64,000 bases of DNA from Pedobacter steynii (GTDB taxonomy: Bacteria; Bacteroidota; Bacteroidia; Sphingobacteriales; Sphingobacteriaceae): NCBI RefSeq assembly GCF_001721645.1, contig NZ_CP017141.1, positions 2,294,001-2,358,000 of the forward strand. The letters run 5' to 3'. Positions 1 through 64,000 of the stretch are shown one piece after another. Made by a program: the position numbers and the translations under genes. The notes under the pieces were generated by a model. That model was given only the letters and a program-made list of their open reading frames with translations. It made no database searches and had not been told where the DNA came from. The first letter of the stretch is position 1. The number at the start of each line of letters is the position of its first letter.

Positions 1-663
1 ACTGATAATTACGCCGGAATTACCTGGTCGAACACAGGTAAGAGGAAAATCTTTATTGGCTGGATGAACAACTGGCAGTATGCAAATCAGGTTCCGACAA
101 AGAACTGGCGTGGTGCAACAACAATTGCCAGGGATTTACATTTGGATCAGATAGCGGGAGATTTTTATGTGCGGTCTGTCCCGGTAAAAGAGATGAATGC
201 ATATGTCAAACCGGTCTATAAAAAGAAATCTTTAACACTCAACAAGGAAATTGATCTGTCTGCTTACGCAAAAGGTCTGGATGGAAAGCTAAAGCTGGAT
301 TTTACCTTTAACACCACCAAAAGCATTGAGATTGTTTTGAGCAATAAAGAAGGGCAAAAGCTCCTGATTGGCTATGACAATAAAACAAAGACATACTATA
401 TTGACAGAACTCATTCCGGTGCGAGTGATTTTGAAAAAGGTTTTGCAAAAAAGCATAGTGCACCAAGAATAGCCAATACGACAAACGCCAAAGTTAGCCT
501 GATATTAGATGTTGCATCAGCAGAGCTTTTTGCTGATAATGGTTTAACCGTGATGACCGATGTGTTTTTCCCTGAAAGTTTAATAAACGGAGTTAAGCTC
601 TCCGGAAATGGAAATCAGGTTATTAATAACCTGATCATCTCATCAATACCTTCTTTTAAATAG
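1..663 (+). CDS. GH32 levanase/inulinase, C-terminal part (5' truncated by window)
   Basis: The reading frame is open from base 1 and ends at TAG 661-663, giving about 220 residues. The first 45 residues carry the conserved GH32 block WMNNWQYA (residues 21-28) followed by WRGATTIARD, which belongs to the end of the five-bladed propeller. The rest fits the GH32 C-terminal beta-sandwich. Family members hydrolyse fructosyl linkages in sucrose, levan or inulin, and Bacteroidota versions are usually exported. The catalytic Asp and Glu residues lie upstream of the window, so activity cannot be judged here. It points rightwards, away from the SusC/D operon that follows, so it more likely closes a fructan locus upstream than belongs to that operon. 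Confidence 0.88.
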   Translation, partial: TDNYAGITWSNTGKRKIFIGWMNNWQYANQVPTKNWRGATTIARDLHLDQIAGDFYVRSVPVKEMNAYVKPVYKKKSLTLNKEIDLSAYAKGLDGKLKLDFTFNTTKSIEIVLSNKEGQKLLIGYDNKTKTYYIDRTHSGASDFEKGFAKKHSAPRIANTTNAKVSLILDVASAELFADNGLTVMTDVFFPESLINGVKLSGNGNQVINNLIISSIPSFK

Positions 664-780
664 GTGGATTAAATTGATCTGAATCGCTGTATAAAACAGC
701 TAATTGATGTGAATGCAGAGAAAGAATTTATATTTCTCTGCATTTTAATGTCCGATTTGTGATGACTCTGAATTTTCTTT

Positions 781-1785
781 CTAGGCCTTCTTCAAAGTGG
801 TTTCATAGATGTTTTTTCCGCTATGGTCTATTATCTTCGCGTTTAACCGGGTTTGATCCACCGAAAAATACATAAAACCATACTCCGAAGCTTCGAACTT
901 GCTGTAAGGAATTCCAGCTGTTACCGGAGTGACCTCAGAACCTGCACCTGAAATAAACTGTTGGGTAAAACCTCCCGTGCTCAGGTGTTGTAGCGAATGG
1001 TCGTGCCCCGAAAGGTAAACATCCACTTTATTGCGTTCAAAGATGTCAGAGAGTACTTTTCTAACAGCCAGGGTATCATAATTCCTGATTCTCGGTCCAA
1101 CCGTATACATCGGATGATGCCCCATCACCATTTTCCATTTTACCTCCGAGCTTGCATTTTTTAAAGTTTCATCCAGCCATTTAAGCTGCATTTCAGGCTG
1201 CTGGTCTTTTACCCAGGGCCCGTATTGCTCGCTGGTATGAAATTCAGGTATCAGCGGACAGGTATCGATAAAAACCATTAGCAATTTTCCTCCACCTTTT
1301 ATCGGCACTTCTTTCGAGTAGTACCTGGAAGGCATTTTCCATCTCCTGCTGATCTTACTGTACCTTACCTGTGCATCAGGATCTGAGATGTAATCGTGGT
1401 TTCCGAGAATCGGATACCAGTCCCACTGCAAAGAAAAATCGGTATAAATATTCTCAAACGAGTAATGCCATAGCGGATCATGTTCGCTGGTCACCCCTTT
1501 AGGATAGAAGTTATCACCAAGCGAAAGGATAAAGTCGTTCGGATTTTCGGTAGCCCATTTGCCCATTTGCGTGGCAACATGTTTCTGATGATCGGCACCA
1601 TTACGTCCCCAGTCGCCTACTGCCATAAAGTGGACCGGGTAGTCATCTTTTAACTCACTTCGTGGCGCTACGTCTTCACTTTCCAGATGTGTCTCCGGAC
1701 TGGCAGCAAATGATTGAAGGGGTGCAAGCATGCTTGCACCTATCGCTGTAAGGGCGGTACCCTTTACAAAATCTCTTCTCTTCAT
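781..1785 (-). CDS. Purple acid phosphatase-like metallophosphoesterase, Tat-exported
   Basis: This 334-residue protein begins with a twin-arginine signal (RRDFVK, then a hydrophobic stretch ending near AAS at 27-29), so export by the Tat pathway is likely. All metal-site blocks of the calcineurin/purple acid phosphatase fold are present: GDWG (57-60), GDNFYPKG (from 90), GNHDY (128-132), GHHPMY (222-227) and GHDH (260-263). The size and motifs fit small mammalian-type (ACP5-like) acid phosphatases that hydrolyse phosphomonoesters. Its start lies 1 bp from the end of the SusD gene, so it is very probably co-transcribed with the SusCD pair. The transported ligand may therefore be a phosphorylated compound; that link is inference. 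Confidence 0.9.
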   Translation of the reverse strand: MKRRDFVKGTALTAIGASMLAPLQSFAASPETHLESEDVAPRSELKDDYPVHFMAVGDWGRNGADHQKHVATQMGKWATENPNDFILSLGDNFYPKGVTSEHDPLWHYSFENIYTDFSLQWDWYPILGNHDYISDPDAQVRYSKISRRWKMPSRYYSKEVPIKGGGKLLMVFIDTCPLIPEFHTSEQYGPWVKDQQPEMQLKWLDETLKNASSEVKWKMVMGHHPMYTVGPRIRNYDTLAVRKVLSDIFERNKVDVYLSGHDHSLQHLSTGGFTQQFISGAGSEVTPVTAGIPYSKFEASEYGFMYFSVDQTRLNAKIIDHSGKNIYETTLKKA

Positions 1786-1786
1786 G

Positions 1787-3307
1787 TTAATAACCGCTGT
1801 TTTGTATCAGTTTTTTATTCAGTACCAGTTCCGTAGCCGGAATTGGGAAGATATCTCTGGAAGCACCTTCATTACCTGTTTTAAAACCCCATTTGCCCTG
1901 ATATTTTCCAAAGCGGATCAGGTCATTGCGGCGCCATCCTTCCCAGGCAAGCTCACGTCCTCTTTCCTCCAGAATGCCATCGAGGGTAATGGTCGTAATT
2001 TCTCCGGCCTTTGCCCGAACACGAACCTTATTTACCAGCCCAACTGCTTCAGTCATAGACCCACCTGTTCTCAGTAAAGCCTCTGCTTTTAGCAGATACA
2101 CATCTGCAAGCCTGAAAACCGGCATGTCATTGCCCTGAAAACGGGTGCTGCTATTGGTATTCGGATCAGGAAAGAATTTGATGGATCTCACGCCTCTGGA
2201 TACCCCATTTACTTCCGCACCAACATCCATGGTTTCTGTATTGGTCAATACAATCTCCGGTGTAAAATCAAGTTGCGCCGAACCGTTCATAATTTTGGTA
2301 GTACCATCGGCAAGAAACTGTTTCCCCGCCAGCCAGGTTGTATTTCGGATGTCTCCAGGTAAGTTAAAGGTATCATAAAACTCCTTTAGCGTACACTGTG
2401 CATTACTTGGACTAAAGGGAAGATTATACTTCGCCCTTAGCGTGCTATGAAGCGTAAAACGGGTAATTGCATTTCCGCCCGAATAATTAGGATCATATAT
2501 CGCAGCAAAGATGGTTTCGCTATTCGCAGCATTTGTTGGCGAAAACAGCGTGTTATAATCGCTCACCAGTGCCATCGATGATCCGTTAATGATTTTATCC
2601 CCATAGGTAATAGATTCTGCATACATGGGTTTTCCGATGTAATGCGCTGCATTGATGTACAATTTTTGCAGTAGGGCATAGGCCATCCATTTCGTTGGCC
2701 GGCCATAGAATTCTGAAGTAACGGTAGTGGGAGAAGACAAGCCTTCAGCTACCTCAAGCAGCTCCTTCTCTATGTAAGCAAATACTTCTGCGCGCGTAGA
2801 TTGCTTTGGACTTTCAGCGGTTCCGAAGCGGGTAATGGGAATGTTGCCGAACATGTCCATCACATAGAAATAGTATAGGGCACGCATGGCGCGTATCTCA
2901 TTTAAAAACTGTGTTTTTGTTGGACTGTCTGCTGATTTCTCTAACAGATTGAGTACCCGGTTACAATCACTTATCCCCGCATATCCCCATTGCCAGGCAC
3001 TTTGAATGATGGGATGATCCGGCAACCAGTTGTGTTTGTGAAGGGTCTGGTATCTTCCCTGGTCATAATAACCACCGTTCCGGGCGGTAATGATTGCTTC
3101 TTCACTCGTCAGTTCGTACATCCTCCAGATATCGACACCGAAACCGGCATTAAATTTTTGATAAACGGTGCCCGTTGCTGCTACAAAGGCATCCGGTGTT
3201 ACCGGGAAGTTTCCATTTGTCAGTTGCGATTCCACATCAACATCCAGTTTTGTGCAGCTTCCCAGGGTTAAAGCCATCAGGGCTGCAGCTGTTATATATT
3301 TTTTCAT
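1787..3307 (-). CDS. SusD/RagB-family surface lipoprotein
   Basis: This 506-residue protein starts with a lipoprotein signal peptide (lipobox LGSC, Cys18). It has the SusD/RagB layout: an N-terminal TPR-like helical half and a C-terminal part with the typical RLADVYLLKAEALLRTG helix and the WEGWRRNDLIRFGK block before the end. SusD proteins cap the SusC pore on the cell surface and bind the ligand. It sits 25 bp downstream of the SusC gene and 1 bp upstream of the acid phosphatase gene, giving a tight operon. The family assignment is firm. The ligand cannot be read from sequence; linkage to a phosphatase hints at a phosphate-bearing nutrient rather than a plain glycan. Confidence 0.95.
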   Translation of the reverse strand: MKKYITAAALMALTLGSCTKLDVDVESQLTNGNFPVTPDAFVAATGTVYQKFNAGFGVDIWRMYELTSEEAIITARNGGYYDQGRYQTLHKHNWLPDHPIIQSAWQWGYAGISDCNRVLNLLEKSADSPTKTQFLNEIRAMRALYYFYVMDMFGNIPITRFGTAESPKQSTRAEVFAYIEKELLEVAEGLSSPTTVTSEFYGRPTKWMAYALLQKLYINAAHYIGKPMYAESITYGDKIINGSSMALVSDYNTLFSPTNAANSETIFAAIYDPNYSGGNAITRFTLHSTLRAKYNLPFSPSNAQCTLKEFYDTFNLPGDIRNTTWLAGKQFLADGTTKIMNGSAQLDFTPEIVLTNTETMDVGAEVNGVSRGVRSIKFFPDPNTNSSTRFQGNDMPVFRLADVYLLKAEALLRTGGSMTEAVGLVNKVRVRAKAGEITTITLDGILEERGRELAWEGWRRNDLIRFGKYQGKWGFKTGNEGASRDIFPIPATELVLNKKLIQNSGY

Positions 3308-3332
3308 GTCTCTTTTTTCTTTTTATAGAATG

Positions 3333-6323
3333 TTATAAATTGAAGTTCAGCCCAAAAATTGCAGCACGTGTTTTAGGGTAGAAATTGCGGTAATCGATGC
3401 CGGGAGTCTGACCCGCCATGTTGATCTCCGGATCTACGCCTTTATATTTTGTAATGATAAACAGGTTATTACCTGAGGCATAAACCCTCAGTGTTTTGCT
3501 GCCTTTTATTTTGAAAGTATAGCCCAGAGTTGCATTGTCCAGACGAAGGTAGGAGCCGCTTTCCAGGTAACGGTCTGATACAAACTGTGCTTTATCATCG
3601 CTGATTGGCTCTGTTAAAGTCACTTTCGCGATGTTGGTTTGAGAGGCATAGATCGGTGCGTTCATATCCGCAAGGGTGGCATTCAGGATTTTGTTTCCAT
3701 AAACGCCTCGAATGAAAAAGTTAAAGTCGAACTGTTTGTACCTGAACGTATTGTTCCAGCCATATAATAACTTTGGCTGCGCAGAACCCGTTACCGTGAA
3801 ATGCTCAAATCCTGTATTTCCTGTAGCCGCATTGCCATCTTTATCATAGAACATTGATTTCCCATTGGCATCTTTACCTGCATACCTTAAGGTGTAAAAT
3901 GATCCCAGTGGAAGACCTTCTTTAATCACCTGGTAACCCAGGGCTCCCGACTGGCCTCTGCCGCCCACATTGGCCGTATAAAACTCATTGGCCTGGAAAA
4001 GATCGTTAGAGATCGAGGTGATTTCATTTTTGTTGTGTGATAAATTAACCGCCGTATTCCAGCTGAAATCTTTCGTCTTAACCGGCGTGCTGTTCAGCGT
4101 AAATTCGATCCCCTTATTGGTCATTGCGCCAACATTTGCCGTTAACACATTGAAGGGATACTGGGTAGTTGATACCGAATAAGGCGCGATAAGATCAGTG
4201 GTTTTCTTATTATACACCTCAATTGAACCAGATAGTTTGTTGTTAAAGAGACCGAAGTCTAAACCTATGTTCAATGTGGCCGTACGTTCCCATTTTAGGT
4301 TCGGGTTGTCGTTTTGGATGGGGCCGATTGCTGTTAACCATTTTCCATTCGAATAAAAATACGACCCGTTCTGTGCCCCATAAACCAGTCTGGCCGTGTA
4401 GGCGTCAAAACCTACTGAATTTCCTGAAACCCCATAACCGGCACGCAGTTTAAGCTGGTCAATGAACGTTACATTCTCCATAAATGCTTCCCGGTCTATG
4501 TTCCATCCTGCGGAAACCGAAGGAAACATTCCCCATCGGTTGTTAATCCCGAAGGCCGACGACCCGTCGCGGCGAAGGGTTGCCTGTAACAGATATTTTC
4601 CTTTGTAATCATAGATGGCCCTTCCATAGAAAGAGATCAGACGAAGTGTGGAGATGTACGTATTGCCATAATTCACAACAGTAGATCCGTTTCCATTACC
4701 CAATCCCAGATTGTTCCATAAAAGGTCATCAGAAACAAAGTTCTGTCCCGAAGTCTGGAAGCCATCCCCATTGCGGTTTTCCTGCCAGGAGTAGCCGGCC
4801 AGTAATTTCAGTCCGTGGTCAGCAAAAACCTTATCATAATTAAAGTATCCTTCAAAAACCTTTTGCGTATTTTTTACTGATGAGCGTTCTGCATAACCAT
4901 TAAACCCCTGCTTTAACATAGAAGCCCTGTTGTTATACAGATTCTCGTTGATCTGCTCATTTTGCATGGATACCATGGCATTGAAGTCCAGGCCATCAAT
5001 AATATTAGCTTTCAGTCCGCCATTGATGAGGTAGAGGTTGGTTTTTCCCTGAAATTTGTTGTTTTCCAGCAATGCTACCGGGTTGTAATATCCTCCCGTT
5101 CCCGTAGTTCTTGATGGATCTTCGGAGAAACTTCCATCAGCCCTCCTTACCCCAACGGTGGGCAGGTAGGTGAACATGTTATTGTACACCTGGCTGGCGA
5201 TTCTGTCGTTAACCGTATTGCTGTTTGTCAGGTTAAGGTTTAACTTCAGGCGGTTGTTGAGCAGCCGCTGTTCCATATTTGCCCTTGCAATGAAGCGCTC
5301 TATTCCTGAGGTCTTAATAATTCCCTGATTGTCTAAGTAGTTTAGGCTTGCTCCGTAAGAAGAGTTTTCGCCCCCTCCATTAAAGTTGAGGTTATGATTT
5401 TGAGAGAAACCTGTTTTGGTTACCTCTTTTAGCCAATCTGTATTGCTGCCATCGTCACTGATCTTATCCAATGTTTTTCCATTGTCTTTTAAATAGGTCC
5501 TCAGTTCGTCTCCGGTAGCCATGTCGATGCTGTTAGAAATACTTTCTGAAGCCGCATAAGCACTGTAAGATAGTTTACCAAGCCCTTTTCCTGAATTTTT
5601 AGTATTGATCATGATGACCCCATTTGCTGCCCTGGATCCATAAATGGCAGTCGACGAGGCATCTTTCAGTACTTCCATACTGATGATGTCATCTGGTGCT
5701 ACCAGATCGATCGAAGCTCCGGGAACCCCATCAATCACATAAAAAGGCTCCTGAGCACCTTCTCTGAAGCTTGAGGGGCCACGCAGGATCACTGCAGGTT
5801 TATCTGTCGGGTTACCACTTCTGGTGATGTTGAGACCGGCAACTTTTCCCTGAAGCAACTGGCCTGGAGAACTCAGTACACCGCGGTTAAATTCTTCGGG
5901 TTTTACAGACGTTACCGCTCCGGTAATTTCGTTCCTTTTACTTTTTCCGTATCCAATAGTTACTTCCTGCAGGTCGTTTGATTGTTCCTTAAGTTTTATG
6001 CTCAGTGCAATTTGCTGACCTGTAGTAACGGTATAGCCAGACAGGGTATCTGTTTTAAAACCGATGGAACTGAAGATAAACCGGTAGGGGCCGCCCGGGC
6101 TGATGTTTGCAAAGCTGAACAACCCTGTACCCGTAGAAGTTGTTACCAACGACTTACGGGTTTTTTCATTTTCCGCTTTTATGGTAACCCCTGGAAGGCC
6201 TTGCCCCGAGACATCCAGAACTATTCCTTTGACAGGTGCTTCCTGTGCAAATGTTGGACCTGCCCAACCTATGATGCCAAGGCATAGCATACGTTTCAGG
6301 ATTTTGAATCTTGTTGAGTGCAT
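3333..6323 (-). CDS. SusC/RagA-family TonB-dependent outer-membrane transporter
   Basis: This 996-residue protein has a signal peptide ending near AQ (26-27) and a carboxypeptidase-regulatory-like domain (about 30-110). Next comes a TonB plug with the SusC signature FYVIDGVPG and the MEVLKDASSTAIYGSRAANG block, then a long beta-barrel ending in the aromatic-rich FGLNFNL. It forms the outer-membrane channel that works with the downstream SusD. There is no N-terminal STN domain, although a FecR anti-sigma gene lies just upstream; an STN domain is what usually passes the signal to FecR in trans-envelope regulation. Control by the sigma/FecR pair is therefore likely from position but lacks its usual structural mark. 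Confidence 0.96.
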   Translation of the reverse strand: MHSTRFKILKRMLCLGIIGWAGPTFAQEAPVKGIVLDVSGQGLPGVTIKAENEKTRKSLVTTSTGTGLFSFANISPGGPYRFIFSSIGFKTDTLSGYTVTTGQQIALSIKLKEQSNDLQEVTIGYGKSKRNEITGAVTSVKPEEFNRGVLSSPGQLLQGKVAGLNITRSGNPTDKPAVILRGPSSFREGAQEPFYVIDGVPGASIDLVAPDDIISMEVLKDASSTAIYGSRAANGVIMINTKNSGKGLGKLSYSAYAASESISNSIDMATGDELRTYLKDNGKTLDKISDDGSNTDWLKEVTKTGFSQNHNLNFNGGGENSSYGASLNYLDNQGIIKTSGIERFIARANMEQRLLNNRLKLNLNLTNSNTVNDRIASQVYNNMFTYLPTVGVRRADGSFSEDPSRTTGTGGYYNPVALLENNKFQGKTNLYLINGGLKANIIDGLDFNAMVSMQNEQINENLYNNRASMLKQGFNGYAERSSVKNTQKVFEGYFNYDKVFADHGLKLLAGYSWQENRNGDGFQTSGQNFVSDDLLWNNLGLGNGNGSTVVNYGNTYISTLRLISFYGRAIYDYKGKYLLQATLRRDGSSAFGINNRWGMFPSVSAGWNIDREAFMENVTFIDQLKLRAGYGVSGNSVGFDAYTARLVYGAQNGSYFYSNGKWLTAIGPIQNDNPNLKWERTATLNIGLDFGLFNNKLSGSIEVYNKKTTDLIAPYSVSTTQYPFNVLTANVGAMTNKGIEFTLNSTPVKTKDFSWNTAVNLSHNKNEITSISNDLFQANEFYTANVGGRGQSGALGYQVIKEGLPLGSFYTLRYAGKDANGKSMFYDKDGNAATGNTGFEHFTVTGSAQPKLLYGWNNTFRYKQFDFNFFIRGVYGNKILNATLADMNAPIYASQTNIAKVTLTEPISDDKAQFVSDRYLESGSYLRLDNATLGYTFKIKGSKTLRVYASGNNLFIITKYKGVDPEINMAGQTPGIDYRNFYPKTRAAIFGLNFNL

Positions 6324-6349
6324 AATAATTTTGGATTCTTTGGTTTTAT

Positions 6350-7345
6350 TTATCGGTTCTTTTGTATAAGAAATTCTTGTTCTGAGGTTCTGGTCAGCGT
6401 CATATCATTGATCAGACAAATCAGTTTGAGTACATCTTCAGGCTGTTCTTTACCCGTATCCACGCTGCCAGTGAAAGTGATTTTGTTGACGTCTGTCAGA
6501 TTCGAATTCACTTTAATGCCATAGGCTTCATTTAAAAGCTGCAGCACTTTTGTCAGCGGTATATTTTTCATGATGATCAGGCTGCCCTCTCTTTTCAGCA
6601 GCGCTGTTGCTGGAGGAATGACTGTTGCTGGTTTGACAATCCTGGAAAATCTGAGGGATGGATCGTAAAGGAGTGTGGTGCCAATACTGGAAATATAGGC
6701 CAGGGTTTGTTGGGTCAGGGTATCGGCAACCACAATTTTCCCGGTATGAAGCTTAACAGAAATGTGTTTCCCACGGGTATTGATGGTGAATGATGTACCC
6801 AGGGCTGTGGTCTTCAATGTGCCTGAAAACACGCTGAAAGGCCTCATCGGATCTCGTTTTACTTTGAATCGGGCCTTACCCAGAAGGTAAACGTTTCGGA
6901 GTTTTTGATCAAACTCTCTTTTAAATCTGATTGTGGAGGCTGGATAAATGGTTACGAATGAGGAATCCGGTAACCGGTACTTTATGATGTCCGTTCCGGG
7001 ATTGGCCACCTCTTTCCAGCTGCTGGTAGTGACCTTTGCCTGCAACTCGTTTTTTGCCGTAACGGGTAGCTCCTGGTGTTTGGTATTCTTTGGCCGGATG
7101 TAGAGTGCAAATCCGATTATTAAAATTATCGAAGCCGCAGAAAGATATTTCGTTACCCGGATGAGCTTTAGCCTACGTTGTTGTTTTGAGGAGATGTGCC
7201 CGAGTATAAAGCGGTGCATCTCATCTGATTTTCCTTGTGGCATCGGTTCATCGGAATCAAAAGACTCCCATTGCTGATCACTAAAATTTTCCTGGATGAA
7301 CGCTTTATGGTTTGGCTTACGTTTTTGTCCTTTGTTTGGCTTCAT
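6350..7345 (-). CDS. FecR-family anti-sigma factor
   Basis: The protein has 331 residues with one transmembrane segment at about 67-83 (YLSAASIILIIGFALYI). The N-terminal 65 residues are cytoplasmic and should hold the sigma factor. A periplasmic FecR domain follows at about 118-210 (LPDSSFVTIYPAST, then NVYLLGKARFKV). A C-terminal DUF4974 domain at about 255-328 is marked by IPLTKVLQLLNEAYG. Such proteins hold an ECF sigma factor inactive until an outer-membrane receptor signals. It lies between the sigma gene and the SusC gene in the same direction, the standard Bacteroidota order. The start is the ATG at 7345. Confidence 0.95.
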   Translation of the reverse strand: MKPNKGQKRKPNHKAFIQENFSDQQWESFDSDEPMPQGKSDEMHRFILGHISSKQQRRLKLIRVTKYLSAASIILIIGFALYIRPKNTKHQELPVTAKNELQAKVTTSSWKEVANPGTDIIKYRLPDSSFVTIYPASTIRFKREFDQKLRNVYLLGKARFKVKRDPMRPFSVFSGTLKTTALGTSFTINTRGKHISVKLHTGKIVVADTLTQQTLAYISSIGTTLLYDPSLRFSRIVKPATVIPPATALLKREGSLIIMKNIPLTKVLQLLNEAYGIKVNSNLTDVNKITFTGSVDTGKEQPEDVLKLICLINDMTLTRTSEQEFLIQKNR

Positions 7346-7403
7346 ACTGTTATTACGTATGCCAAAGCCTTAGCCCTTACGGCTTAACAATTATTTAACA
7401 TTG

Positions 7404-7934
7404 CTACAGCAAGATGGTATACATATAGTGTTTAAGGCGGGAAAGCACCTTTCCGATATGGCTCTCAACGGTCTTTGGGGATATTCCCAGCATCTCTGCT
7501 ATTTCATTATAGGAGAGCCCATTTTGTCTGCTGAGGTTAAATACCATTTTTCTCATCGGCGGCATGGAATCAATCTCCTGCTCAAAACGTTTTAGCATAT
7601 CCCGGCTTTCGATCATTTTCATCAGGTTGTCTGTAAATGGATATTGATCAGACCTGGTATTGTATTTTAATCTCGCAGCTTCTTTTCTAAGCTCATCAAT
7701 CATCACCTGACGCGCCATTCCAAATAACTGAATATTTAATTCGATATGCTCATTTAGTGATTGTCTTTTTTCCCATAGCCTGATGAAGCAAAGCTGGACT
7801 ACCTCTGTAGCAATGTACTCAGACTGTGTTTTCTTGAATACAAACTGATAAATTTGTTTATGATAGCGGGAATAAGCCTCATTAAAAGCCCTGAGTTCTC
7901 CGGCTTTTATTTCACATACCATACCTTTGTCCAT
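7404..7934 (-). CDS. ECF RNA polymerase sigma-70 factor (FecI-like)
   Basis: This is an ECF sigma factor of about 176 residues. Region 2 is seen in AFNEAYSRYHKQIYQFV and VVQLCFIRLWEKR. Region 4 is seen in LSYNEIAEMLGISPKTVESHI near the C-terminus, a clear helix-turn-helix. I placed the start at the ATG at 7934 rather than an in-frame ATG at 8021, because family members begin 10-20 residues before the region 2 helix and the extra 29 residues look unlike the family. One caution is that a TAATTTTG at 7943-7950 (minus strand), which matches the Bacteroidota -7 element, lies just upstream of this ATG. It should activate the FecR-SusC-SusD-phosphatase genes downstream. Confidence 0.9.
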   Translation of the reverse strand: MDKGMVCEIKAGELRAFNEAYSRYHKQIYQFVFKKTQSEYIATEVVQLCFIRLWEKRQSLNEHIELNIQLFGMARQVMIDELRKEAARLKYNTRSDQYPFTDNLMKMIESRDMLKRFEQEIDSMPPMRKMVFNLSRQNGLSYNEIAEMLGISPKTVESHIGKVLSRLKHYMYTILL

Positions 7935-8113
7935 TGTTGCTGCAAAATTATCAGCTTTAAAATTGAGATATTTTAAGCTAACATTATGAAAATGTGAAGC
8001 TTTTATTTCTCTCTTTTTCAAAGAAAGTATAACAAATCATTGTATCATGGCAGAAGTTCCTCTGATCAGCTGTAACTACAGTCTACCTTTTGTGTCCTAA
8101 CATAAAATCAGTC

Positions 8114-8950
8114 ATGGAAGCACTGTCATCTGGAAACTTTTTTGGCAATACTGATCAGACCATTGATTTGGGTGGGCTCATTATCACCAATACCGAATAT
8201 ACGCATGAATTCGTTGACTGGCACTTTCATGAGAATGCTTATTTCACTTTCCTGTTAGCGGGAAGGGTTGCTGAGATTAACAAAAAGGAACAGCATAACT
8301 GCGGTTCGGGAACTTTGCTTTTTCACAATAGCCAGGAGCCGCATTATAACCTGAAGCCAAAGGGTTATACCAGGGGAATGCACCTCGAATTATCTCCGGA
8401 ATGGATTAAGCAATTTGCTGGTAACCATATGGCTGCGGGGAGTTTTGAGGTGATCAATCCTTTAGTGAAATCGCTCTTCCATCAAATCTTACTGGCCACT
8501 AAAAACACTGATGATACTACTCCGTTATCCCTCCATGCGTTTGCGCAGGTTACGGTAGATCAGCTTTCCAAAAAATCAGATCTTCGGGATTACAAACAAC
8601 CACCAGCCTGGGTTGATCAACTGGAACAGTTAATTCAGGATAGCCACCGGTTAAGTCATTCTCTGGAATCTTTATCCAATGCTATCGGTGTGCATCCTGT
8701 TCATCTATCCAGGTACTTTCCAAAATATTTCGGCTGTAATCTGGGCGCTTATATCCGGCGTGTGCGACTTTGCCGGGCGGCTGCTGAGTTCAACGCCGGC
8801 ACCAAATCTGCTATCCAGATTGCTTTTGAATGTGGCTTTTATGACCAGTCCCATCTCATCCGATGTTTTAAGGAAGAGTTTAGTGTTACGCCCCATCACT
8901 ATCTGAGTCATGTTAATTCTGTACTATTTTCCGGATTGAAAAAGACTTAA
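8114..8950 (+). CDS. AraC-family transcriptional regulator
   Basis: This protein has 278 residues from the ATG at 8114; an upstream TTG at 8090 would add eight residues and is less likely. The N-terminal half is cupin-like (VDWHFHENAYFTFLLAGR, then GTLLFHNSQEPHYN), a fold that often binds a small effector. The C-terminal hundred residues carry the AraC double helix-turn-helix, with LESLSNAIGVHPVHLSRYF and AIQIAFECGFYDQSHLIRCFK followed by FSVTPHHY. It is divergent from the ECF sigma gene, with under 200 bp between the two starts. It is followed after 23 bp by the hydrolase gene in the same direction, so it may control either neighbour. Confidence 0.93.
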   Translation: MEALSSGNFFGNTDQTIDLGGLIITNTEYTHEFVDWHFHENAYFTFLLAGRVAEINKKEQHNCGSGTLLFHNSQEPHYNLKPKGYTRGMHLELSPEWIKQFAGNHMAAGSFEVINPLVKSLFHQILLATKNTDDTTPLSLHAFAQVTVDQLSKKSDLRDYKQPPAWVDQLEQLIQDSHRLSHSLESLSNAIGVHPVHLSRYFPKYFGCNLGAYIRRVRLCRAAAEFNAGTKSAIQIAFECGFYDQSHLIRCFKEEFSVTPHHYLSHVNSVLFSGLKKT

Positions 8951-8973
8951 CCTTGTCAAGTTAATATTTCTAT

Positions 8974-10581
8974 ATGAATCGAGTTTTATTTTTAGCCTTA
9001 TTTGCCACGTCTTTTGTTCTTAATTTTACCACAACCGCTCAGGTAAAAGAACTGAAGTTTCTTGACCACCGGCCTGATTCCCGAAGGGATTCGGCTTCAA
9101 AAGATCAGGCAATTTCCAGTTATAATATTGGAAGCAATAAAGATCTTTATCTGCAGTTCAGTACCGGGAAGTCGCTTGTTGAAGAACTTGCTGAGCTGGT
9201 ACCAGAACTTAAGGCCGATTCTGCGATGAAGCTTGGAAATTTTCAGCTTTCTTTTCTGATCGATGATCAGCCTGTTTATAAGGAAGATTTGCATCCAGGT
9301 GCTATTCTCCGCCAGGATAAAATCGTTAGAAAGTCGCTCGAAGTAGCTCTGATCAGTGGGAGCAGGTCCGGACTATGGAGTCTGAATATGTGGGACCGGT
9401 TTATGATTAATTCAGGTATAGAGTTATTGGGTGCAACGCCAAAAAAACTTAGCATACAGATCAGAGTTTATATTAATGCGGGGAAGAAAATCTATTCGCC
9501 GCTTCTCCTGGCAGCAGATATCAGGATGACCAGGATTCTACCCGCCCTTGATCCACAGTTAATAAAACCCCAACTGATTCAGTCCGGCAGCGGCTGGCCA
9601 CTTTATACCGGAAGTTATGATTCTGAGCTTATCGGGCAGCTCAATACTAAAATACTGAACCAGTCTTATAGAAAAATCAATTCTATCGTGGTGATCAAAA
9701 AAGGAAAACTACTATTGGAAGAATATTTTAATGGCGCATCCAGAACCAGCTTGCATGATCCCCGCTCGGTTAGTAAATCTTTTACGGGTACCTTACTTGG
9801 TATGGCCATTAGCGATGGTTATATCAAATCAGAGGAGCAAAGGCTGAGCGAGTTTTACGATTTAAAACAATTTAAACATCCATCAGCGAAAAAGGAAAAT
9901 GTACGCCTGGTTGATCTGTTGACGATGAGCTCTGCTTTTGATGGGAATGACGATCTGATGGAATCTCCCGGTAATGAAGAAAATATGTATCCTACTGCTG
10001 ATTATGTGAAGTTTGCCCTGGATTTGCCAATGGCAGAAGATAAACAGAATGGAAAACAATGGTCTTATTTTACCGTTGGCACGATGCTTCTGGGAGACAT
10101 TATGGATAAAGCAATACCAGGTGGTTTGGAGTTGTATGCCAAAAAGAAACTGTTTGCTCCTTTGGGTATTGATTCGCTTGAGTGGGCACGTACCCCTCAA
10201 GGGAAACCTTTTACGGGTGGGGGATTACGATTAAGAGCCCTGGATTTCGCTAAATTCGGACAGCTCTATCTTAACAAAGGGATATGGAATGGAAAACAGA
10301 TCTTGCCAAAATCATGGGTGGAAAAGTCATTTAGCCAACTGCAAAGGCTACCTGCAGACCGGCCGGGATTTTATGGATTCCTTTTCTGGAATAAAACTTT
10401 CCATATCAATGGGAAGGATCTGGAAGCTTATTATAGCTCAGGTAATGGAGGAAATAAAATCTATGTTTTTAAGGAAATAGACCTGGTTGTGGTGATTAAT
10501 GCGTCTGCCTATGGAACCTCTTTTGCCCATCCGCAGGCGGATCAGATTATGGAAAAGTATATTCTTCCGGCAGTACTTTAG
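8974..10581 (+). CDS. Secreted serine hydrolase, beta-lactamase (class C / EstB-like) fold
   Basis: This 535-residue protein has a signal peptide ending near TTAQV (about 22-25). After an unusual 200-residue N-terminal region there is a beta-lactamase-related domain. The nucleophile motif is S265-V-S-K268 (SVSKSFTG). A Tyr-containing motif (WSYFTVGTMLLG) and a late GGNKIYV strand occupy the places of the YxN and KTG motifs. Members act as esterases, D-peptidases or transpeptidase-like enzymes in the periplasm, and few are true beta-lactamases. It follows the AraC gene closely on the same strand and is probably co-transcribed with it. The substrate is unknown. Confidence 0.85.
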   Translation: MNRVLFLALFATSFVLNFTTTAQVKELKFLDHRPDSRRDSASKDQAISSYNIGSNKDLYLQFSTGKSLVEELAELVPELKADSAMKLGNFQLSFLIDDQPVYKEDLHPGAILRQDKIVRKSLEVALISGSRSGLWSLNMWDRFMINSGIELLGATPKKLSIQIRVYINAGKKIYSPLLLAADIRMTRILPALDPQLIKPQLIQSGSGWPLYTGSYDSELIGQLNTKILNQSYRKINSIVVIKKGKLLLEEYFNGASRTSLHDPRSVSKSFTGTLLGMAISDGYIKSEEQRLSEFYDLKQFKHPSAKKENVRLVDLLTMSSAFDGNDDLMESPGNEENMYPTADYVKFALDLPMAEDKQNGKQWSYFTVGTMLLGDIMDKAIPGGLELYAKKKLFAPLGIDSLEWARTPQGKPFTGGGLRLRALDFAKFGQLYLNKGIWNGKQILPKSWVEKSFSQLQRLPADRPGFYGFLFWNKTFHINGKDLEAYYSSGNGGNKIYVFKEIDLVVVINASAYGTSFAHPQADQIMEKYILPAVL

Positions 10582-10629
10582 CCGAAGAAAATAGTTACCG
10601 ATTATAGCTGCGAAATATATACCTGGTAG

Positions 10630-11598
10630 TTAATTCGATTTTTCCTTCCTGACTAATGGCTGTATCCCGATGATCAAATGATCTTTGTCAAATAGTACCC
10701 TTAGAATTTCGTTAGGAGGGTTTGGCGTATTGATATGGGCGAACTCGATCATCAGATAGCTACTCCCGTTATTGATCGTTGTCATTCCTTTGGTCCAGAT
10801 GCGAAAAGCCTCTGGTTTGATCATCCCTTTCAACTCTCCAAAAAAGGCCTCGGTCAGGTAACTGCGGATGGTCTCTGATAACTCTTTTCTGGCACTTTCT
10901 ATTTCTCCGGCTCTTGCCGCGACTATGAATTGATCAAAGGTTTTTTGTGCTGCCTTGATATCCTGTGGATCCAGCTTTGGTGTCGTGTTTTTGGGAGTAC
11001 GATTGATCAAAAGGCGGATCCTGTTGGTTGGTTCATAAGTGGCATCACCCTGTTTTCTCTTGGTATTACTAAATACAGAATAGAGATAAACATCTGTTGT
11101 GTCGTTGGGGTTCCATCTATCACTGCGATCCAGTCCATGAGGTTGGTCAATTTTCGAAAGATCAGATAGATCTCCTTCCTGGCTGCCAGCACCTAATTTT
11201 TTCGTACACAAGTCCAACAACGTCATGTATTTTTTAATCATTGCTTTTTGCAAGGTTAATGACTGAGCCTTGCGTTCCTTTTCAAAGTTCAGCATGTCCC
11301 ATTCATATTCAATGGACTTGATTGTAGAATCTTTTTCAGAGAAGGTATAGGTGACCAACAGATCGGGGATACCCTGCTGAACCCTGCGGTAAGTTACTGG
11401 TATTGCCATACCTCCAGGAATAATGACATCCCACTTGCTCTGGAAAAGAGCACTTTTCAGTTTCTTTTCCATTGCCTGGAAGCTTTTGAAATTTTTCCCA
11501 TCAATATCGATGGCTATATCCTGAGCTAAGGTTTGGTTAGCGGAAAATGTAAGTACTGTAATCAGTAAGGCGAGCAAGAGCTGTAGGCGATTTGTCAT
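10630..11598 (-). CDS. Exported protein of unknown function
   Basis: This 322-residue protein has a clear signal peptide (hydrophobic LLLALLITVLTFSA, cleavage near LAQD at 25-26), so it should be periplasmic or secreted. No catalytic motif is evident. The mature part alternates short beta-rich segments (DLLVTYTFSEKDSTI, TIKSIEYEWDML) with charged helices, and the last third (ARAGEIESARKELSETIRSYL onward) resembles a small NTF2- or DUF3887-like cone fold. That is impression only. It lies 12 bp downstream of another small exported-protein gene on the same strand, so the two probably form an operon. Confidence 0.7.
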   Translation of the reverse strand: MTNRLQLLLALLITVLTFSANQTLAQDIAIDIDGKNFKSFQAMEKKLKSALFQSKWDVIIPGGMAIPVTYRRVQQGIPDLLVTYTFSEKDSTIKSIEYEWDMLNFEKERKAQSLTLQKAMIKKYMTLLDLCTKKLGAGSQEGDLSDLSKIDQPHGLDRSDRWNPNDTTDVYLYSVFSNTKRKQGDATYEPTNRIRLLINRTPKNTTPKLDPQDIKAAQKTFDQFIVAARAGEIESARKELSETIRSYLTEAFFGELKGMIKPEAFRIWTKGMTTINNGSSYLMIEFAHINTPNPPNEILRVLFDKDHLIIGIQPLVRKEKSN

Positions 11599-11610
11599 TG
11601 ATTTTAGAAA

Positions 11611-12069
11611 TTATATATTCACAATTATTTTTTTGCCTTGACTACCCTTGCTCATAACTGACAGGGATTTTATTAGATTTCCCTTCATAGAAATTGTAAA
11701 AAGGTATTTCTTATTGTATTTAACGATATAAATGCTGTCCTTAGGCTCGGTCTCTGTCAAAATATTTTGCTCTTCTTTTGGCAAATCTTTATAGGAGATC
11801 ATTACAAGCTTTTTTATGTCTTTATCTTGTAAATCCTGATGGTATGAATCTACTAAAAGGTAAAAGAACTCACGTCTCTTTGATGTTAACGAGCCGGTTT
11901 TAGATTTAAGCGGAATAATAAGTGCTTCAATCTCCTTCTTCTTATCTTTGAAGTCTTTTGCGGCTATTATTGACAAAAACTTTTCAATCTGTGCCTTTCC
12001 ATTGTTTTGAGCAGGATTTAGACCTATAAAGGCAATAAATAATGGAATAGTTAAGAGTGTGTTTTTCAT
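11611..12069 (-). CDS. Small exported protein of unknown function
   Basis: This 152-residue protein has an N-terminal hydrophobic stretch (LLTIPLFIAFIGL) that fits a signal peptide with cleavage near residue 20. The mature part is Lys-rich with a helical first half and a short beta-strand end (YIVKYNKKYLFTISM). No known family is recognised. It is the first gene of a probable two-gene leftward unit with the 322-residue exported protein. The start at 12069 is divergent from the HExxH lipoprotein gene at 12202, and the 130-bp gap is very AT-rich. Confidence 0.65.
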   Translation of the reverse strand: MKNTLLTIPLFIAFIGLNPAQNNGKAQIEKFLSIIAAKDFKDKKKEIEALIIPLKSKTGSLTSKRREFFYLLVDSYHQDLQDKDIKKLVMISYKDLPKEEQNILTETEPKDSIYIVKYNKKYLFTISMKGNLIKSLSVMSKGSQGKKIIVNI

Positions 12070-12201
12070 TGCGATAATTATTCTACTTTTGATGTTTGTT
12101 GTGGTTTGTCTTATATATTACATTTGTGTTATTAAATTCATAACATTAAATTTATGCAATTAAAGTGATTAAAATTGATAAAAAATTAATTGATCGGTTG
12201 T

Positions 12202-13653
12202 ATGACGAATTGTGTTAGCGTTTTCACGAGTATATTAAAGTCTCATTTTGTATTTTTAACAGTTCTATTGTTTGTTTTCTCTTCGTGTAGAAAAGAACAT
12301 TCAGCCGAATCAGAACCAAACATTATTCCTAAAAATGTACTTTCAAAGGAGGATCCAGATTTTGCTTCGAGACTTGCTGCTATAAAAGAAAAATTTTATT
12401 CAGATGAGTTGGAGGAAAAGCTTATTCCAAATGTTAAACAGGATATAGTTTGGATCCCCGATTGGGAAAATCCAAACACTCAAATTGTTAACGATTCAGT
12501 TTCCTATGTCCTATATCCTTTAATCGGGAAATACTCAAAAAATGGGAAGTCGGAAAAAGCGATGCTAATAGGAGGTAAGCCTTATTTAATGGTGAAAAAT
12601 GAGAAAGAATTTTATCGGGCATTCTATTACAGTAATGATAATTCGTTACAATCGATGACAAATCCAACTGAACTGAAAATGGATAATTTCACTGGTAAGC
12701 TTCTTCTCTCTAGCCTTACTAATAGAGGTAATTATTTGCTTGATTACGTGAATGGTGAAGTGAGCTATTCTTATAAGGATTTACAAAAACGTGGTGCGAA
12801 GAAGGCAAACGGCATGAGAGGCAAGCTTTCATATATTGAAACGCAATGCCATACTGAAATGAGGAACTGTACCTTTGTTTCAGATTGGGCAGGATCCTGT
12901 AGTGGCTCAATAATAGTTCTATTCAGTCCAACGTGTAATTGGCCGCAAAGTATTTGTGGTACTAGTTTTTCCCTTACAGATTCTAGTGAGATCACTGTCT
13001 GTGAAGATATATGGTTTCCAGATCCACCAACTGATCCAGGTTCAGGAGGAGGTGGTACCGGCGGTACTTCAACTGGCTATGAAGTGATAATTAATGTTAC
13101 AGACCCTTGTATTCTAGAGGGAGTTCGTACTTCTATTAATGCTAGAAATACAATTAGGGAGATGCTTAATGCAACATTTACTGGTTCCGATTTTGAAAGC
13201 CGAGATGTTTCTTTTTATGATGTAACTACACTTCCAAATAACATAATGGGAACAACCCATCCTGAGAATACCATGGTGTTTACCATTAATTTGAATAAAA
13301 ATGTGTTGCCTGATCGATCTAAAGAATATATTGTGTCGACTGTATATCATGAGATATTACATGCATATTTGATGACAAAGTATCCAATTGGAACAGATGG
13401 GAAATTCATAATGAGTGATGATCATGCCCAGATGGCCGATGAGTATATTGCATTATTAACAGGCGCTTTAAAGGTTGCATTTCCCCAAATTGGTCTAAAG
13501 GATGCATGGGCATTATCATGGGGAGGATTGGAAGCAACACCTTACTATAATAAAAAGCTAAGTGCAGCCGAAAGAACGGAGATAGAAAAAATTAATAGTC
13601 AGCATAGGAAAACAGCTCCTGTGGCTGAAAGGAAAGGAACTTATTGTAATTAA
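12202..13653 (+). CDS. Lipoprotein with HExxH zinc-peptidase-like motif
   Basis: This protein has 483 residues from the ATG at 12202 (an in-frame TTG lies 12 bp upstream). A lipoprotein signal ends at FSSC. The middle part is Cys-rich, with about nine Cys between residues 210 and 275, then a Gly/Thr linker (GSGGGGTGGTS). The C-terminal domain holds YHEILHAY with H383, E384 and H387, the zinc-binding pattern of gluzincin-type metallopeptidases. The later DDHAQMADEYI segment could supply a third ligand. The same architecture occurs in the lipoprotein at 16310-17863, so the two are paralogues. A small exported protein follows 4 bp downstream. Peptidase activity is inferred only from the motif; the target is unknown. 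Confidence 0.72.
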   Translation: MTNCVSVFTSILKSHFVFLTVLLFVFSSCRKEHSAESEPNIIPKNVLSKEDPDFASRLAAIKEKFYSDELEEKLIPNVKQDIVWIPDWENPNTQIVNDSVSYVLYPLIGKYSKNGKSEKAMLIGGKPYLMVKNEKEFYRAFYYSNDNSLQSMTNPTELKMDNFTGKLLLSSLTNRGNYLLDYVNGEVSYSYKDLQKRGAKKANGMRGKLSYIETQCHTEMRNCTFVSDWAGSCSGSIIVLFSPTCNWPQSICGTSFSLTDSSEITVCEDIWFPDPPTDPGSGGGGTGGTSTGYEVIINVTDPCILEGVRTSINARNTIREMLNATFTGSDFESRDVSFYDVTTLPNNIMGTTHPENTMVFTINLNKNVLPDRSKEYIVSTVYHEILHAYLMTKYPIGTDGKFIMSDDHAQMADEYIALLTGALKVAFPQIGLKDAWALSWGGLEATPYYNKKLSAAERTEIEKINSQHRKTAPVAERKGTYCN

Positions 13654-13657
13654 GATT

Positions 13658-14179
13658 ATGAAACTATATTTTATAACATTTGCATTGCTAACATTCAGTT
13701 GTGTCTTGTCTAAAGCGCAAGAAATACCTGAAATTCGCGTCGAACCGAATGCCCAACCTCTAGACATCCGTATTCCTATAGCTAAAGCTATCGCACATAA
13801 CTTTAATAGCGATCTTTTGCATAAAACACCAAAAGACTTGCCTTATTTTATCTCTATAGCGTTAGCTTTTGATGAAGAAGGAAAGATAGATACCGTCTTT
13901 TTCTCTAAGAACATTTCTAAACGCACATTAGAGACAATTAAGCCAAATACAGATTTAATTAGAAAAATTAAAGAAATTGGCATTGTCTATAAGAACTATA
14001 AGTCTAAAATTGTTCTTTTCCCAATTCTGTTTAATAGAATGGATGATAAGGGAATAAATTATGATAGTGGATTTTTAAATGATTATGTGAATTTATGGCC
14101 AGACTTCGGTCAGGAAGAAAAAAGGCCATTGGTACTTTTAAAGCCTTACATAAATGCCTATCATGAATCGCATAAATAG
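13658..14179 (+). CDS. Small exported protein linked to HExxH lipoprotein
   Basis: This 173-residue protein has a signal peptide ending near LSKAQ (about 19-21). The mature part contains ISIALAFDEEGKIDTVFFSK, a pattern like the TonB C-terminal-like domain often seen in short Bacteroidota exported proteins, but the likeness is weak. It begins 4 bp after the stop of the HExxH lipoprotein, so the two are translated from one transcript. The paralogous lipoprotein at 16310-17863 also has a small exported protein just after it, which suggests the pairs work together. Confidence 0.65.
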   Translation: MKLYFITFALLTFSCVLSKAQEIPEIRVEPNAQPLDIRIPIAKAIAHNFNSDLLHKTPKDLPYFISIALAFDEEGKIDTVFFSKNISKRTLETIKPNTDLIRKIKEIGIVYKNYKSKIVLFPILFNRMDDKGINYDSGFLNDYVNLWPDFGQEEKRPLVLLKPYINAYHESHK

Positions 14180-14245
14180 CTTATCAAACAGATCTCTGTC
14201 GAATTGCAATAAATCCATTTCTAATTATTAACTGTTTCTTATTGT

Positions 14246-14407
14246 TTATAATCCAGCTTTATTTTTGAGCAGGTCTTTATCAACGCTATATTTGTGTATT
14301 AAACGATCAATCGTGTTTTCAGCAAAGAGAAATGTGCTCTCATCATTTGTTGATTCATCGTAATTTCTTAATATGCTGACTTTATTTTTTATTTGCTCAT
14401 AACTCAA
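14246..14407 (-). CDS. Possible 53-aa tail or small gene overlapping the membrane protein gene
   Basis: After the stop of the membrane protein gene (ends at 14397), another frame stays open to 14246 and encodes a hydrophilic helical segment (YEQIKNKVSILRNYDES ... RLIHKYSVDKDLLKNK) that looks protein-like. A TTG at 14407 could start a 53-residue protein overlapping the upstream stop. Alternatively a single-base frameshift separates this tail from the larger protein, which would then be about 315 residues. The same frame also opens further upstream to an ATG at 14509, but that part is antisense-like hydrophobic noise. Confidence 0.35.
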   Translation of the reverse strand: MSYEQIKNKVSILRNYDESTNDESTFLFAENTIDRLIHKYSVDKDLLKNKAGL

Positions 14408-15194
14408 TACTTGGGTTTTGAATATCTTCAACAAGATGAAAATCTTGAAATAAACAATCAGCATCCTCCAAATCGGACAACAGAACAAATTCCATAAAAA
14501 ATATTTCAAAGGTATCGACTATGGTAATTGCATCTTTATCGTCGTACCAAAGTACTGCTCTGGCAAAAATTGAATGTTCATAATCCTTAAAATTAATGAG
14601 ATCTTTTTTTAAAAACTCCCATTCTTCTTCGTTGAGAGTATCTAGAATTTCATAAATTAAGCCATTACCAAAGTGGTGCCAATAATCACCATCTATGTCT
14701 TTATTCTGCCCGATTATTTTTTTAATTTGATGAATTTTTTCGTCTACGGATATTAAATATGATGTGGGTTTGATACCTAAAATCGGATCTTCATGTGTAC
14801 GTCTTTTATAAGTGAAATAATAGCCGAGTACTAACCCGAAAATAATCATAATAATGGCAATGCCTCCGTCTATTATTTCATGCTGCACACCATAAATTTT
14901 TATGCCAGGAATTGTGATCAGCAAGCCCATCAGCATAGCTATTATCCATATGCTGCAAATTACTTTAACTGTTTTTACCTTATACTTTGGAGCAATGATT
15001 TGAGCCAGAATAACAGAAAGAAATGAAGTGATTAATGGGCTTAACGCATGTTGGTACTTTTCCACAGATGATTCACTCACAATGTAAGACAGAGTAGTCT
15101 CAACAATTAATGAAACTAGTAATCCAGTTCCAATGCAAATAGGCAACAAAACTATCCAACGCAGCCAGTAAAAGAATAAGCCTCTCGTGATCAT
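14397..15194 (-). CDS. Membrane protein with C-terminal soluble domain
   Basis: This 265-residue protein has four predicted transmembrane segments in the first 130 residues (LRWIVLLPICIGTGLLVSLIV; ALSPLITSFLSVILAQII; VICSIWIIAMLMGLLITI; GIAIIMIIFGLVLGYYF). A 135-residue cytoplasmic domain follows, including YWHHFGNGLIYEIL and LNEEEWEFLKKDLI. The alternation of a helix, EEEW and a LxDxF segment recalls small immunity-type proteins, but I cannot assign a family. The end may be frameshifted (see the overlapping tail at 14246-14407). Confidence 0.6.
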   Translation of the reverse strand: MITRGLFFYWLRWIVLLPICIGTGLLVSLIVETTLSYIVSESSVEKYQHALSPLITSFLSVILAQIIAPKYKVKTVKVICSIWIIAMLMGLLITIPGIKIYGVQHEIIDGGIAIIMIIFGLVLGYYFTYKRRTHEDPILGIKPTSYLISVDEKIHQIKKIIGQNKDIDGDYWHHFGNGLIYEILDTLNEEEWEFLKKDLINFKDYEHSIFARAVLWYDDKDAITIVDTFEIFFMEFVLLSDLEDADCLFQDFHLVEDIQNPSIEL

Positions 15195-15367
15195 TTATAA
15201 GGTGATATTAACTATTGGTAGTTTTTGTGTAAGTATGAATGCCAAGATAGCAATTTATCTCAACCTCACTTTGATTAGATGTAAGTCAATTTTGGTCTTG
15301 AAAAAGATTCTCCTTTGTTTACCTTTATTACGTGATTAATACTTGCAGCTTTCCATTTAAAGTATGG

Positions 15368-15754
15368 ATGACCAGCGTCTTTATTGGCCCTTTTCTTCTG
15401 ATCTTTAACTCTACCGTTTCTGAGGTAATTGGTTATATCTTCTCTCTTGATTTTGCGCTATTTTATCCTATGGCAGTGTTAGTTGGATGGGTCTTTTCTG
15501 TTCCATGTTTTCTTTTTCTCTGGCTATGTTATGCACTCCTGTTAAAAACGAACCAACCTATATGGTTTATTAAGGGAGTACTGATATCGGTAAGTTTCCT
15601 TTGTTGTATTACTGTGTTTATTTTTATGTCTTTACCGGATCTGAGGAATTTTTGGAGTAGAGGCAACATCATACTTATTAGTGCATATGCATTACCTCTG
15701 ATTGTCGGAATATTATGTTATAAGATAAAGGAGATCCAAGGTCGGAAAATCTAA
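15368..15754 (+). CDS. Small multi-pass membrane protein of unknown function
   Basis: This protein has about 128 residues from the ATG at 15368; a GTG at 15332 would add 12 residues. Four hydrophobic segments are evident (FIGPFLLIFNSTV; LFYPMAVLVGWVFSVPCFLFLWLCYALLL; GVLISVSFLCCITVFIFM; IILISAYALPLIVGILCY). It has no recognised motif. It stands alone between a leftward membrane protein gene and a leftward exported-protein gene. The AT-rich 5' flank has no clear promoter. Confidence 0.5.
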   Translation: MTSVFIGPFLLIFNSTVSEVIGYIFSLDFALFYPMAVLVGWVFSVPCFLFLWLCYALLLKTNQPIWFIKGVLISVSFLCCITVFIFMSLPDLRNFWSRGNIILISAYALPLIVGILCYKIKEIQGRKI

Positions 15755-15828
15755 TGTGTCCAGGGTTGATTCAGATTAGCTATTTTTGTTGTCTTTTAAT
15801 TATTTGATAGGTCACTTTCTAAGACAGC

Positions 15829-16299
15829 CTAATTTGACGGCTTTATAGTTTCTATAGTAATAGTTTTACCTCTTGGCTTCCGTGACTGTAGTAAATATGT
15901 TTTCATGACTTTGAACTTATCTTCACTAGGTTCAATGAAGTAAAAATCAGTTTTATCTATTTTATCTTTTCCATATTCAAAGGCAATGTCTATGAGCTGA
16001 ACAAGTGTAATTTTTTTTAGACGTTGAAAGTCAATTGTTGAAATATGCCTTGTGTCTCCATCTTTATGTGGTCGAGAAAAAAACACAGGATTCATTTCCC
16101 AGGGGTAACAGCGACATTGAAGGACATAAACCTTCTTTCCAGCTTCCTCACTAATTTCAAACATCCTGTCGTTAATTGGAACAGATGTTGTATCTAAAAG
16201 GTAGTATACAGTATCCTTCTGCTTTTTTTCTTTCTGTGCGGTTGCATTTTTAGCATTAAATAATACAAAAAAAAGCAAACAAATTACGGTCAATTTCAT
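15829..16299 (-). CDS. Small exported protein downstream of second HExxH lipoprotein
   Basis: This 156-residue protein has a signal peptide (LTVICLLFFVLFNA, cleavage near ATAQ at 19-22) followed by a Lys-rich stretch. The mature part has VLQCRCYPWEM, with two close Cys residues. It starts 10 bp after the end of the lipoprotein gene at 16310-17863 on the same strand, mirroring the arrangement at 12202-14179. Family unknown; the pairing with a paralogous lipoprotein is the only functional clue. Confidence 0.6.
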   Translation of the reverse strand: MKLTVICLLFFVLFNAKNATAQKEKKQKDTVYYLLDTTSVPINDRMFEISEEAGKKVYVLQCRCYPWEMNPVFFSRPHKDGDTRHISTIDFQRLKKITLVQLIDIAFEYGKDKIDKTDFYFIEPSEDKFKVMKTYLLQSRKPRGKTITIETIKPSN

Positions 16300-16309
16300 A
16301 GTATTTAGT

Positions 16310-17863
16310 TTAATTACAACCTGTTTGTGGCATTTTTAAGATTGAAGTCAGGTGTTCTTTGTGATATTGCTCCAATTCCTTAGTAGTAATGCCATACTTC
16401 GCTTTAATATCTTCATAAGATGCGGTAATATAGTTAATATAAGTTTGAGGAGTTCCAGGTTCTACGGTCTTTAATCCATACATCATGGCCATAGCCGCAT
16501 CTCTGATGGTATATGGTCTGGATTGAGTTTTTGTCCAGTCATATAAAATAAGGACAGCTTGATCGAAATAAGAGTCGAGCATCACACTATGATGTGAATA
16601 ATTGCTTGGTAGCTGATTAATAAGATAGTATCCGACAAGGGATGTCATCCAATTACCGTAATCATTAGGTGATTGTATTGATTCAGCAATATTGTGGTTA
16701 ATGTAAGCATGTATCGTTTCATGAATTGTTGTTGCGGCTATTAAAAGTGGCGAACTATTTTGTAACATTTTTTCATTGAAAGTGACAGTAGATGAATAAC
16801 CTAATCCGGATTGCAAGTCTGGACCAGTTTCACCTAGCATATATACTCCACCAGCACTCGTTGTGCCCCAAGCGAGGGTATTAGATGTCTTATAGGTAAT
16901 TGTTGGCCTGTTGCCGTTTAGAAAAGGTTGCACAAATGTTGACATAGATGCGGAGTTAACAATAGGTTGGAGAATTAATTTATCAGTGCATGGAAATTTC
17001 TTTTTTACGGAATCTGTTGTTATTTCCAAAACAGTAGTACTTCCTGAGCCGGTACCACCTCCCGTAGGGTTTGGTGGCGTATATTCTCCATCTGCTCCAC
17101 CACCACCACCATACTCACAGTTATTGATATATTCCCGGCCAACCACATATTGTTGGCAGTTCATGTACCCGTCAACACCAGCACAAGAGGTACCATAAAT
17201 AATCCGGTATTCAGGGGTGCAATAAGCTGCAGGTCGGTAGGCAAGTTTACCATCATTCTTCTGATTTAAACGGTTCTCATCCGATCTGATACGCATCATC
17301 GATTTGTATTCTGTTTCGTTGCTCACAGAAATTCTCTGCAATACAGCTCCGTTACGATAAGTCCATCCATTAGCCATTTTGCCTGTGGGGTTAAAGTAAA
17401 TGATGTTCCCGGTAAAGTCTGAGGTTTCTTTATATCCTAAGGATTTCACATTATTTTGTGTTCCTGAATTGTTAATGGACATATAGCATCCGTTTACCAG
17501 CAAGCTCGTTTGTTTATCTTCAAAAATCAGAAAGCGTATATCAGTTCTTGAGTATATTTCTTCAGCCTTATTCTGATTAGTATCTGCATAACCAATAAAA
17601 ACTTTTTCCGGATTGTTCATACTTACTTCGTATACGATCTGGCCTTTCACTTCTTTAATTTGAACTTTGTCCCAATTGGGAGTTAAGGTATTAAAGGGGT
17701 TCTGTTTACTTTCGGACACATTCGTATTGTACCAATCACGAAGTTTTTGCCGAATCTCACTATTTAGTGTATCCGAACCCGGTTCTTTTTTGCAGGAATA
17801 AAAGTAGGTCGTTAACGTAATAATTGTGAAAAGAAGGTATATCTTAGTTTTGAGTGGACTCAT
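16310..17863 (-). CDS. Lipoprotein with HExxH zinc-peptidase-like motif (paralogue)
   Basis: This 517-residue lipoprotein has a lipobox ending at FYSC (Cys24). The N-terminal half reads like a surface protein of mixed strands. A Cys-rich section (CTPEYRIIYGTSC, CQQYVVG, NNCEYGG) lies at about 215-250, then a Gly/Thr linker (GGGTGSGS). The C-terminal domain contains IHETIHAYINH with H381, E382 and H385. This is the same plan as the protein at 12202-13653, and both use HExxHAY. These are probably cell-surface or secreted metallopeptidases. Identity between the two appears low outside the motif and linker, so they diverged long ago. Confidence 0.72.
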   Translation of the reverse strand: MSPLKTKIYLLFTIITLTTYFYSCKKEPGSDTLNSEIRQKLRDWYNTNVSESKQNPFNTLTPNWDKVQIKEVKGQIVYEVSMNNPEKVFIGYADTNQNKAEEIYSRTDIRFLIFEDKQTSLLVNGCYMSINNSGTQNNVKSLGYKETSDFTGNIIYFNPTGKMANGWTYRNGAVLQRISVSNETEYKSMMRIRSDENRLNQKNDGKLAYRPAAYCTPEYRIIYGTSCAGVDGYMNCQQYVVGREYINNCEYGGGGGADGEYTPPNPTGGGTGSGSTTVLEITTDSVKKKFPCTDKLILQPIVNSASMSTFVQPFLNGNRPTITYKTSNTLAWGTTSAGGVYMLGETGPDLQSGLGYSSTVTFNEKMLQNSSPLLIAATTIHETIHAYINHNIAESIQSPNDYGNWMTSLVGYYLINQLPSNYSHHSVMLDSYFDQAVLILYDWTKTQSRPYTIRDAAMAMMYGLKTVEPGTPQTYINYITASYEDIKAKYGITTKELEQYHKEHLTSILKMPQTGCN

Positions 17864-19086
17864 AGAGCGTAAATTTTTATGTAAACAATACTGAATAAAA
17901 GTATTTAATAATTATATATGATCCTAATTATTAATTCGATTGATTTATTAAATGTTGTATTTTCATTTTTGTAAATAAATCAGTCATGACATATTCCCTG
18001 GTTTGACTGATCCTTTTAATATTGATTTTACTGACACCATTTTCAATTGCAAACAAAAAAAGATTTGATCATGGAAAATTGGTTGTTGAACTTGGTACAA
18101 GGCGTCAGTGGATCAATGCTATTATTGCATCTGAATTCAAACCCGATGTAATTGCTTCATTGGTTAATTTACTCTCACGATCTCTTCCTAAAATGTATAA
18201 GAGTATTTATGCTGGCGAAGCATCTCCTGTATATAAATCTTTAGCGGGGGTTGAAATACGTAATGCACTGCCAACTACTTTTCTGGCTATTAGATTTAAG
18301 TGAAAACATTGTGTTTCTATATCTAGAGTTATGTAGGGTCGAGGCGCATCTTGTCGACCCTTTATGACCATTGTGAAGCTATCGTACACTTCGAGAAGTT
18401 AGTTGCCAATCGCGTTAAAGGACATTATAGGAGCAAGAAAGATCGGATGTAAGGCATGCATAACTGCTAGTCTGCAAACCAAGTATTTTTGGATATAATC
18501 AAGTGACCATCAAAGAGCAGTACAAGAATTATAAAGCATGCAAATGGATGAAAGAGCATAAGTGTATGGGAAGAGGTTTAGATTAAATTTTAGTTATGGA
18601 TGGAAAAGTTTGTTAGGGTTTAATAATATAGAATTTGCTAATAAACCTTAATTTATTTTCAGTTTATGTATTTTACTTAAAAATATTATTGTTATATTCA
18701 TCTTACTTTGTGAATATCTGTTTTACTGAGGATTCTGCGTAGAATAGTGGCAGATGTTTATATATCTATTGCCGGTCATGCTTGTAAGCTTTTAGATGAT
18801 GATAAGGTAGGTTGAGGAGGGATGTGAACCAACTGATTGGGATAGTTTCTACAGAAAATATCAAGCCTATCCCTGTAATCAGGATAAGTGGTGACTGTTA
18901 ATGTTTCTATATCCATTTGTTGAAATTACGATTTTAATTTGTATTCGGACTCATGTTTGCTAATAGTATTAGTGTTTGTTTGAGATATTGATATTTAATT
19001 GCACTCTTTGTTAGGAAGGATATGCTTTTGAAAAATCTTATCTGATTTGCTCACTTGGAGATATACTTAACTCTAATTTGAAGAAT
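17864..19086. other. 1.2-kb gap at the left edge of the defence island
   Basis: No convincing long gene lies here. It contains the first copy of the small-ORF module (18351-18452) and short fragments that read like pieces of lost genes. A 23-bp stretch at 18760-18782 matches 21 of 23 bases of 35802-35824, next to the decayed insertion element. Base composition is AT-rich and the open frames are broken, as expected for a scarred insertion boundary. Confidence 0.5.
18351..18452 (+). repeat. Small-ORF module, copy A (33 codons, TTG start)
   Basis: From TTG 18351 to TAA 18452 the frame encodes 33 residues with the pattern STLYDHCEAIV and FEKLVANRVKGHYRSKK. It matches the proteins encoded at 30080 and 33010 without gaps over about 30 residues. 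At nucleotide level its first 50 bases are closest to the truncated copy at 37190. The bases upstream (GTCGAGGCGCATC) are also shared. It could be a small gene with a TTG start or a degenerate copy of a repeat. No similar family is known to me. Confidence 0.6.
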
Positions 19087-20484
19087 TTATATCTGCTGAT
19101 TGCCATCATGTTCATCACCAAACTTCATGGTAGGCCCCTGGGCAGTCGACATTGCTTGCGCGAGCGAGGATGGCAACACATTGTCAAAAACAATTTTACT
19201 GATTATGCCACCAGAGACAATTCCTTCTTTTCCATGCCCCAGTTCGATTCCAATCGCCCTGCCATTAATAACAACGATTTCTAATTTTTTTCCATTGGAG
19301 TTCACTTTCCCCGTTTCACGTTTAGACAGCCAGCGTGTTTTTACTCCATTGTCGTTGAAAACTTGAATGAGTTTATCCATATCTATTCCGATAATGATTT
19401 TGGCCTGCCCCGTCATTAGCTTTATGACGAAATCTTTAGGAAGAGGTTTGGCGAACAACGTTTCAGAAAGGCTTTCTGTTATTGCCATTAAATCGACAAC
19501 AATATAATTCTCGGCGGCCCGCTCTAAAATACCCGGTATAGTACCTGCTGCCATAAGCAAACCCACTTCACCGTGGTACATTCCAATGTGCAAACACCTA
19601 TCCAATACTGTATAGCTCCAGTTTTTGGTTTTCAGTTCCTCCAACATCGGTATAAAAATGCCATCGTAAAATTCCATATCGACAACAGGCGTTCTTACGG
19701 TCATCCTGCCGCCGGTTTTAGGGTCAATTCCCTCGTCTGTGTTGACAATTTCTACCGCCTGTAATGCCCTGAGGTCCTGCTTTAACATACGCTTAATTTG
19801 ATCCATTTCGTGGTCAGTAAAGTCCGGTTGAAAACCTTCGCAAACTGGAGGACCGTTTTCCAGGCTCGTATCTATAAATTTCCTGAGCTTAGCATTTACT
19901 TCCCCTTCCTTCAACTCAGAAATATAATATCCCTTCTCCCGATCAATAACAAATATGTCACCGATCTGTATGTAACTTGTCAGATCAGAAATCAATGCAA
20001 ATGTTCCTGGTTTTTTATTGAGCTCGTTGACTACTTTTATTACATGCTCAATATTTGAATTTTCCAAATGTTTACTGCCCTTTTCGCCAATATTTAAGCG
20101 CCTAGCTACATCCACTTGCTGTCCTAACATTTGTACGACCATCCCGTCAGCAATGTGGGAAAGGTTATGGAGTCTGCGAATGATGACCTTCTCCTTGTTT
20201 TGTAATTCCTTAGTTTTAGTCTTATCCACGCCAGAACGTGATTGTTTTATATGCTCCTTATTCTGCCTATATAGAAGCTGGTAAGACATCACTTCTTCTA
20301 CCAACCTGTTCTGAGCCAATTTAAAACCATCATGGCATTTTTCCATGAAAAAATCCATTTCGTCCTTTGACCATTCCTTTCCGGGTCGGCTCTTCTGGGC
20401 GTCGGGTAAAGATTCTATCCCGTAATAAAAAGCCAGATCAGCAATCTCTGTAAGTTTTATTCCAAATTCTTCCGTAGTTTCCAT
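19087..20484 (-). CDS. Uncharacterised 465-aa protein with possible PD-(D/E)XK core
   Basis: I do not recognise this family. The first 130 residues are helical with a coiled-coil-like stretch (KTKTKELQNKEKVIIRRL). At 175-194 there is GDIFVIDREKGYYISELKEG, which fits a PD-(D/E)XK nuclease core (D176, E190-x-K192). The C-terminal half is mixed alpha/beta and ends in a Ser/Gly-rich tail. It is divergent from the YaaC-like gene at 20695 and opens the defence-type island, so a role in DNA or phage defence is possible. The nuclease call rests on one motif only. Confidence 0.55.
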   Translation of the reverse strand: METTEEFGIKLTEIADLAFYYGIESLPDAQKSRPGKEWSKDEMDFFMEKCHDGFKLAQNRLVEEVMSYQLLYRQNKEHIKQSRSGVDKTKTKELQNKEKVIIRRLHNLSHIADGMVVQMLGQQVDVARRLNIGEKGSKHLENSNIEHVIKVVNELNKKPGTFALISDLTSYIQIGDIFVIDREKGYYISELKEGEVNAKLRKFIDTSLENGPPVCEGFQPDFTDHEMDQIKRMLKQDLRALQAVEIVNTDEGIDPKTGGRMTVRTPVVDMEFYDGIFIPMLEELKTKNWSYTVLDRCLHIGMYHGEVGLLMAAGTIPGILERAAENYIVVDLMAITESLSETLFAKPLPKDFVIKLMTGQAKIIIGIDMDKLIQVFNDNGVKTRWLSKRETGKVNSNGKKLEIVVINGRAIGIELGHGKEGIVSGGIISKIVFDNVLPSSLAQAMSTAQGPTMKFGDEHDGNQQI

Positions 20485-20694
20485 CCAGTGTAAATTCGGT
20501 ATTTAAATGTGGTTTTTCAAAGTTTGTAAATTCTACTTTTTCGCTCACCCAATTCTTTACTAATATAGATCAAATTTCATTTCGTATTTACTATCGTTCG
20601 CGCGATCTAACAGTCATATACCAAAAAGAAAAGTCTGTTTCAACTGCTTATTCCAATGGATATCGTAATTTTAAATTTAAGATAACAATTCACA

Positions 20695-21879
20695 ATGGCA
20701 AAAGACAATGAACGCTTCCGGGCAGAGAACCCCGATGAGATTGTATTTCTCCGGCTCAACAGACTCAAGAGCACGCGGCTTTGCGAGAACTTGTTGTGGG
20801 ATAAGCTTAATGATACGCCCAATCCTTCAATTACCGATGAAGTGATTGAAAAAAAAGCTATTGGTTTGGCTTCGGTCATTGAAAGTGCCCTAGGTTATTG
20901 GCAATCACCATCTCAATCGCTTAATTCAAAGATTCTGTCCAGATATTATTTCATGCTCCAACTCACCATCGCGGAACAGGTGGCGTGTGTCAGAAATACG
21001 GATGGACTGCGGGAGATACAAAAACATACAGAGAATGGTCATGGCTTAAAAACGTTTTGGATTCCTGACGGTAAATTACCTGATGATCTACTGATCTATG
21101 CGACTCAGGCGGGACATTTCAACTCCTATGGGAAATTCCTTGGTTGGGATATGAAAAAGTGCAGCCAAGATAAAGGGATCAGAAAACCAGCAGATATTAC
21201 TCCTGAAGTCAGAGCAAAAATGCTGAGCCTTTCCGAGCTATTCAGGACAATACCCGAATTAAGAACTGTAATCGAAGAATACTTGAATAAACCCCCTTTA
21301 TCGATTCACGTTGGACACTCCCAGTCAAATATGATCACCGACTCAAAATTTAACGAAGAATTTATTAAAACCAACCATCGGCTGCCTAGTTTAGAGGATT
21401 CGCGCAAAGGTGTAAAGACAACAGATGTTGGAATTTACTCTGAATCGCCGAACATAGACATTCCTTATCTTGAAACACTAGGGATGCCGCTGACTAATTT
21501 CAGGACTTACCGGGAGCTAGGGTCGAACAGCGATACGATAATAGGTTCTATATCGCATCCCGGAGAAACGATATGGTGGGACCTTTTCCCAACGTACTCC
21601 TCACGTTATGTTCCTGTCAGCTATGTTAAATCAATCTGGGGGGAAGGATATCATTCTGTGGCCGTCAATTACATGCTGCTTTACGCTCTGAGCATTGTAG
21701 TTCGTTACATGCCTGACATTTGGTACCGCATCACAAACGGTGAGGACAACCACATCGGATCACTTATTGACTACTACATTTCAGTAATGGACCACGTGCT
21801 TCCTCTTCAAATGCTGGAACACATCCAGGGAACAAAGCTAAGCATCCACAGTCAAGGAAGTTGGATGGGAGAAATCTAA
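20695..21879 (+). CDS. YaaC-like protein
   Basis: This 394-residue protein resembles the YaaC family of Bacillus and related proteins in defence islands. The clues are YYFMLQLTIAEQVA, then IQKHTENGHGLKTF with the HGHGL-like motif near residue 114, and SYVKSIWGEGYHSVAVNYMLLYALSI near the end. The family is all-helical and has no assigned enzymatic role. It stands just downstream of a 210-bp divergent region shared with the PD-(D/E)XK-like gene, and upstream of the ABC-3C operon. The ATG at 20695 is preceded by an AT-rich stretch with TAAGATAA but no strong promoter. Confidence 0.65.
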   Translation: MAKDNERFRAENPDEIVFLRLNRLKSTRLCENLLWDKLNDTPNPSITDEVIEKKAIGLASVIESALGYWQSPSQSLNSKILSRYYFMLQLTIAEQVACVRNTDGLREIQKHTENGHGLKTFWIPDGKLPDDLLIYATQAGHFNSYGKFLGWDMKKCSQDKGIRKPADITPEVRAKMLSLSELFRTIPELRTVIEEYLNKPPLSIHVGHSQSNMITDSKFNEEFIKTNHRLPSLEDSRKGVKTTDVGIYSESPNIDIPYLETLGMPLTNFRTYRELGSNSDTIIGSISHPGETIWWDLFPTYSSRYVPVSYVKSIWGEGYHSVAVNYMLLYALSIVVRYMPDIWYRITNGEDNHIGSLIDYYISVMDHVLPLQMLEHIQGTKLSIHSQGSWMGEI

Positions 21880-22396
21880 ATTTCCTCAATTCGACCTCTT
21901 TGTGTAGTTCGCTTCCTTAAAATTCCCTAACTCTGGAGGTTAATTTACAGATATACCTTTGAAGCAATGAAAGAATAGGAGTTTTTTAACTCGGTAATGA
22001 CTCTTTAAAAATAACACAATGGGTATCCTGTGGTCACCATTGTAGCCAGTGATGCTGCTTCTGAACTTGCAACGAGCACGAAATCGGACCTAAGCGCTGG
22101 TGGATCAAATATTGCCATGATCAAAGATATCGATTTCGTCTGTCATTGCACTTCTGTTAAAAGTTCAGTAGGTTGCCTGGGGTAGACTTGAAATGCTAGT
22201 ATAAAACTGAATGCCTGCAGCACTGCTTGTCACTAAATTAGCTATACCCATACATGAAAGCGTTAATGATTTTTATTGCGATGTTTGCTGGGCATTGATA
22301 AGTCAATAAACATCCCGTCCGGAAAAATTAACGGAAATTTTAGCTAATAGGAAAATTTTGGGTATAATTATAAACTAAACTAACGCGATCAAAACA
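21880..22396. other. Gap with gene remnant upstream of the ABC-3C operon
   Basis: This 517-bp gap has no intact gene. A 57-codon open stretch (22015-22185) is listed separately. The last 60 bases before the GTG at 22397 are AT-rich and probably contain the promoter for the ABC-3C operon, but no clear TTG plus TAnnTTTG pair was found. Confidence 0.5.
22015..22185 (+). pseudogene. Coding-like fragment
   Basis: An open stretch of 57 codons reads NGYPVVTIVASDAASELA ... SDLSAGGSNIAMIKDIDF and ends at TAG 22185. The hydrophobic strand followed by a helix and a Gly-rich turn looks like part of a Rossmann-type protein. There is no start codon or upstream continuation, so this is most likely the remains of a displaced gene. 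The family is not recognised. Confidence 0.25.
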
Positions 22397-23497
22397 GTGG
22401 AGGATGTAATTGAAATCAAAAAGCCAGTCGGAATCGGAAAGCGATCAAACTATGACATCTTAACTGATCAGCCGGTTGTTGCCATCGACAAACTAAAAAC
22501 CGTAGGTGAGGATGAGTTCGAAGACATCGTCCGGGAATGGGTTTGGGGCTACCTGATCAAAAATAACCTTTCCGGATATATCGACTGTAAAAAATGTGCA
22601 GGCGCAGGTGACCTGGGAAGGGACATCATTGCTGTACTTTCGAAGGATGGTCCGAAATGGGATAACTACCAGTGCAAGCATTACGGGAGTAAAATCATGC
22701 CTTCCCAAATTTGGGGAGAAATAGGCAAGTTTCTTTATCATGCATTTAAAAAGCGCTTCACTATGCCGGAAACCTATTATTTCGTTTCTGGATTAGGTCC
22801 TGGGCCTGACCTCATCAATTACGTGGAGAATCCAGAGAAATTCAAAAGCGAATTGATCGCAAACTGGGACAAATACTGTTCAACAAAGATGATCAAGGGA
22901 CAGGCCATTCCATTGGATGCTGGACTCAAATCATATGTTGAGGCCATCGATTTTAAGCTCTTTGAGTTTATTGACCCGCAACAATTGATCGAAGAGCATG
23001 CAAAGACCCGATACCACTACTCCCGTTTCGGAGGCACTATGCCTGACAGGGTGTTTTCTGCAGGGGTACCGCCAGAAGTCAAGGACAATGAAATCACTTA
23101 TGTCAATGAACTTCTGGAGGCTTACACCGATCATAAACAATCCAGCATCACATTAGACAACATTAAGACGGACGGCACCTACGGCGCGCATTTTGACAGG
23201 CAGCGTCAGAGCTTTTACCTGGCAGATTCGTTAAATGAATTCTCTAAGGATGCTTTCCCGGAATATACCGACCATTTTGACAGCATTAAAACTGAGATAC
23301 ATTCTGGTGTAGTTGATGTATGTGAAAGCCCCCATCCCGACGGATATACCCGGGTAAAAATGGTTACCCAGGAAGCCAAGAAATTACAGTTGACCAGTAA
23401 CCCGCTGATCAAATTTATGAAGCTGGATGACCGTGAAGGTATTTGCCATCATCTGATCAGCGATAGAAAGTTAAGCTGGAAAGGGACCAAACCATGA
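22397..23497 (+). CDS. ABC-3C system effector, PD-(D/E)XK nuclease-like protein
   Basis: This 366-residue protein starts at GTG 22397. The N-terminal domain has a restriction-endonuclease core: an early helix with DEFEDIVREWVWGYL, GDLGRDI with D76, and YQCKHYG with Q92 and K94. The C-terminal part after about residue 200 (YSRFGGTMPDRV onward) fits the ABC-3C effector-associated C-terminal domain. It overlaps the next gene by 4 bp (ATGA) and is followed by the middle component and an SMC-like ATPase. In such systems the ATPase is thought to sense invading nucleic acid and release the nuclease. That role is known for the family from comparative genomics and is inferred here. Confidence 0.8.
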   Translation: MEDVIEIKKPVGIGKRSNYDILTDQPVVAIDKLKTVGEDEFEDIVREWVWGYLIKNNLSGYIDCKKCAGAGDLGRDIIAVLSKDGPKWDNYQCKHYGSKIMPSQIWGEIGKFLYHAFKKRFTMPETYYFVSGLGPGPDLINYVENPEKFKSELIANWDKYCSTKMIKGQAIPLDAGLKSYVEAIDFKLFEFIDPQQLIEEHAKTRYHYSRFGGTMPDRVFSAGVPPEVKDNEITYVNELLEAYTDHKQSSITLDNIKTDGTYGAHFDRQRQSFYLADSLNEFSKDAFPEYTDHFDSIKTEIHSGVVDVCESPHPDGYTRVKMVTQEAKKLQLTSNPLIKFMKLDDREGICHHLISDRKLSWKGTKP

Positions 23498-23979
23498 GTA
23501 AAATATATAGCTCCGATGTTGAAATCAGCCTGAGGCTGATGGCAATATTACAATATTACCCCGATTCTTCTGTCAGCATCGAAAGGCTGGTCGCCTACGA
23601 CTACCTGACCCTGCATGGCAATGATGTATTTCCGGAACTGGAAAGTCTTCATCCGAAATCGCCGAACAGTTCCAACGAATTCCTGATCAAAAGGGAATTG
23701 TTCAAAAGGGGACTTCATCTGTTGATCAGTAAAGAGCTGATCGGCGTAAACATCAGTAAAACAGGGATTAGTTACCAGGGCGGCCCGCTTACCGCTAAAT
23801 TTTGCAAAAAGCTCAACTCTGCCTATTCTGAAAAATTATACCAGGCAGTACGGTCTGTGATCAACACGTGCGCAGTTTATTCCGATCAGGAGCTGGAGGA
23901 CAGGATCAAAAGCAAGCTGTTGACACAGGACACTATCTTTAAAAATGAGTCGGTATTTTTAAATTACAGCAATGGATAA
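23494..23979 (+). CDS. ABC-3C system middle component
   Basis: This 161-residue protein overlaps the nuclease gene by 4 bp and the ATPase gene by 8 bp, so the three are translationally coupled. It is mostly helical, with a winged-helix feel in SIERLVAYDYLTLHG and RGLHLLISKELIGVNISKTGISYQG. Length and position match the middle component of ABC-three-component systems, which bridges the ATPase and the effector. Sequence conservation in this component is low, so the assignment rests largely on context. Confidence 0.75.
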   Translation: MSKIYSSDVEISLRLMAILQYYPDSSVSIERLVAYDYLTLHGNDVFPELESLHPKSPNSSNEFLIKRELFKRGLHLLISKELIGVNISKTGISYQGGPLTAKFCKKLNSAYSEKLYQAVRSVINTCAVYSDQELEDRIKSKLLTQDTIFKNESVFLNYSNG

Positions 23980-25813
23980 TCAGGGCTTTTATATTAAACA
24001 AATCAGCTACAAAGGTCCAATGGGATCGGACGCTACCTTGAATTTTGAGAAGGGGCTGAATATAGTCGCAGGTGCTTCGGATACCGGGAAGTCGTTCATT
24101 TTGGAAACTATTGATTACATGATGGGAGCCGGGAAACGCCTCGAAGGGCTCGATGAACTCGAAAAATTCGACACCCTGTACATGGAGATCAGGACTTTTG
24201 AATCCGATGTTGCCTATACGATAAAACGGGATTTGGAAGGGGGCCTATTTTACATCAAAATGGGCTCGATAACGCAAAATGGTGACGAAGTAAAATATGC
24301 CCCCAAATCGTCAAACACGAATGATCAAAACATTTCCTCGTTCCTGCTTGGCTTAATCGGTCTTAATTCCATCCAGCTGACCAGTTCGGATGCTACCAAG
24401 AAAACCCGAAAGCTCAGTTTTCGCGATGTGGCACATATTACGCTGATTAACGAGGTGAAAATGTTTACCAAAGATTCCCCGCTGCTCAGCGGAAATCCTA
24501 CGACAAAAACAGCTGAGAGGTCATTCTTTGAATACCTGATCTCCCAGACAGACAGCTCGCAAGTCATCAAGGTGGAGAAAGAGGAAATCCGCAAGACCAG
24601 GTTAAATGCACAGTTAGAATATGTTAAAGCAAGGCTAAAAGGAGATAGAGAACGCTTGGTGGCAGTCGAAAGTAGTCTGGAACATTCTCAATCCTTAAAC
24701 GTTGAAGATCTCGCTTCTATCAACGAGAAATATACCGCCTATTTTAGAGAACTGGAAGGAAATAAATTGGCCAAAAAAAAAGCAATTGATGAAAAGACAG
24801 AAATTGAGTCTGAACTATTGTACAATAAACAGTTGCTGGACAGGTTCAGTCTGCTGCTGAACCATTACGATGCAGATATGGAACGACTTGAATTCATTGA
24901 CGAAGGCAATAACCTGTTTAGCCTGCTCAAGTATGTAGCCTGCCCGGTATGCGGAACCGACATCGAAGAGCAGCATTATAAATGTATCCAGAATAGCGAA
25001 CTGCAGTCCGAGACGTTAAATGAAGCGATTGAAAGCGAATATCAGAAGATCCGTGAAAAGACATTGGATTTGAAACAGACGGTTCAGGAAATTGAAGGAA
25101 GGAACCGGGTTTATCAGAAAGATCTGGATACAACAAATGACCTCATTACTGACCTGGACCAGCGGATCGATCAGGAAATCATGCCAGTGATCTCAGGACT
25201 GAAAAGCAAGATCGAGTCGATTGTTGGACAGGAATTGCTGATCAAGGAAAAGGCGCGTTTGGAAGCGGATATAGATGCTCTGACAATCGATCAGAAAGAA
25301 CTGGAAGAAGAAAAAAAGAAAAAAAGGATAAAAGAAGCGACTGAACCCTTGAACCAAACCAGACTAGGAAAATTAGAAACAGAGGTGAAAGACCTGCTTC
25401 AAGCCTGGAAGTTTGACGATGTCAAAAATGTCATTTACGATCCGGCTAAATCAGATATCAAGATCGATGGAAAGAACAGAGGCAGCTATGGTAAAGGTTA
25501 CAGGGCTGTCGGCCATACTGCTTTTATCATCGGCCTGATGCAATTTCTAAGAAAAAATGACAGTAAATTCTCTAAACTACTTGTACTGGATTCTCCTCTT
25601 ACCGCCTACAAAAAGCAGGACCAGCCTCCATCTGATGAGCAGCAAATTACAAAGGAACTTGAAAGCGAATTTTTCAGAAGTCTGGTTGATATCTCAAAAT
25701 CCTGTCAGATCATTATCCTGGAAAACAAGGAACCACCTGCTGATGTGATCGCGAAATCGACTTACTTACATTTCTCGAAGAACAAAGAAATTGGAAGGGC
25801 TGGTCTTTTATAA
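23972..25813 (+). CDS. ABC-3C system SMC/Rad50-like ATPase (DUF3732-type)
   Basis: This is a 613-residue ABC-class ATPase of the SMC/Rad50 kind. Walker A is GASDTGKS (34-41). The middle 250 residues are coiled coil around a zinc-hook-like CPVCGTD (C324, C327), with another Cys in YKC a few residues later. The C-terminal lobe carries Walker B (LLVLDSPL, D540) and a late ILENKEPP. The length and C-terminus fit DUF3732. It is the third gene of the ABC-3C operon and probably senses DNA or chromosome-associated signals. A weak hairpin terminator follows at 25830. Confidence 0.87.
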   Translation: MDNQGFYIKQISYKGPMGSDATLNFEKGLNIVAGASDTGKSFILETIDYMMGAGKRLEGLDELEKFDTLYMEIRTFESDVAYTIKRDLEGGLFYIKMGSITQNGDEVKYAPKSSNTNDQNISSFLLGLIGLNSIQLTSSDATKKTRKLSFRDVAHITLINEVKMFTKDSPLLSGNPTTKTAERSFFEYLISQTDSSQVIKVEKEEIRKTRLNAQLEYVKARLKGDRERLVAVESSLEHSQSLNVEDLASINEKYTAYFRELEGNKLAKKKAIDEKTEIESELLYNKQLLDRFSLLLNHYDADMERLEFIDEGNNLFSLLKYVACPVCGTDIEEQHYKCIQNSELQSETLNEAIESEYQKIREKTLDLKQTVQEIEGRNRVYQKDLDTTNDLITDLDQRIDQEIMPVISGLKSKIESIVGQELLIKEKARLEADIDALTIDQKELEEEKKKKRIKEATEPLNQTRLGKLETEVKDLLQAWKFDDVKNVIYDPAKSDIKIDGKNRGSYGKGYRAVGHTAFIIGLMQFLRKNDSKFSKLLVLDSPLTAYKKQDQPPSDEQQITKELESEFFRSLVDISKSCQIIILENKEPPADVIAKSTYLHFSKNKEIGRAGLL

Positions 25814-25829
25814 TTTTTGAAAGAAAATT

Positions 25830-25853
25830 TAGGTACATTTCATAATGTGCCTA
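25830..25853. terminator. Hairpin between convergent genes
   Basis: A 9-bp inverted repeat (TAGGTACAT and ATGTGCCTA with one G-U pair, 6-nt loop) lies between the stop of the ABC-3C ATPase and the convergent gene that ends at 25858. No long T-run follows, so it is a modest bidirectional terminator candidate. Confidence 0.4.
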
Positions 25854-25857
25854 GACT

Positions 25858-26241
25858 TCAAACTACAATTGGTTCATGGCTTTTAGCCATTTTAACCCGT
25901 ATTCGCTCATTAGCAATTTCGATCAATAGGTTGTCCAATTCACGGTTGTTCATTTCGATGCCTTCGGAATTTAGATTTCCTTTTAACTGAAGGCATTTGA
26001 AAGCAAAGACAGCATACTCCTGGTCATATGGGACTATTTTGACCATTTTTTTAAATTCTGGTGAAGCTATACTATTAAATTGCCTCATGGCGTCCTTGGC
26101 TCTGGAGTCATAGATAAAGAAAAGTTCAGGATGATGGAAATGCAGGTATTTGGAGGCGAAAGACCGTTTCTTCAGATACCGATCTCCACTTTCCAGGCTG
26201 CCGATGATTTCCACCAGGTAACTGTGTATAGCCAGGGTCAT
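25858..26241 (-). CDS. C-terminal half of a split gene
   Basis: This 127-residue product carries RSFASKYLHFHHPELFFIYDSRAKDAM, which in related proteins lies in the C-terminal half of one longer chain of about 230-240 residues. Its ATG (26241) overlaps the stop of the upstream half as ATGA. The reading frame is also open upstream of that ATG (reading QTLDEPGIFE), which suggests a frameshift rather than an original start. Function unknown. It may be a pseudogene pair, or two coupled polypeptides. Confidence 0.55.
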   Translation of the reverse strand: MTLAIHSYLVEIIGSLESGDRYLKKRSFASKYLHFHHPELFFIYDSRAKDAMRQFNSIASPEFKKMVKIVPYDQEYAVFAFKCLQLKGNLNSEGIEMNNRELDNLLIEIANERIRVKMAKSHEPIVV

Positions 26242-26573
26242 CTCAAATATACCGGGCTCATCAAGCGTTTGCCATTGAGTACTTCCAATTTCCGGTCGAG
26301 TTCAGAATCCTGGAACAGCGGCACAATGGCATTGAAATAAAAGTCATCACCGGAATGCTGGTTTTTAACTTTGATCCGTTCCAGAGCAGCGGCATAGATC
26401 CTGCCGATCATCAACGCTTTGGCAACGATCTCCTGAGGATCGGTATGTTTAGGGTGATCTTTACATAGTTTGTACAAGATGTCGTTGCTGAGCTGCCAAT
26501 GGTTTTTTGTTTTGCACTTCATGAGTGCAGCCTCGAGTTGTTCGTCGGTCAGTTTGCTGAGTTTTTGCGTCAT
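26238..26573 (-). CDS. N-terminal half of a split gene
   Basis: The 111-residue product begins MTQKLSKLTDEQLEAAL and contains LSNDILYKLCKDHPKHTDP and ALMIGRIYAAALER, motifs I associate with the N-terminal half of an uncharacterised bacterial family. The frame leaves the family pattern near LEVLNG and ends ten residues later. The missing half follows in the -1/+1 frame. See the entry for 25858-26241. No role has been assigned to this family that I know of. Confidence 0.55.
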   Translation of the reverse strand: MTQKLSKLTDEQLEAALMKCKTKNHWQLSNDILYKLCKDHPKHTDPQEIVAKALMIGRIYAAALERIKVKNQHSGDDFYFNAIVPLFQDSELDRKLEVLNGKRLMSPVYLR

Positions 26574-26617
26574 GGTGTGGAAAATATAAGTATTTTAATC
26601 GGGAGAAAATAAAGGTC

Positions 26618-27046
26618 ATGGCTGAATTTGATTTGAAGAAATTTTATACAAGCAAGCGGGAATATTTAAATCCAAGAACTGGTAAGCTGCGAAAAGGATT
26701 TGTCAGGATCAGTTTTCAGGAGTTTTCGGACTGGGTTGCTGCAGCTGGTTCACCGGAACGCTGTCATTATTGCGGAACTTCTTCCGGGCAATGTGCAAAG
26801 TTGTTTGAACTGCAGGATGGGGGAAACAGGTACCAGGCGACGCGCGGAGGTAGGCGTGGACGTCGGTTGGAACTGGACCGCAGGGATGCTTCAAAAGCAT
26901 ATGACGAGCTGGACAACCTGGTCTGGTGCTGTTACTGGTGCAACAATGCCAAATCCAATTTCTTTACCGAAGATGAGTTCATGCCGGTGGCAAAAGCGAT
27001 CGGTCAGGCTTTGAGCCTGATCTGTGAACAAGGGAACCCTAAGTGA
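26618..27046 (+). CDS. HNH endonuclease with Cys4 zinc site
   Basis: This 142-residue protein has a compact HNH fold. The first zinc knuckle is CHYC (C49, C52). The beta-hairpin motif is LELDRRD (84-90). The second knuckle is C105-YW-C108 followed by NNAKSNF with the HNH Asn. It is a single-domain DNA endonuclease of phage or defence type. An 88-bp gap separates it from the 955-residue nuclease-like gene on the same strand, so the two probably act together. It is divergent from the split gene at 26573. Confidence 0.88.
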   Translation: MAEFDLKKFYTSKREYLNPRTGKLRKGFVRISFQEFSDWVAAAGSPERCHYCGTSSGQCAKLFELQDGGNRYQATRGGRRGRRLELDRRDASKAYDELDNLVWCCYWCNNAKSNFFTEDEFMPVAKAIGQALSLICEQGNPK

Positions 27047-27134
27047 TTTGTTTTCATTCTTTCCCCTTGTCTTAGCTGACTCTTGGCATTTGAAGGAATT
27101 AAAACTTAAATTGGAGGCCTAAACCGGATAGAAT

Positions 27135-30002
27135 ATGGCCATTTTTTCAGCAGCATTTTTAAAGCAATATTTGAAGGATTTTGATGCTGGAAAAGTCGTA
27201 GACTTTTATGGGAGAAAAGAAGCATTGCGCCGCTGGATTGATTCCATAGAATCTGGCCGTATTGATGAAGAAAAGGAGATCGCCATCAAAAGCAGTTTTG
27301 TCAATGACTTCTTCGGGAAGGTTTTGGGCTATTCGTATGGGAATTCAAATAACTGGCTGCTGCAGCAGGAACAGAAGTCTTTCACCGATGGCAGCCGCTG
27401 TGACGCGGCGTTCGGGTATTTTGGAATGGAGGCTGGCAAGATCGGAGCCGATGTGAAAATGGTCGCAGAGTTTAAAGGGAGTACTGCCGATCTGGATGCG
27501 GTTCAAAAGGAACGTATCGTGAAAATATCTGCTGTTGACCAGGCTTTTTTGTATGCTGCCAAAACTCCGGGAAACTGTCATTGGGTCGTGGTCTGTAACG
27601 TCAGGGAGATCAGGTTTTACCATTACAGTTCGCAGGCTGTATTTCAGTCTTACCAATTGGCTGACCTGTTATCAGATGACCGGCTTTTGGAGATGATCTT
27701 TCTTTTTCAGGCCGAAAGTATTCTGACCCGGGATGGCTCGGCCAGAACAGACAAACTGTATGAGCTTTCCAAAAAGCAGGAGACTGCGGTTCAGATCAAT
27801 CCTACTGTCCATATTGTGGATGAACTTTATACGGTCATGAAAAAATTCGATGGACTGGCTTGCGTCGACCCCGTATACCTTGCGAACCTATACCCGTTTA
27901 ATGTGCTCGGTCAACGGGTCTGGCATTATGAGCGCGGTGTTCTGCATACCACTAATCCGGCGATATTTCAGCTGCTATCCGGTTTGGTGGTTCTGGAAGA
28001 GCAAGTAGTGCTTTCTAAAGCGCTCCAGCAGCAGCTTTCAGATGCACAGGTCATCGATCCTTTAAGAAAAGTTGAGTTTGTATTTAAAAGGCTGAACCAG
28101 GCTATTATCTATTACCTGACCGCAGTTGAAGACCTTGATCAGGTGCGAAAGAAAATGAAGGGCACGATCGGCTTCAGCCTGAACCATAGCACGGGCTATT
28201 CCAAAGATTACGGTATCATCAGGTCAATAAATGTGTCAAAAGAAGTTACCTGCGACTGTGTAAGCTGCCTGTACCGGGAGCTGGATTTTAAAGCGATAAT
28301 TAGCAAGCTTAATCATACCCCTGCGGAACAAAAAGACCTGGAATATGCTTTCGGGAAGTACTTGTTGGGTGTTTCCAGTAACAACGAAATGTATTTCGAG
28401 CTGGAAGCTTTGGAAACAAAATACAAAGGGCTCGACGCTCATATTGCGCAATACCTGATTGTTAAGATGAATCTGAAAAATACCGCGGGCAAATATTTCA
28501 CCGACGCCCGTCAGGGACCTGCCATTAAAAGCCGTTTGGATAACCTGGATTTGGATGCGGTTGTTGCTTATGAAGTTGACCTGTTTGCTGGTGCGGACCT
28601 GCGCAGGTACCTGGTGCAAATGAAGGACGGGGTGCTGATCGAACGGATCAGGCATGAAGTAACTTACAGTATGGAGCGGACAAAGGAGATTATGGAAATC
28701 AACCTGAGAGGAGATGTAATCCATGCTTTTGACCAGGTGAAATCTTTGGATACCTATCGATGGATGTTATACAGGTTTACCCAGGCGGATTATATAATGA
28801 CTGAGCATTTGTCAATTGTCCGTTCGATCTACAGTGAAATTTTCCAGGGGTATATTTATAGTTTTCTCACTCCTGGAGTTGGCATGGAAAGTTTTGATGA
28901 GCATATGCTCATTGACGCTGTTCTGCATGTCCCTTACACCACACTTGCTAAAATGCTGGAGAACATTCCGGAATTGAGGGTTGACGTTGACACGCGGAAG
29001 GTAATGCTGGGCAAAGTTTCTAAAATGCTGCGAAGTCATGTGAAAAAAGGCTTTGGCAAGGTATGGGAAGATCCGGATATGAAGGCATTGATGCTGGACT
29101 TCACAGCAGCGATGGCGCACTATGATGTGTTTGCTGCAGCTTTTCTCGTTGTAGGTAAGATGGGTTGTTCCGATGCAGACATCCGAGCAATTACCAGGGA
29201 TGTGCTTGATTTTTTAATTGCCGATCCTGATTATTACGATCAGCATATGGAAGGACTTGCGGCACTGATCGAAAAGCACTGCAATGCATTCACAGCGGCC
29301 GGATTTCTGGAGATATTGGAAGAAATTATCCCTAAGCTTAGCACCCATAACCATAAATACGATACGGTATATAACGGAATCTGCATCTCCTGGTGCAAAC
29401 ATTTTCCGGATGAAAAGATCAGCAATGAAAAACTGATCCGTCAGGCTGTGGTCAACCATATGGGGGGGAGTAATCCCGATTACCTTAGGCTGGCGAATTT
29501 GTGGTTTATCACTTCTCCGGATTTGCAGGGTTTGATCATTGCTGAGTTCGACCGGTTCCTGAGTGTAAATTTTAATGGATCTTTGTATGAGCGGTTACTG
29601 CACGACCAGTTGCTTCGGGTTGATCACAAAGACTTTTTTGCGGATTACGTCAAAAATCAGGTTGCGCACAATACGCCGGGCGGAAATTTTCATTCTGATG
29701 GGAAGGTGTTAATGAACCCATCGATCTATAACTTGGCGATAGTTGTCCACCGTTTTGATGTGCCTTTAGATCATCCTGCTTTTTTAGCTCTAAAGGGACT
29801 GAGCCCTTTTCAGAAATGGATGATTGATCCCTTGAATTTTGATTATGGTAATTTTGATGTTGCTTGGCTTAACCAGGCCACTAGTCCTGTGTTTCTAAAG
29901 AGGCTCAAAGGCAAGCAGGAAGTCATATCTGCAGTTGAGAAACTGCTCCAGAAGGATTATGATCCCAAGCTAGCCGAACGTTATTTCAAATACCTCGTAT
30001 AG
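27135..30002 (+). CDS. 955-aa protein with N-terminal restriction-endonuclease-like domain
   Basis: The N-terminal 200 residues resemble the nuclease domain of type IIG/MmeI-like restriction enzymes: EIAIKSSFVNDFFGKVLGY, D90 in RCDAAFG, E112-F-K114 in VAEFKGST, and WVVVCNVREIRFYHY. No methyltransferase motifs (no NPPY) are found downstream. A C-x-C-x2-C cluster lies at 373-378 (CDCVSC). The remaining 500 residues are helical, with repeats of long amphipathic helices. It may be the large subunit of an uncharacterised two-gene defence system with the HNH protein. The size, lack of methylase and helical tail make it unlike classical restriction enzymes. Confidence 0.7.
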   Translation: MAIFSAAFLKQYLKDFDAGKVVDFYGRKEALRRWIDSIESGRIDEEKEIAIKSSFVNDFFGKVLGYSYGNSNNWLLQQEQKSFTDGSRCDAAFGYFGMEAGKIGADVKMVAEFKGSTADLDAVQKERIVKISAVDQAFLYAAKTPGNCHWVVVCNVREIRFYHYSSQAVFQSYQLADLLSDDRLLEMIFLFQAESILTRDGSARTDKLYELSKKQETAVQINPTVHIVDELYTVMKKFDGLACVDPVYLANLYPFNVLGQRVWHYERGVLHTTNPAIFQLLSGLVVLEEQVVLSKALQQQLSDAQVIDPLRKVEFVFKRLNQAIIYYLTAVEDLDQVRKKMKGTIGFSLNHSTGYSKDYGIIRSINVSKEVTCDCVSCLYRELDFKAIISKLNHTPAEQKDLEYAFGKYLLGVSSNNEMYFELEALETKYKGLDAHIAQYLIVKMNLKNTAGKYFTDARQGPAIKSRLDNLDLDAVVAYEVDLFAGADLRRYLVQMKDGVLIERIRHEVTYSMERTKEIMEINLRGDVIHAFDQVKSLDTYRWMLYRFTQADYIMTEHLSIVRSIYSEIFQGYIYSFLTPGVGMESFDEHMLIDAVLHVPYTTLAKMLENIPELRVDVDTRKVMLGKVSKMLRSHVKKGFGKVWEDPDMKALMLDFTAAMAHYDVFAAAFLVVGKMGCSDADIRAITRDVLDFLIADPDYYDQHMEGLAALIEKHCNAFTAAGFLEILEEIIPKLSTHNHKYDTVYNGICISWCKHFPDEKISNEKLIRQAVVNHMGGSNPDYLRLANLWFITSPDLQGLIIAEFDRFLSVNFNGSLYERLLHDQLLRVDHKDFFADYVKNQVAHNTPGGNFHSDGKVLMNPSIYNLAIVVHRFDVPLDHPAFLALKGLSPFQKWMIDPLNFDYGNFDVAWLNQATSPVFLKRLKGKQEVISAVEKLLQKDYDPKLAERYFKYLV

Positions 30003-30079
30003 GTCAGTGCTAAAAAGCGCTGACCATTTAGTGTCATAACATCCGGTATCACTTTGGATTTGTAGAGTTGAGCGGCGAT

Positions 30080-30175
30080 ATGTCGAACTTTTATGAGCAT
30101 TGTGAAGCTGTGGTCAATTTTGAAAAGGCGATTAATCGTAAAGTTGATGGACAGTATAGAAAGAAGAAACAATAG
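30080..30175 (+). CDS. Small-ORF module, copy B (31-aa protein)
   Basis: ATG 30080 to TAG 30175 encodes 31 residues: MSNFYEHCEAVVNF followed by EKAINRKVDGQYRKKKQ. It matches copies A and D with no gaps over about 30 residues, and differences are often at third codon positions (TTT/TTC, GAA/GAG, AGA/AGG). The shared upstream bases GAGCGGCRATATG place the ATG at the same point as in copy D. It lies 78 bp after the 955-residue gene. This is either a real small basic protein or the coding remains of a repeated element. I know of no described family. Confidence 0.5.
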   Translation: MSNFYEHCEAVVNFEKAINRKVDGQYRKKKQ

Positions 30176-30194
30176 AAATTAAATACTAAGCGCA

Positions 30195-30530
30195 ATGCGG
30201 AGAATAGTAGATTTTATATCCGCATATTTTGCGGAGAATAGCCTTGACAATATGGAGAATAAGAACACAGGCCAGACAATAGGAAAAGTACTGCGCAAGG
30301 CAAAGTTTTGGGAAAGCCCCCAACTGCTATCCATCAATGAGCGGCAACGCCTCATGCTGAATAAATTACTTGAAGGATTTGAAGGCAAGCTGACCTCCTC
30401 CAAATGGGCGAAAATTGCCAAATGCTTACAGGACACGGCTACCCGCGATATACAAAACCTAGTGAAACGGGGTTTAATGCTGAAAGAAAAAGGCGGAGGA
30501 CGCAGCACTAGCTATGTTTTGAACATCTGA
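30195..30530 (+). pseudogene. C-terminal fragment of a Fic-family protein
   Basis: The 111-residue product matches the C-terminal winged-helix part of Fic proteins of the DUF4172 type: VLRKAKFW, then LSINERQRLMLNKLL, EGKLTSSKWAKIAK, DTATRDIQNLVKRG and GGGRSTSYVL. The Fic catalytic domain with HPFxxGNG is absent and the upstream sequence does not continue it. It is therefore a truncated gene, or a stand-alone DNA-binding piece. Only 19 bp separate it from the end of the copy B module, so the truncation point lies at the module. A usable start codon (ATG 30195 or 30254) is present. Confidence 0.75.
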
Positions 30531-30641
30531 CAGGCTAACTCAATTATATGCTTAACAACGAAAAAATTATTTGCACTCCACAATATTTCGTGTTGACCAT
30601 TAATTTACCGATTATCAGGGTTTTGATGTTTTGTGTAAAAG

Positions 30642-30673
30642 ATAGGCCTTGAAATCGCGAATTCGAGGCCTAT
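30642..30673. terminator. Hairpin upstream of module copy C
   Basis: A 12-bp stem (ATAGGCCTTGAA with TTCGAGGCCTAT, one G-U pair) and an 8-nt loop lie 112 bp after the Fic fragment. A short TTAGTGCTTTAG follows instead of a strong T-run, so it is a moderate terminator candidate. It lies 29 bp upstream of the module copy C. Confidence 0.45.
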
Positions 30674-30701
30674 TAGTGCTTTAGTAGGGTGGAGCGGAAA
30701 A

Positions 30702-30797
30702 GTGTCGGACCTGTATGAGGACTGTGAGGCTATAATGGATGCTAAGAAATTCTTTGAAATGAAAGAACAAGAAAAGTTCGAATTCTTTGGTAGGTGA
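30702..30797 (+). repeat. Small-ORF module, copy C (31 codons, GTG start)
   Basis: GTG 30702 to TGA 30797 encodes 31 residues starting VSDLYEDCEAIMDAKKFF and continuing EMKEQEKFEFFGR. The first half matches the other copies (S-x-L-Y-x-x-C-E-A-I) and is preceded by a similar GGAGCGG stretch. The second half has lost the FEK...YRxKK pattern. This copy is the most diverged and may be decaying. Orientation is the same as the others. Confidence 0.4.
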
Positions 30798-31154
30798 AGA
30801 ACAATTTATTAACGGACAAGTTCGATAGTAATATTCGATCGTGGGGCTGAACGTGTCTTGTGAGAAGAATCAACGTTTATATCAAAACTTTCCTTTAACT
30901 GTTGCAGAATTTACGACTAATAATGTCATTATTAAAACTGCAACACTTGTTGCAGAAATCGTCGAAGTTTTGATCTAAAGGAAATGGATTTTTTCGCTCT
31001 TGATAGTGTAATTGAATAAGCCATTTTGATTGATCCCTGTCCACTAATTTTGATATTCATGTAACAGTCTGATTACCAAAGCAAAGAGGGGTCGTGTACT
31101 AATAGGTAAACGTAGTCTGATTTGTCCATCTTGCGTTTTACGAATTCAATAAAG

Positions 31155-32159
31155 TTATAGAATTTCGTTGTTCCTAAAAAACAATAGTGCTTCATCCGGA
31201 GATTGTTTCTCTTCAAAAAGCACATTTTCCTCTTCTATTACAAGAGTAGTAGTTGGATTATTGGAGTCGACATTAATGAGATCAAGTGAATAGATGGATT
31301 TTTTACTGGGTGAAAGCATAGCTCCAAAGGTTATCATGATTTTAAGTTCATCAGTATTCGGAATGATAATGTGATAGGTTACCGCGTGCGGTATGCCATA
31401 ATGAAGTGGATTGGAGATTGGCCGATGAATGAGTTGAGCTCCTTGCAGAATTACGCTTACCTGATCTCCAAACGCATTTGCCTCCCAACCTAAGAATTTA
31501 GCTCCGCCAACTAATGTAATGGTGTAGTTGTAGTTGGAATCGTTTTGAAGCTTTGAAAAATTAAAGATTACAAAGGCAAGTTTGCATAAAGTCTGACCAC
31601 CATGTTCAAAGAAAGCATTTAAACGCAATGTCGCTCTTAGATCAGGATAGGAGATCTGCCTCATTAAAGCCTGAACGATATAATGGGGTGCGGGTCTTGT
31701 TTGCCCATCCATCCTGATGTAATATATGTGATCCACTTGATGAGGCTTATATTGACTTTCCTGGACCTCGAAGACATAAACAAAGGAATTTCCTGACGGC
31801 AATATTTTTACTGCAATACCAATTGGCATAGGCGAAATCGAGGTGCAACATTTATTTATAAACCAATCCACCGATTTTTGTACAGATACAGGTGTAAGCA
31901 CACCATTAAAAAAATCCACGTTCCCCACCGTTTGTTTGACAGGGGCACCCAATATAAGCAAACCACCAGATCCGTTCAAAAATCCGCAAATGGTTTTCAT
32001 GATTTTTACCAGTATAGCATCAAAATTTGCCTGAGGTGGAAATGACTTAAATTCAAGCGTGTCAGTTTCAAGTCTTTGTTCCTGAAAATAGTTCTCTAAT
32101 AAGCCGGAATTCAGTTCTTCTAGAGTAACACCAAATAAGTTTTGAGCGAAGTTCGTCAT
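31155..32159 (-). CDS. AlbA_2 / Schlafen-type domain protein
   Basis: This protein has 334 residues from the ATG at 32159, preferred over an ATG at 32207 because the added 16 residues look unrelated. The first 190 residues match the AlbA_2 (Schlafen AlbA) domain: TDTLEFKSFPP near the start, ICGFLNGSGGLLILGA, and YIRMDGQTRPAPHY. In bacteria this domain is linked to nucleic-acid binding or RNase activity and is common in defence islands. The C-terminal 140 residues are beta-rich without a known family. It is divergent from the AbiV gene, with 81 bp between starts, so the two may share control. Confidence 0.8.
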   Translation of the reverse strand: MTNFAQNLFGVTLEELNSGLLENYFQEQRLETDTLEFKSFPPQANFDAILVKIMKTICGFLNGSGGLLILGAPVKQTVGNVDFFNGVLTPVSVQKSVDWFINKCCTSISPMPIGIAVKILPSGNSFVYVFEVQESQYKPHQVDHIYYIRMDGQTRPAPHYIVQALMRQISYPDLRATLRLNAFFEHGGQTLCKLAFVIFNFSKLQNDSNYNYTITLVGGAKFLGWEANAFGDQVSVILQGAQLIHRPISNPLHYGIPHAVTYHIIIPNTDELKIMITFGAMLSPSKKSIYSLDLINVDSNNPTTTLVIEEENVLFEEKQSPDEALLFFRNNEIL

Positions 32160-32240
32160 ATTCGAAGTTAAATAATAAATTTCCGATTTTGGTGCCTGAA
32201 CATACACATATCATTGTGATTATTTATACTTATAAATTAC

Positions 32241-32984
32241 ATGGAATTTGCAACCCCACTTCCTTTAGAAAACCAGTACAATAGTGTCGTAACGTGTGCA
32301 GAGGCTGCTGAAGGTATACACGTGTCGCTCTTAAATGCTAAAGAACTTTTAGCTGATGGCCAGATTCTGTTTGACAATGCGCGTTATCCAAGGGCGATTG
32401 CGCTAGCTGTTTTAGCTATTGAGGAGTACGGAAAAGTCGAGAAGATCAAAGAACTGCTACTCAGCAAACAAAAAGTGTCCTCTGCATGGCGGGAAGTCAG
32501 AAGTCATAAATCAAAGAACTACCCGTGGCTTTTTCCATTGTTAAAACAGCTTGGGCTTAATGACAAGGATGCGCTACTAGCTTTGACTGCCAAGGAAAAT
32601 AATAGCCTTAAATTTCTTGACCAACTAAAGCAAATTTGTTTTTATACCGAGGCAATAAAAAAAGAAGATAAAAAAGGTTGCTATTGGTGGCTGCCCTCTG
32701 AAATCACAGATGCAGATCTGGCTAGGTTTTATTTGTCAAATGCTGACATCATTGTAAATGACGATGGTATTATGTGGACTGAAGGTGCTTTGTCTGTGTA
32801 TATCCAGCACAATTATTTACAGGATGGTAAATGCTTTACGAAAGATCAAGTATTATATTATCAAGCGTTGCGCGACGGAAAACACATCACTGAAGACCGC
32901 TTTACACGGATAATCGAAAATGTGAAAAGAATGCAGCCGCCAACGAACAATGTCAGTGAGGGTTCAGATAATAAAACATTATAG
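32241..32984 (+). CDS. AbiV-family abortive infection protein
   Basis: This 247-residue protein has the AbiV hallmark: a helix with LLNAKELLADGQILFDNARYPRAIALAVLAIEEYGK near the N-terminus (A-x-x-L-x-x-D-x-x-x-L, then AIEEYGK), followed by mixed helices. The lactococcal AbiV protein acts against phage by binding a phage early protein and blocking translation; that is known for the family founder, not for this member. The gene is divergent from the AlbA_2 gene, and the copy D module follows after 25 bp. Confidence 0.85.
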   Translation: MEFATPLPLENQYNSVVTCAEAAEGIHVSLLNAKELLADGQILFDNARYPRAIALAVLAIEEYGKVEKIKELLLSKQKVSSAWREVRSHKSKNYPWLFPLLKQLGLNDKDALLALTAKENNSLKFLDQLKQICFYTEAIKKEDKKGCYWWLPSEITDADLARFYLSNADIIVNDDGIMWTEGALSVYIQHNYLQDGKCFTKDQVLYYQALRDGKHITEDRFTRIIENVKRMQPPTNNVSEGSDNKTL

Positions 32985-33009
32985 TAACTATAGTAAGTCG
33001 AGCGGCAAT

Positions 33010-33123
33010 ATGTTTAACTTTTATGAGCATTGTGAGACGATGATAAATTTTGAGAAAACGATAAATAATAAAGCTGAATGTCATTATAGAAATAAGAAAT
33101 ATTATAAAAATGGAGTTAGGTAA
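33010..33123 (+). CDS. Small-ORF module, copy D (37-aa protein)
   Basis: ATG 33010 to TAA 33123 encodes 37 residues: MFNFYEHCETMINFEKT then INNKAECHYRNKKYYKNGVR. It matches copies A and B over 30 residues with no gap and has the same upstream GAGCGGCAATATG as copy B. It begins 25 bp after the AbiV stop. The extra C-terminal residues come from loss of the stop found in copy B. Treated as a possible small gene, with the same caveat as the other copies. Confidence 0.5.
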   Translation: MFNFYEHCETMINFEKTINNKAECHYRNKKYYKNGVR

Positions 33124-33242
33124 TTCTAGAGAATGTGTCGTTTAAGATAAGGACTACAAGAATGAATTTAGTGATAATTACTCCGTCCATAGAAGCTATC
33201 CATAAGAAAGGAACTTGCCACCCGATTCGGTTTTATGCTTTT

Positions 33243-33971
33243 TTACGGGTAGTCAAAATTTGGATCTCTGGGATCTTCGTTTTCCAAAATATAATGGTTC
33301 ACCGTCCAGAAATCTGCCCGTGGAATTCGAGTCGCTCTGTGCTTATGGTCAATCAAATCATAGGGAAGGATAAGCCATTCACTATTTTTTTGTGCCAAAA
33401 TATTCGCCCTGTCAAATCTATCATCGCCTTTTCGATCTGATAGAAACGCCAAAGTACTGATCAGAATCAAACGGTGAGCCTTAGTTATGCCGCCACAAAC
33501 CGGACAATCCCGAGCTCTCAGAGCATAAGTTTTAAAACAATCATCAACCTGGTAGCCCTCCTTCAAATCTTTATTGCATGCGAAATTGTATTCCCAGACT
33601 CCTTTGGATATTTCTTTTAAATCATTCACTGGAATATTCAACTTGAAAACATACCTGGTTTCCCAGTAAGGCACATCAAATGGAACAAGTTTTTCAGAAG
33701 TTAAACCGGCCGCCCACTTTTTGGCCGTTTCCTCAGCGTCAGAAAACGATACATAATCTGTTATCTTAAAGTATTCCTTCTCAAAGGCCTTAAGGTGATC
33801 AATATGCTGCTTTATGGTTTCTAAAAAGCTAATGCGTTCAATATTGTTCGGATAACCACTTGCGCCAAAGGCACTGGAGGTGATTCCTTCAGAGTAATAT
33901 CGAAAAGGCTTTGATTTCTCGTTCTCAAAATAGTCGCCCCTATAGAGCGAGAGCATCTTATCTTTCTGCAT
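33243..33971 (-). CDS. Uncharacterised protein, possible ADP-ribosyltransferase-like fold
   Basis: This protein has 242 residues from the ATG at 33971; an in-frame TTG at 34031 overlaps the upstream stop but adds a hydrophobic stretch. Near the N-terminus MLSLYRGD and later ITDYVSFSDAEETAKKWA resemble the R ... S-x-S core of ADP-ribosyltransferase toxins, though no clear catalytic EXE was found. A CPVC pair lies in the C-terminal third. It is the last gene of a tight leftward operon with two nuclease-like genes. It may be a toxin or a defence effector. The family is unassigned. Confidence 0.5.
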   Translation of the reverse strand: MQKDKMLSLYRGDYFENEKSKPFRYYSEGITSSAFGASGYPNNIERISFLETIKQHIDHLKAFEKEYFKITDYVSFSDAEETAKKWAAGLTSEKLVPFDVPYWETRYVFKLNIPVNDLKEISKGVWEYNFACNKDLKEGYQVDDCFKTYALRARDCPVCGGITKAHRLILISTLAFLSDRKGDDRFDRANILAQKNSEWLILPYDLIDHKHRATRIPRADFWTVNHYILENEDPRDPNFDYP

Positions 33972-34027
33972 TCTCGGTTTTAGTTTTACTATCGAGCATA
34001 AAAAGCTGAGAAATGATCTAAAACTTA

Positions 34028-34414
34028 TCAACTTCCTTTCAGAACTGGTAAATGCAAAATGGCAGTCTTGAGATTAATGCTATTAAGCTCAGATAGGTTA
34101 TCGCCAAGGCGCTTCCAGATAAATTCAAAAAGACCTGTTCTATCAACCGGGTTGATATATAACATAAGTATGGGAATTTGCATATTCACACTTTTCTCGC
34201 GTATGGATTTATATTTCCTGAAGATCTCAGATGCAGTATACTGAGCAGCTTTAATATTGACACCAAAAACAACTGAGCGATCGGATCTTAACATACAGAT
34301 GAAATCAAAATCACCATCTTCACCTTCATAGATGGTTAACATTTGTGTTTCGTAAAGATAGGTTTTGGCGATATTCTCGGCCATAAAACCTCTATAGCTT
34401 GCGTTCGTTTCCAT
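34028..34414 (-). CDS. Small PD-(D/E)XK-like protein (DUF4365-like)
   Basis: This 128-residue protein has the order E13-helix, GDFDFIC (D35, D37) and VNIKA (K55), which fits a shrunken PD-(D/E)XK core in which the usual Q/E before x-K is Asn53. It resembles the neighbouring 158-residue protein at 34418 and may be its paralogue. The start lies 3 bp after the upstream stop, and its own stop overlaps the TTG at 34031. Likely a nuclease or a catalytically altered partner. Confidence 0.55.
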   Translation of the reverse strand: METNASYRGFMAENIAKTYLYETQMLTIYEGEDGDFDFICMLRSDRSVVFGVNIKAAQYTASEIFRKYKSIREKSVNMQIPILMLYINPVDRTGLFEFIWKRLGDNLSELNSINLKTAILHLPVLKGS

Positions 34415-34417
34415 GTT

Positions 34418-34894
34418 TTAAAAGTTTGTTAGATATGCAGCTTTATGTGCCAGAGGGTTAACCGTATCCCAGAAATTTACAACCTCATCTCTGAGTAAAA
34501 TCAAGTTCGCGCCATTCACAGGATGAGTAATGTCCATACTACTAATCGCCGAGGTTTGCGGCCCCCTAATAGTCTTAATATAGCCATTGGATAGTGGAGG
34601 AGTTATCTGATCTAGTTCCACTCCAATTAGATAGGTCGGTGCATAATAGCTCGATAAGCGTTGCAAGTGATGCAGTTTTGCCTGCACCTTCAATCTTCCT
34701 CCAGCTGTAAATCCCTGTATAGTGGATTTTACTTGGAAAAAGCAAAATACCGAGCCATGGGTACCCTCAGTTTCAGCATAAATATCAATGGTAGGCCATT
34801 TGCCTCCGATCATTACCGTTTCAAATAGTTGTCCCTGGGCAGTATTTTGTCCCAGGAGAACATTGGCAAGGCTTTCGCCGAAATCACCTTTCAT
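34418..34894 (-). CDS. PD-(D/E)XK-like protein (DUF4365-like)
   Basis: This 158-residue protein starts the three-gene leftward operon. An N-terminal helix with FGESLANVLLG is followed by TIDIYAE (D37) and FFQVKST (Q54-x-K56), which is the D ... QxK pattern of restriction-fold nucleases and of DUF4365. It has no other domain. Together with the next gene it makes a tandem nuclease pair. A role in defence is inferred from the surroundings. Confidence 0.6.
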   Translation of the reverse strand: MKGDFGESLANVLLGQNTAQGQLFETVMIGGKWPTIDIYAETEGTHGSVFCFFQVKSTIQGFTAGGRLKVQAKLHHLQRLSSYYAPTYLIGVELDQITPPLSNGYIKTIRGPQTSAISSMDITHPVNGANLILLRDEVVNFWDTVNPLAHKAAYLTNF

Positions 34895-35100
34895 GAGCGT
34901 ATTTTTGATTTATGATGTTTTTAATTGTTATATTATCTTACTTCAATCATGAAGGTAGTGAATTTAGGTCAAAAGAGGGAGAAATCAGCAATCACCCTTT
35001 CGGTATTTGCGTTAGCGAATCTTTTTTGATTGTTGTAATACCTTAACAGGGAATAACGAATTTTCCCTTCATCCCGTAGCTTTTGTAAAGTCGTTTTACT

Positions 35101-35800
35101 AGTGACACTGACACCTCATTTCGCTGCAAACTGATCACCACATTTCGGAACAAAGTGGCCGTTTTTAGGTCTAAATCCTATTTTTCATCATCAATATTCC
35201 ATAAGTCATTTTCAAAAATTAGGGTAAATAAAGGACTTTAGAGAGATTGTCTGCTCGTAGATGAATGAGAGAACATCTAATGAAAAGAACTCTTATATCC
35301 TCTTATTTGAGGCCGATACGTTAATCTGGCCTTAAATGTGATTGCAGGTGCTTATTTCCTCAAGAAAATGTAATTGTAGATGCAAAGAGCTCGGCTTTGG
35401 CTTCAATGAATGATTTGTCCAGGAGTGTTAGTTATATTGGTTCAGGGGAAAGGAACTCTTGTGACTTATTTGGCAATTCATTCTTCGGCCACTTTGTCCC
35501 GAAATGAAGCGACCAGTTTTGGGTTCTTCCCCAATTTTGGTGGTTTTTAAAAATGAAGTGTGTAATGTAAAATCAATGGATTAAGTGTTCATTAAGGCTT
35601 GCTGGTGATTAAAGCCATAGGAGCCACTAATATATGTACGAGAATCATGATCAATGTTAGTTCTAGCAAAAAAATAAAGGAACTGCCGACGTAATAAGCT
35701 TATATCAGTTTAAAATACAGCTGTTTACAAAAAGTAATTACTTGTCTGTTGTATTTTTTACCACCAAAATTGGGGAAGAACCAGTTTTGATGAAATACAC
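35101..35800. mobile_element. Decayed IS21-like element (termini only)
   Basis: The left end (35101-35160, read on the minus strand) has repeated units of the type CACTTTGTTCCGAAATG and ATCAGTTTGCAGCGAAATG. The right end (35487-35521, continuing after the MITE at 35783) has CACTTTGTCCCGAAATG and ACCAGTTTTG then ATGAAAT. Both read outward, as the ends of one element do. Multiple 20-bp terminal repeats with a CGAAATG core are typical of IS21-family elements in Bacteroidota as I recall them. No IstA or IstB gene is left between them, so it is a dead remnant. The family name is tentative. Confidence 0.45.
35522..35782. mobile_element. 261-bp MITE with 23-bp inverted repeats
   Basis: Positions 35522-35544 and 35760-35782 are exact 23-bp inverted repeats beginning GGTTCTTCCCC. 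They are flanked by AGTTTTG at 35515-35521 and 35783-35789, a 7-bp target duplication; up to 10 bp match if the terminal ACC is counted. The interior has no coding capacity. This is a short non-autonomous transposable element inserted in the terminal repeat of the older IS remnant. The GGTTCTT ends recall ISL3-type elements, which make 8-bp duplications, but I did not identify the parent. Confidence 0.8.
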
Positions 35801-36009
35801 AATATATCCACTGCCGGTCATGCTGGATAACAGGACTATCAAAATCGAAGAACCACAGGAACATGCTTTCCAAAAAACTGATTTACAACTGTAACCATGA
35901 ATGTTTGAAATCATTCACGAAAAAATGAAGAAAAAAATGCAACTGCGCAAATAGATTGCACAGTTTGAATCTATATTCGTTTAATCAATCAACAAACAAG
36001 CTTATCGAT

Positions 36010-36999
36010 ATGGAAACCAAAAGAGAAACAATTTTTTCACGCGCACTTTCAGCGGGAGATAAAGTTCAATTAAAAGAACTCTCCTCTGCCCTAGACTGTA
36101 CAGTGGATTTAGGGGTAGCACTGCTTGAAGCTGATTTTGCAACGGGTGGGAATGAATTGGATTTGCCACCAATACTATTTCTCAAAAATCTAATAAGCAA
36201 TATCGATGGCATTTCGGTTTTAGTTGAAAACTCCATCATGGAACCTTGTAATGTGCTGCTAAGGACTTTGCTGGAAAATTTCTTTTCACTGGAATATCTG
36301 CTTGAAGATAAGGCCGGTTCAGGACAGCGTTCAAGGGATTTTATGGTTTGGGATTTTGTGGAGCGGCGCAAGTGGGTTAAAAAAGGAGATGTAAATAGTC
36401 CAGAACATGGACGGTTGGCCAAAAAATTTAAACAGGACAAACGACTTTACGATAGCCCCGTGATGTCCTTTCCTATGGCGGATAAGATCTGCGAGCGTAT
36501 AGATAAGGGTTTGAACGGAGAAACCTACCGGGAGACTTGGTTGGAGTATGAAAGGACGAGGAAAATAAAAAGGAAAACCCCTGCATGGTATAGCTTATCA
36601 AATGGTCCTGGCTCACTTGAAGAACTTGCAGCCAAAGTCGGTTATCCTGCCCTTTATGAAATATTGTACCGAGGTTTTTCGTCTTCCAGCCACGGGAACA
36701 ATATTGTCCCGGGCAAAATTTCTTTTCCGGACGGTCCGCAGGTCAACCTTGAACCCTTACGTGACAAAACGCTTGCGGCCTCAACAGTGAACCATTGCCT
36801 GCAGATCAGCAATTTGGCATTCCGAACCTACCTGAAGAAACGTGTACCTTTTATGGAGAAGAATTATGAAGAATGGGTGGCTTATGCGTATCCCTACAGC
36901 ACGCAGCTGAACAATGAAGTGAGGGAGATGGTAAAAAAAGATGATCAATGGCTTTTGGATAAAATGGAGTTAAATAAGCGTCCTCCGATAATTATGTAG
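36010..36999 (+). CDS. DUF5677-like protein
   Basis: This protein has 329 residues from the ATG at 36010; a TTG 54 bp upstream is possible but less likely. The central helix pair (LLRTLLENFFSLEYLLEDK, then DFVERRKWVKKGD) and the later GFSSSSHGNNI fit DUF5677, an uncharacterised helical family often near mobile elements and defence genes. HEPN-like structure has been suggested for similar proteins, but no R-x4-6-H RNase motif is plain here. It follows the MITE/IS remnant and is alone on its strand up to the XRE gene. Confidence 0.6.
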   Translation: METKRETIFSRALSAGDKVQLKELSSALDCTVDLGVALLEADFATGGNELDLPPILFLKNLISNIDGISVLVENSIMEPCNVLLRTLLENFFSLEYLLEDKAGSGQRSRDFMVWDFVERRKWVKKGDVNSPEHGRLAKKFKQDKRLYDSPVMSFPMADKICERIDKGLNGETYRETWLEYERTRKIKRKTPAWYSLSNGPGSLEELAAKVGYPALYEILYRGFSSSSHGNNIVPGKISFPDGPQVNLEPLRDKTLAASTVNHCLQISNLAFRTYLKKRVPFMEKNYEEWVAYAYPYSTQLNNEVREMVKKDDQWLLDKMELNKRPPIIM

Positions 37000-37189
37000 T
37001 GAGCTTGACTTTTGGACAGCATTAATAATCGACTAGTTTTAAAGATCATGGGTCCACTTAATATTCTTGTTATCAGAACTCTTTTCCTCCAACCATTCTC
37101 CTTCCAATGCAGGAAGATAGTAATCTTCTTCCAAAAAGATGCGCGTAAACTTTTCCTGTATTTTCGCATGGTTAAAGTCGAGGCGCATC

Positions 37190-37231
37190 TTGTCGACCCT
37201 TTACGACCATTGAGAAGCTATTGTAAACGAT
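37190..37231 (+). repeat. Small-ORF module, copy E (truncated, fused ahead of the XRE gene)
   Basis: From TTG 37190 the frame reads LSTLYDH, then TGA at 37211-37213 where the other copies have the Cys codon TGT, then EAIVND straight into the ATG of the XRE gene at 37232. The first 45 or so bases match copy A closely (GTCGAGGCGCATCTTGTCG shared). This copy is thus cut after about 42 bases, exactly where the XRE gene begins, and is probably the 5' leader of that gene now. Confidence 0.6.
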
Positions 37232-37696
37232 ATGAAGATTATGACAGATGCAACGGCTAAAATCCATCAGGGAAAGAATGTAAAACGCTTTCGTGGAATG
37301 TTAGGAATAAGACAGGAGGGCCTCGCGGATCAACTAGGGCCTGAATGGAATCAGAAGAGGATTTCTTTAATAGAATCTAGAGAAAGAATAGAACCGGATT
37401 TGTTAAAGTCGATTGCAGAAGCACTTAAAATCCCTGTACAAGTGCTCGAAAATTTTGATGAACAAGCTGCAATAAGCTATTTTAATACATTTACTGATAG
37501 TGTTTTTAATAATGGCATATTTAACGCTACAAACTGCAATATTAATCCTCTTGAAACATTAGTCGAAGCAATGCAAGAACTTAAAACTGTTTATGGAGAA
37601 ATTCGAGAACTTTATACAGAAAATAAAGAGCTCTATGCCAGTTTGCTCCTTCTTGAGCGAGAAAAGAATGCAGCTCTACAATCCAAATTAACCTGA
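37232..37696 (+). CDS. XRE-family helix-turn-helix regulator
   Basis: This 154-residue protein has an N-terminal XRE helix-turn-helix (GKNVKRFRGMLGIRQEGLADQLG ... ISLIESRERIEPDLL, about 12-70), typical of a family found in many Pedobacter genomes. The C-terminal part is a coiled coil (ELKTVYGEIRELYTENKELYASLLLLEREK) likely used for dimerisation. The 5' end lies against the truncated copy E module, so its transcript probably begins within the module. A strong hairpin follows at 37735. No partner toxin is adjacent. Confidence 0.87.
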   Translation: MKIMTDATAKIHQGKNVKRFRGMLGIRQEGLADQLGPEWNQKRISLIESRERIEPDLLKSIAEALKIPVQVLENFDEQAAISYFNTFTDSVFNNGIFNATNCNINPLETLVEAMQELKTVYGEIRELYTENKELYASLLLLEREKNAALQSKLT

Positions 37697-37734
37697 TTTG
37701 ACAAGAACCTTCAAAAAAAGGAATTTTAAAATAC

Positions 37735-37771
37735 GAGCGTGCTAAAATAATGAATGACTTTTAGTACGCTC
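37735..37771 (+). terminator. Rho-independent terminator after XRE gene
   Basis: A 13-bp stem (GAGCGTGCTAAAA with TTTTAGTACGCTC, one G-U pair) and an 11-nt loop is followed by ATTTTCATTT. It lies 38 bp after the XRE stop and fits a factor-independent terminator. Confidence 0.65.
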
Positions 37772-37948
37772 ATTTTCATTTGATTAACTACTCGTTTTTC
37801 TCCGTAATTGCTATTTTATTATTGGTGTTTACAGACAAGAAATTTCATTTTTCTCAGACATTGCATTTTTCTATGATTCGTTATTAAATCAATTTATTAT
37901 TGTAATAATCAATATCTATTGTTTTTAATTCTAAATTTTTAATGTGTT

Positions 37949-39433
37949 ATGAGAAATAATGTGTCGCTTAAATGGAATATTCGTTGGAGGTTTACGAATT
38001 CTAAGAATAAAAGAGTTTATTACGAGCAGGTAGCATCATTTATCCGTAAGGAATTTGAAAGAGGGAATTATCCGGAAGGTTATCGTATGCCTTCTATCCG
38101 AAAATTGGCCAGGTATCTCGGCATAAGTATCTATCAGGTAGAAACAGCCTATGCTAATTTGATTTCCTCTAATGAGGTTCTTTATACAGATGGGAATATG
38201 GGTACATTCATGTTCGAGAATAAAACCATAAAAGAAAGCAGTCTTGTCAATGAGAAGGGGATACTCGCTAAGCTTCCATTTCATACACAGAATTTATTTA
38301 TCCCAAACACAGCGCAAAAGCTCAATATCATTACACTGGGCAGTACTTATCCATACGGACCATTGGAGACGCTTAAGAAGCTTAAAGACGGTTATCTGCT
38401 TAAAGATAGTAAGGGGTTAAAAGCTCCTGGACAATATTTGTTTCCAGAGGTGTTTCGCACATTAAAACAACGAAATTTATTGAGCAGCGATCAGCAGCTA
38501 TGTATCGTGCCTTCAGGAAAAGCACTTTATACTGTATTGGAAAGTCTGATCCGGCCTGGAGCTATTGTGGTATCGGTATCTCCGGAAGATGTACTGGCGA
38601 TAGAAACCTTTTTTCACTTGCATATCCATTCCCTTTTTACAGGGGCAGATGAAGAAGGGATGTTATTAGAGTCATTAGATGCCATTTGTAGGAAACATCC
38701 TGTTCAGGCAGTATTTCTTAGGCCAGTATTGGATTTTATGGGATTTTCCTGTCTCAGCTCTGAGCGGATCAACCGGTTGATTAGATTAGCTGAGCGTTAT
38801 AAATTCTGGATATTGATGATGGACGAAGATCATGAGTTTTCAAGCTTCTGCCTACTTAGAATCAATGACCTGATGAATAGTGGTTATATGATCTATATTT
38901 CAAATCTGAGCAAGCTTTGCCGTGTTTTTCATGAGATTGGCCTTGTGGCAGGTCCTGTAGATTTTATCGCTGCTTTAAAGAAAAATTCAAAGAAACACTT
39001 TATAGGATGGGACCGCTATATGGAGCGGAGTATTGTGTCTTTGTATAGCAGCCCGGCTATTAAATCTGATATCAACAAAATTAATATCAAGTGCAATTCG
39101 GGCAGCTATGCATTGAATACTATTTTTCATAATTACTTTATACAGGATTCTCAGTTAGTGATTCCTAAAGCCGGTACGTTTGCTTTGGTCTTTTTCAGGC
39201 CGGCAATTGCCTCGCTCATGGTAGAGCCACTAAGAAAAACAGAGCTTTATTGCCAGGAAGAAAATTCTTTATACCGGGTAGGGAAACCTCTTGATGTGTT
39301 GAGAATCAGCTTATGCATTACAAATTGGAAAATATTGGAATCTGTCTTTCAAAATATAAAAGACAGCATCACCCAACAGGTGTCCTTGTTCGATCACGGT
39401 TCGGTCAGGACGGTTAACTGGAACGTACCATGA
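37949..39433 (+). CDS. MocR-like regulator (GntR HTH plus aminotransferase-like domain)
   Basis: This 494-residue protein begins with a GntR winged helix (GYRMPSIRKLARYLGISIYQVETAYANL, about 45-75), followed by a fold type I aminotransferase-like domain. The PLP lysine is probably present in MIYISNLSKLCRVFHEIG, and an Asp is found in MMDEDHEF. Other aminotransferase landmarks are weak, so it may have lost or altered cofactor binding. Its stop lies inside the iteron array that leads into a 46-bp palindrome, likely its own or a neighbouring operator. Next to it is a DUF6266 gene. The effector is unknown. Confidence 0.8.
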   Translation: MRNNVSLKWNIRWRFTNSKNKRVYYEQVASFIRKEFERGNYPEGYRMPSIRKLARYLGISIYQVETAYANLISSNEVLYTDGNMGTFMFENKTIKESSLVNEKGILAKLPFHTQNLFIPNTAQKLNIITLGSTYPYGPLETLKKLKDGYLLKDSKGLKAPGQYLFPEVFRTLKQRNLLSSDQQLCIVPSGKALYTVLESLIRPGAIVVSVSPEDVLAIETFFHLHIHSLFTGADEEGMLLESLDAICRKHPVQAVFLRPVLDFMGFSCLSSERINRLIRLAERYKFWILMMDEDHEFSSFCLLRINDLMNSGYMIYISNLSKLCRVFHEIGLVAGPVDFIAALKKNSKKHFIGWDRYMERSIVSLYSSPAIKSDINKINIKCNSGSYALNTIFHNYFIQDSQLVIPKAGTFALVFFRPAIASLMVEPLRKTELYCQEENSLYRVGKPLDVLRISLCITNWKILESVFQNIKDSITQQVSLFDHGSVRTVNWNVP

Positions 39434-39490
39434 ACGTATCTGAAACGTAGCAGGAACGTCTTTTTGTACAAAAAGACGTTCCTGCTACGT
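39421..39490. promoter_or_regulatory. Four 11-bp iterons running into a 46-bp perfect palindrome
   Basis: GAACGTA-type units begin at 39421, 39432, 39443 and 39454, exactly 11 bp apart, that is one helical turn each. The last two lie in the left arm of a perfect palindrome spanning 39445-39490 with GTAC at its centre. The first unit overlaps the end of the MocR-like gene. MocR/GntR regulators commonly bind short direct or inverted repeats, so this may be the operator for the DUF6266 gene at 39580. It could also form a cruciform or a stem-loop in RNA acting as a terminator, though there is no T-run right after it. Confidence 0.75.
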
Positions 39491-39579
39491 GCCCGGGGTG
39501 TTTTTAGCACATTTCGGTTAACGACTCCTATCAATGGAATATTAAATCACATCATAGTTTAACCTTAAATTTTACAGCA

Positions 39580-40221
39580 ATGGCAATTATTAAAAAGAAG
39601 AATTCCAACATGTTTACCGGCCTGATTGGTCCAATGATTATGGCTACCTGGAAAGGTATTTTATACGCCCGGGCCAGGCCGCGGAAAAGTGCGGTTAAGA
39701 AAGAAGGAACACCAGGTCAGGTTGCTGCCAGAGGTAAATTCCGTTATTTACACCAGTTTTTAAGCCCGTTTCATCCTTTTATCACGGTTGGGTTTTCAGG
39801 AAAAGCGGTGAATAAAACCGAAATCAATGTGGCTTTCACGGCAAATTATCATTCTGCGGTAATAGGCGTTTACCCGGACCTGAGTATGGATTATCCGAGA
39901 ATCAGGATTAGTGAGGGGAAGCTGGAAGGTTTGATCGCGCCGGAGTTAAGCTGTTCTCCTTCAGGTTTGGTGGAGATCAATTGGAAAACCGAGGCTACAC
40001 GAGGAGGAGGGTATAATGATCATTTGATGTTGGTTTTATACAGTGAGTTGTATAAAAAGACAGATGGGTTTATCGGACATGCACAGCGTAGTGATCATTA
40101 CTGCAGTTTTCCTATTCGTGAGGAAATGCAAAAAGGACGTGTACATGTGTATGTGAGCTTCGCTTCGCAGAATCGGCGATTAGCTTCCAACAGTCAGTAC
40201 CTGGGGGTTTTAGAATTTTAA
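39580..40221 (+). CDS. DUF6266 family protein
   Basis: This 213-residue protein shows the DUF6266 features: an N-terminal GLIGPMIMATWKG and RPRKSAVK with a basic patch, and a C-terminal immunoglobulin-like strand pattern. It resembles the protein at 44001-44648 in length and motif order. The role of the family is unknown, and it is frequent in Pedobacter and relatives. It lies 90 bp after the palindrome. A small gene and an RteC-like gene follow closely, so all three may form an operon. Confidence 0.85.
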   Translation: MAIIKKKNSNMFTGLIGPMIMATWKGILYARARPRKSAVKKEGTPGQVAARGKFRYLHQFLSPFHPFITVGFSGKAVNKTEINVAFTANYHSAVIGVYPDLSMDYPRIRISEGKLEGLIAPELSCSPSGLVEINWKTEATRGGGYNDHLMLVLYSELYKKTDGFIGHAQRSDHYCSFPIREEMQKGRVHVYVSFASQNRRLASNSQYLGVLEF

Positions 40222-40241
40222 CCTTATCAAACAAGCTAAAT

Positions 40242-40499
40242 ATGAATAATCAGATCACTACACTCCGGATCCTGGTATCAGATACCCTGAATCCCCGTAA
40301 TTATTCGAGACTTAACGTCGATGACATTCATAAAACCTGTGCAGAAATCCCTTCGATTGAAGAAGGGATTTTTAAAGCCATCCGTGAAGAAATATATGGT
40401 ACATCAAAAGCAAGTATAGTAGAGAGACATATCCGCCAAATTCAATCAGACTGCATTGCCTTGATGGATTTGCTTCATGGATATGCTGATCAGGAATAG
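40242..40499 (+). CDS. Small 85-aa protein of unknown function
   Basis: The protein is helical with LRILVSDTLNPRNYSRLN and EGIFKAIREEIYG. It starts 20 bp after the DUF6266 stop and ends 21 bp before the ATG of the RteC-like gene. It has no recognised domain; its position suggests it is translated with its neighbours. Confidence 0.6.
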   Translation: MNNQITTLRILVSDTLNPRNYSRLNVDDIHKTCAEIPSIEEGIFKAIREEIYGTSKASIVERHIRQIQSDCIALMDLLHGYADQE

Positions 40500-40520
40500 G
40501 AATTGAAGCGTCTTCATCAA

Positions 40521-41408
40521 ATGGTATTTAAATGCCTGCAGAAGGTGCTAAATGAAATTGAACAGCACCATTTTATATTTTTTAACCCGCAGGCAATTTT
40601 GCCTTCGGCATATCATCAGCAAGCTACAGAAGGCTTGAAGGGAGAGTTTGTTCTGTTGAAGACGATATTGAAAAAGAATCGGCTTGATCCAGTCTGGTAT
40701 GAACATATAGAGCGTGCCATTTCTGGTTTTCTCCAGGCAAAGCATTGTAGTTTTGAGCAGCTATCCTACATGAACAGACTGCTCTCTGCTTTAACATTGA
40801 TTCAACCAGGTGCAGCAGAGTTTTCTGAAAACCTGATTAAACAATTGATCACTCATCGTTTTAACGACCAGGGATTTACCAGATTTTACATCGGCCTGCT
40901 GGAGGAAGAAATCAGGTGCTTATACAGTATGGAAGAACAATATGAACGCTTGTCTTATTATCAAAAACAATTTAAAAGGCAGGAAGAACATTCTTCCTGC
41001 TGCTTTAATGCGTCGAGAAATAGCCTGAAAGCTTTATTGTTGGAATATCTTGGTGGAGAACTGGAATTTCTGGAGCGGAAGCAACTGGCAGGCAGGGAAA
41101 GAAATAACGGCATTGGTAGTCAACAGCTTTCTGAAAGCAATTACAGGATAAAGTTTTCTCTTTCTGCTGATGGTCTTGCTTATCTCATCAGGTTGATGAT
41201 AGAGGCAGATGTGATTGTAGCGAAGCCAAGAACTTTACTAATGGAGTTTGTAGCAAAGTATTTTCAAACCTGTGGAATTGGAACGGCACATCTTTCGGCA
41301 AGGAGCATGGAAACAAAATATAAACAGGTTACCCAGAATACCGCAAAGGGAGTAAGTGCTGCGCTTAAGCGAATGTTGCGTCTGCTGGATCAGCAGTTTA
41401 TAGGGTGA
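40521..41408 (+). CDS. RteC-like protein
   Basis: This protein has 295 residues from the ATG at 40521; a TTG at 40503 would add six. The helical N-terminal part (FTRFYIGLLEEEIRCLYSME) and the C-terminal segment (LSADGLAYLIRLMIEADVI ... LSARSMETKYKQV ... SAALKRMLRLLDQ) have the layout of RteC. RteC is a helix-rich protein that controls excision of Bacteroides conjugative transposons. No transfer genes are near, so here it may regulate something else or be a relic. Similarity was judged by pattern only. Confidence 0.5.
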   Translation: MVFKCLQKVLNEIEQHHFIFFNPQAILPSAYHQQATEGLKGEFVLLKTILKKNRLDPVWYEHIERAISGFLQAKHCSFEQLSYMNRLLSALTLIQPGAAEFSENLIKQLITHRFNDQGFTRFYIGLLEEEIRCLYSMEEQYERLSYYQKQFKRQEEHSSCCFNASRNSLKALLLEYLGGELEFLERKQLAGRERNNGIGSQQLSESNYRIKFSLSADGLAYLIRLMIEADVIVAKPRTLLMEFVAKYFQTCGIGTAHLSARSMETKYKQVTQNTAKGVSAALKRMLRLLDQQFIG

Positions 41409-41542
41409 GATTTCTAAATGAAATGTTCTGTTAATATTATTTTGATAAAATGAGGTTTGATTGATTATTTTATTTAACTTGTTAGATATTATATAATTAA
41501 AGTTGATTTTTATAATCTACAAGGTGAAATAATAAACTGATT

Positions 41543-43090
41543 ATGCCTCACGAATTAGAATATATAGTAGACCAGGCCGTGTGTCACTGTGATAAAGGAG
41601 CTGCGCCAGCTTATTTTACCGGACTTGCCAATCAAAATGTAAAAATTAACGGTTGTAAAGCTTGTACTAAGGCTGATAAACTTCCTATGGCTAATATCCC
41701 TTCATTCGGGGTATGTAGCGTTACGCAATCTGCCTGTATGCCTGCTCCGATTGATTGGACGGATACTTACAAAGTGAAAGTAAAAGGGGAGGAAACTTTA
41801 CTTTTCAAATCAAAACTTCCCTGCGGTGTAGGCGGAAAGATTGAGTTTATGACCAGTGGGCAGGTTCCTGTAAGTCCGGAAGATCTTAAAAAAATGACGG
41901 AGGAAAACAGTGAAAAAGAAGAAGAGGATGGCTTAAGCTGGTGGGACGCAGCAGAAATGATTCCCTTTGTTGGTGGGGTTATTGGAATGGTTCGTTCGGG
42001 AACAAAAGACCCTACAGATTGGCTTGGGTTAGGATTGAGTGCGGCCTCGCTGGTGCTGGATGTTGCCGGATTGTTCTCTTTTGGCGCTGGAAATGCAGCT
42101 TCTGCGGCAGTAAAAGGAGGTAAGCTTGCCAGGGTGGCCGTAAAAGCGGCAAAAGCGATGAAATCGGTAAAGGTTGGTGCAAAAGCATTGGCGGTTGGAC
42201 TAGCTAAGCATGTTGACGATATTGTGAAAGCCGGAAAGGTATGTGTGTTTGCTTGTTTCCCCGCCGGTACTTTGATAAATACTTGGTCAGGAAATAAAAA
42301 TATTGAAGATATCCGTGTGGGTGATCAGGTTTGGTCTTATGATGAAGAGACGGCTGAGGTAAATCTGAAAACAGTGACGGCAACGTTTGAGAATGAAGTG
42401 GATGCAACGGTGGAAATCAGACTGGAAGGCGAAAACATAGAAACCACAGCTGAACATCCTTTCTATACCCGAAATGGCTGGAAGGAAGCGGCAGATCTAA
42501 GCATCGATGACGAACTTAAACTCAAATCAGGCGATTGGAAAGAAATAAAAGAGGTGCGCTTCTCTTATCAGAAGACAAAAGTTTATAATTTTGAGGTAGA
42601 GGGCTGGCATACTTATTTTGTTGGCTTACTGGCGCTGCTGGTTCATAATGCGGTTGTTTGTTTAAAGGCTCTTGCTGCTGCTGGTGTTAAGTATGCAAAA
42701 AATATCCTCAACGGACAGTTGTTTGATAAGGCTATGCGGGAAGCTTATGAGTATGTGCAGATTAAATTAGTGAATGGTAAGATTTTAGACGTGCTGATTC
42801 CCGGAAAGGAAATTATCTCCCATAAGTTTACCCAACTTAGCGAAATCGCAGAAAAGACTGCATTTGGTTATATAGATGAGATAGGAAAAAAATATGCGGA
42901 TATCATGACCGACAGTCGTAAACTTGCTGATCAGATATCTACCCGAGATTTGGATAAGGTATTGGAGATACCGCCTCAGGTAAAGGAAATACCACAGGAA
43001 ATATTGACACATGCTGAGAATGCACGAGTGGAAATACGAGAGATATCTGGTAAAGCACTGGAAGAATTTAATAAAATGAAATTTTGGTAA
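41543..43090 (+). CDS. Polymorphic toxin: PAAR-like DUF4280, Hint domain and REase-like toxin tip
   Basis: This 515-residue protein has four parts. Residues 1-105 form a DUF4280 PAAR-like domain with many Cys (VCHCDKG, CKAC, LPCGVGGKI), as used on the tip of type VI or extracellular contractile systems. Residues 130-230 are Ala/Gly-rich with a hydrophobic WWDAAEMIPFVGGVIG. Residues 238-369 form a Hint autoprocessing domain (CFPAGT with Cys238, TAEHPF near 302-307, ending VHN). Residues 385-515 form the toxin, with ILDVLIPGKEIISHKF (D416, K428) resembling restriction-fold nuclease toxins. The immunity gene follows 1 bp downstream. The target and delivery system are not in the window. Confidence 0.85.
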   Translation: MPHELEYIVDQAVCHCDKGAAPAYFTGLANQNVKINGCKACTKADKLPMANIPSFGVCSVTQSACMPAPIDWTDTYKVKVKGEETLLFKSKLPCGVGGKIEFMTSGQVPVSPEDLKKMTEENSEKEEEDGLSWWDAAEMIPFVGGVIGMVRSGTKDPTDWLGLGLSAASLVLDVAGLFSFGAGNAASAAVKGGKLARVAVKAAKAMKSVKVGAKALAVGLAKHVDDIVKAGKVCVFACFPAGTLINTWSGNKNIEDIRVGDQVWSYDEETAEVNLKTVTATFENEVDATVEIRLEGENIETTAEHPFYTRNGWKEAADLSIDDELKLKSGDWKEIKEVRFSYQKTKVYNFEVEGWHTYFVGLLALLVHNAVVCLKALAAAGVKYAKNILNGQLFDKAMREAYEYVQIKLVNGKILDVLIPGKEIISHKFTQLSEIAEKTAFGYIDEIGKKYADIMTDSRKLADQISTRDLDKVLEIPPQVKEIPQEILTHAENARVEIREISGKALEEFNKMKFW

Positions 43091-43091
43091 A

Positions 43092-43781
43092 ATGGAGAAG
43101 TATATATATCAGGACTGGTACAAGGGTAAAAGAAAGCTTCAAACGGAAGAACAGACTTTAATTTATTACTCAAAACATGTGTACTATCCGGATCACATGA
43201 AAGAGAAGGGAAAAGAAGCAAAGAAATTTCTAAAAACCTGTACCAGTGCAGAAGAATGGGCCAGGTACGCTTATGCAAACGATCTTCCGTTTTCTGTTTG
43301 TAAGATGGATGCACATCATGTAGAAGCCTATATAAGAAAGGAGTTTCTTGAAGAGGGACTTTCGGTAGCCTTCCTGGATGAATATGGAAGGAAGTTTATG
43401 GGGTATAGTTTTAATAGACAGCCTAATGGTAAATATTTCTGCATTGGAATCATATTTTGGGAGTTTGAGGAAGGAAAAAGCGGAGATAACGATGATACAA
43501 AAACCTGGATCTATACCTTTGAACCTAACGGAAACGTAGAGGTTATTGAAAGGGAAAAAGGGGCTAAGGAGGAATGTGTATGGAAGAGCAAACGACCATT
43601 AAATGTAGAAAGTAATTGGGAAGATGCTCCGGCTTTTGGAAATTGGGATGGACTGTTTGAAATGAAACGCTGGAAAGAAGGTGAATTGGACGAGCTCTTT
43701 AAAGGTGACGAAACTTCTGCAGCAGACCAAACTGATCAACCTGTAAATAAATGGCTCCCGCCAGGATGGAATAAAGAGTAA
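43092..43781 (+). CDS. Probable immunity protein for the Hint toxin
   Basis: This 229-residue protein starts 1 bp after the toxin stop (TAA-A-ATG), the arrangement expected for toxin/immunity translational coupling. It has acidic stretches (EEWARYAYAND and EEGKSGDNDDTK) and a Trp-rich C-terminal region (NWEDAPAFGNWDG). No known immunity family was recognised, so the role is assigned from position. The hairpin at 43807 probably ends the transcript. Confidence 0.7.
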   Translation: MEKYIYQDWYKGKRKLQTEEQTLIYYSKHVYYPDHMKEKGKEAKKFLKTCTSAEEWARYAYANDLPFSVCKMDAHHVEAYIRKEFLEEGLSVAFLDEYGRKFMGYSFNRQPNGKYFCIGIIFWEFEEGKSGDNDDTKTWIYTFEPNGNVEVIEREKGAKEECVWKSKRPLNVESNWEDAPAFGNWDGLFEMKRWKEGELDELFKGDETSAADQTDQPVNKWLPPGWNKE

Positions 43782-43806
43782 GAATAAATTATAATTTTTA
43801 GAAAAT

Positions 43807-43852
43807 AAAAGAGGCATAAACTGGTCAACAGATCGGTTTATGCCTCTTTTTT
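43807..43852 (+). terminator. Strong terminator after the immunity gene
   Basis: A 15-bp stem (AAAAGAGGCATAAAC with GTTTATGCCTCTTTT) followed by TT lies 26 bp after the stop of the immunity gene. It has the stem and T-rich 3' flank of a factor-independent terminator. Confidence 0.85.
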
Positions 43853-44000
43853 GGCTTAGGTACGGTACCCCCGGGACTGTATAAAGAATCTGTTAATGTT
43901 TCCCTTTGTATCGTCATCCTCATACAAGTTCTGTACAAAGAACGATCAGGTGAAGGTGTCGAATTAACAGATTTTTTAACCCCATTTAAAAACTAAGCTT

Positions 44001-44648
44001 ATGGGACTAATTACATGGGGAATCCTGGGTGGATTCCGAAAAAAGACAGGTGCCGTTGTTGGTGCCTTTTACAGGGGGCAGGATGTGATCCGCGCCATTC
44101 CAAGAAGTTCTACAAAAAGTAGGACCCAAGCGCAACAGATGCAGCGCTCAAAATTTGGTCTTGTTACCAAATATCTAAGTAGGTTCAGCTCCATTATTGA
44201 CACGGGGTATCCAAATGCTGGTAAGCGTACTAAAATGAATGAGGCTGTTGCCTATCATCTTAGAGCGGCGGTAACTGGTACGTTTCCCGATTATGAAATG
44301 GATCATTCCAAACTATTTTTCAGTCATGGAGCACGTGAATTCGCATTCGATGCGAAAGCAGTTGCATTGCCAAATCTGGAAGTGGAGTTTAACTGGAAAC
44401 ATGAAGGAAATGATCGTAAAAACATGAGTGCCAATGATACGGTAACGGTTGTTGTTTACGATCCGGAAACAGAGATCTGTATCACTGCAGAGAGCTTTGT
44501 AAAACGTTCTGCAAAGAAAGCAGTATTACAACTGCCCTCCATGTTGCTAGGAAATGAAGTTTATTGTTATCTGAGTGTGAACTCTGAAAGTAAACCTACA
44601 GTATCTTCAGAAACTCAATTTTTGGGTAAGGTTATCGTAGTAATGTAA
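44001..44648 (+). CDS. DUF6266 family protein (second copy)
   Basis: This 215-residue protein starts MGLITWGILGGFRKKTGAVV, followed by QQMQRSKFGLVTKYLS, the same family signatures as the gene at 39580. The C-terminal half is beta-rich (LEVEFNWKHEGND, VTVVVYDPETEICI). It begins a new unit after the terminator at 43807. The upstream region has a 12-bp direct repeat (43877 and 43931) and a GTTCTGTACAAAGAAC palindrome-like site at 43928. Confidence 0.85.
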   Translation: MGLITWGILGGFRKKTGAVVGAFYRGQDVIRAIPRSSTKSRTQAQQMQRSKFGLVTKYLSRFSSIIDTGYPNAGKRTKMNEAVAYHLRAAVTGTFPDYEMDHSKLFFSHGAREFAFDAKAVALPNLEVEFNWKHEGNDRKNMSANDTVTVVVYDPETEICITAESFVKRSAKKAVLQLPSMLLGNEVYCYLSVNSESKPTVSSETQFLGKVIVVM

Positions 44649-44651
44649 GGA

Positions 44652-44677
44652 AAATGGCCTGGGAAACCAGGCCATTT
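44652..44677 (+). terminator. Rho-independent terminator after DUF6266 gene
   Basis: An 11-bp perfect stem (AAATGGCCTGG with CCAGGCCATTT) and a GAAA tetraloop, followed by TCTATTT. It lies 4 bp after the stop of the DUF6266 gene. The DUF1016 gene starts 17 bp further on, so that gene may need its own promoter or read-through. Confidence 0.85.
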
Positions 44678-44694
44678 CTATTTAAAAAAATAGG

Positions 44695-45687
44695 ATGGCT
44701 ACAGCTAAAAGTCAGGATAAATATCAGGAGTTTCTATCAGGTCTTAAGACTGAAATTCAAACTGAACAGATGAAGTTTGTTCTTTCTGCAAATTCACAGA
44801 TGTTAAGACTATTCTGGTGGATTGGTCATGCCATTTTAAGGTATCGAAAAACTGAAGGTTGGGGCACAAAGATTATTCAGAGGCTTTCTGTTGACCTAAA
44901 GAAAGCTTTTCCTGATTTCAAAGGGAACTCAGAACGTAACCTAAAATATATGCGGGCTTTTGCCTTAGCATATCCTGTAGGTTTGGATGTTAAAAGCGGG
45001 AAAATTTCCTGGTACCATCATGTCACTTTACTCGACAAGGTAAAGGGAGAAAAATTGCGGAGGTTTTATATGGAGAAGGTAATAGAAAATGGTTGGAGCC
45101 GGGATACACTGGTCCATCAGATTTCTTCAGACCTGCATTTGAGGCAGGGTAAAATGCAACATAATTTTGCCAAAACGATGCCTGCTGGTAAAAGCGAACT
45201 GGTGGAGGTATTTTTCAAAGATCCTTATATTTTCGATTTCTTTGAACTACCTCAGGAAGCAATTGAAAGGGAGCTTGAAGCTGCCTTGGTGAATCATATT
45301 TATAGATTTCTACTGGAAATGGGCGATGGATTTGCCTTCCTGGGAAGGCAGGTTCAATTAGAGAAAGGTGGACAGAATTATTATCTGGATTTACTTTTTT
45401 ATCATACTAAATTGCATTGTCACGTCATTATGGAACTCAAAACGGGAGAATTTAAACCGGAGTATGTTGGTAAAATGAATTTCTACCTTTCTGCTTTTGA
45501 TGAAGATTATCGATCAGTTGAAGATGGGCCGGCAATCGGAATTATACTATGTAAAAGCAAGAATAAGGTTACAGCAGAATACGCGCTTAGGGATGTTAAT
45601 AATCCGATTGGAATTGCAGTATATAATTTGACTGACGCTATGCCTGGGAATTTGGAAATACCTTATATTACAACGGATGCGAATTAA
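44695..45687 (+). CDS. DUF1016/YhcG-family PD-(D/E)XK nuclease
   Basis: This 330-residue protein has the YhcG (DUF1016) layout. The N-terminal helical domain carries WWIGHAILRYRKTEGWG, RNLKYMRAFALAYP and WYHHVTLLDKV. The C-terminal nuclease domain carries GDGFAFLGRQVQLE, YYLDLLFYHTKLHCHVIMELK (D and ELK of the catalytic site) and GKMNFYLSAFDEDYR. Family members are predicted DNA nucleases linked to mobile-element and restriction loci. It starts just after a terminator and is 15 bp upstream of a metallophosphoesterase gene. Confidence 0.9.
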   Translation: MATAKSQDKYQEFLSGLKTEIQTEQMKFVLSANSQMLRLFWWIGHAILRYRKTEGWGTKIIQRLSVDLKKAFPDFKGNSERNLKYMRAFALAYPVGLDVKSGKISWYHHVTLLDKVKGEKLRRFYMEKVIENGWSRDTLVHQISSDLHLRQGKMQHNFAKTMPAGKSELVEVFFKDPYIFDFFELPQEAIERELEAALVNHIYRFLLEMGDGFAFLGRQVQLEKGGQNYYLDLLFYHTKLHCHVIMELKTGEFKPEYVGKMNFYLSAFDEDYRSVEDGPAIGIILCKSKNKVTAEYALRDVNNPIGIAVYNLTDAMPGNLEIPYITTDAN

Positions 45688-45702
45688 TGGCAATTTGAAC
45701 AA

Positions 45703-46449
45703 ATGAGGATACAGATTATAAGCGACCTACATCAGGAGTTTGGGATTTCAGACTTAAACTTTGAAAATGCGGATTTAGTTATTTTAGCAGGAGATACGAA
45801 TCTTGGAACAAAGGGGATTGAATGGGTTAAAAAATATATTCCGAACAAGCCTGTAATCTATATTCTTGGAAATCATGAATATTACAAGGGGACTTATCCA
45901 AATACACTTCATAAAATCATTAAGGCCTCAATTGACTCGAATGTAACAGTTCTTGAAAATAACAGAATTGAATTTGATGGAATAAGATTTCATGGGGCAA
46001 CCTTATGGACTGACTTTTCTTTATTTGGGAATCCGGTTGAATATGGAATGATCTGCCAGGGGAAAATGAATGACTATAAGAAAATCCGTAGAGATCCGTC
46101 TTATTCGAAACTGAGAACGATTGATACTTATAAGATCCACCAGATTTCGAAATCCTGGCTGGAGGAAAGCCTTGAGGAATCTAGCGGTTATAAGAATGTG
46201 GTCATTACCCATCACGCACCAAGTATAAATTCAGTGCCTGAGTTGTATAAAAATGACCCAGTATCTGCTGCTTATGCTTCTAATCTTGAAGAATTGATTT
46301 CAAGATATAAACCCATATATTGGATACACGGGCATATTCATACACCTGTAAGGTATAAAGTCGATCAGACAGAAATTGTATGCAATCCACATGGATACCT
46401 TAACGAAAAGTATAATGGTTATGAAAAGGAACTAATAATTGAAGTATAG
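45703..46449 (+). CDS. Metallophosphoesterase, calcineurin-like
   Basis: This 248-residue cytosolic protein has all the main motifs: ISDLHQEF near the start, LAGDTNLG, LGNHEYY, ITHHAPS and HGHIHTP. There is no signal peptide. It may act on nucleotides, phosphoesters or nucleic-acid ends. It is 15 bp after the DUF1016 nuclease gene on the same strand, which may mean a joint role in nucleic-acid processing. The exact substrate is not predictable. Confidence 0.88.
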   Translation: MRIQIISDLHQEFGISDLNFENADLVILAGDTNLGTKGIEWVKKYIPNKPVIYILGNHEYYKGTYPNTLHKIIKASIDSNVTVLENNRIEFDGIRFHGATLWTDFSLFGNPVEYGMICQGKMNDYKKIRRDPSYSKLRTIDTYKIHQISKSWLEESLEESSGYKNVVITHHAPSINSVPELYKNDPVSAAYASNLEELISRYKPIYWIHGHIHTPVRYKVDQTEIVCNPHGYLNEKYNGYEKELIIEV

Positions 46450-46581
46450 TATAATGACGATTATAAGTATCAAAAAAGAAATAAAATATACTTAAAGCTT
46501 TTTAATCTTGTTTATTTAATTTATTGAGATAAATATTTAACTTTAATTTGTTTTATTTATTAAATAGCTATAAGTTAGCCT

Positions 46582-47466
46582 ATGACAGTTACTGCTATAG
46601 GTTCCGGTACCATATCCCGATTCATCAATCCACTTACAGATTTTGGTTTTAAACATCTTTTGGGGAGCGAACCCAATAAAGACATCATGATTGAATTTCT
46701 AAATGCTATTTTTTCTGGACAAAAGAAGATTGTGGATTTGGTTTTTAGCCCTACGGAATATGCAGGAAGCACCGAGATGTATAGGAAAGTGTATTTCGAT
46801 CTGATGTGCACAGGGAGAGATGGCGATCAATTTATTATTGAAATGCAGTGCAGGAAACAGGAATTTTTTAGCGATCGATGTGTCTACTATTTATCCAGAT
46901 TAGTTAGCGAGCAGCTTCCTAAAGGAGAGTCCGATTGGAATACCCGGCTTAAGGAGGTTTATTTAATCGCGATATTGGAATTCAAATTCAATAACAATGA
47001 TGACGATAGATATTTGCATGATATCGCATTAATGAATAAAGATACCGGCAAACTTTTTTATGATAGGTTAGGGTTTAAATTCCTGGAATTATCTAACTTC
47101 GACAAAGAGGTACATGAATTAGTGTCAGATTTAGACAAGTGGTTTTATATTCTTAAAAACATGAGTCGGCTGGAAAAGATACCGTTATACCTCAATCAAG
47201 GAATCTTTAAAAAGTTATTTAAAATCGCAGAGGTGAGTAAATTAACAGAAGAGCAACGGAAACTTTATGAATCCAACTTAAAAGCAAAGTGGGATTATGA
47301 GAATAGTATCGCTTTTGCTAGTAAGGAGGCGAGAACTGAGGGTGAAGAGAAAGGACGGCAAGCAGGAATATTAATTGCTGCACAAAAATTCAAACAGACA
47401 GGGATACCTCCGGTTCAGATTTCGGAAACTCTTGGACTTTCGGTTGAAGAAATAGAAAAACTATAA
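46582..47466 (+). CDS. Rpn-family recombination-promoting nuclease / putative transposase
   Basis: This 294-residue protein belongs to the PD-(D/E)XK nuclease family transposase group (Rpn): RFINPLTDFGFKHLLG, then VYFDLMCTGRDGDQFIIEMQCR, which gives the D and E-x-Q active-site pattern, and FFSDRCVYYLSRL. The C-terminal region is helical and ends with a KEARTEGEEKGRQAG repeat typical of these proteins. Rpn nucleases promote RecA-independent recombination. It is probably a selfish or defence-linked gene. No terminal repeats were seen around it. Confidence 0.9.
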   Translation: MTVTAIGSGTISRFINPLTDFGFKHLLGSEPNKDIMIEFLNAIFSGQKKIVDLVFSPTEYAGSTEMYRKVYFDLMCTGRDGDQFIIEMQCRKQEFFSDRCVYYLSRLVSEQLPKGESDWNTRLKEVYLIAILEFKFNNNDDDRYLHDIALMNKDTGKLFYDRLGFKFLELSNFDKEVHELVSDLDKWFYILKNMSRLEKIPLYLNQGIFKKLFKIAEVSKLTEEQRKLYESNLKAKWDYENSIAFASKEARTEGEEKGRQAGILIAAQKFKQTGIPPVQISETLGLSVEEIEKL

Positions 47467-47485
47467 CTATTCTGATCTCTATAAT

Positions 47486-48310
47486 ATGTATAAATATCCA
47501 ATTCTGTATTTACTGATATTCATTTGCAGTTTTGCCAAATCGCAAAATATTTATACTGCTTTACAATTGAATCAGGAAAGAGAATATAAAACTCGTAAAC
47601 CTAAAAAGATATTGGAACACAATACTTTCTACAATGATTCGGGTAAGGATATTTTTAAAAGTGTTAAAATATTTGATGATTCAGGTATGCTCTTAACGGA
47701 AGACAGATTTGACAAAGACGGGGCAATGTCTGCTAAACTGACTTATAAAAATGATACTGTAAATAGAGTTGTTTTATCAAGGATCTTTGAAAGATGGACT
47801 AGAATTGGTCGCTTTTTGGAAACTGCAACCTATAAATATTCCCCAACAAATGCCTTAATCAGTATTTCTGATAGCGCCGAAAACGGGAGTCTAATTAGCT
47901 TTTCTGAAATAACCGTTAATGACCAGGGGCATCCGATAGCATTAAAACTATTTGATGGAAAGGGCAATCAATTTGGTGTAGAACGGGCAACTTATATATA
48001 CGATAAGAACATGGTGATTACTACTGTTTTCAATCCGAACAATGAGTTGTTATCCACGAATACCACAAAAATAAGCTTTAAAAATGCCAGTAAATTTCCA
48101 TTAGCTGAAGAGCTATACAACGATAAGGGAGATTTGATATCCGGGATGAGAAAAACTTATACAGGCCTGGAGAATTCCCATGAAAGTGAATATACCTACG
48201 ATTTGTATGGGAATTGTACAGAATCGCGGAATTACTTAATCAAGTCAAAAGGAAAGGGGAAAACTAAACGTATCATTCAAAGCGTTTTTAAAAAGGAGTA
48301 TTCTTACTAA
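47486..48310 (+). CDS. Exported protein of unknown function
   Basis: This 274-residue protein has a signal peptide (LYLLIFICSFAKSQ, cleavage near 19-20). The mature protein is a series of strand-turn-strand units with YDKNMV, YNDKGDLI and YDLYGNC, reminiscent of repeats in wall-associated or RHS-like proteins, but no family could be assigned. It follows the Rpn gene by 20 bp on the same strand. Confidence 0.6.
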   Translation: MYKYPILYLLIFICSFAKSQNIYTALQLNQEREYKTRKPKKILEHNTFYNDSGKDIFKSVKIFDDSGMLLTEDRFDKDGAMSAKLTYKNDTVNRVVLSRIFERWTRIGRFLETATYKYSPTNALISISDSAENGSLISFSEITVNDQGHPIALKLFDGKGNQFGVERATYIYDKNMVITTVFNPNNELLSTNTTKISFKNASKFPLAEELYNDKGDLISGMRKTYTGLENSHESEYTYDLYGNCTESRNYLIKSKGKGKTKRIIQSVFKKEYSY

Positions 48311-48349
48311 TCATTGTATCTCTACGTATTTCTGTTGTCATATCAATAT

Positions 48350-49702
48350 CTAATTCTCTAGTAGCAAGCTTAATACATTGGTTTGCTGCCAAAATACAAG
48401 CAATAAACTCAATAATAAGCAATACCAGAGGATATCCGTTGGCTGCTTTGGCTTAAGCCAGAACAGCAGAATGGCGAAAATAGGAGTGCCAATCAGGTAA
48501 CTCAAAAACAGAATAAAGACCTGTATGAAAGCAGGAGAATAATTATCAGGGATTATTGTCGAAATAACCAATTGTATAAACCAGGTTAGAATTGGTAGTC
48601 CCAGACAAATTAAAACCTTGTGCCAGGTTTTCATGTCTGTTACATCATTCGGATTGTTTTTGTAGTTTTTCCTCAATCGTATCACGATTGCAATGCAAAG
48701 TCCAAGCAGCAGTGCAAGCTGAGCTCCTTTAAATATGCTGGTCTCTTTTCTGGTATTTACGCTTTTTGAAGAAGTTAGCTTAGACGAGGTAAATTCTTCG
48801 ATCCGGGTGGTTTCTCCTTTATCAAAGGTCTTTTTGATGATGGCGTTCCGGGATGGATCAACAAATGTCCAGACAGAATCCTCTATGCCATTTTTAAATT
48901 GACCATCGATCAGAACCTGATCCTGATTTTTTCTTAAAAATTTCCCATGCAGACGGCTTCCTTTAAACATCAGATAATCCTGATAACGGGCTGTTTTTAT
49001 GGTCAAATGGTTGACCTGTTCAGGAGAGATCAAAGGATATTGAACATTCAATTCTGCCAGAACTCTTTGCTCCAGATCTTTCAAAACCTGGTTCTTATTA
49101 AAATCATCATACTTTACAGGTTCTCGGCCTATCCCGATTTGATCCACCTGAACAGCAAGTAAGGTATCAACCTTATAAAACTTGATGCCCGGATCTACAA
49201 AGTTAGTATCTGGTAAATGCTTTGGCGACGGAAACAATACATATTGTGGTTGCTCAAAATATAATGACGGCCGTGGCATAGAGGTGGCACAAAACGAGAA
49301 GAAGGCAACCAGCCCTACGAGCTGTGGATTGAAATAGCTTCTTTTTGGAGGGCGAGATTGCAAATGCCAGCTCACTGGTAAAACGATCAATGCAAACAGA
49401 TCGTTAGGGTCTATTGTTCGGTCAATTGGAAATACATATAGGCTAAACAGTTGAATGAACGGATCTGAATAACTGCTTTTCCAATAGATGAAAAATAAGG
49501 CAGTCAAAATGTATACCGTCTGTTTTCTCTTAGGGAATAAGACCGACCAGAATATAGGGAAAATAAATAATCCGCAGAGGTCTGAAAGTTTTCCGGTTAG
49601 CGAATTGTGAAAAGCTGATTTGAAGTAAAAATCGTTAAGCAGCAACAGAAATAAACAGATAAGGAACGGAGTCGAAGTTAGCGGTTTGAGGTTTGTTGAC
49701 AT
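48350..49702 (-). CDS. Large membrane protein of unknown function
   Basis: This 450-residue protein has an N-terminal cluster of transmembrane helices (PFLICLFLLLLNDF; DLCGLFIFPIFWSVLF; TVYILTALFFIYW; NDLFALIVLPVSW). A central periplasmic domain at about 145-320 includes GQFKNGIEDSVWTFVDP, similar to MORN-type repeats. Four further C-terminal helices end the protein. No family is recognised. It is convergent with the exported-protein gene at 47486 and is transcribed away from its other neighbours. Confidence 0.65.
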   Translation of the reverse strand: MSTNLKPLTSTPFLICLFLLLLNDFYFKSAFHNSLTGKLSDLCGLFIFPIFWSVLFPKRKQTVYILTALFFIYWKSSYSDPFIQLFSLYVFPIDRTIDPNDLFALIVLPVSWHLQSRPPKRSYFNPQLVGLVAFFSFCATSMPRPSLYFEQPQYVLFPSPKHLPDTNFVDPGIKFYKVDTLLAVQVDQIGIGREPVKYDDFNKNQVLKDLEQRVLAELNVQYPLISPEQVNHLTIKTARYQDYLMFKGSRLHGKFLRKNQDQVLIDGQFKNGIEDSVWTFVDPSRNAIIKKTFDKGETTRIEEFTSSKLTSSKSVNTRKETSIFKGAQLALLLGLCIAIVIRLRKNYKNNPNDVTDMKTWHKVLICLGLPILTWFIQLVISTIIPDNYSPAFIQVFILFLSYLIGTPIFAILLFWLKPKQPTDILWYCLLLSLLLVFWQQTNVLSLLLEN

Positions 49703-49857
49703 GCCTGATTTTTTAGCTTCGATAATTAATACTCAAAACAAATTTTAGTAACCCTCAGGGATTTGGTTAAAACACTTTGTAAATCTGTTTGTTTATCTGT
49801 CTGTATTAAAGACTTAAACAATAACCAGATGATTAACGTAATCTAAATTATATAAAA

Positions 49858-50160
49858 ATGAGCGAAGCATTTAACATTAAAGTAGGGTACGGCGAAAAGG
49901 AGGTGACTTTGACCATTCTTCCGGATTCGAAAGGTAATTATAAAGTGATTTATTATGGAGGCATAATGGGCGGTGTTTTCTATAAAGATGGGGATTGGGA
50001 GCTGATCAGTGTGGAAGAACTGGAAGCTGGTGATCTTCCGGTTTATATTCCAGATTTAAAAGGAGAGCGACTGGAAATTGTGCTGGACGAATTTATAGTC
50101 AATGCAATCGGAGATGAAATTGAATTGTACTATGATGGAAATCCGCAATTGAAAAACTAG
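49858..50160 (+). CDS. Small 100-aa cytosolic protein of unknown function
   Basis: The product is acidic and beta-rich (VTLTILPDSKGNYKVIYYGG, DGDWELISVEELE, LEIVLDEFIVNAIG). It has no recognised family. A 155-bp AT-rich upstream region precedes the ATG. It is convergent with the DNA glycosylase gene. Confidence 0.65.
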   Translation: MSEAFNIKVGYGEKEVTLTILPDSKGNYKVIYYGGIMGGVFYKDGDWELISVEELEAGDLPVYIPDLKGERLEIVLDEFIVNAIGDEIELYYDGNPQLKN

Positions 50161-50199
50161 ACGGGCAAATTTGCCTGAAGTTACCCTTCTGTTATATGA

Positions 50200-50940
50200 T
50201 TACGTGGATTTAACAGGTTTCTGGCAAATGCTACAAAAAAAAGTCCTTCTGTTGGTCTTTCCGAGGTACAGCTTTTCTATCGGATGACCAAGAGGGCATA
50301 TCTTTTTGGTGTGTACCAGCCAGTGTTTTTTCAGGACATATGCTTTCTTCCATTCCAGAAAATCAAAACTATATTGCCTGGCTTCTTTGATCAGTGCGCT
50401 CAGTTTAACTGGCGAAATTGCATTTACCTTAGTTAAAGGGTGTACGCGTGTACGGTAAAGAACTTCGTTTTTAATGATGTTCCCGACACCTGAAAATATA
50501 TTTTGATCTAGCAGGATATCACAAATCAGGGATTCTTCTTTTTGTTTGATTTTCTTCCTGGCCAGTCGGGGGTTCCACTGATCAGACATGACATCGGCAG
50601 ACCAGTCGTAGGTATCATCCGGATTACCTTCAATAAATTTTAAAGAACAGGTGTAAAAATTAAGTTCCGCATTTTCAAAGATCAGGCTCAGCCGGACCGG
50701 GGTTTCTTTACGTTCATTAATGCGGTAAGTACCAAACATCATGAAATGCACCCGAAGGCTGAACCCTTCAAAGCAGATTAGGAAATGCTTTCCCCAACTC
50801 CTGAAAGCCAGCAGGGTTTTGCCGGACATTCTTGCGGCATCGATGCTGGTATTACCCAGGACTGCCAATACTTTAGTGCCCTCGAGTTGGAGTGGCTGCA
50901 CTTGTTCTTTAAGTATAACTATTGATGGACCTTCTGGCAT
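50200..50940 (-). CDS. Formamidopyrimidine-DNA glycosylase / endonuclease VIII family
   Basis: This protein has 246 residues. I set the start at the ATG at 50940 because the enzyme uses the N-terminal Pro (M-PEGPS) as catalytic nucleophile with Glu, and this motif must begin the chain. The frame stays open upstream to 51258, but that extension is antisense noise. Further landmarks are the helix-two-turn-helix segment (LICDILLDQNIFSGVGNIIKNEVLYR) and a C-terminal zinc finger (CPLGH ... FFCSIC). It excises oxidised bases. The neighbouring DUF892 and catalase genes fit an oxidative-stress theme. Confidence 0.92.
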   Translation of the reverse strand: MPEGPSIVILKEQVQPLQLEGTKVLAVLGNTSIDAARMSGKTLLAFRSWGKHFLICFEGFSLRVHFMMFGTYRINERKETPVRLSLIFENAELNFYTCSLKFIEGNPDDTYDWSADVMSDQWNPRLARKKIKQKEESLICDILLDQNIFSGVGNIIKNEVLYRTRVHPLTKVNAISPVKLSALIKEARQYSFDFLEWKKAYVLKKHWLVHTKKICPLGHPIEKLYLGKTNRRTFFCSICQKPVKST

Positions 50941-51145
50941 GTTTTTTATTTTTTGTGACCCCGAGCCAGGGAGGGTGTTTGTGTTGGACTTGCTTAAACA
51001 AAAAATAAGTAACCTTAAATTTTGTTTAGTAATAGATTGATAAACAGATGAATGTGATGTTTGTTTTAAAAAATAAAACCTTTTATTTTTTAAAACAAAC
51101 CCTTTTTGAAAAGGTTTATATAACACATTACCTAAAAATAGAATT

Positions 51146-51706
51146 ATGGAAACTACTGCAAAAACACAAGCAAAGAAGAAATCAAAAGCTTCTGGGTTGA
51201 CTGGGAAAATGAAAGATTCAGAATTCCATGAATTTTTTGTTGATGAGTTAAAAGACATTTATTGGGCAGAGAAAAATCTGGTAAAAGCTTTGCCTAAAAT
51301 GAAGAAGGCTTCTACCAGCCCGGAACTTGCAGCCGCATTTGAAAAACATACAGGAGAGACTCAGACACATATTGAAACACTGGAAAAAGTGTTTGCTTTA
51401 CTGGAGGAAAAACCTGTTGCCAAGAAATGTGATGCAATGGCGGGTTTATTGGAAGAGGCCAATGGTGTAATTGAAGATACGGAAGAAGGAACGATGGTAA
51501 GAGACGCCGGATTAATCCTTGCCGCTCAGAAAGTAGAACACTATGAAATTGGTACTTATGGTACACTGCGGACATTTGCTGAATGTATGGGACATACGGA
51601 AGTAATGGATTTGCTTCAGCAAACGTTGGATAACGAGAAAGCAACAGATGTAGCTTTAACGGAAGTGGCGGTAGCTTCAATTAATGAAGCAGCTGCAGCA
51701 GAATAA
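51146..51706 (+). CDS. DUF892 (YciE/YciF-like) ferritin-like protein
   Basis: This 186-residue protein has a Lys-rich N-terminal tail (AKTQAKKKSKASG) and a four-helix bundle: FVDELKDIYWAEKNLVKALPKM, THIETLEKVFALLE, AQKVEHYEIGTYGTLRTFAE and MDLLQQTLDNEKATD. Carboxylates and His residues on these helices could bind a di-iron centre. The family is linked to stress response in bacteria. A 9-bp inverted repeat (AAACCTTTT, AAAAGGTTT) lies at 51076-51117 just upstream and may be regulatory. Confidence 0.9.
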   Translation: METTAKTQAKKKSKASGLTGKMKDSEFHEFFVDELKDIYWAEKNLVKALPKMKKASTSPELAAAFEKHTGETQTHIETLEKVFALLEEKPVAKKCDAMAGLLEEANGVIEDTEEGTMVRDAGLILAAQKVEHYEIGTYGTLRTFAECMGHTEVMDLLQQTLDNEKATDVALTEVAVASINEAAAAE

Positions 51707-51793
51707 TTTTCGCACGATCATACTGAGCCTGGATATTTTATCCGGGCTCATTTGTTTATTACACACCTATACCTAACTGATTCCTGACTCGCT

Positions 51794-53935
51794 ATGAAAA
51801 AACCGACAGTACCCAAAGGAAGTTCAAAAAAAGAAGACCTAATCCCTGATACAAGTGACGGAACAGGCAAACTTCTGACTACAAATCAGGGTTTAAAAAT
51901 TAATGACGACCAAAACTCGCTGAAGGCGGGAGAACGTGGAGCCACCCTGCTGGAAGATTTTATCCTCAGAGAAAAAATCACACACTTTGATCATGAACGG
52001 ATTCCGGAGCGAATTGTACATGCCAGAGGATCTGGAACTCACGGAGTATTTCAATTGTATAAGCCTCAGTCTGCTTATACCAAAGCAGGCTTTTTAAATG
52101 ATACGAATATAGAAACACCGGTTTTTGTTAGATTTTCTACAGTGGCCGGCTCGAGGGGATCTACTGATCTTGCCAGAGATGTGAGAGGGTTTTCTGTAAA
52201 ATTTTATACACAGGAAGGCATTTACGACCTGGTTGGCAATAACATGCCGATCTTCTTTATTCAGGATGCAATTAAATTCCCGGATCTTGTTCATGCGGTT
52301 AAGCCGGAACCAAATCATGAAATGCCACAGGCTGCTTCTGCACATGATACATTCTGGGATTTTATTTCATTGATGCCGGAATCTACACATATGGTGATGT
52401 GGCTGATGTCTGACCGGGCGATCCCCCGCAGTTATAGAATGATGGAGGGATTTGGAGTACATACTTTTCGCCTGATCAATGAAGAAGGAAAATCTCATTT
52501 TGTTAAATTTCATTGGAAACCATTGTTGGGTGTACATTCGGTAGCCTGGAATGAAGCCCAAAAAATTTCAGGAAATGATCCTGATTTTCACCGTCGTGAT
52601 CTTTGGGAGGCCATTGAGGCAGGAGCATTTCCGGAATGGGAATTGGGGATTCAGGTGATTCCTGAAGAGGATGAGCATAAGTTCGATTTTGACTTACTTG
52701 ATCCTACTAAATTAGTACCGGAAGAATTGGTGCCGGTGCAGCGGATTGGAAAAATGACGCTGAACCGAAATCCGGATAATTTCTTTGCAGAAACGGAGCA
52801 GGTGGCTTTTCATCCGGGGCACATTGTTCCTGGAATAGATTTTACAAATGATCCGTTATTACAGGGACGTCTTTTCTCTTATACCGATACTCAGCTATCC
52901 AGGTTGGGAGGACCGAATTTTCACGAGATTCCAATCAACAGGCCAATATCACCGGTTTATAATAATCAAAGGGATGGGCATATGCGGCAAACGATTGATG
53001 CGGGACGAACCAGTTATCAGCCGAACAGCATCAATGGGAATTCACCGTTGCAGGCTAAAGTTTCGGAAGGCGGTTTCAGCTCGTATCAGGAAAGAATTGA
53101 TGCGAAAAAGATCAGAGAACGTAGTCGCAGCTTTTTTGATCATTTTAGTCAGGCCAGCCTTTTTTATAACAGTCAGTCGGAAATAGAAAAAAATCACCTG
53201 GTAGATGCATTCCGTTTTGAGTTGGGAAAAGTGGAGATCGAAGAAATTAGAAAGCGCATGTTGGGCATTCTGACACAGGTAGATGCCGGATTGGCTAAAC
53301 GTGTAGCAGAAGGACTTGGATTAGAGGTTCCGTCTGGCCCGCAAAAACCGGTTAACCATGGGGTTCCGGCGGATGCAGATCAGCAGAAATATGAGCCTGT
53401 TAAGGGAAAAAGTACGCTGAAATCCAGTGCTGCATTGAGCATGAAGGATACACCAAAAGACACGATAAAGAGTAGAAAAATTGCAATTCTGGCTACCGAT
53501 GGGGTTAACGGAACGGAACTCAATGCTTATAAGAAAGCCTTGGAGGCTGCGGGTGCAATGGCAAAAATTGTAGCTACCCATAATGGGCATATCAAGGATG
53601 ATGCTGGAAAAATGCTCAAAGTAGACTTTACATTCCTGACCACAGCATCTGTTTTATTTGATGCCGTGTATGTTCCCGGAGGAAAAAAATCTGTAGCGGC
53701 GTTATTGACAGAAGCAGATGCCATTCACTTTGTGGAAGAAGCTTTCAGGCATTGTAAAGCCATTGCGGCAAACGCAGATGGAGTTCAGCTATTGGAGCAT
53801 TCAAAAATCCCTCTAAAAGACAAAAATGCTGCTCAGAATGGGGTGTTATTAAACAAGACGGCCAGGGATTTTGAAGAGGCAATTAAACAACATCGCTTTT
53901 GGGAACGGGAGAAACCCGCAAAAATTCCTGCGTAA
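51794..53935 (+). CDS. katE: Catalase HPII-type, large-subunit monofunctional
   Basis: This 713-residue protein matches large-subunit clade II catalases. The distal heme region is [16 protein letters not shown] with the catalytic His, the Asn lies in [15 protein letters not shown], and the proximal Tyr lies in [22 protein letters not shown]. The C-terminal extension (about 560 onward: [20 protein letters not shown] ... VYVPGGKKS) is the flavodoxin/DJ-1-like domain that distinguishes HPII. It removes hydrogen peroxide in the cytosol. It is the 5' neighbour of DUF2383 and ankyrin genes in the opposite orientation. Confidence 0.97.
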
Positions 53936-53961
53936 AAAAGGTTCAGGAAGGGAGGCGAAGT

Positions 53962-54004
53962 AAACAAAAGGAGGTATCATAATTTATGATACCTCCTTTT
54001 GTTT
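53962..54004. terminator. Bidirectional terminator between katE and the DUF2383 gene
   Basis: A 20-bp stem (AAACAAAAGGAGGTATCATA with its complement) and a short loop lies between the convergent katE and DUF2383 genes. A-rich and T-rich flanks on the two sides let it end transcripts from both directions. Confidence 0.9.
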
Positions 54005-54038
54005 TTATCGGATAGATTCTTCTTTAAAGAATGCCCAA

Positions 54039-54497
54039 CTATTTGGCAACTTGGTCTCTGATTGCTTTAATCTGGTCGTGGGCTGCTTTTTGAGCAGTTT
54101 GCTGACTGGAGATTAGCGCTACAAGATGACCAGCTAAACCTTCTGTTTCCAGGGCCATTTTATAAGCACGTTTTGCGGCATCTTCTCCAAACTCACAATT
54201 TTCGAGTACTGTTTCGCGATCATGGCCTGTAAATACAGCTTTTATATCCATCCAGGCCCGGTAAATCTTACCCGAATTGGTAGTTCCTGACTCTGGTTCT
54301 GCTCCCAAAACCTGAACTTCTTTGGTTAAGTCCGATTTATTATTCTGACTAAGAACAATCATTTCGGCAAATAAGGACCTTAGGTCATTGTCTTCTGTCT
54401 TGAGTTCTTCAGTTGCTTTTTGGTATCCAACGATCCTGTCATTGTTAATTTCAATAAGGTCATTGAGCACTTCGATGTTTACTGTGTTGTTTTCCAT
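54039..54497 (-). CDS. DUF2383 (PA2169-type) four-helix-bundle protein
   Basis: This 152-residue protein is predicted to be four long helices (VLNDLIEINNDRIVGYQKATEEL, LRSLFAEMIVLSQNNKSDLTKEV, YRAWMDIKAVFTG and VLENCEFGEDAAKRAYKMALE), the layout of the PA2169 family. These ferritin-like proteins occur with stress genes, and the neighbours (katE, DUF892) agree. Metal binding is not certain. Confidence 0.88.
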   Translation of the reverse strand: MENNTVNIEVLNDLIEINNDRIVGYQKATEELKTEDNDLRSLFAEMIVLSQNNKSDLTKEVQVLGAEPESGTTNSGKIYRAWMDIKAVFTGHDRETVLENCEFGEDAAKRAYKMALETEGLAGHLVALISSQQTAQKAAHDQIKAIRDQVAK

Positions 54498-54592
54498 GTT
54501 AATAAGTGTTGATGTATTAAAATAACAGCTTACTTCAGGGAAGGTTTCATTTATTTAATTTTAGCTCGGTATGGAAGAGCAGGCCGGACTAT

Positions 54593-55072
54593 TTACCGAT
54601 CCTGTTCTAATAGTTCAATTGCGGTTTCATTTCCTTGCTGTGCGGCGAGGTCAAACACTGATAAACCTCTTGAATCAAGTAGCGTCTTATCTGCTCCGTG
54701 TTGTAGAAGAAGTCTGACCAGCTCATTCCTTCCAAACATAGCCGCAAACATCAGGGCTGTTCCACCGTTTCCATGTTGAAGGTTCAGGTCTGCACCATGG
54801 GCAATGAGCATTTCGGCAATATCAGGGTAACCTTTAAATGAAACTCCCATGAGCGCAGTGTTGCCGCCCAGATCTTTAGCATTGACATCTGCACCGGCCT
54901 CGATTAGCGTTTTTGCAGCATCATAACGATTATTATATGCCGCAATAATCAGGGGAGTATAGCCTTTCTCGTCCTGCTCGTTTACATTGGCGTTGTTTTG
55001 TAATAATCCGATGATTTGGTCAACATTACCTGCTCTGGAAGCATTGATCAGTTCGTGAGTTTGATTATCCAT
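54593..55072 (-). CDS. Ankyrin repeat protein
   Basis: This 159-residue protein consists of four ankyrin repeats: GYTPLIIAAYNNRYDAAKTL, GNTALMGVSFKGYPDIAEML, GGTALMFAAMFGRNELVRLL and the C-terminal GLSVFDLAAQQGNETAIELL. In several bacteria such a protein is found beside a catalase gene and helps its activity (AnkB of Pseudomonas). The location of katE next door supports that role, but this is inference. Confidence 0.92.
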   Translation of the reverse strand: MDNQTHELINASRAGNVDQIIGLLQNNANVNEQDEKGYTPLIIAAYNNRYDAAKTLIEAGADVNAKDLGGNTALMGVSFKGYPDIAEMLIAHGADLNLQHGNGGTALMFAAMFGRNELVRLLLQHGADKTLLDSRGLSVFDLAAQQGNETAIELLEQDR

Positions 55073-55239
55073 GTAGGGTTATATTTAAGGTTTAAATTTT
55101 GAAGTATTGAGGTGCTAGCTCAACATTTAAGAAGGGGAAAAGGTTTCCGTTTAAAAAAAATCAGAAAAAAAATAAAATAAATTGTCCAATTCTAAAAGTC
55201 CGTTTGTCTTAGGGTTATAAAATCAAAAATTATAACAAA

Positions 55240-55692
55240 ATGGAAAAGAGAATAAACATCTTCGCAAAAGGACAAAACGCATTAAAACCACTTTTTGAAA
55301 TGTCAGGTTACCTGAAACAATCGACTTTAAGTGTGGAACTCATGCACCTGATAGAATTCAGGGTATCCCAAATCAACCAATGTGCCTATTGCCTGGACAT
55401 GCATTACAAGGATGCAAGGGCGAAGGGAGAAACTGAACAACGTTTGTATGGTCTGAGTGCCTGGAGAGAAGCACCTTATTATACCGAAAAAGAAAGAGCC
55501 GCGTTTGAGTGGGCCGAAGCGGTTACTGCAGCCCATGTGCCGGATGAAGTTTATCAGGTGGTAAAAGACCATTTTTCAGAACTGGAGCTGATTGACCTGA
55601 CCATGGTGGTAACGACGATCAATACCTGGAACCGTCTTAATCTTTCCTTTCCAAATGTACCGGGAACTTATAAAGTTGGTATGTTTGGCTAA
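55240..55692 (+). CDS. AhpD-like carboxymuconolactone decarboxylase family protein
   Basis: This 150-residue protein carries CAYCLDMHYKDARAKGETEQRL, the C-x-x-C-x3-H active-site motif of AhpD-type alkylhydroperoxidases, followed by LTMVVTTINTWNRL. It is likely a peroxidase-like enzyme using the two Cys residues. It is the first of a run (YciI protein, sigma factor) on the same strand. A close relative lies at 62654. Confidence 0.92.
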   Translation: MEKRINIFAKGQNALKPLFEMSGYLKQSTLSVELMHLIEFRVSQINQCAYCLDMHYKDARAKGETEQRLYGLSAWREAPYYTEKERAAFEWAEAVTAAHVPDEVYQVVKDHFSELELIDLTMVVTTINTWNRLNLSFPNVPGTYKVGMFG

Positions 55693-55739
55693 TCATTTCG
55701 TTTTTTTATATTACTGGCATCACCCTAAAACAAAAATAT

Positions 55740-56090
55740 ATGAATGATTTTTTATTGATTTTCAGAAGAGATTTTACAAATAAGGAAGCACAGCCTTCCC
55801 CGGAAGAATTACAAAATTCGATTAGTGCCTGGCAAAATTGGTTCGGCGGGATTGCTGCCCAGAATAAATTGGCGAGACCCTTACAGCGTTGGGATATTGC
55901 CGGTAAAGTGGTAAAATCTGATAAACATGTGATTAACGGACCCTTTGTAGAAATTAAAGAGTCTATAGGTGGATTGGTGATCATCAAGGCAGAAAGTTAT
56001 GAAGATGCGGCAGAGATTGCCCAGGGTTGTCCTATCCTTGAACTCGGTGGAAATGTAGAAATAAGGATGGCTACAGAACCTGAGGGATAA
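55740..56090 (+). CDS. YCII-related (DGPF) protein
   Basis: This 116-residue protein has the YciI/DGPF fold: MNDFLLIFRRDF, then INGPFVEIKESIGGLVIIKAES and a short ILELGGNVEIR. Such proteins are usually found directly upstream of an ECF sigma factor of the SigJ type with a DUF6596 domain, and so it is here (10 bp gap). It may act as a small enzyme or a sigma-factor partner. Confidence 0.9.
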   Translation: MNDFLLIFRRDFTNKEAQPSPEELQNSISAWQNWFGGIAAQNKLARPLQRWDIAGKVVKSDKHVINGPFVEIKESIGGLVIIKAESYEDAAEIAQGCPILELGGNVEIRMATEPEG

Positions 56091-56100
56091 TTTGTTTAAA

Positions 56101-57333
56101 ATGAAGGAGCAGGAACTGATTCCGAATTTATTCAGGACGGAGTATCGAAAAATCGTTTCGGTACTCTGTCGTTTGTTTGGTATGGCACATATTGAGATCG
56201 CGGAAGATATTGTGAGTGATACTTTCCTTGCTGCGACGGAGTTATGGAGCACCAAAGGAGTGCCGGAAAACCCAACGGCATGGCTGTATACCGTTGCGAA
56301 GAACAAAACTAAAAACTATTTAAAAAGAGATTCGCTGTTCCAGCAAAAACTAAGTCCGGAGATTCAGTACCACACGGCTAATACTGAGGAATTTGAACTT
56401 GATTTATCAGTCAAGAATATTGGAGACAGTCAGCTTGCGATGATCTTTACCGTTTGCAATCCGCAGATATCTACTGAATCGCAGGTGGCGCTGGCGCTTA
56501 ACTTGCTTTGCGGTTTTGGCATTCAGGAGATTGCTGATGCTTATCTGACCAATAAAGAGGTGGTGTATAAAAGGCTTAACCGGGCGAAAGAGAAGTTGAA
56601 AGAATTGAACATCAGTATTAAACAACCGAGTATGAACGAGATCAATCTGCGGATGGATAACGTTCTGACGACTCTGTACCTGCTATTTTCGGAGGGGTAC
56701 TATTCGACAGCTCAGAATATCACGCTTCGAAGAGACTTTTGTACGGAGGCAATGCGACTGGTACATTTACTGACTGCCCATGAGATCACGAATCTTCCAA
56801 AAGTTAATGCTTTGCTTTCTCTGATGTGTTTCCACGCCTCGAGGTTTGATGCCCGTTCCGGTCAGAATGGGGAAACTATTTTATATCAGGATCAGGATGA
56901 AAGCCTTTGGAACGGAGCGCTTATTGATCAGGGTAAATATTATTTGGGCTTATCTGCTGCAGGTAATCAGTTTAGCAAGTATCATCTGGAGGCAGGTATT
57001 GCTTACTGGCATACCCATAAAGAGGATACACTGGAAAAATGGACACAAATTCTTCAGCTTTACAATAACCTGCTGATTGTAGAATATTCGCCCATTGTAG
57101 CTTTAAACAGGACTTTCGCGCTGGCGAAAGTTAATGGAAAACCAGCTGCGATTGCTGAGGCCGAAAAGCTGAAACTTACGGATAATCATTTTTACTATTC
57201 GTTGCTCGGTAACTTATATACGGATATCGATAATGAGTTGGCTTTACAACATTATAAACAGGCATTAGCGATGGCCATTTCGAACGCAGACAAGCTAACA
57301 ATTAGCAGGCACATCCAGGAATTAGGCTTATAA
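56101..57333 (+). CDS. ECF sigma factor with DUF6596 domain
   Basis: This protein has 410 residues from the ATG at 56101; an in-frame TTG at 56092 is less likely. The N-terminal 170 residues contain sigma regions 2 and 4 (HIEIAEDIVSDTFLAATELW and FGIQEIADAYLTNKEVVYKRLNRAKEKL). The C-terminal DUF6596 domain (VLTTLYLLFSEGYYST) is found in sigma factors that are paired with YciI-like proteins rather than anti-sigma factors. The adjacent AhpD-like and YciI genes are likely targets. A terminator follows. Confidence 0.92.
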   Translation: MKEQELIPNLFRTEYRKIVSVLCRLFGMAHIEIAEDIVSDTFLAATELWSTKGVPENPTAWLYTVAKNKTKNYLKRDSLFQQKLSPEIQYHTANTEEFELDLSVKNIGDSQLAMIFTVCNPQISTESQVALALNLLCGFGIQEIADAYLTNKEVVYKRLNRAKEKLKELNISIKQPSMNEINLRMDNVLTTLYLLFSEGYYSTAQNITLRRDFCTEAMRLVHLLTAHEITNLPKVNALLSLMCFHASRFDARSGQNGETILYQDQDESLWNGALIDQGKYYLGLSAAGNQFSKYHLEAGIAYWHTHKEDTLEKWTQILQLYNNLLIVEYSPIVALNRTFALAKVNGKPAAIAEAEKLKLTDNHFYYSLLGNLYTDIDNELALQHYKQALAMAISNADKLTISRHIQELGL

Positions 57334-57335
57334 TG

Positions 57336-57371
57336 ATAAAAGCGTTGTTTAACACTAAACAACGCTTTTAT
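57336..57371. terminator. Bidirectional terminator
   Basis: A 16-bp perfect stem (ATAAAAGCGTTGTTTA with its complement, loop ACAC) separates the sigma gene from the convergent NmrA-like gene. It has T-rich flanks on both sides. Confidence 0.92.
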
Positions 57372-57383
57372 TTTGGTTTATTA

Positions 57384-58139
57384 TTATCTCAGATTACCTG
57401 GCTTGCGAATCCATTCTGCATAAGTTTCCTGGCCTAGACGGGGATGATCTCCCGGAGTAAGTGACTGATCGTTGATTTCTGCACCGAAATATGGAGCGTG
57501 TACATCTGCCACCACCTTGCGGTTATCATTTTTAAGTTTGAGGTATTGTCTGACGATTTCATCCAAAGCAATCTTTTCAGGACCAGCAACTTCTGTTGTT
57601 CCATTCAATGCTGAGCCAAGGGTGATATCGGCAAGTGCGGCAACAACATCGTCTGAGGCGATGGGTTGGAACAGGGCAGGGGATACATGGATTTCATCTC
57701 CCTGAATTCCGGATTGTGCAATGCCTCCCACAAATTCAAAAAATTGTGTAGCGTGAAGGATGGAATAGGGAATTCCGGATTCTTTTATCAATTTTTCCTG
57801 CGCCAGCTTTGCCTGGAAATAGGTGTTTGCATTTGGACGATCTGTACCGACAACTGACAGGGCAACATGGTGTTTTACGCCTGCGATTAGTTCTGCAACG
57901 GCAAGGTTTCGTCCTGAAGTTTCGAAGAATTCCAATACTGCATTTTGTTCGAATGAAGGAGAGTTAGATACGTCGACTACAACCTCAGCTCCTTTTAAAG
58001 CTTCATTAAGCCCTTCGCCTGTAATGGCGTTAACTCCTGTACCCGGCGAGGCAGCCAATACTTCATGACCTGCTTCGCTTAAGGTTTTTACCAGTTTTGT
58101 TCCGATGAGGCCGGTGCCTCCGATGACTACAATTTTCAT
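57384..58139 (-). CDS. NmrA-like NAD(P)-binding atypical SDR protein
   Basis: This 251-residue protein starts with MKIVVIGGTGLIGTKLV, a Rossmann GxxGxxG nucleotide-binding motif. Later segments VVVDVSNSPSF, VGTDRPNANTYFQAKLAQEKLI (YxxxK is replaced by Y-F-Q-A-K) and LHATQFFEF fit atypical SDRs of the NmrA/NAD(P)H-binding family. It is probably an oxidoreductase or a redox-sensing protein. It is divergent from the TetR gene; the 175-bp gap holds an operator-like site, so TetR may control it too. Confidence 0.9.
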   Translation of the reverse strand: MKIVVIGGTGLIGTKLVKTLSEAGHEVLAASPGTGVNAITGEGLNEALKGAEVVVDVSNSPSFEQNAVLEFFETSGRNLAVAELIAGVKHHVALSVVGTDRPNANTYFQAKLAQEKLIKESGIPYSILHATQFFEFVGGIAQSGIQGDEIHVSPALFQPIASDDVVAALADITLGSALNGTTEVAGPEKIALDEIVRQYLKLKNDNRKVVADVHAPYFGAEINDQSLTPGDHPRLGQETYAEWIRKPGNLR

Positions 58140-58272
58140 GTGCTGATTCTTAAAATTTATGTTGTTTTTGAGGATGACAATTCAAATTTCAGAATTGGAC
58201 AAATTGAGTATGTTTTGTTTGTGGTGGATAAAGTGGTTAAAATGTAAAATATTAAAGAATAGCTTGTGGAAA

Positions 58273-58288
58273 TAGACCGAATGGTTTA
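58273..58288. promoter_or_regulatory. TetR operator overlapping the promoter of the TetR gene
   Basis: TAGACC-GAAT-GGTTTA is an imperfect palindrome that shares the AGACCGA core with the site at 58912. It lies between a TTG (58264-58266) and a TATTTTTG (58287-58294), which together form a Bacteroidota-type promoter with 20-bp spacing. Binding here would block transcription of the TetR gene starting at 58315, giving autoregulation. This is inferred from position. Confidence 0.7.
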
Positions 58289-58314
58289 TTTTTGCATGGT
58301 CAAATACTCAAATC

Positions 58315-58893
58315 ATGAATAAAGCAGAACGGACCAGAAGATTTATTATTGAACAATCGGCACCTATCATTAATAAAAAAGGAATGGCGGGGACTTCTTT
58401 AAGTGATATCATGGAGGCAACAAAATTGGCGAAAGGTGGTATTTATGGAAATTTCGAAAGTAAAGATGAGATCTGTGCGGAGTCATTTTTATACCTGACA
58501 GAAACGCTGGCTCAGCAATTGGACAGGGCAGTATTACTTGGTCAGAATGCAAAAGAGAAATTTTCTAATCTATTGAATGCCTATAAAGGGGTTAAAACTG
58601 AAGGCGGCTGTCCTATTCTGAACTTTGGTGTGGAGGCTGATGATACCCATCCTGCTATGAAAGAAAATGTAAAGAAGGTAATCCGCGCCGCTCAGAAAAG
58701 ATTTTTTGATATCCTCGCGGATGGGATTGAAAAGAACGAAATATCCTCAGACCTGGACCCAAAGAATTTTAGCATCAAGGTTTTTGCCATGATTGAAGGA
58801 GCGATACTGTGTGGAAGGGTGTTGGAAAGTAATGACCAAATGCGCATTATAATCAATGCTATCCAGCATGAATTTGAGACTTATTTAATATAA
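58315..58893 (+). CDS. TetR/AcrR-family regulator
   Basis: This 192-residue protein has an N-terminal helix-turn-helix (FIIEQSAPIINKKGMAGTSLSDIMEATKLAKGGIYGNFESKDE), typical of TetR proteins. The C-terminal ligand-binding region is helical (FFDILADGIEKNEISSDLDPKNF). It is followed after 73 bp by the SDR gene. Matching operators lie before both genes, so it probably represses itself and the SDR gene. The inducer is unknown. Confidence 0.95.
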   Translation: MNKAERTRRFIIEQSAPIINKKGMAGTSLSDIMEATKLAKGGIYGNFESKDEICAESFLYLTETLAQQLDRAVLLGQNAKEKFSNLLNAYKGVKTEGGCPILNFGVEADDTHPAMKENVKKVIRAAQKRFFDILADGIEKNEISSDLDPKNFSIKVFAMIEGAILCGRVLESNDQMRIIINAIQHEFETYLI

Positions 58894-58911
58894 TTTTTTT
58901 TGCTTAAATAA

Positions 58912-58925
58912 AGACCGATTGGTCT
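58912..58925. promoter_or_regulatory. TetR operator ahead of the SDR gene
   Basis: AGACC-GATT-GGTCT is a palindrome with perfect 5-bp arms, sharing the core of the site at 58273. A weak TATTTTAT element lies just downstream at 58925. It sits between the TetR stop and the SDR start (58967), the right place for repression of the SDR gene. Confidence 0.75.
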
Positions 58926-58966
58926 ATTTTATATTTATTGAATCATAAAAACTAAAAACAGAAACA

Positions 58967-59806
58967 ATGTCAAAAGTAATTTTAATAACAGGGGCCTCCA
59001 GGGGATTTGGAAAAATCTGGGCGGAAGCATTTTTAAAACGTGGTGATCGCGTAGTGGCAACAGGAAGAAACCTGGCCGCAATCCAGGATCTTGTAAATGA
59101 ATATGGAGATCGGGTATTGCCGATTCAGTTGGATGTTAATGACCGCGAAGCCTGTTTTGCAGCGGTGAATGTTGCAAAGGATCATTTTGGAAGAATTGAT
59201 GTGTTGATTAATAATGCCGGATATGGGTTATTTGGAACTGTTGAAGAGACCTCTGAACAGGAGGCCAGGGATCAGATGGAGACTAATTTCTTTGGCGTAC
59301 TTTGGTTAACACAGGCGGTATTACCGGTGATGCGCGCTCAAAAGAGCGGTCACATTATTCAGGTGTCAAGCTATCTGGGCTTGATAACGGTTCCGGTATT
59401 GGGGATTTACAATGCTTCTAAGTTTGCTGTGGAAGGTTTAACGGAAACACTTGCTTCGGAAGTGAAAGCTTTTGGTATCAATGTTTCCCTGCTGGAGCCT
59501 AATGGTTATGCAACCAGCTGGTCTGGGGACTCTGCATTTCAAACAGAGAGCATGGAGATCTATAATCCGGTAAAAGAAGCTTTTCAACAGGCGGCATCTA
59601 CGCCTGGTTTTTTTGGACAACCAGAAGCCACAGCGGAAGCAATTCTGAAATTAGTAGACGCAGCTCAGCCACCGTTAAGATTATTGCTGGGGGCATTTGC
59701 CTATCCGGCAGTAAAGGCAGCTTATGAAGAACGTTTAGCCAGCTTTGAGGATTGGAAAGAGGTTTCTGAAGCTGCTCATGGAACCAGTATTAAAACAGGA
59801 AATTAA
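58967..59806 (+). CDS. Short-chain dehydrogenase/reductase
   Basis: This 279-residue classical SDR has the cofactor motif ITGASRGFG (TGxxxGxG type), NNAGYG, the catalytic Ser in SSYLG and the Y-N-A-S-K tetrad (YNASKFAVEG). The C-terminal part varies, so the substrate is unknown. It is probably controlled by the TetR protein upstream. Confidence 0.94.
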   Translation: MSKVILITGASRGFGKIWAEAFLKRGDRVVATGRNLAAIQDLVNEYGDRVLPIQLDVNDREACFAAVNVAKDHFGRIDVLINNAGYGLFGTVEETSEQEARDQMETNFFGVLWLTQAVLPVMRAQKSGHIIQVSSYLGLITVPVLGIYNASKFAVEGLTETLASEVKAFGINVSLLEPNGYATSWSGDSAFQTESMEIYNPVKEAFQQAASTPGFFGQPEATAEAILKLVDAAQPPLRLLLGAFAYPAVKAAYEERLASFEDWKEVSEAAHGTSIKTGN

Positions 59807-59848
59807 AAGAGTCTGGTGAAGTAGCGAAAGTGGCAATGCTTTAAAAAG

Positions 59849-59869
59849 GAGGGTGCTTTAAGCACCCTC
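59849..59869 (+). terminator. Terminator after the SDR gene
   Basis: A short perfect stem (GAGGGTGCT with AGCACCCTC, loop TTA) is followed by TTTCAG. It lies between the SDR gene and the convergent GNAT gene. Confidence 0.75.
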
Positions 59870-59881
59870 TTTCAGTAAGAA

Positions 59882-60325
59882 TTATAACTGTCTTAAATAA
59901 CAGCTAAGGTGAACTGCGGACAGTTGAAACCCGTTCTTTAAATACAATTTTTGCGCAGTATTGTTATCGAAGCCGGTATCTAGTACTACGGCATCGAGAT
60001 GAGTTGATGTGGCGATAGCTTTCACGTGGGCGAGCAGTTGAGAGGCCAGGCCTTTGCCTCTGTAAGATTCCAGGGTGCAGAGGTCATCGATATAGATGAT
60101 GTTGCCGCTATGTAATGAAGTCATGACGCGGTATCCGGCAAAGGCAACAACTTTGTCCTGATCCATAATTCCGGCGATGCTGTATTTTTCGTTCTGCATC
60201 ATCTCTGAAATCATGGAAGACCAATTATTCTTATTCAAATGTGGCCTTAACAAAAAGGCAACGTCCCAACATTGCTGGATCTCAAGATCTGTCCTGATTA
60301 TTTTAACCTGATAGGTATTGTCCAT
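59882..60325 (-). CDS. GNAT-family N-acetyltransferase
   Basis: This 147-residue protein has the acetyl-CoA motif A (IDDLCTLESYRGKGLASQLL, with the R-x-x-G-x-G/A loop) and motif B (DAVVLDTGFDNNTAQKLYLKNGFQ). It lacks other domains. The acceptor is unknown; amines or small metabolites are common for this family. Confidence 0.92.
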   Translation of the reverse strand: MDNTYQVKIIRTDLEIQQCWDVAFLLRPHLNKNNWSSMISEMMQNEKYSIAGIMDQDKVVAFAGYRVMTSLHSGNIIYIDDLCTLESYRGKGLASQLLAHVKAIATSTHLDAVVLDTGFDNNTAQKLYLKNGFQLSAVHLSCYLRQL

Positions 60326-60407
60326 ATTTTTAAATTTTCTATAAAATTAGGGCAATGACAGGGATGCTAAACAGACCAGTCAGAAAATAAGAACTGGCCC
60401 AGCATGG

Positions 60408-61871
60408 TTAACGAATGATCATTTTCAGGATCTCAAACGCTTTGATCATCTCCTTTTCTTCCAGTGATGCAAAGCCCATTCTTATTCCATTGCTGGAAAA
60501 AGATTCGTTCTTATAAAAGACCCCATCATCGATAAAAAGCCCTTTTTTTAGCGCCTCTCCAGACATTTTAATCAGATCGATCTTTTCCTCAAAGTTTGAC
60601 CATACTGCAAGACCTCCTTCTGGTATTTTGAAGGTGATTTCTTCACTAAATTCAGATTTGAGCAGCTCACAAAACAAATCTCTGCGTTGTTTATAGATTT
60701 TTAATGATTTTCGGAAATACCGGTCCATTTCACCATTATCAAACATGAGGGCAAATGCCTCCTCGAGTACGGTATCTCCTTGCCGGTCTATCAGTTCTCT
60801 TAAAGAGGCTGCGGCTTCAATAAATGACGGAGGCCCGGTCATAAATCCGATCCGTAAGGCAGGGGCAAAGGTTTTGGTAACCGAGCCGATATAAATCACG
60901 TTCTGATTGTGGTCAATACTTGCCAGAGGCAGGTAAGGCTTATTGTCGTAATGAAAGTCAAAGTCATAATCGTCTTCGATAATGGCAAAACGATGTTCTT
61001 TTGCAAGTTTTAAAAGTTTTAACCTTCTCTCCATACTCATGGTTACGGTGGTTGGACAGTGATGATGGGGAATGATATACACTGCTTTTATTTTTTTATG
61101 TGCCAGGCAGTCTTCCAGATAATCAATATCCATTCCGTTGTCATCGATAGGGATGCGCAGCAGATTGGCACCGGAATGTTTGAAAGTCTGATCAGCAGAA
61201 CTGTAGTTGGAAAGGCCAACGGCAATATGATCAGAAGGATGGAGCAGTAGCTGTGCCGCTAAATAGATTCCCATCTGACTGCCTTTTGTAATGAGTATGT
61301 TTTCAGGAGAAATAACGAGCCCTCTGGTATTGGAAAGGTAATTGCAAATAGAGGTACGAAGGTGTTCTGATCCCTTGGAGCTTCCATATTTTAGAAAGCT
61401 TTTTCCGTAGAATTTTCTGGAAATGCTTCGGTATTCCCTCATGAGCTGATCTATTGGTGCCAACCGCACATCGGGAAAACCATCGTCTATGGTGAGTACC
61501 GTTTTCTGAAGATTTTTGCTCGGGGCAGAATTTTTAAAATGATTGGTCCATAGGAAAGCCTCCTGAGGATCGGTAGTTTTATTGGTTTCGGGTAGTTTTT
61601 TCTTGGAAAGTATGGGTAGACTGGAAAGTACAAAGACACCTTTGCGTTCAATGGATTCAGCCCAACCCTGACTGATCAATTCTTCGTAGGCCAGTTTTAC
61701 GGTGTTTCTGTTAATCCCAATCAAATCTGCAAGTGTACGGGAACTTGGCAACAGATCGGATGGTTGTAGGGTGCCATCGGTAATCAAGGAGATGAACATA
61801 TTGCAGACCTGAATATAAAGTGTTACAGAGGAACTCCGATCCACCTGAATTAATGATTTGTAGGGTAACAT
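60408..61871 (-). CDS. MocR/PdxR-type regulator
   Basis: This protein has 487 residues from the ATG at 61871 (MLPYKSL); an in-frame ATG at 61967 adds 32 residues that do not look like the family. The N-terminal GntR helix-turn-helix is LPSSRTLADLIGINRNTVKLAYEEL. The aminotransferase-like part has the PLP Lys in YIGSVTKTFAPALRIGF and an Asp in IIEDDYDFDF. Unlike the protein at 37949 it looks fully conserved. It is divergent from the azoreductase gene, with 76 bp between, and may regulate it. Confidence 0.94.
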   Translation of the reverse strand: MLPYKSLIQVDRSSSVTLYIQVCNMFISLITDGTLQPSDLLPSSRTLADLIGINRNTVKLAYEELISQGWAESIERKGVFVLSSLPILSKKKLPETNKTTDPQEAFLWTNHFKNSAPSKNLQKTVLTIDDGFPDVRLAPIDQLMREYRSISRKFYGKSFLKYGSSKGSEHLRTSICNYLSNTRGLVISPENILITKGSQMGIYLAAQLLLHPSDHIAVGLSNYSSADQTFKHSGANLLRIPIDDNGMDIDYLEDCLAHKKIKAVYIIPHHHCPTTVTMSMERRLKLLKLAKEHRFAIIEDDYDFDFHYDNKPYLPLASIDHNQNVIYIGSVTKTFAPALRIGFMTGPPSFIEAAASLRELIDRQGDTVLEEAFALMFDNGEMDRYFRKSLKIYKQRRDLFCELLKSEFSEEITFKIPEGGLAVWSNFEEKIDLIKMSGEALKKGLFIDDGVFYKNESFSSNGIRMGFASLEEKEMIKAFEILKMIIR

Positions 61872-61924
61872 CTGGGCTGTAGTATTTATGAAAATTGGTA
61901 TGTAAATATAATCCAAGCACCCCT

Positions 61925-61932
61925 TATTTTTG
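61925..61932 (+). promoter_or_regulatory. Putative -7 element for the azoreductase gene
   Basis: TATTTTTG matches the Bacteroidota -7 consensus TAnnTTTG and lies 15 bp upstream of the ATG at 61948. The matching -33 element is not clear. It would put the start of transcription close to the ATG. Confidence 0.4.
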
Positions 61933-61947
61933 TCTAAAATTATTAAA

Positions 61948-62589
61948 ATGAAGAAAGTATTAGTCATTAATTCAAGCGCAAGAACACTTAGATCCCATAG
62001 CAGAAGACTTACAGAAGCATTTGTTGACCATTGGAAGCGTATGCATGTGGATCCGGTGATCCGGTTTCGTGAACTGGGAAACGCGGATGTGCCTCATATC
62101 AACGAAAATTGGATTGCTGCGGCTTTCAAGCCGGAAGGGGCCAGGTCTGAAGAAGAAATCGAAGCTTTAAAAATAAGCGATGTTTACATTTCCGAATTAA
62201 AAGAAGCGGATGTGATTGTGCTTGGTTCCCCAATGTACAACTGGTCGATTCCCAGTGCGCTTAAAGCTTATATCGATCAGGTGGTTAGGGTTAATGAAAC
62301 CTGGAAGCGTAATCCGGACAATATGCAGAATCCATATATAGGTCTTCTTGAAGATAAGACATTATTTCTATTACTTTCCAGAGGGGCGCAGGGATATGAA
62401 AAAGGAGGATATAACGAACATATAAACTTTCAGACCGATTATTTAAAGACGGTGTTTAATATCATAGGGATCAGTAATATTCATGTGATTGCGATTAACG
62501 GAGAATCATTTGATGCGGAGAAATTTAAAAAGTCTATAGAGGCAGCTCATCAAAACGTAATAGAGCTGATAGAGACGGAATTGGTCTGA
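61948..62589 (+). CDS. FMN-dependent NADH-azoreductase-like flavodoxin-fold oxidoreductase
   Basis: This protein has 213 residues from the ATG at 61948; an in-frame TTG at 61930 would add six. The motifs are LVINSSARTLRSHSRRL (phosphate-binding loop), VLGSPMYNWSIPSALKAYIDQV and FLLLSRGAQGY, typical of AzoR-type quinone reductases. It reduces azo dyes or quinones with NAD(P)H. Probably regulated by the divergent MocR-type protein. Confidence 0.9.
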   Translation: MKKVLVINSSARTLRSHSRRLTEAFVDHWKRMHVDPVIRFRELGNADVPHINENWIAAAFKPEGARSEEEIEALKISDVYISELKEADVIVLGSPMYNWSIPSALKAYIDQVVRVNETWKRNPDNMQNPYIGLLEDKTLFLLLSRGAQGYEKGGYNEHINFQTDYLKTVFNIIGISNIHVIAINGESFDAEKFKKSIEAAHQNVIELIETELV

Positions 62590-62594
62590 TCTAT

Positions 62595-62629
62595 AAAATT
62601 AAAGCCCTTTTATGAAGGGCTTTAATTTT
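62595..62629. terminator. Bidirectional terminator
   Basis: A 15-bp stem (AAAATTAAAGCCCTT with its complement) and a 5-nt loop lies between the convergent azoreductase and AhpD-like genes. It has A-rich and T-rich arms that serve both strands. Confidence 0.9.
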
Positions 62630-62653
62630 ATTAATGGTTTTGTAGTGGTAGTT

Positions 62654-63088
62654 TTAGACCGGCATCAGTTTGGTTGAGATGCCGATTCTGTTCCATGCAT
62701 TAATGGTAATAATTGCTAAGATAACTTGTGCAAGATAGGTCTCGCCGAGTACTTTAACCGCTTGCTCGTAGGTTTCGTCTGCCACATGATTACTGATTAA
62801 AGTCACTTCTTCAGTAAGGGCCAGTATGGCTTGCTCTTCTTCAGAAAAAAATGGGGTATCGCGCCAGGCATTCAGGGCATAAATACGTTGTTCTGTTTCG
62901 CCAGCTTTACGGGCTTCTTTAGTATGCATATCAATACAGAAAGCACATCCGTTTATTTGTGAGGCCCTGATTTTAATCAACTCTTTATGTGTTCTGGTGA
63001 GCGGGGTGCTTTCAATGAATTTTTCTAATCCTAGAATGGCTTTATATCCTGCTGGCTCTGTTTTTTCAATGTTAATTCGTGTTTTCAT
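62654..63088 (-). CDS. AhpD-like carboxymuconolactone decarboxylase family protein
   Basis: This 144-residue protein has CAFCIDMHTKEARKAGETEQRIYALNAW, the same active-site motif and spacing as the protein at 55240. The C-x-x-C pair should be redox active. The gene stands alone on the minus strand. Confidence 0.92.
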   Translation of the reverse strand: MKTRINIEKTEPAGYKAILGLEKFIESTPLTRTHKELIKIRASQINGCAFCIDMHTKEARKAGETEQRIYALNAWRDTPFFSEEEQAILALTEEVTLISNHVADETYEQAVKVLGETYLAQVILAIITINAWNRIGISTKLMPV

Positions 63089-63239
63089 TTCTTAGATCTT
63101 TATAAGATTTTTTGTTGGTCACAAAATTAACTTAAGGATATGGATGCTAAATATACCAGTTCTGAAATATGGGATAGCCCAGATGGGGAATTAAAAATTA
63201 AATGTTTTTTACGTATTATTGGGTATCAATTCCTAACCT

Positions 63240-64000
63240 ATGCTCTTCAAAAAAATCAGCTGCTTTCTTTTGTTAAGCCTTTTTTGTTTGACGAATTTAT
63301 ATGCTCAAAAGAAAGATACGCTTAGCGGATCATCTATAAAAGACAGCTTAAAATTGAACTTTGTGGCCAGGATGCAGGCCTTTGCAAAACAGGCTTCAAA
63401 GAAAAGTACAGCTGAGTTTGAAGCAGATAAGGCAGCAATTAGTCAGATCAAAACATTTGATGAGATCAGGCGAACGATGCAAAAGGCAAAGATCTACCTC
63501 AAGGGGAATCTGGATACACCCGGCACAAAGCTGGAGCTTAAGGAGATAGAGGACGATTTTGTTGTTGCAGGAGACGGTGTTTTTACCAATAAGGGTTCTG
63601 CACAAACATTCCGTAATTTAACAGCTACCTCAAAAATATTGTCGGAACTGGTCAATATTGCCCATGCACGGAAATTGAAGCTGGATACCCGGCAACAGGA
63701 ATTGAATAACTTTCGTTACCAACTGGATTCGTTACTGAGTGTACCTGCATTATTTAAATTTCCAACAGACTCGACTACGCTGATGAAGTACCTTCAGAAG
63801 ATTCGGGTGGTGGCTTATGAAACAAGTCCGGTGGATTCCTCTCTTAAATTGGCGGGAAATAATATTCAATCCCTGCTCAATCAGGTTAATATGACGGTTT
63901 TTAAATTGCAAAGCAGTTTAGAAGAGATCGAGTCTTACCAGAAAGATATGGCAGGCAATACCTATAAAAGAGAATTTGATAACATCTGGGCACCTCCTGC
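63240..64000 (+). CDS. MscS-like mechanosensitive channel, N-terminal part (3' truncated by window)
   Basis: From the ATG at 63240 the frame is open to the end of the window (about 253 residues). A signal peptide (FLLLSLFCLTNLYAQK) is followed by a helical periplasmic domain (LELKEIEDDFVVAGDGVFTNKGSAQTF and NNFRYQLDSLLS). In related Sphingobacteriaceae proteins this domain precedes a MscS channel core. The channel itself lies beyond the window, so the assignment rests on the N-terminal region. Confidence 0.7.
   Translation, partial: MLFKKISCFLLLSLFCLTNLYAQKKDTLSGSSIKDSLKLNFVARMQAFAKQASKKSTAEFEADKAAISQIKTFDEIRRTMQKAKIYLKGNLDTPGTKLELKEIEDDFVVAGDGVFTNKGSAQTFRNLTATSKILSELVNIAHARKLKLDTRQQELNNFRYQLDSLLSVPALFKFPTDSTTLMKYLQKIRVVAYETSPVDSSLKLAGNNIQSLLNQVNMTVFKLQSSLEEIESYQKDMAGNTYKREFDNIWAPP

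Follow-up and report, generated by a model that had tools for sequence, protein, structure and literature searches.

The anti-phage protein DSR2 (defence-associated sirtuin 2) of Bacillus subtilis 29R is described as a SIR2 NADase that forms a tetramer, is activated by the phage tail tube protein and is inhibited by DSAD1 (PMC10981675, PMC11263360, PMC11087589, PMC10973363). SPARDA is a short prokaryotic Argonaute with DREN/DUF4365-APAZ and a guide RNA, and the SPARDA-type sensing module occurs with SIR2, DREN, Mrr or HNH effectors (PMC12205087). MmeI-type (type IIL/IIG) restriction-modification enzymes carry an N-terminal nuclease domain with a D...ExK motif, an N6-adenine methyltransferase and a target-recognition domain. 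In Avs/AVAST receptors, an exchangeable nuclease or SIR2 effector stands before a repeat-type sensor of phage proteins (PMC12931631).

We analysed a 64,000-nucleotide stretch of the Pedobacter steynii genome (the window; contig NZ_CP017141.1, positions 2,294,001 to 2,358,000), which encodes a protein of 955 amino acids downstream of an HNH-like gene (Table 1). Like DSR2, this protein is a single long chain with an effector in front and a homologous helical body behind, including the FDYxxFxxxW signature near the C-terminus; unlike DSR2, it has an MmeI-type nuclease in place of the SIR2 NADase, and an added CxCxxC. Given this front, and no match to SIR2, we say that it works like DSR2 and not that it is a DSR2. 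We propose, with a rough probability of 0.62, that this one gene encodes a DSR2-like anti-phage receptor whose SIR2 NADase has been replaced by an MmeI-type nuclease, the HNH gene being no part of it.

Table 1 Features of the locus in window coordinates.
Feature	Position	Strand	Basis and remarks
HNH-like gene, 142 aa	26618..27046	+	ORF; judged an unrelated neighbour outside the system
955-aa gene	27135..30002	+	ORF; predicted MmeI-type nuclease domain fused to DSR2-type sensor; one copy in the genome; member of a 26-gene family
N-terminal nuclease domain (predicted), residues 1-225	27135..27809	+	tblastn; MmeI_N in 9/10 relatives; alignment A9
D90, predicted catalytic residue	27402..27404	+	invariant in 10/10
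E112-x-K114, predicted catalytic residues	27468..27476	+	invariant in 10/10
C-terminal helical sensor, residues 226-955	27810..29999	+	profile A8 vs PDB; L096 model; hhalign with controls
CxCxxC, residues 373-378, possible metal site	28251..28268	+	in 25/26 family genes
FDYxxFxxxW signature, residues 902-911	29838..29867	+	common to DSR2; 24/26 family genes
10-pair hairpin after the stop codon, possible terminator	30002..30025	+	pattern scan

Domain architecture of the 955-residue protein

Searches with tblastn matched residues ~1-225 to restriction-modification genes, and homology to MmeI-type enzymes predicts for this part a restriction nuclease domain with the PD-(D/E)XK fold. Among the ten N-termini of this type in the family described below, Pfam matched MmeI_N in nine at E ≤ 0.1 (best 2.5e-8) and HSDR_N in seven (best 5.9e-7). 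The N-terminal profile aligned with a 1109-aa protein bearing the same front at E 1.5e-38 (hhalign), and a profile search of the PDB with the N-terminal alignment gave no match at E up to 1. The 955-aa protein on its own matched only MmeI_N (E 0.0087) and DUF6756 (E 0.013) in Pfam at E up to 1, both below the cut-off; the same search found no methyltransferase, no target-recognition or specificity domain and no SIR2. The D90/E112/K114 motif and CxCxxC are not chance occurrences, since they are invariant in the ten fronts and present in 25 of the 26 family genes, respectively. The earlier note had placed these residues, with the cysteines at C373-x-C375-x2-C378, where we find them, and it rightly described the N-terminus as restriction-like, the motif as intact and a methylase as absent. 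NCBI annotates a Hymenobacter relative as MmeI.

Residues ~226-955 are homologous to the sensor of DSR2, over DSR2 residues of about 304-1005 and at an identity of ~12-13%. With profile A8 (21 rows), DSR2 was the only protein below E 0.3 among 177,635 PDB sequences (E 3.8e-10 to 5.8e-10), a match carried mainly by the FDYxxFxxxW stretch, which aligns with FDYKKFIPSW of DSR2; a second colinear stretch is weak alone. In hhalign, the same profile matched a DSR2-like protein from a Priestia plasmid at E 1.2e-8, compared with 0.016 for the best of 59 unrelated ORFs (long non-family ORFs of the same loci, a few near-copies among them) and 0.063 for the best of 60 shuffles; the window protein's own clade alone reached E 3e-5 against controls of 0.016 and 0.055. 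The Priestia protein, in which CxCxxC was not seen, was missed by plain HMMER with default filters and recovered at E 1.1e-4 with the filters off. It is likewise missed by the PADLOC Dsr2 model at E ≤ 0.001, which matches 5 of 84 relatives, the window genome not among them; neither PADLOC nor NCBIfam gave a match for the window protein. PADLOC assigns the name Dsr2 to a neighbouring SIR2 protein (L072), for which we detected no relation to the sensor (E 0.37).

Structural likeness to DSR2 was obtained through a relative, L096, whose model is moderate (mean pLDDT 59.7), and not through the window protein itself, whose model (pLDDT 43) was unusable and left out of the comparison. In Foldseek, DSR2 chains ranked 1-47 for L096 (E 6.3e-10 to 6.6e-5; next match 1.1e-3), with low TM-scores of 0.30-0.40 and large rmsd. 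VIA-align gave Z 9.4-11.4 for DSR2 chains, a score that does not discriminate for DSR2 because the unrelated importin RanBP5 (11.7) and other helical-repeat proteins (about 10) score alike. The earlier note, which had reported the long helical part, missed its identity as a DSR2-type sensor.

Relatives and their exchangeable fronts

Searches covered Bacteroidota genomes, plasmids, phages and viral contigs. The single window protein as query found no relative in genome contigs or viral contigs, nor did alignments A2 and A3 retrieve one from the latter. Several sets were left out before counting: fragmentary sensor matches (G088, G716, G743, G931, G248); front-only genomes (16 of 20 in one scan, 6 of 13 in another), taken as restriction enzymes, of which L045:6628-9843 alone was checked with Pfam; L077/L099, with an in-frame TGA; L101, a near-copy of L100; and L096, L097 and L098, the same genes as L076, L078 and L074.

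Among the resulting 26 genes, the same C-terminal back stands behind fronts of MmeI type (10), DUF4365 (7), PIN (4), SIR2 (1, L113) and an uncertain restriction-like type (2). Profile comparison placed L043 as PIN (E 2.6e-24) and L112 as DUF4365 (E 3.6e-17) despite no Pfam match, and L074, L075 and L078 were assigned through similarity to L076. The two uncertain fronts (L038:2117-4747 and L045:3314-6022) have a D...QxK, seen by eye, which we take to be an Mrr-like motif, and gained no support from Pfam, the PDB or comparison with the window's LmuA. L038 carries two family versions in tandem. In the tree, the SIR2-fronted L113 branches with the MmeI-type clade (support 100/99), and the closest relative of the window protein is its sister L039 (52% over residues 341-954), labelled MmeI there although its front is missing. 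The number of effector exchanges is unsure, since several rows on long branches (L079, L080, L114, L038:2117 and the Priestia row) are of unsure placement. Because relatives place the same back behind other effectors, an undescribed, swappable branch of the DSR2 alarm family looks likely.

The DUF4365 fronts keep D62...Q82xK84 in 6/6 and are similar to the nuclease of SPARDA (Z 13.0), so that these members carry the same kind of nuclease as SPARDA; unlike SPARDA, which senses through Argonaute/APAZ, the family genes scanned showed no Argonaute/APAZ. The swappable nuclease or SIR2 effector ahead of a sensor recalls Avs/AVAST receptors, from which the family differs in that Pfam showed no STAND NTPase domain in the 20 of its 26 genes that were scanned.

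Could the protein instead be a derived type IIL-like restriction enzyme, whose helical part binds DNA and which restricts incoming DNA directly, while an unlinked methylase, or modified-base recognition as in type IV enzymes, protects self DNA? It does have the front of MmeI-type enzymes, and the NCBI name of the Hymenobacter relative points the same way. However, L045:6628-9843 has methyltransferase and target-recognition domains in Pfam, whereas the window protein has neither, and the rest of its chain is a DSR2-type sensor; this back is related to DSR2 and recurs behind PIN and SIR2 fronts, which do not fit a DNA-recognition domain. We consider this explanation unlikely.

Proposed mode of action

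The 955-residue protein is probably an abortive-infection switch. At rest, its helical body would keep the nuclease inactive, probably within an oligomer. A newly made phage protein, for which the tail tube protein is our first guess from DSR2, would bind the helical body, alter its shape and turn on the nuclease domains, which may then cleave DNA with little sequence specificity and so abort the infection. No methylase would be needed in such a scheme, because the off state, rather than marking, would spare self DNA.

The same arrangement of sensor and nuclease might respond to something other than phage, such as a cellular or plasmid signal, or serve as a general suicide switch. Sequence alone does not reveal a trigger, and there is little identity to DSR2; set against this, DSR2 itself senses a phage protein (PMC10981675), and members lie among defence genes. 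Family members sit in defence islands, and of nine hand-picked neighbour genes seven had a defence-model match at E ≤ 0.001 and two had none, a selection that is not a measure of enrichment. A non-phage trigger seems rather improbable.

The HNH gene and wider meaning

The earlier note had joined the HNH gene and the large protein into an undescribed two-nuclease defence system. Both ORFs are where it put them, on one strand and 88 nt apart. The smaller gene is labelled HNH on the basis of a weak match to PacI (E 8.8e-4), a Pfam HNH match below threshold (E 0.14) and a cysteine/LELDR/N...C motif common to its homologs. A profile of the gene and six homologs found no relative at the inclusion threshold in the 25 other loci of the large-protein family (446,196 bases, 1,478 ORFs of at least 50 aa); the best sub-threshold match (E 0.023) was to an HNH-like gene of L071, at a distance of 4.4 kb. 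The HNH gene occurs in 8 of 148 genomes, the window's own included, and large-protein matches occur in 13 of 198 (six of them front-only), none of which is one of the other seven HNH-bearing genomes; the presence of all seven in the 198-genome set was read from handle numbers. Joint action of the two proteins is very improbable: the pairing is not conserved in these loci, an outcome that the earlier note had itself named as counting against its proposal, the window's genome is the only one with both among the genomes scanned, and we judge the HNH gene an unrelated neighbour. What survives of the earlier proposal is a plausible undescribed defence protein. Between the two genes, the Bacteroidetes-type promoter pattern was not found; hairpin-type terminator sites in the region (5, against a mean of 4.7 in shuffles) and promoter sites are at chance level in the pattern scan.

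Decay into a gene without function, as suggested by L039 (whose 803 bases before the contig end lack an N-terminal part), L042 (split by a frame change) and L077 (in-frame TGA), has hardly any weight for the window gene, whose frame is open over its full length and whose motif is intact.

DSR2 has so far been described as a SIR2 NADase. In open-access literature, preprint servers aside, the top matches listed describe no DSR2-type sensor with a nuclease, and nothing combined DSR2 with DUF4365. We suggest tentatively, at somewhat less than even odds, that Bacteroidota carry an effector-swapping, NTPase-less receptor family in which a DSR2-type body of ~700 residues reads phage structural proteins behind a SIR2, MmeI-type, DREN (DUF4365) or PIN front. 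The window protein would be its MmeI-type branch, a restriction nuclease moved from DNA-sequence recognition to phage-protein sensing. If so, the separability of phage-tail-protein sensing from the killing domain would be directly testable, and unannotated proteins of ~880-980 residues in Bacteroidota defence islands, one of them now annotated as MmeI, would gain a function. If the sensor also serves as a module for driving nucleases of restriction, DREN and PIN type, what is now one system would turn into a family of receptors.

The 955-aa gene and its neighbours

The genome carrying the window is a single contig of 6.58 Mb, and the surroundings within the window are rich in defence genes (see table). 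A complete-looking Lamassu operon lies just upstream, and the AlbA_2, AbiV, YaaC-like and DUF5677 genes around the 955-aa gene are a defence island. Neither of two small minus-strand genes has an accepted family match in Pfam, PADLOC or NCBIfam.

Features of the window around the 955-aa gene
Feature	Position	Strand	Remark
YaaC-like gene	20695-21879		
Lamassu LmuA, LmuC, LmuB	22397-25813		LmuA with CTD6, LmuC with MC2
Two small overlapping genes	25858-26573	minus	127 aa and 111 aa; flanked by Lamassu and the HNH gene
HNH gene	26618-27046	plus	142 aa
955-aa gene	27135-30002	plus	front ~1-225, sensor ~226-955
Schlafen AlbA_2 gene	31155-32207		downstream
AbiV gene	32241-32984		downstream
DUF5677 gene	35956-36999		

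The earlier note had reported the HNH ORF 88 nt from a 955-aa ORF with a restriction-like N-terminus. We confirmed this observation: both ORFs are as described, and D90, E112 and K114 are invariant in an alignment of MmeI-type fronts (10/10 N-termini). Its proposal that the two genes could form a two-nuclease system was not supported, as a profile search of 25 loci that carry relatives of the large protein found no HNH relative at the inclusion threshold. The HNH family is itself small (8/148 genomes including the window's own, settings varied), and a looser pattern picked up three further HNH-like ORFs, which belong to two of the 25 loci and lie more than 4 kb distant. The HNH gene is treated as an independent neighbour, and the two-nuclease reading was dropped. 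The better reading is that the 955-aa protein is a sensor of the DSR2 type equipped with a nuclease as effector, belonging to an effector-swapping family; among the top-ranked open-access papers of the literature searches, none described such a combination.

A shared sensor behind exchanged fronts

Residues ~1-225 resemble the front of MmeI-type restriction-modification enzymes. MmeI_N was found in 9 of the family's 10 MmeI-type N-termini at E≤0.1 (best 2.5e-8; window protein 5.8e-4, under the curated cut-off), and a PDB profile search with the alignment of these fronts matched zero sequences. By tblastn, 37 plasmid records matched, one with at least 80% query coverage, and so did four phage records, these four all confined to residues 1-232. 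Among the best 20 of these 37 plasmid records, 19 are confined to residues 1-260, with methylase- or restriction-type annotation on 17, and one plasmid protein, from Hymenobacter tibetensis, aligns along its full length (30.8%). This relative (L002:9992-12889) is annotated as a type IIL restriction-modification enzyme MmeI, despite which Pfam found no methylase domain in it.

The whole protein as query matched 20/296 phylum genomes (16 front only) and 13/198 relatives (6 front only). C-terminal profiles matched 5/395 phylum, 9/145 genus, 15/300 order and 7/345 class genomes, in overlapping sets, with fragments only in four genomes. Genome matches and the Hymenobacter plasmid yielded 26 family genes, 25 with CxCxxC and 24 with FDYxxFxxxW. 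Three members are broken: L039 lacks its front, L042 has a frame change and L077 a TGA within frame.

The shared C-terminal region follows an MmeI-type nuclease in 10 genes (L039, front-less, is an eleventh), DUF4365 in seven (Pfam for L096, L100 and L080, profile for L112, similarity for the remainder), PIN in four (PIN_12 in L044, L073 and L079, profile for L043), a D...QxK front judged by eye only in two, and SIR2 in one (L113, SIR2_2 E 3.8e-25); L114 is sensor alone. In the sensor tree the MmeI type forms one clade (100/100) adjoining L113 and L114 (100/99), and the starred branches require at least two changes each for DUF4365 and PIN, the forcing rows (L079, L080) being long and flagged unsure.

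Several loci show further arrangements. Two members stand in tandem, 44 nt apart, at L038:2117-7692, the first with an uncertain restriction-like front and the second MmeI-type. One genome (G979) holds both L113:6584-10111 and, elsewhere, L114:8436-11800; the latter is preceded by a gene for a 355-aa protein that matches EAD11, an effector-associated domain, below threshold (E 6.9e-4), possibly making a two-gene form. At L110:11391-13814, close to a member of the MmeI type, lies an 807-aa gene that matches the PADLOC LeoBC model (E 1.1e-18), and its front is DUF4365-like by eye.

Relation of the sensor to DSR2

Scans of family members gave no accepted match over the sensor in Pfam, NCBIfam or PADLOC. 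Against the PDB, the 21-row sensor profile A8 returned seven sequences below E 0.3, every one DSR2 (E 3.8e-10 to 5.8e-10); the score is owed mainly to the stretch aligned with DSR2 924-1001, and a second colinear stretch (DSR2 ~420-614) has no significance alone. A Priestia plasmid SIR2 protein that is DSR2-like (46% identity to DSR2 across 78 residues) was missed by default HMMER, which counts against the link to DSR2; hhalign aligned A8 to it at E 1.2e-8 (best controls 0.016 for 59 unrelated long ORFs, 0.063 for 60 shuffles). The MmeI-type clade alone gave E 3e-5 (controls 0.016 and 0.055), so the link is independent of the DUF4365 members. At L072:7948-14647, an MmeI-type member adjoins a 1261-aa SIR2 gene, called Dsr2 by PADLOC, the ORFs overlapping if first starts are used; this SIR2 protein proved unrelated to the sensor (E 0.37), a second point against the link.

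In Foldseek, the model of the DUF4365 member L096 (mean pLDDT 59.7) ranked DSR2 chains 1-47 (E 6.3e-10 to 6.6e-5, with low TM-scores of 0.30-0.40), followed by a proteasome chain (E 1.1e-3). VIA-align placed model residues ~346-912 onto DSR2 ~420-1005, superposing 426-518 residues at rmsd 6.7-8.2 with Z 9.4-11.4, a score not decisive by itself because RanBP5 reaches Z 11.7 (rmsd 16). The model's DUF4365 front aligned onto the SPARDA nuclease with Z 13.0.

A proposed receptor

Homology of the body to the DSR2 sensor and of the front to MmeI-type nuclease domains is shown, as are the conserved motifs. Three papers (PMC10981675, PMC11087589, PMC10973363) describe C-terminal helices of DSR2 that detect monomeric tail tube protein, which the C-terminal part alone binds, the signal passing in the tetramer via the middle domain to SIR2. 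For SPARDA, one paper (PMC12205087) describes a DREN nuclease silent as monomer and active as tetramer, with catalytic D41, Q60 and K62; the family's DUF4365 fronts retain the same pattern, D62...Q82xK84 (6/6). By analogy, the large protein would be triggered by a phage protein, form an oligomer, act as a nuclease and cause abortive infection: on meeting the phage protein, the DSR2-type body would free or gather the nuclease domains. The simplest reading is a receptor of this kind, its DSR2-type body acting on the nuclease domains once it has met a phage protein.
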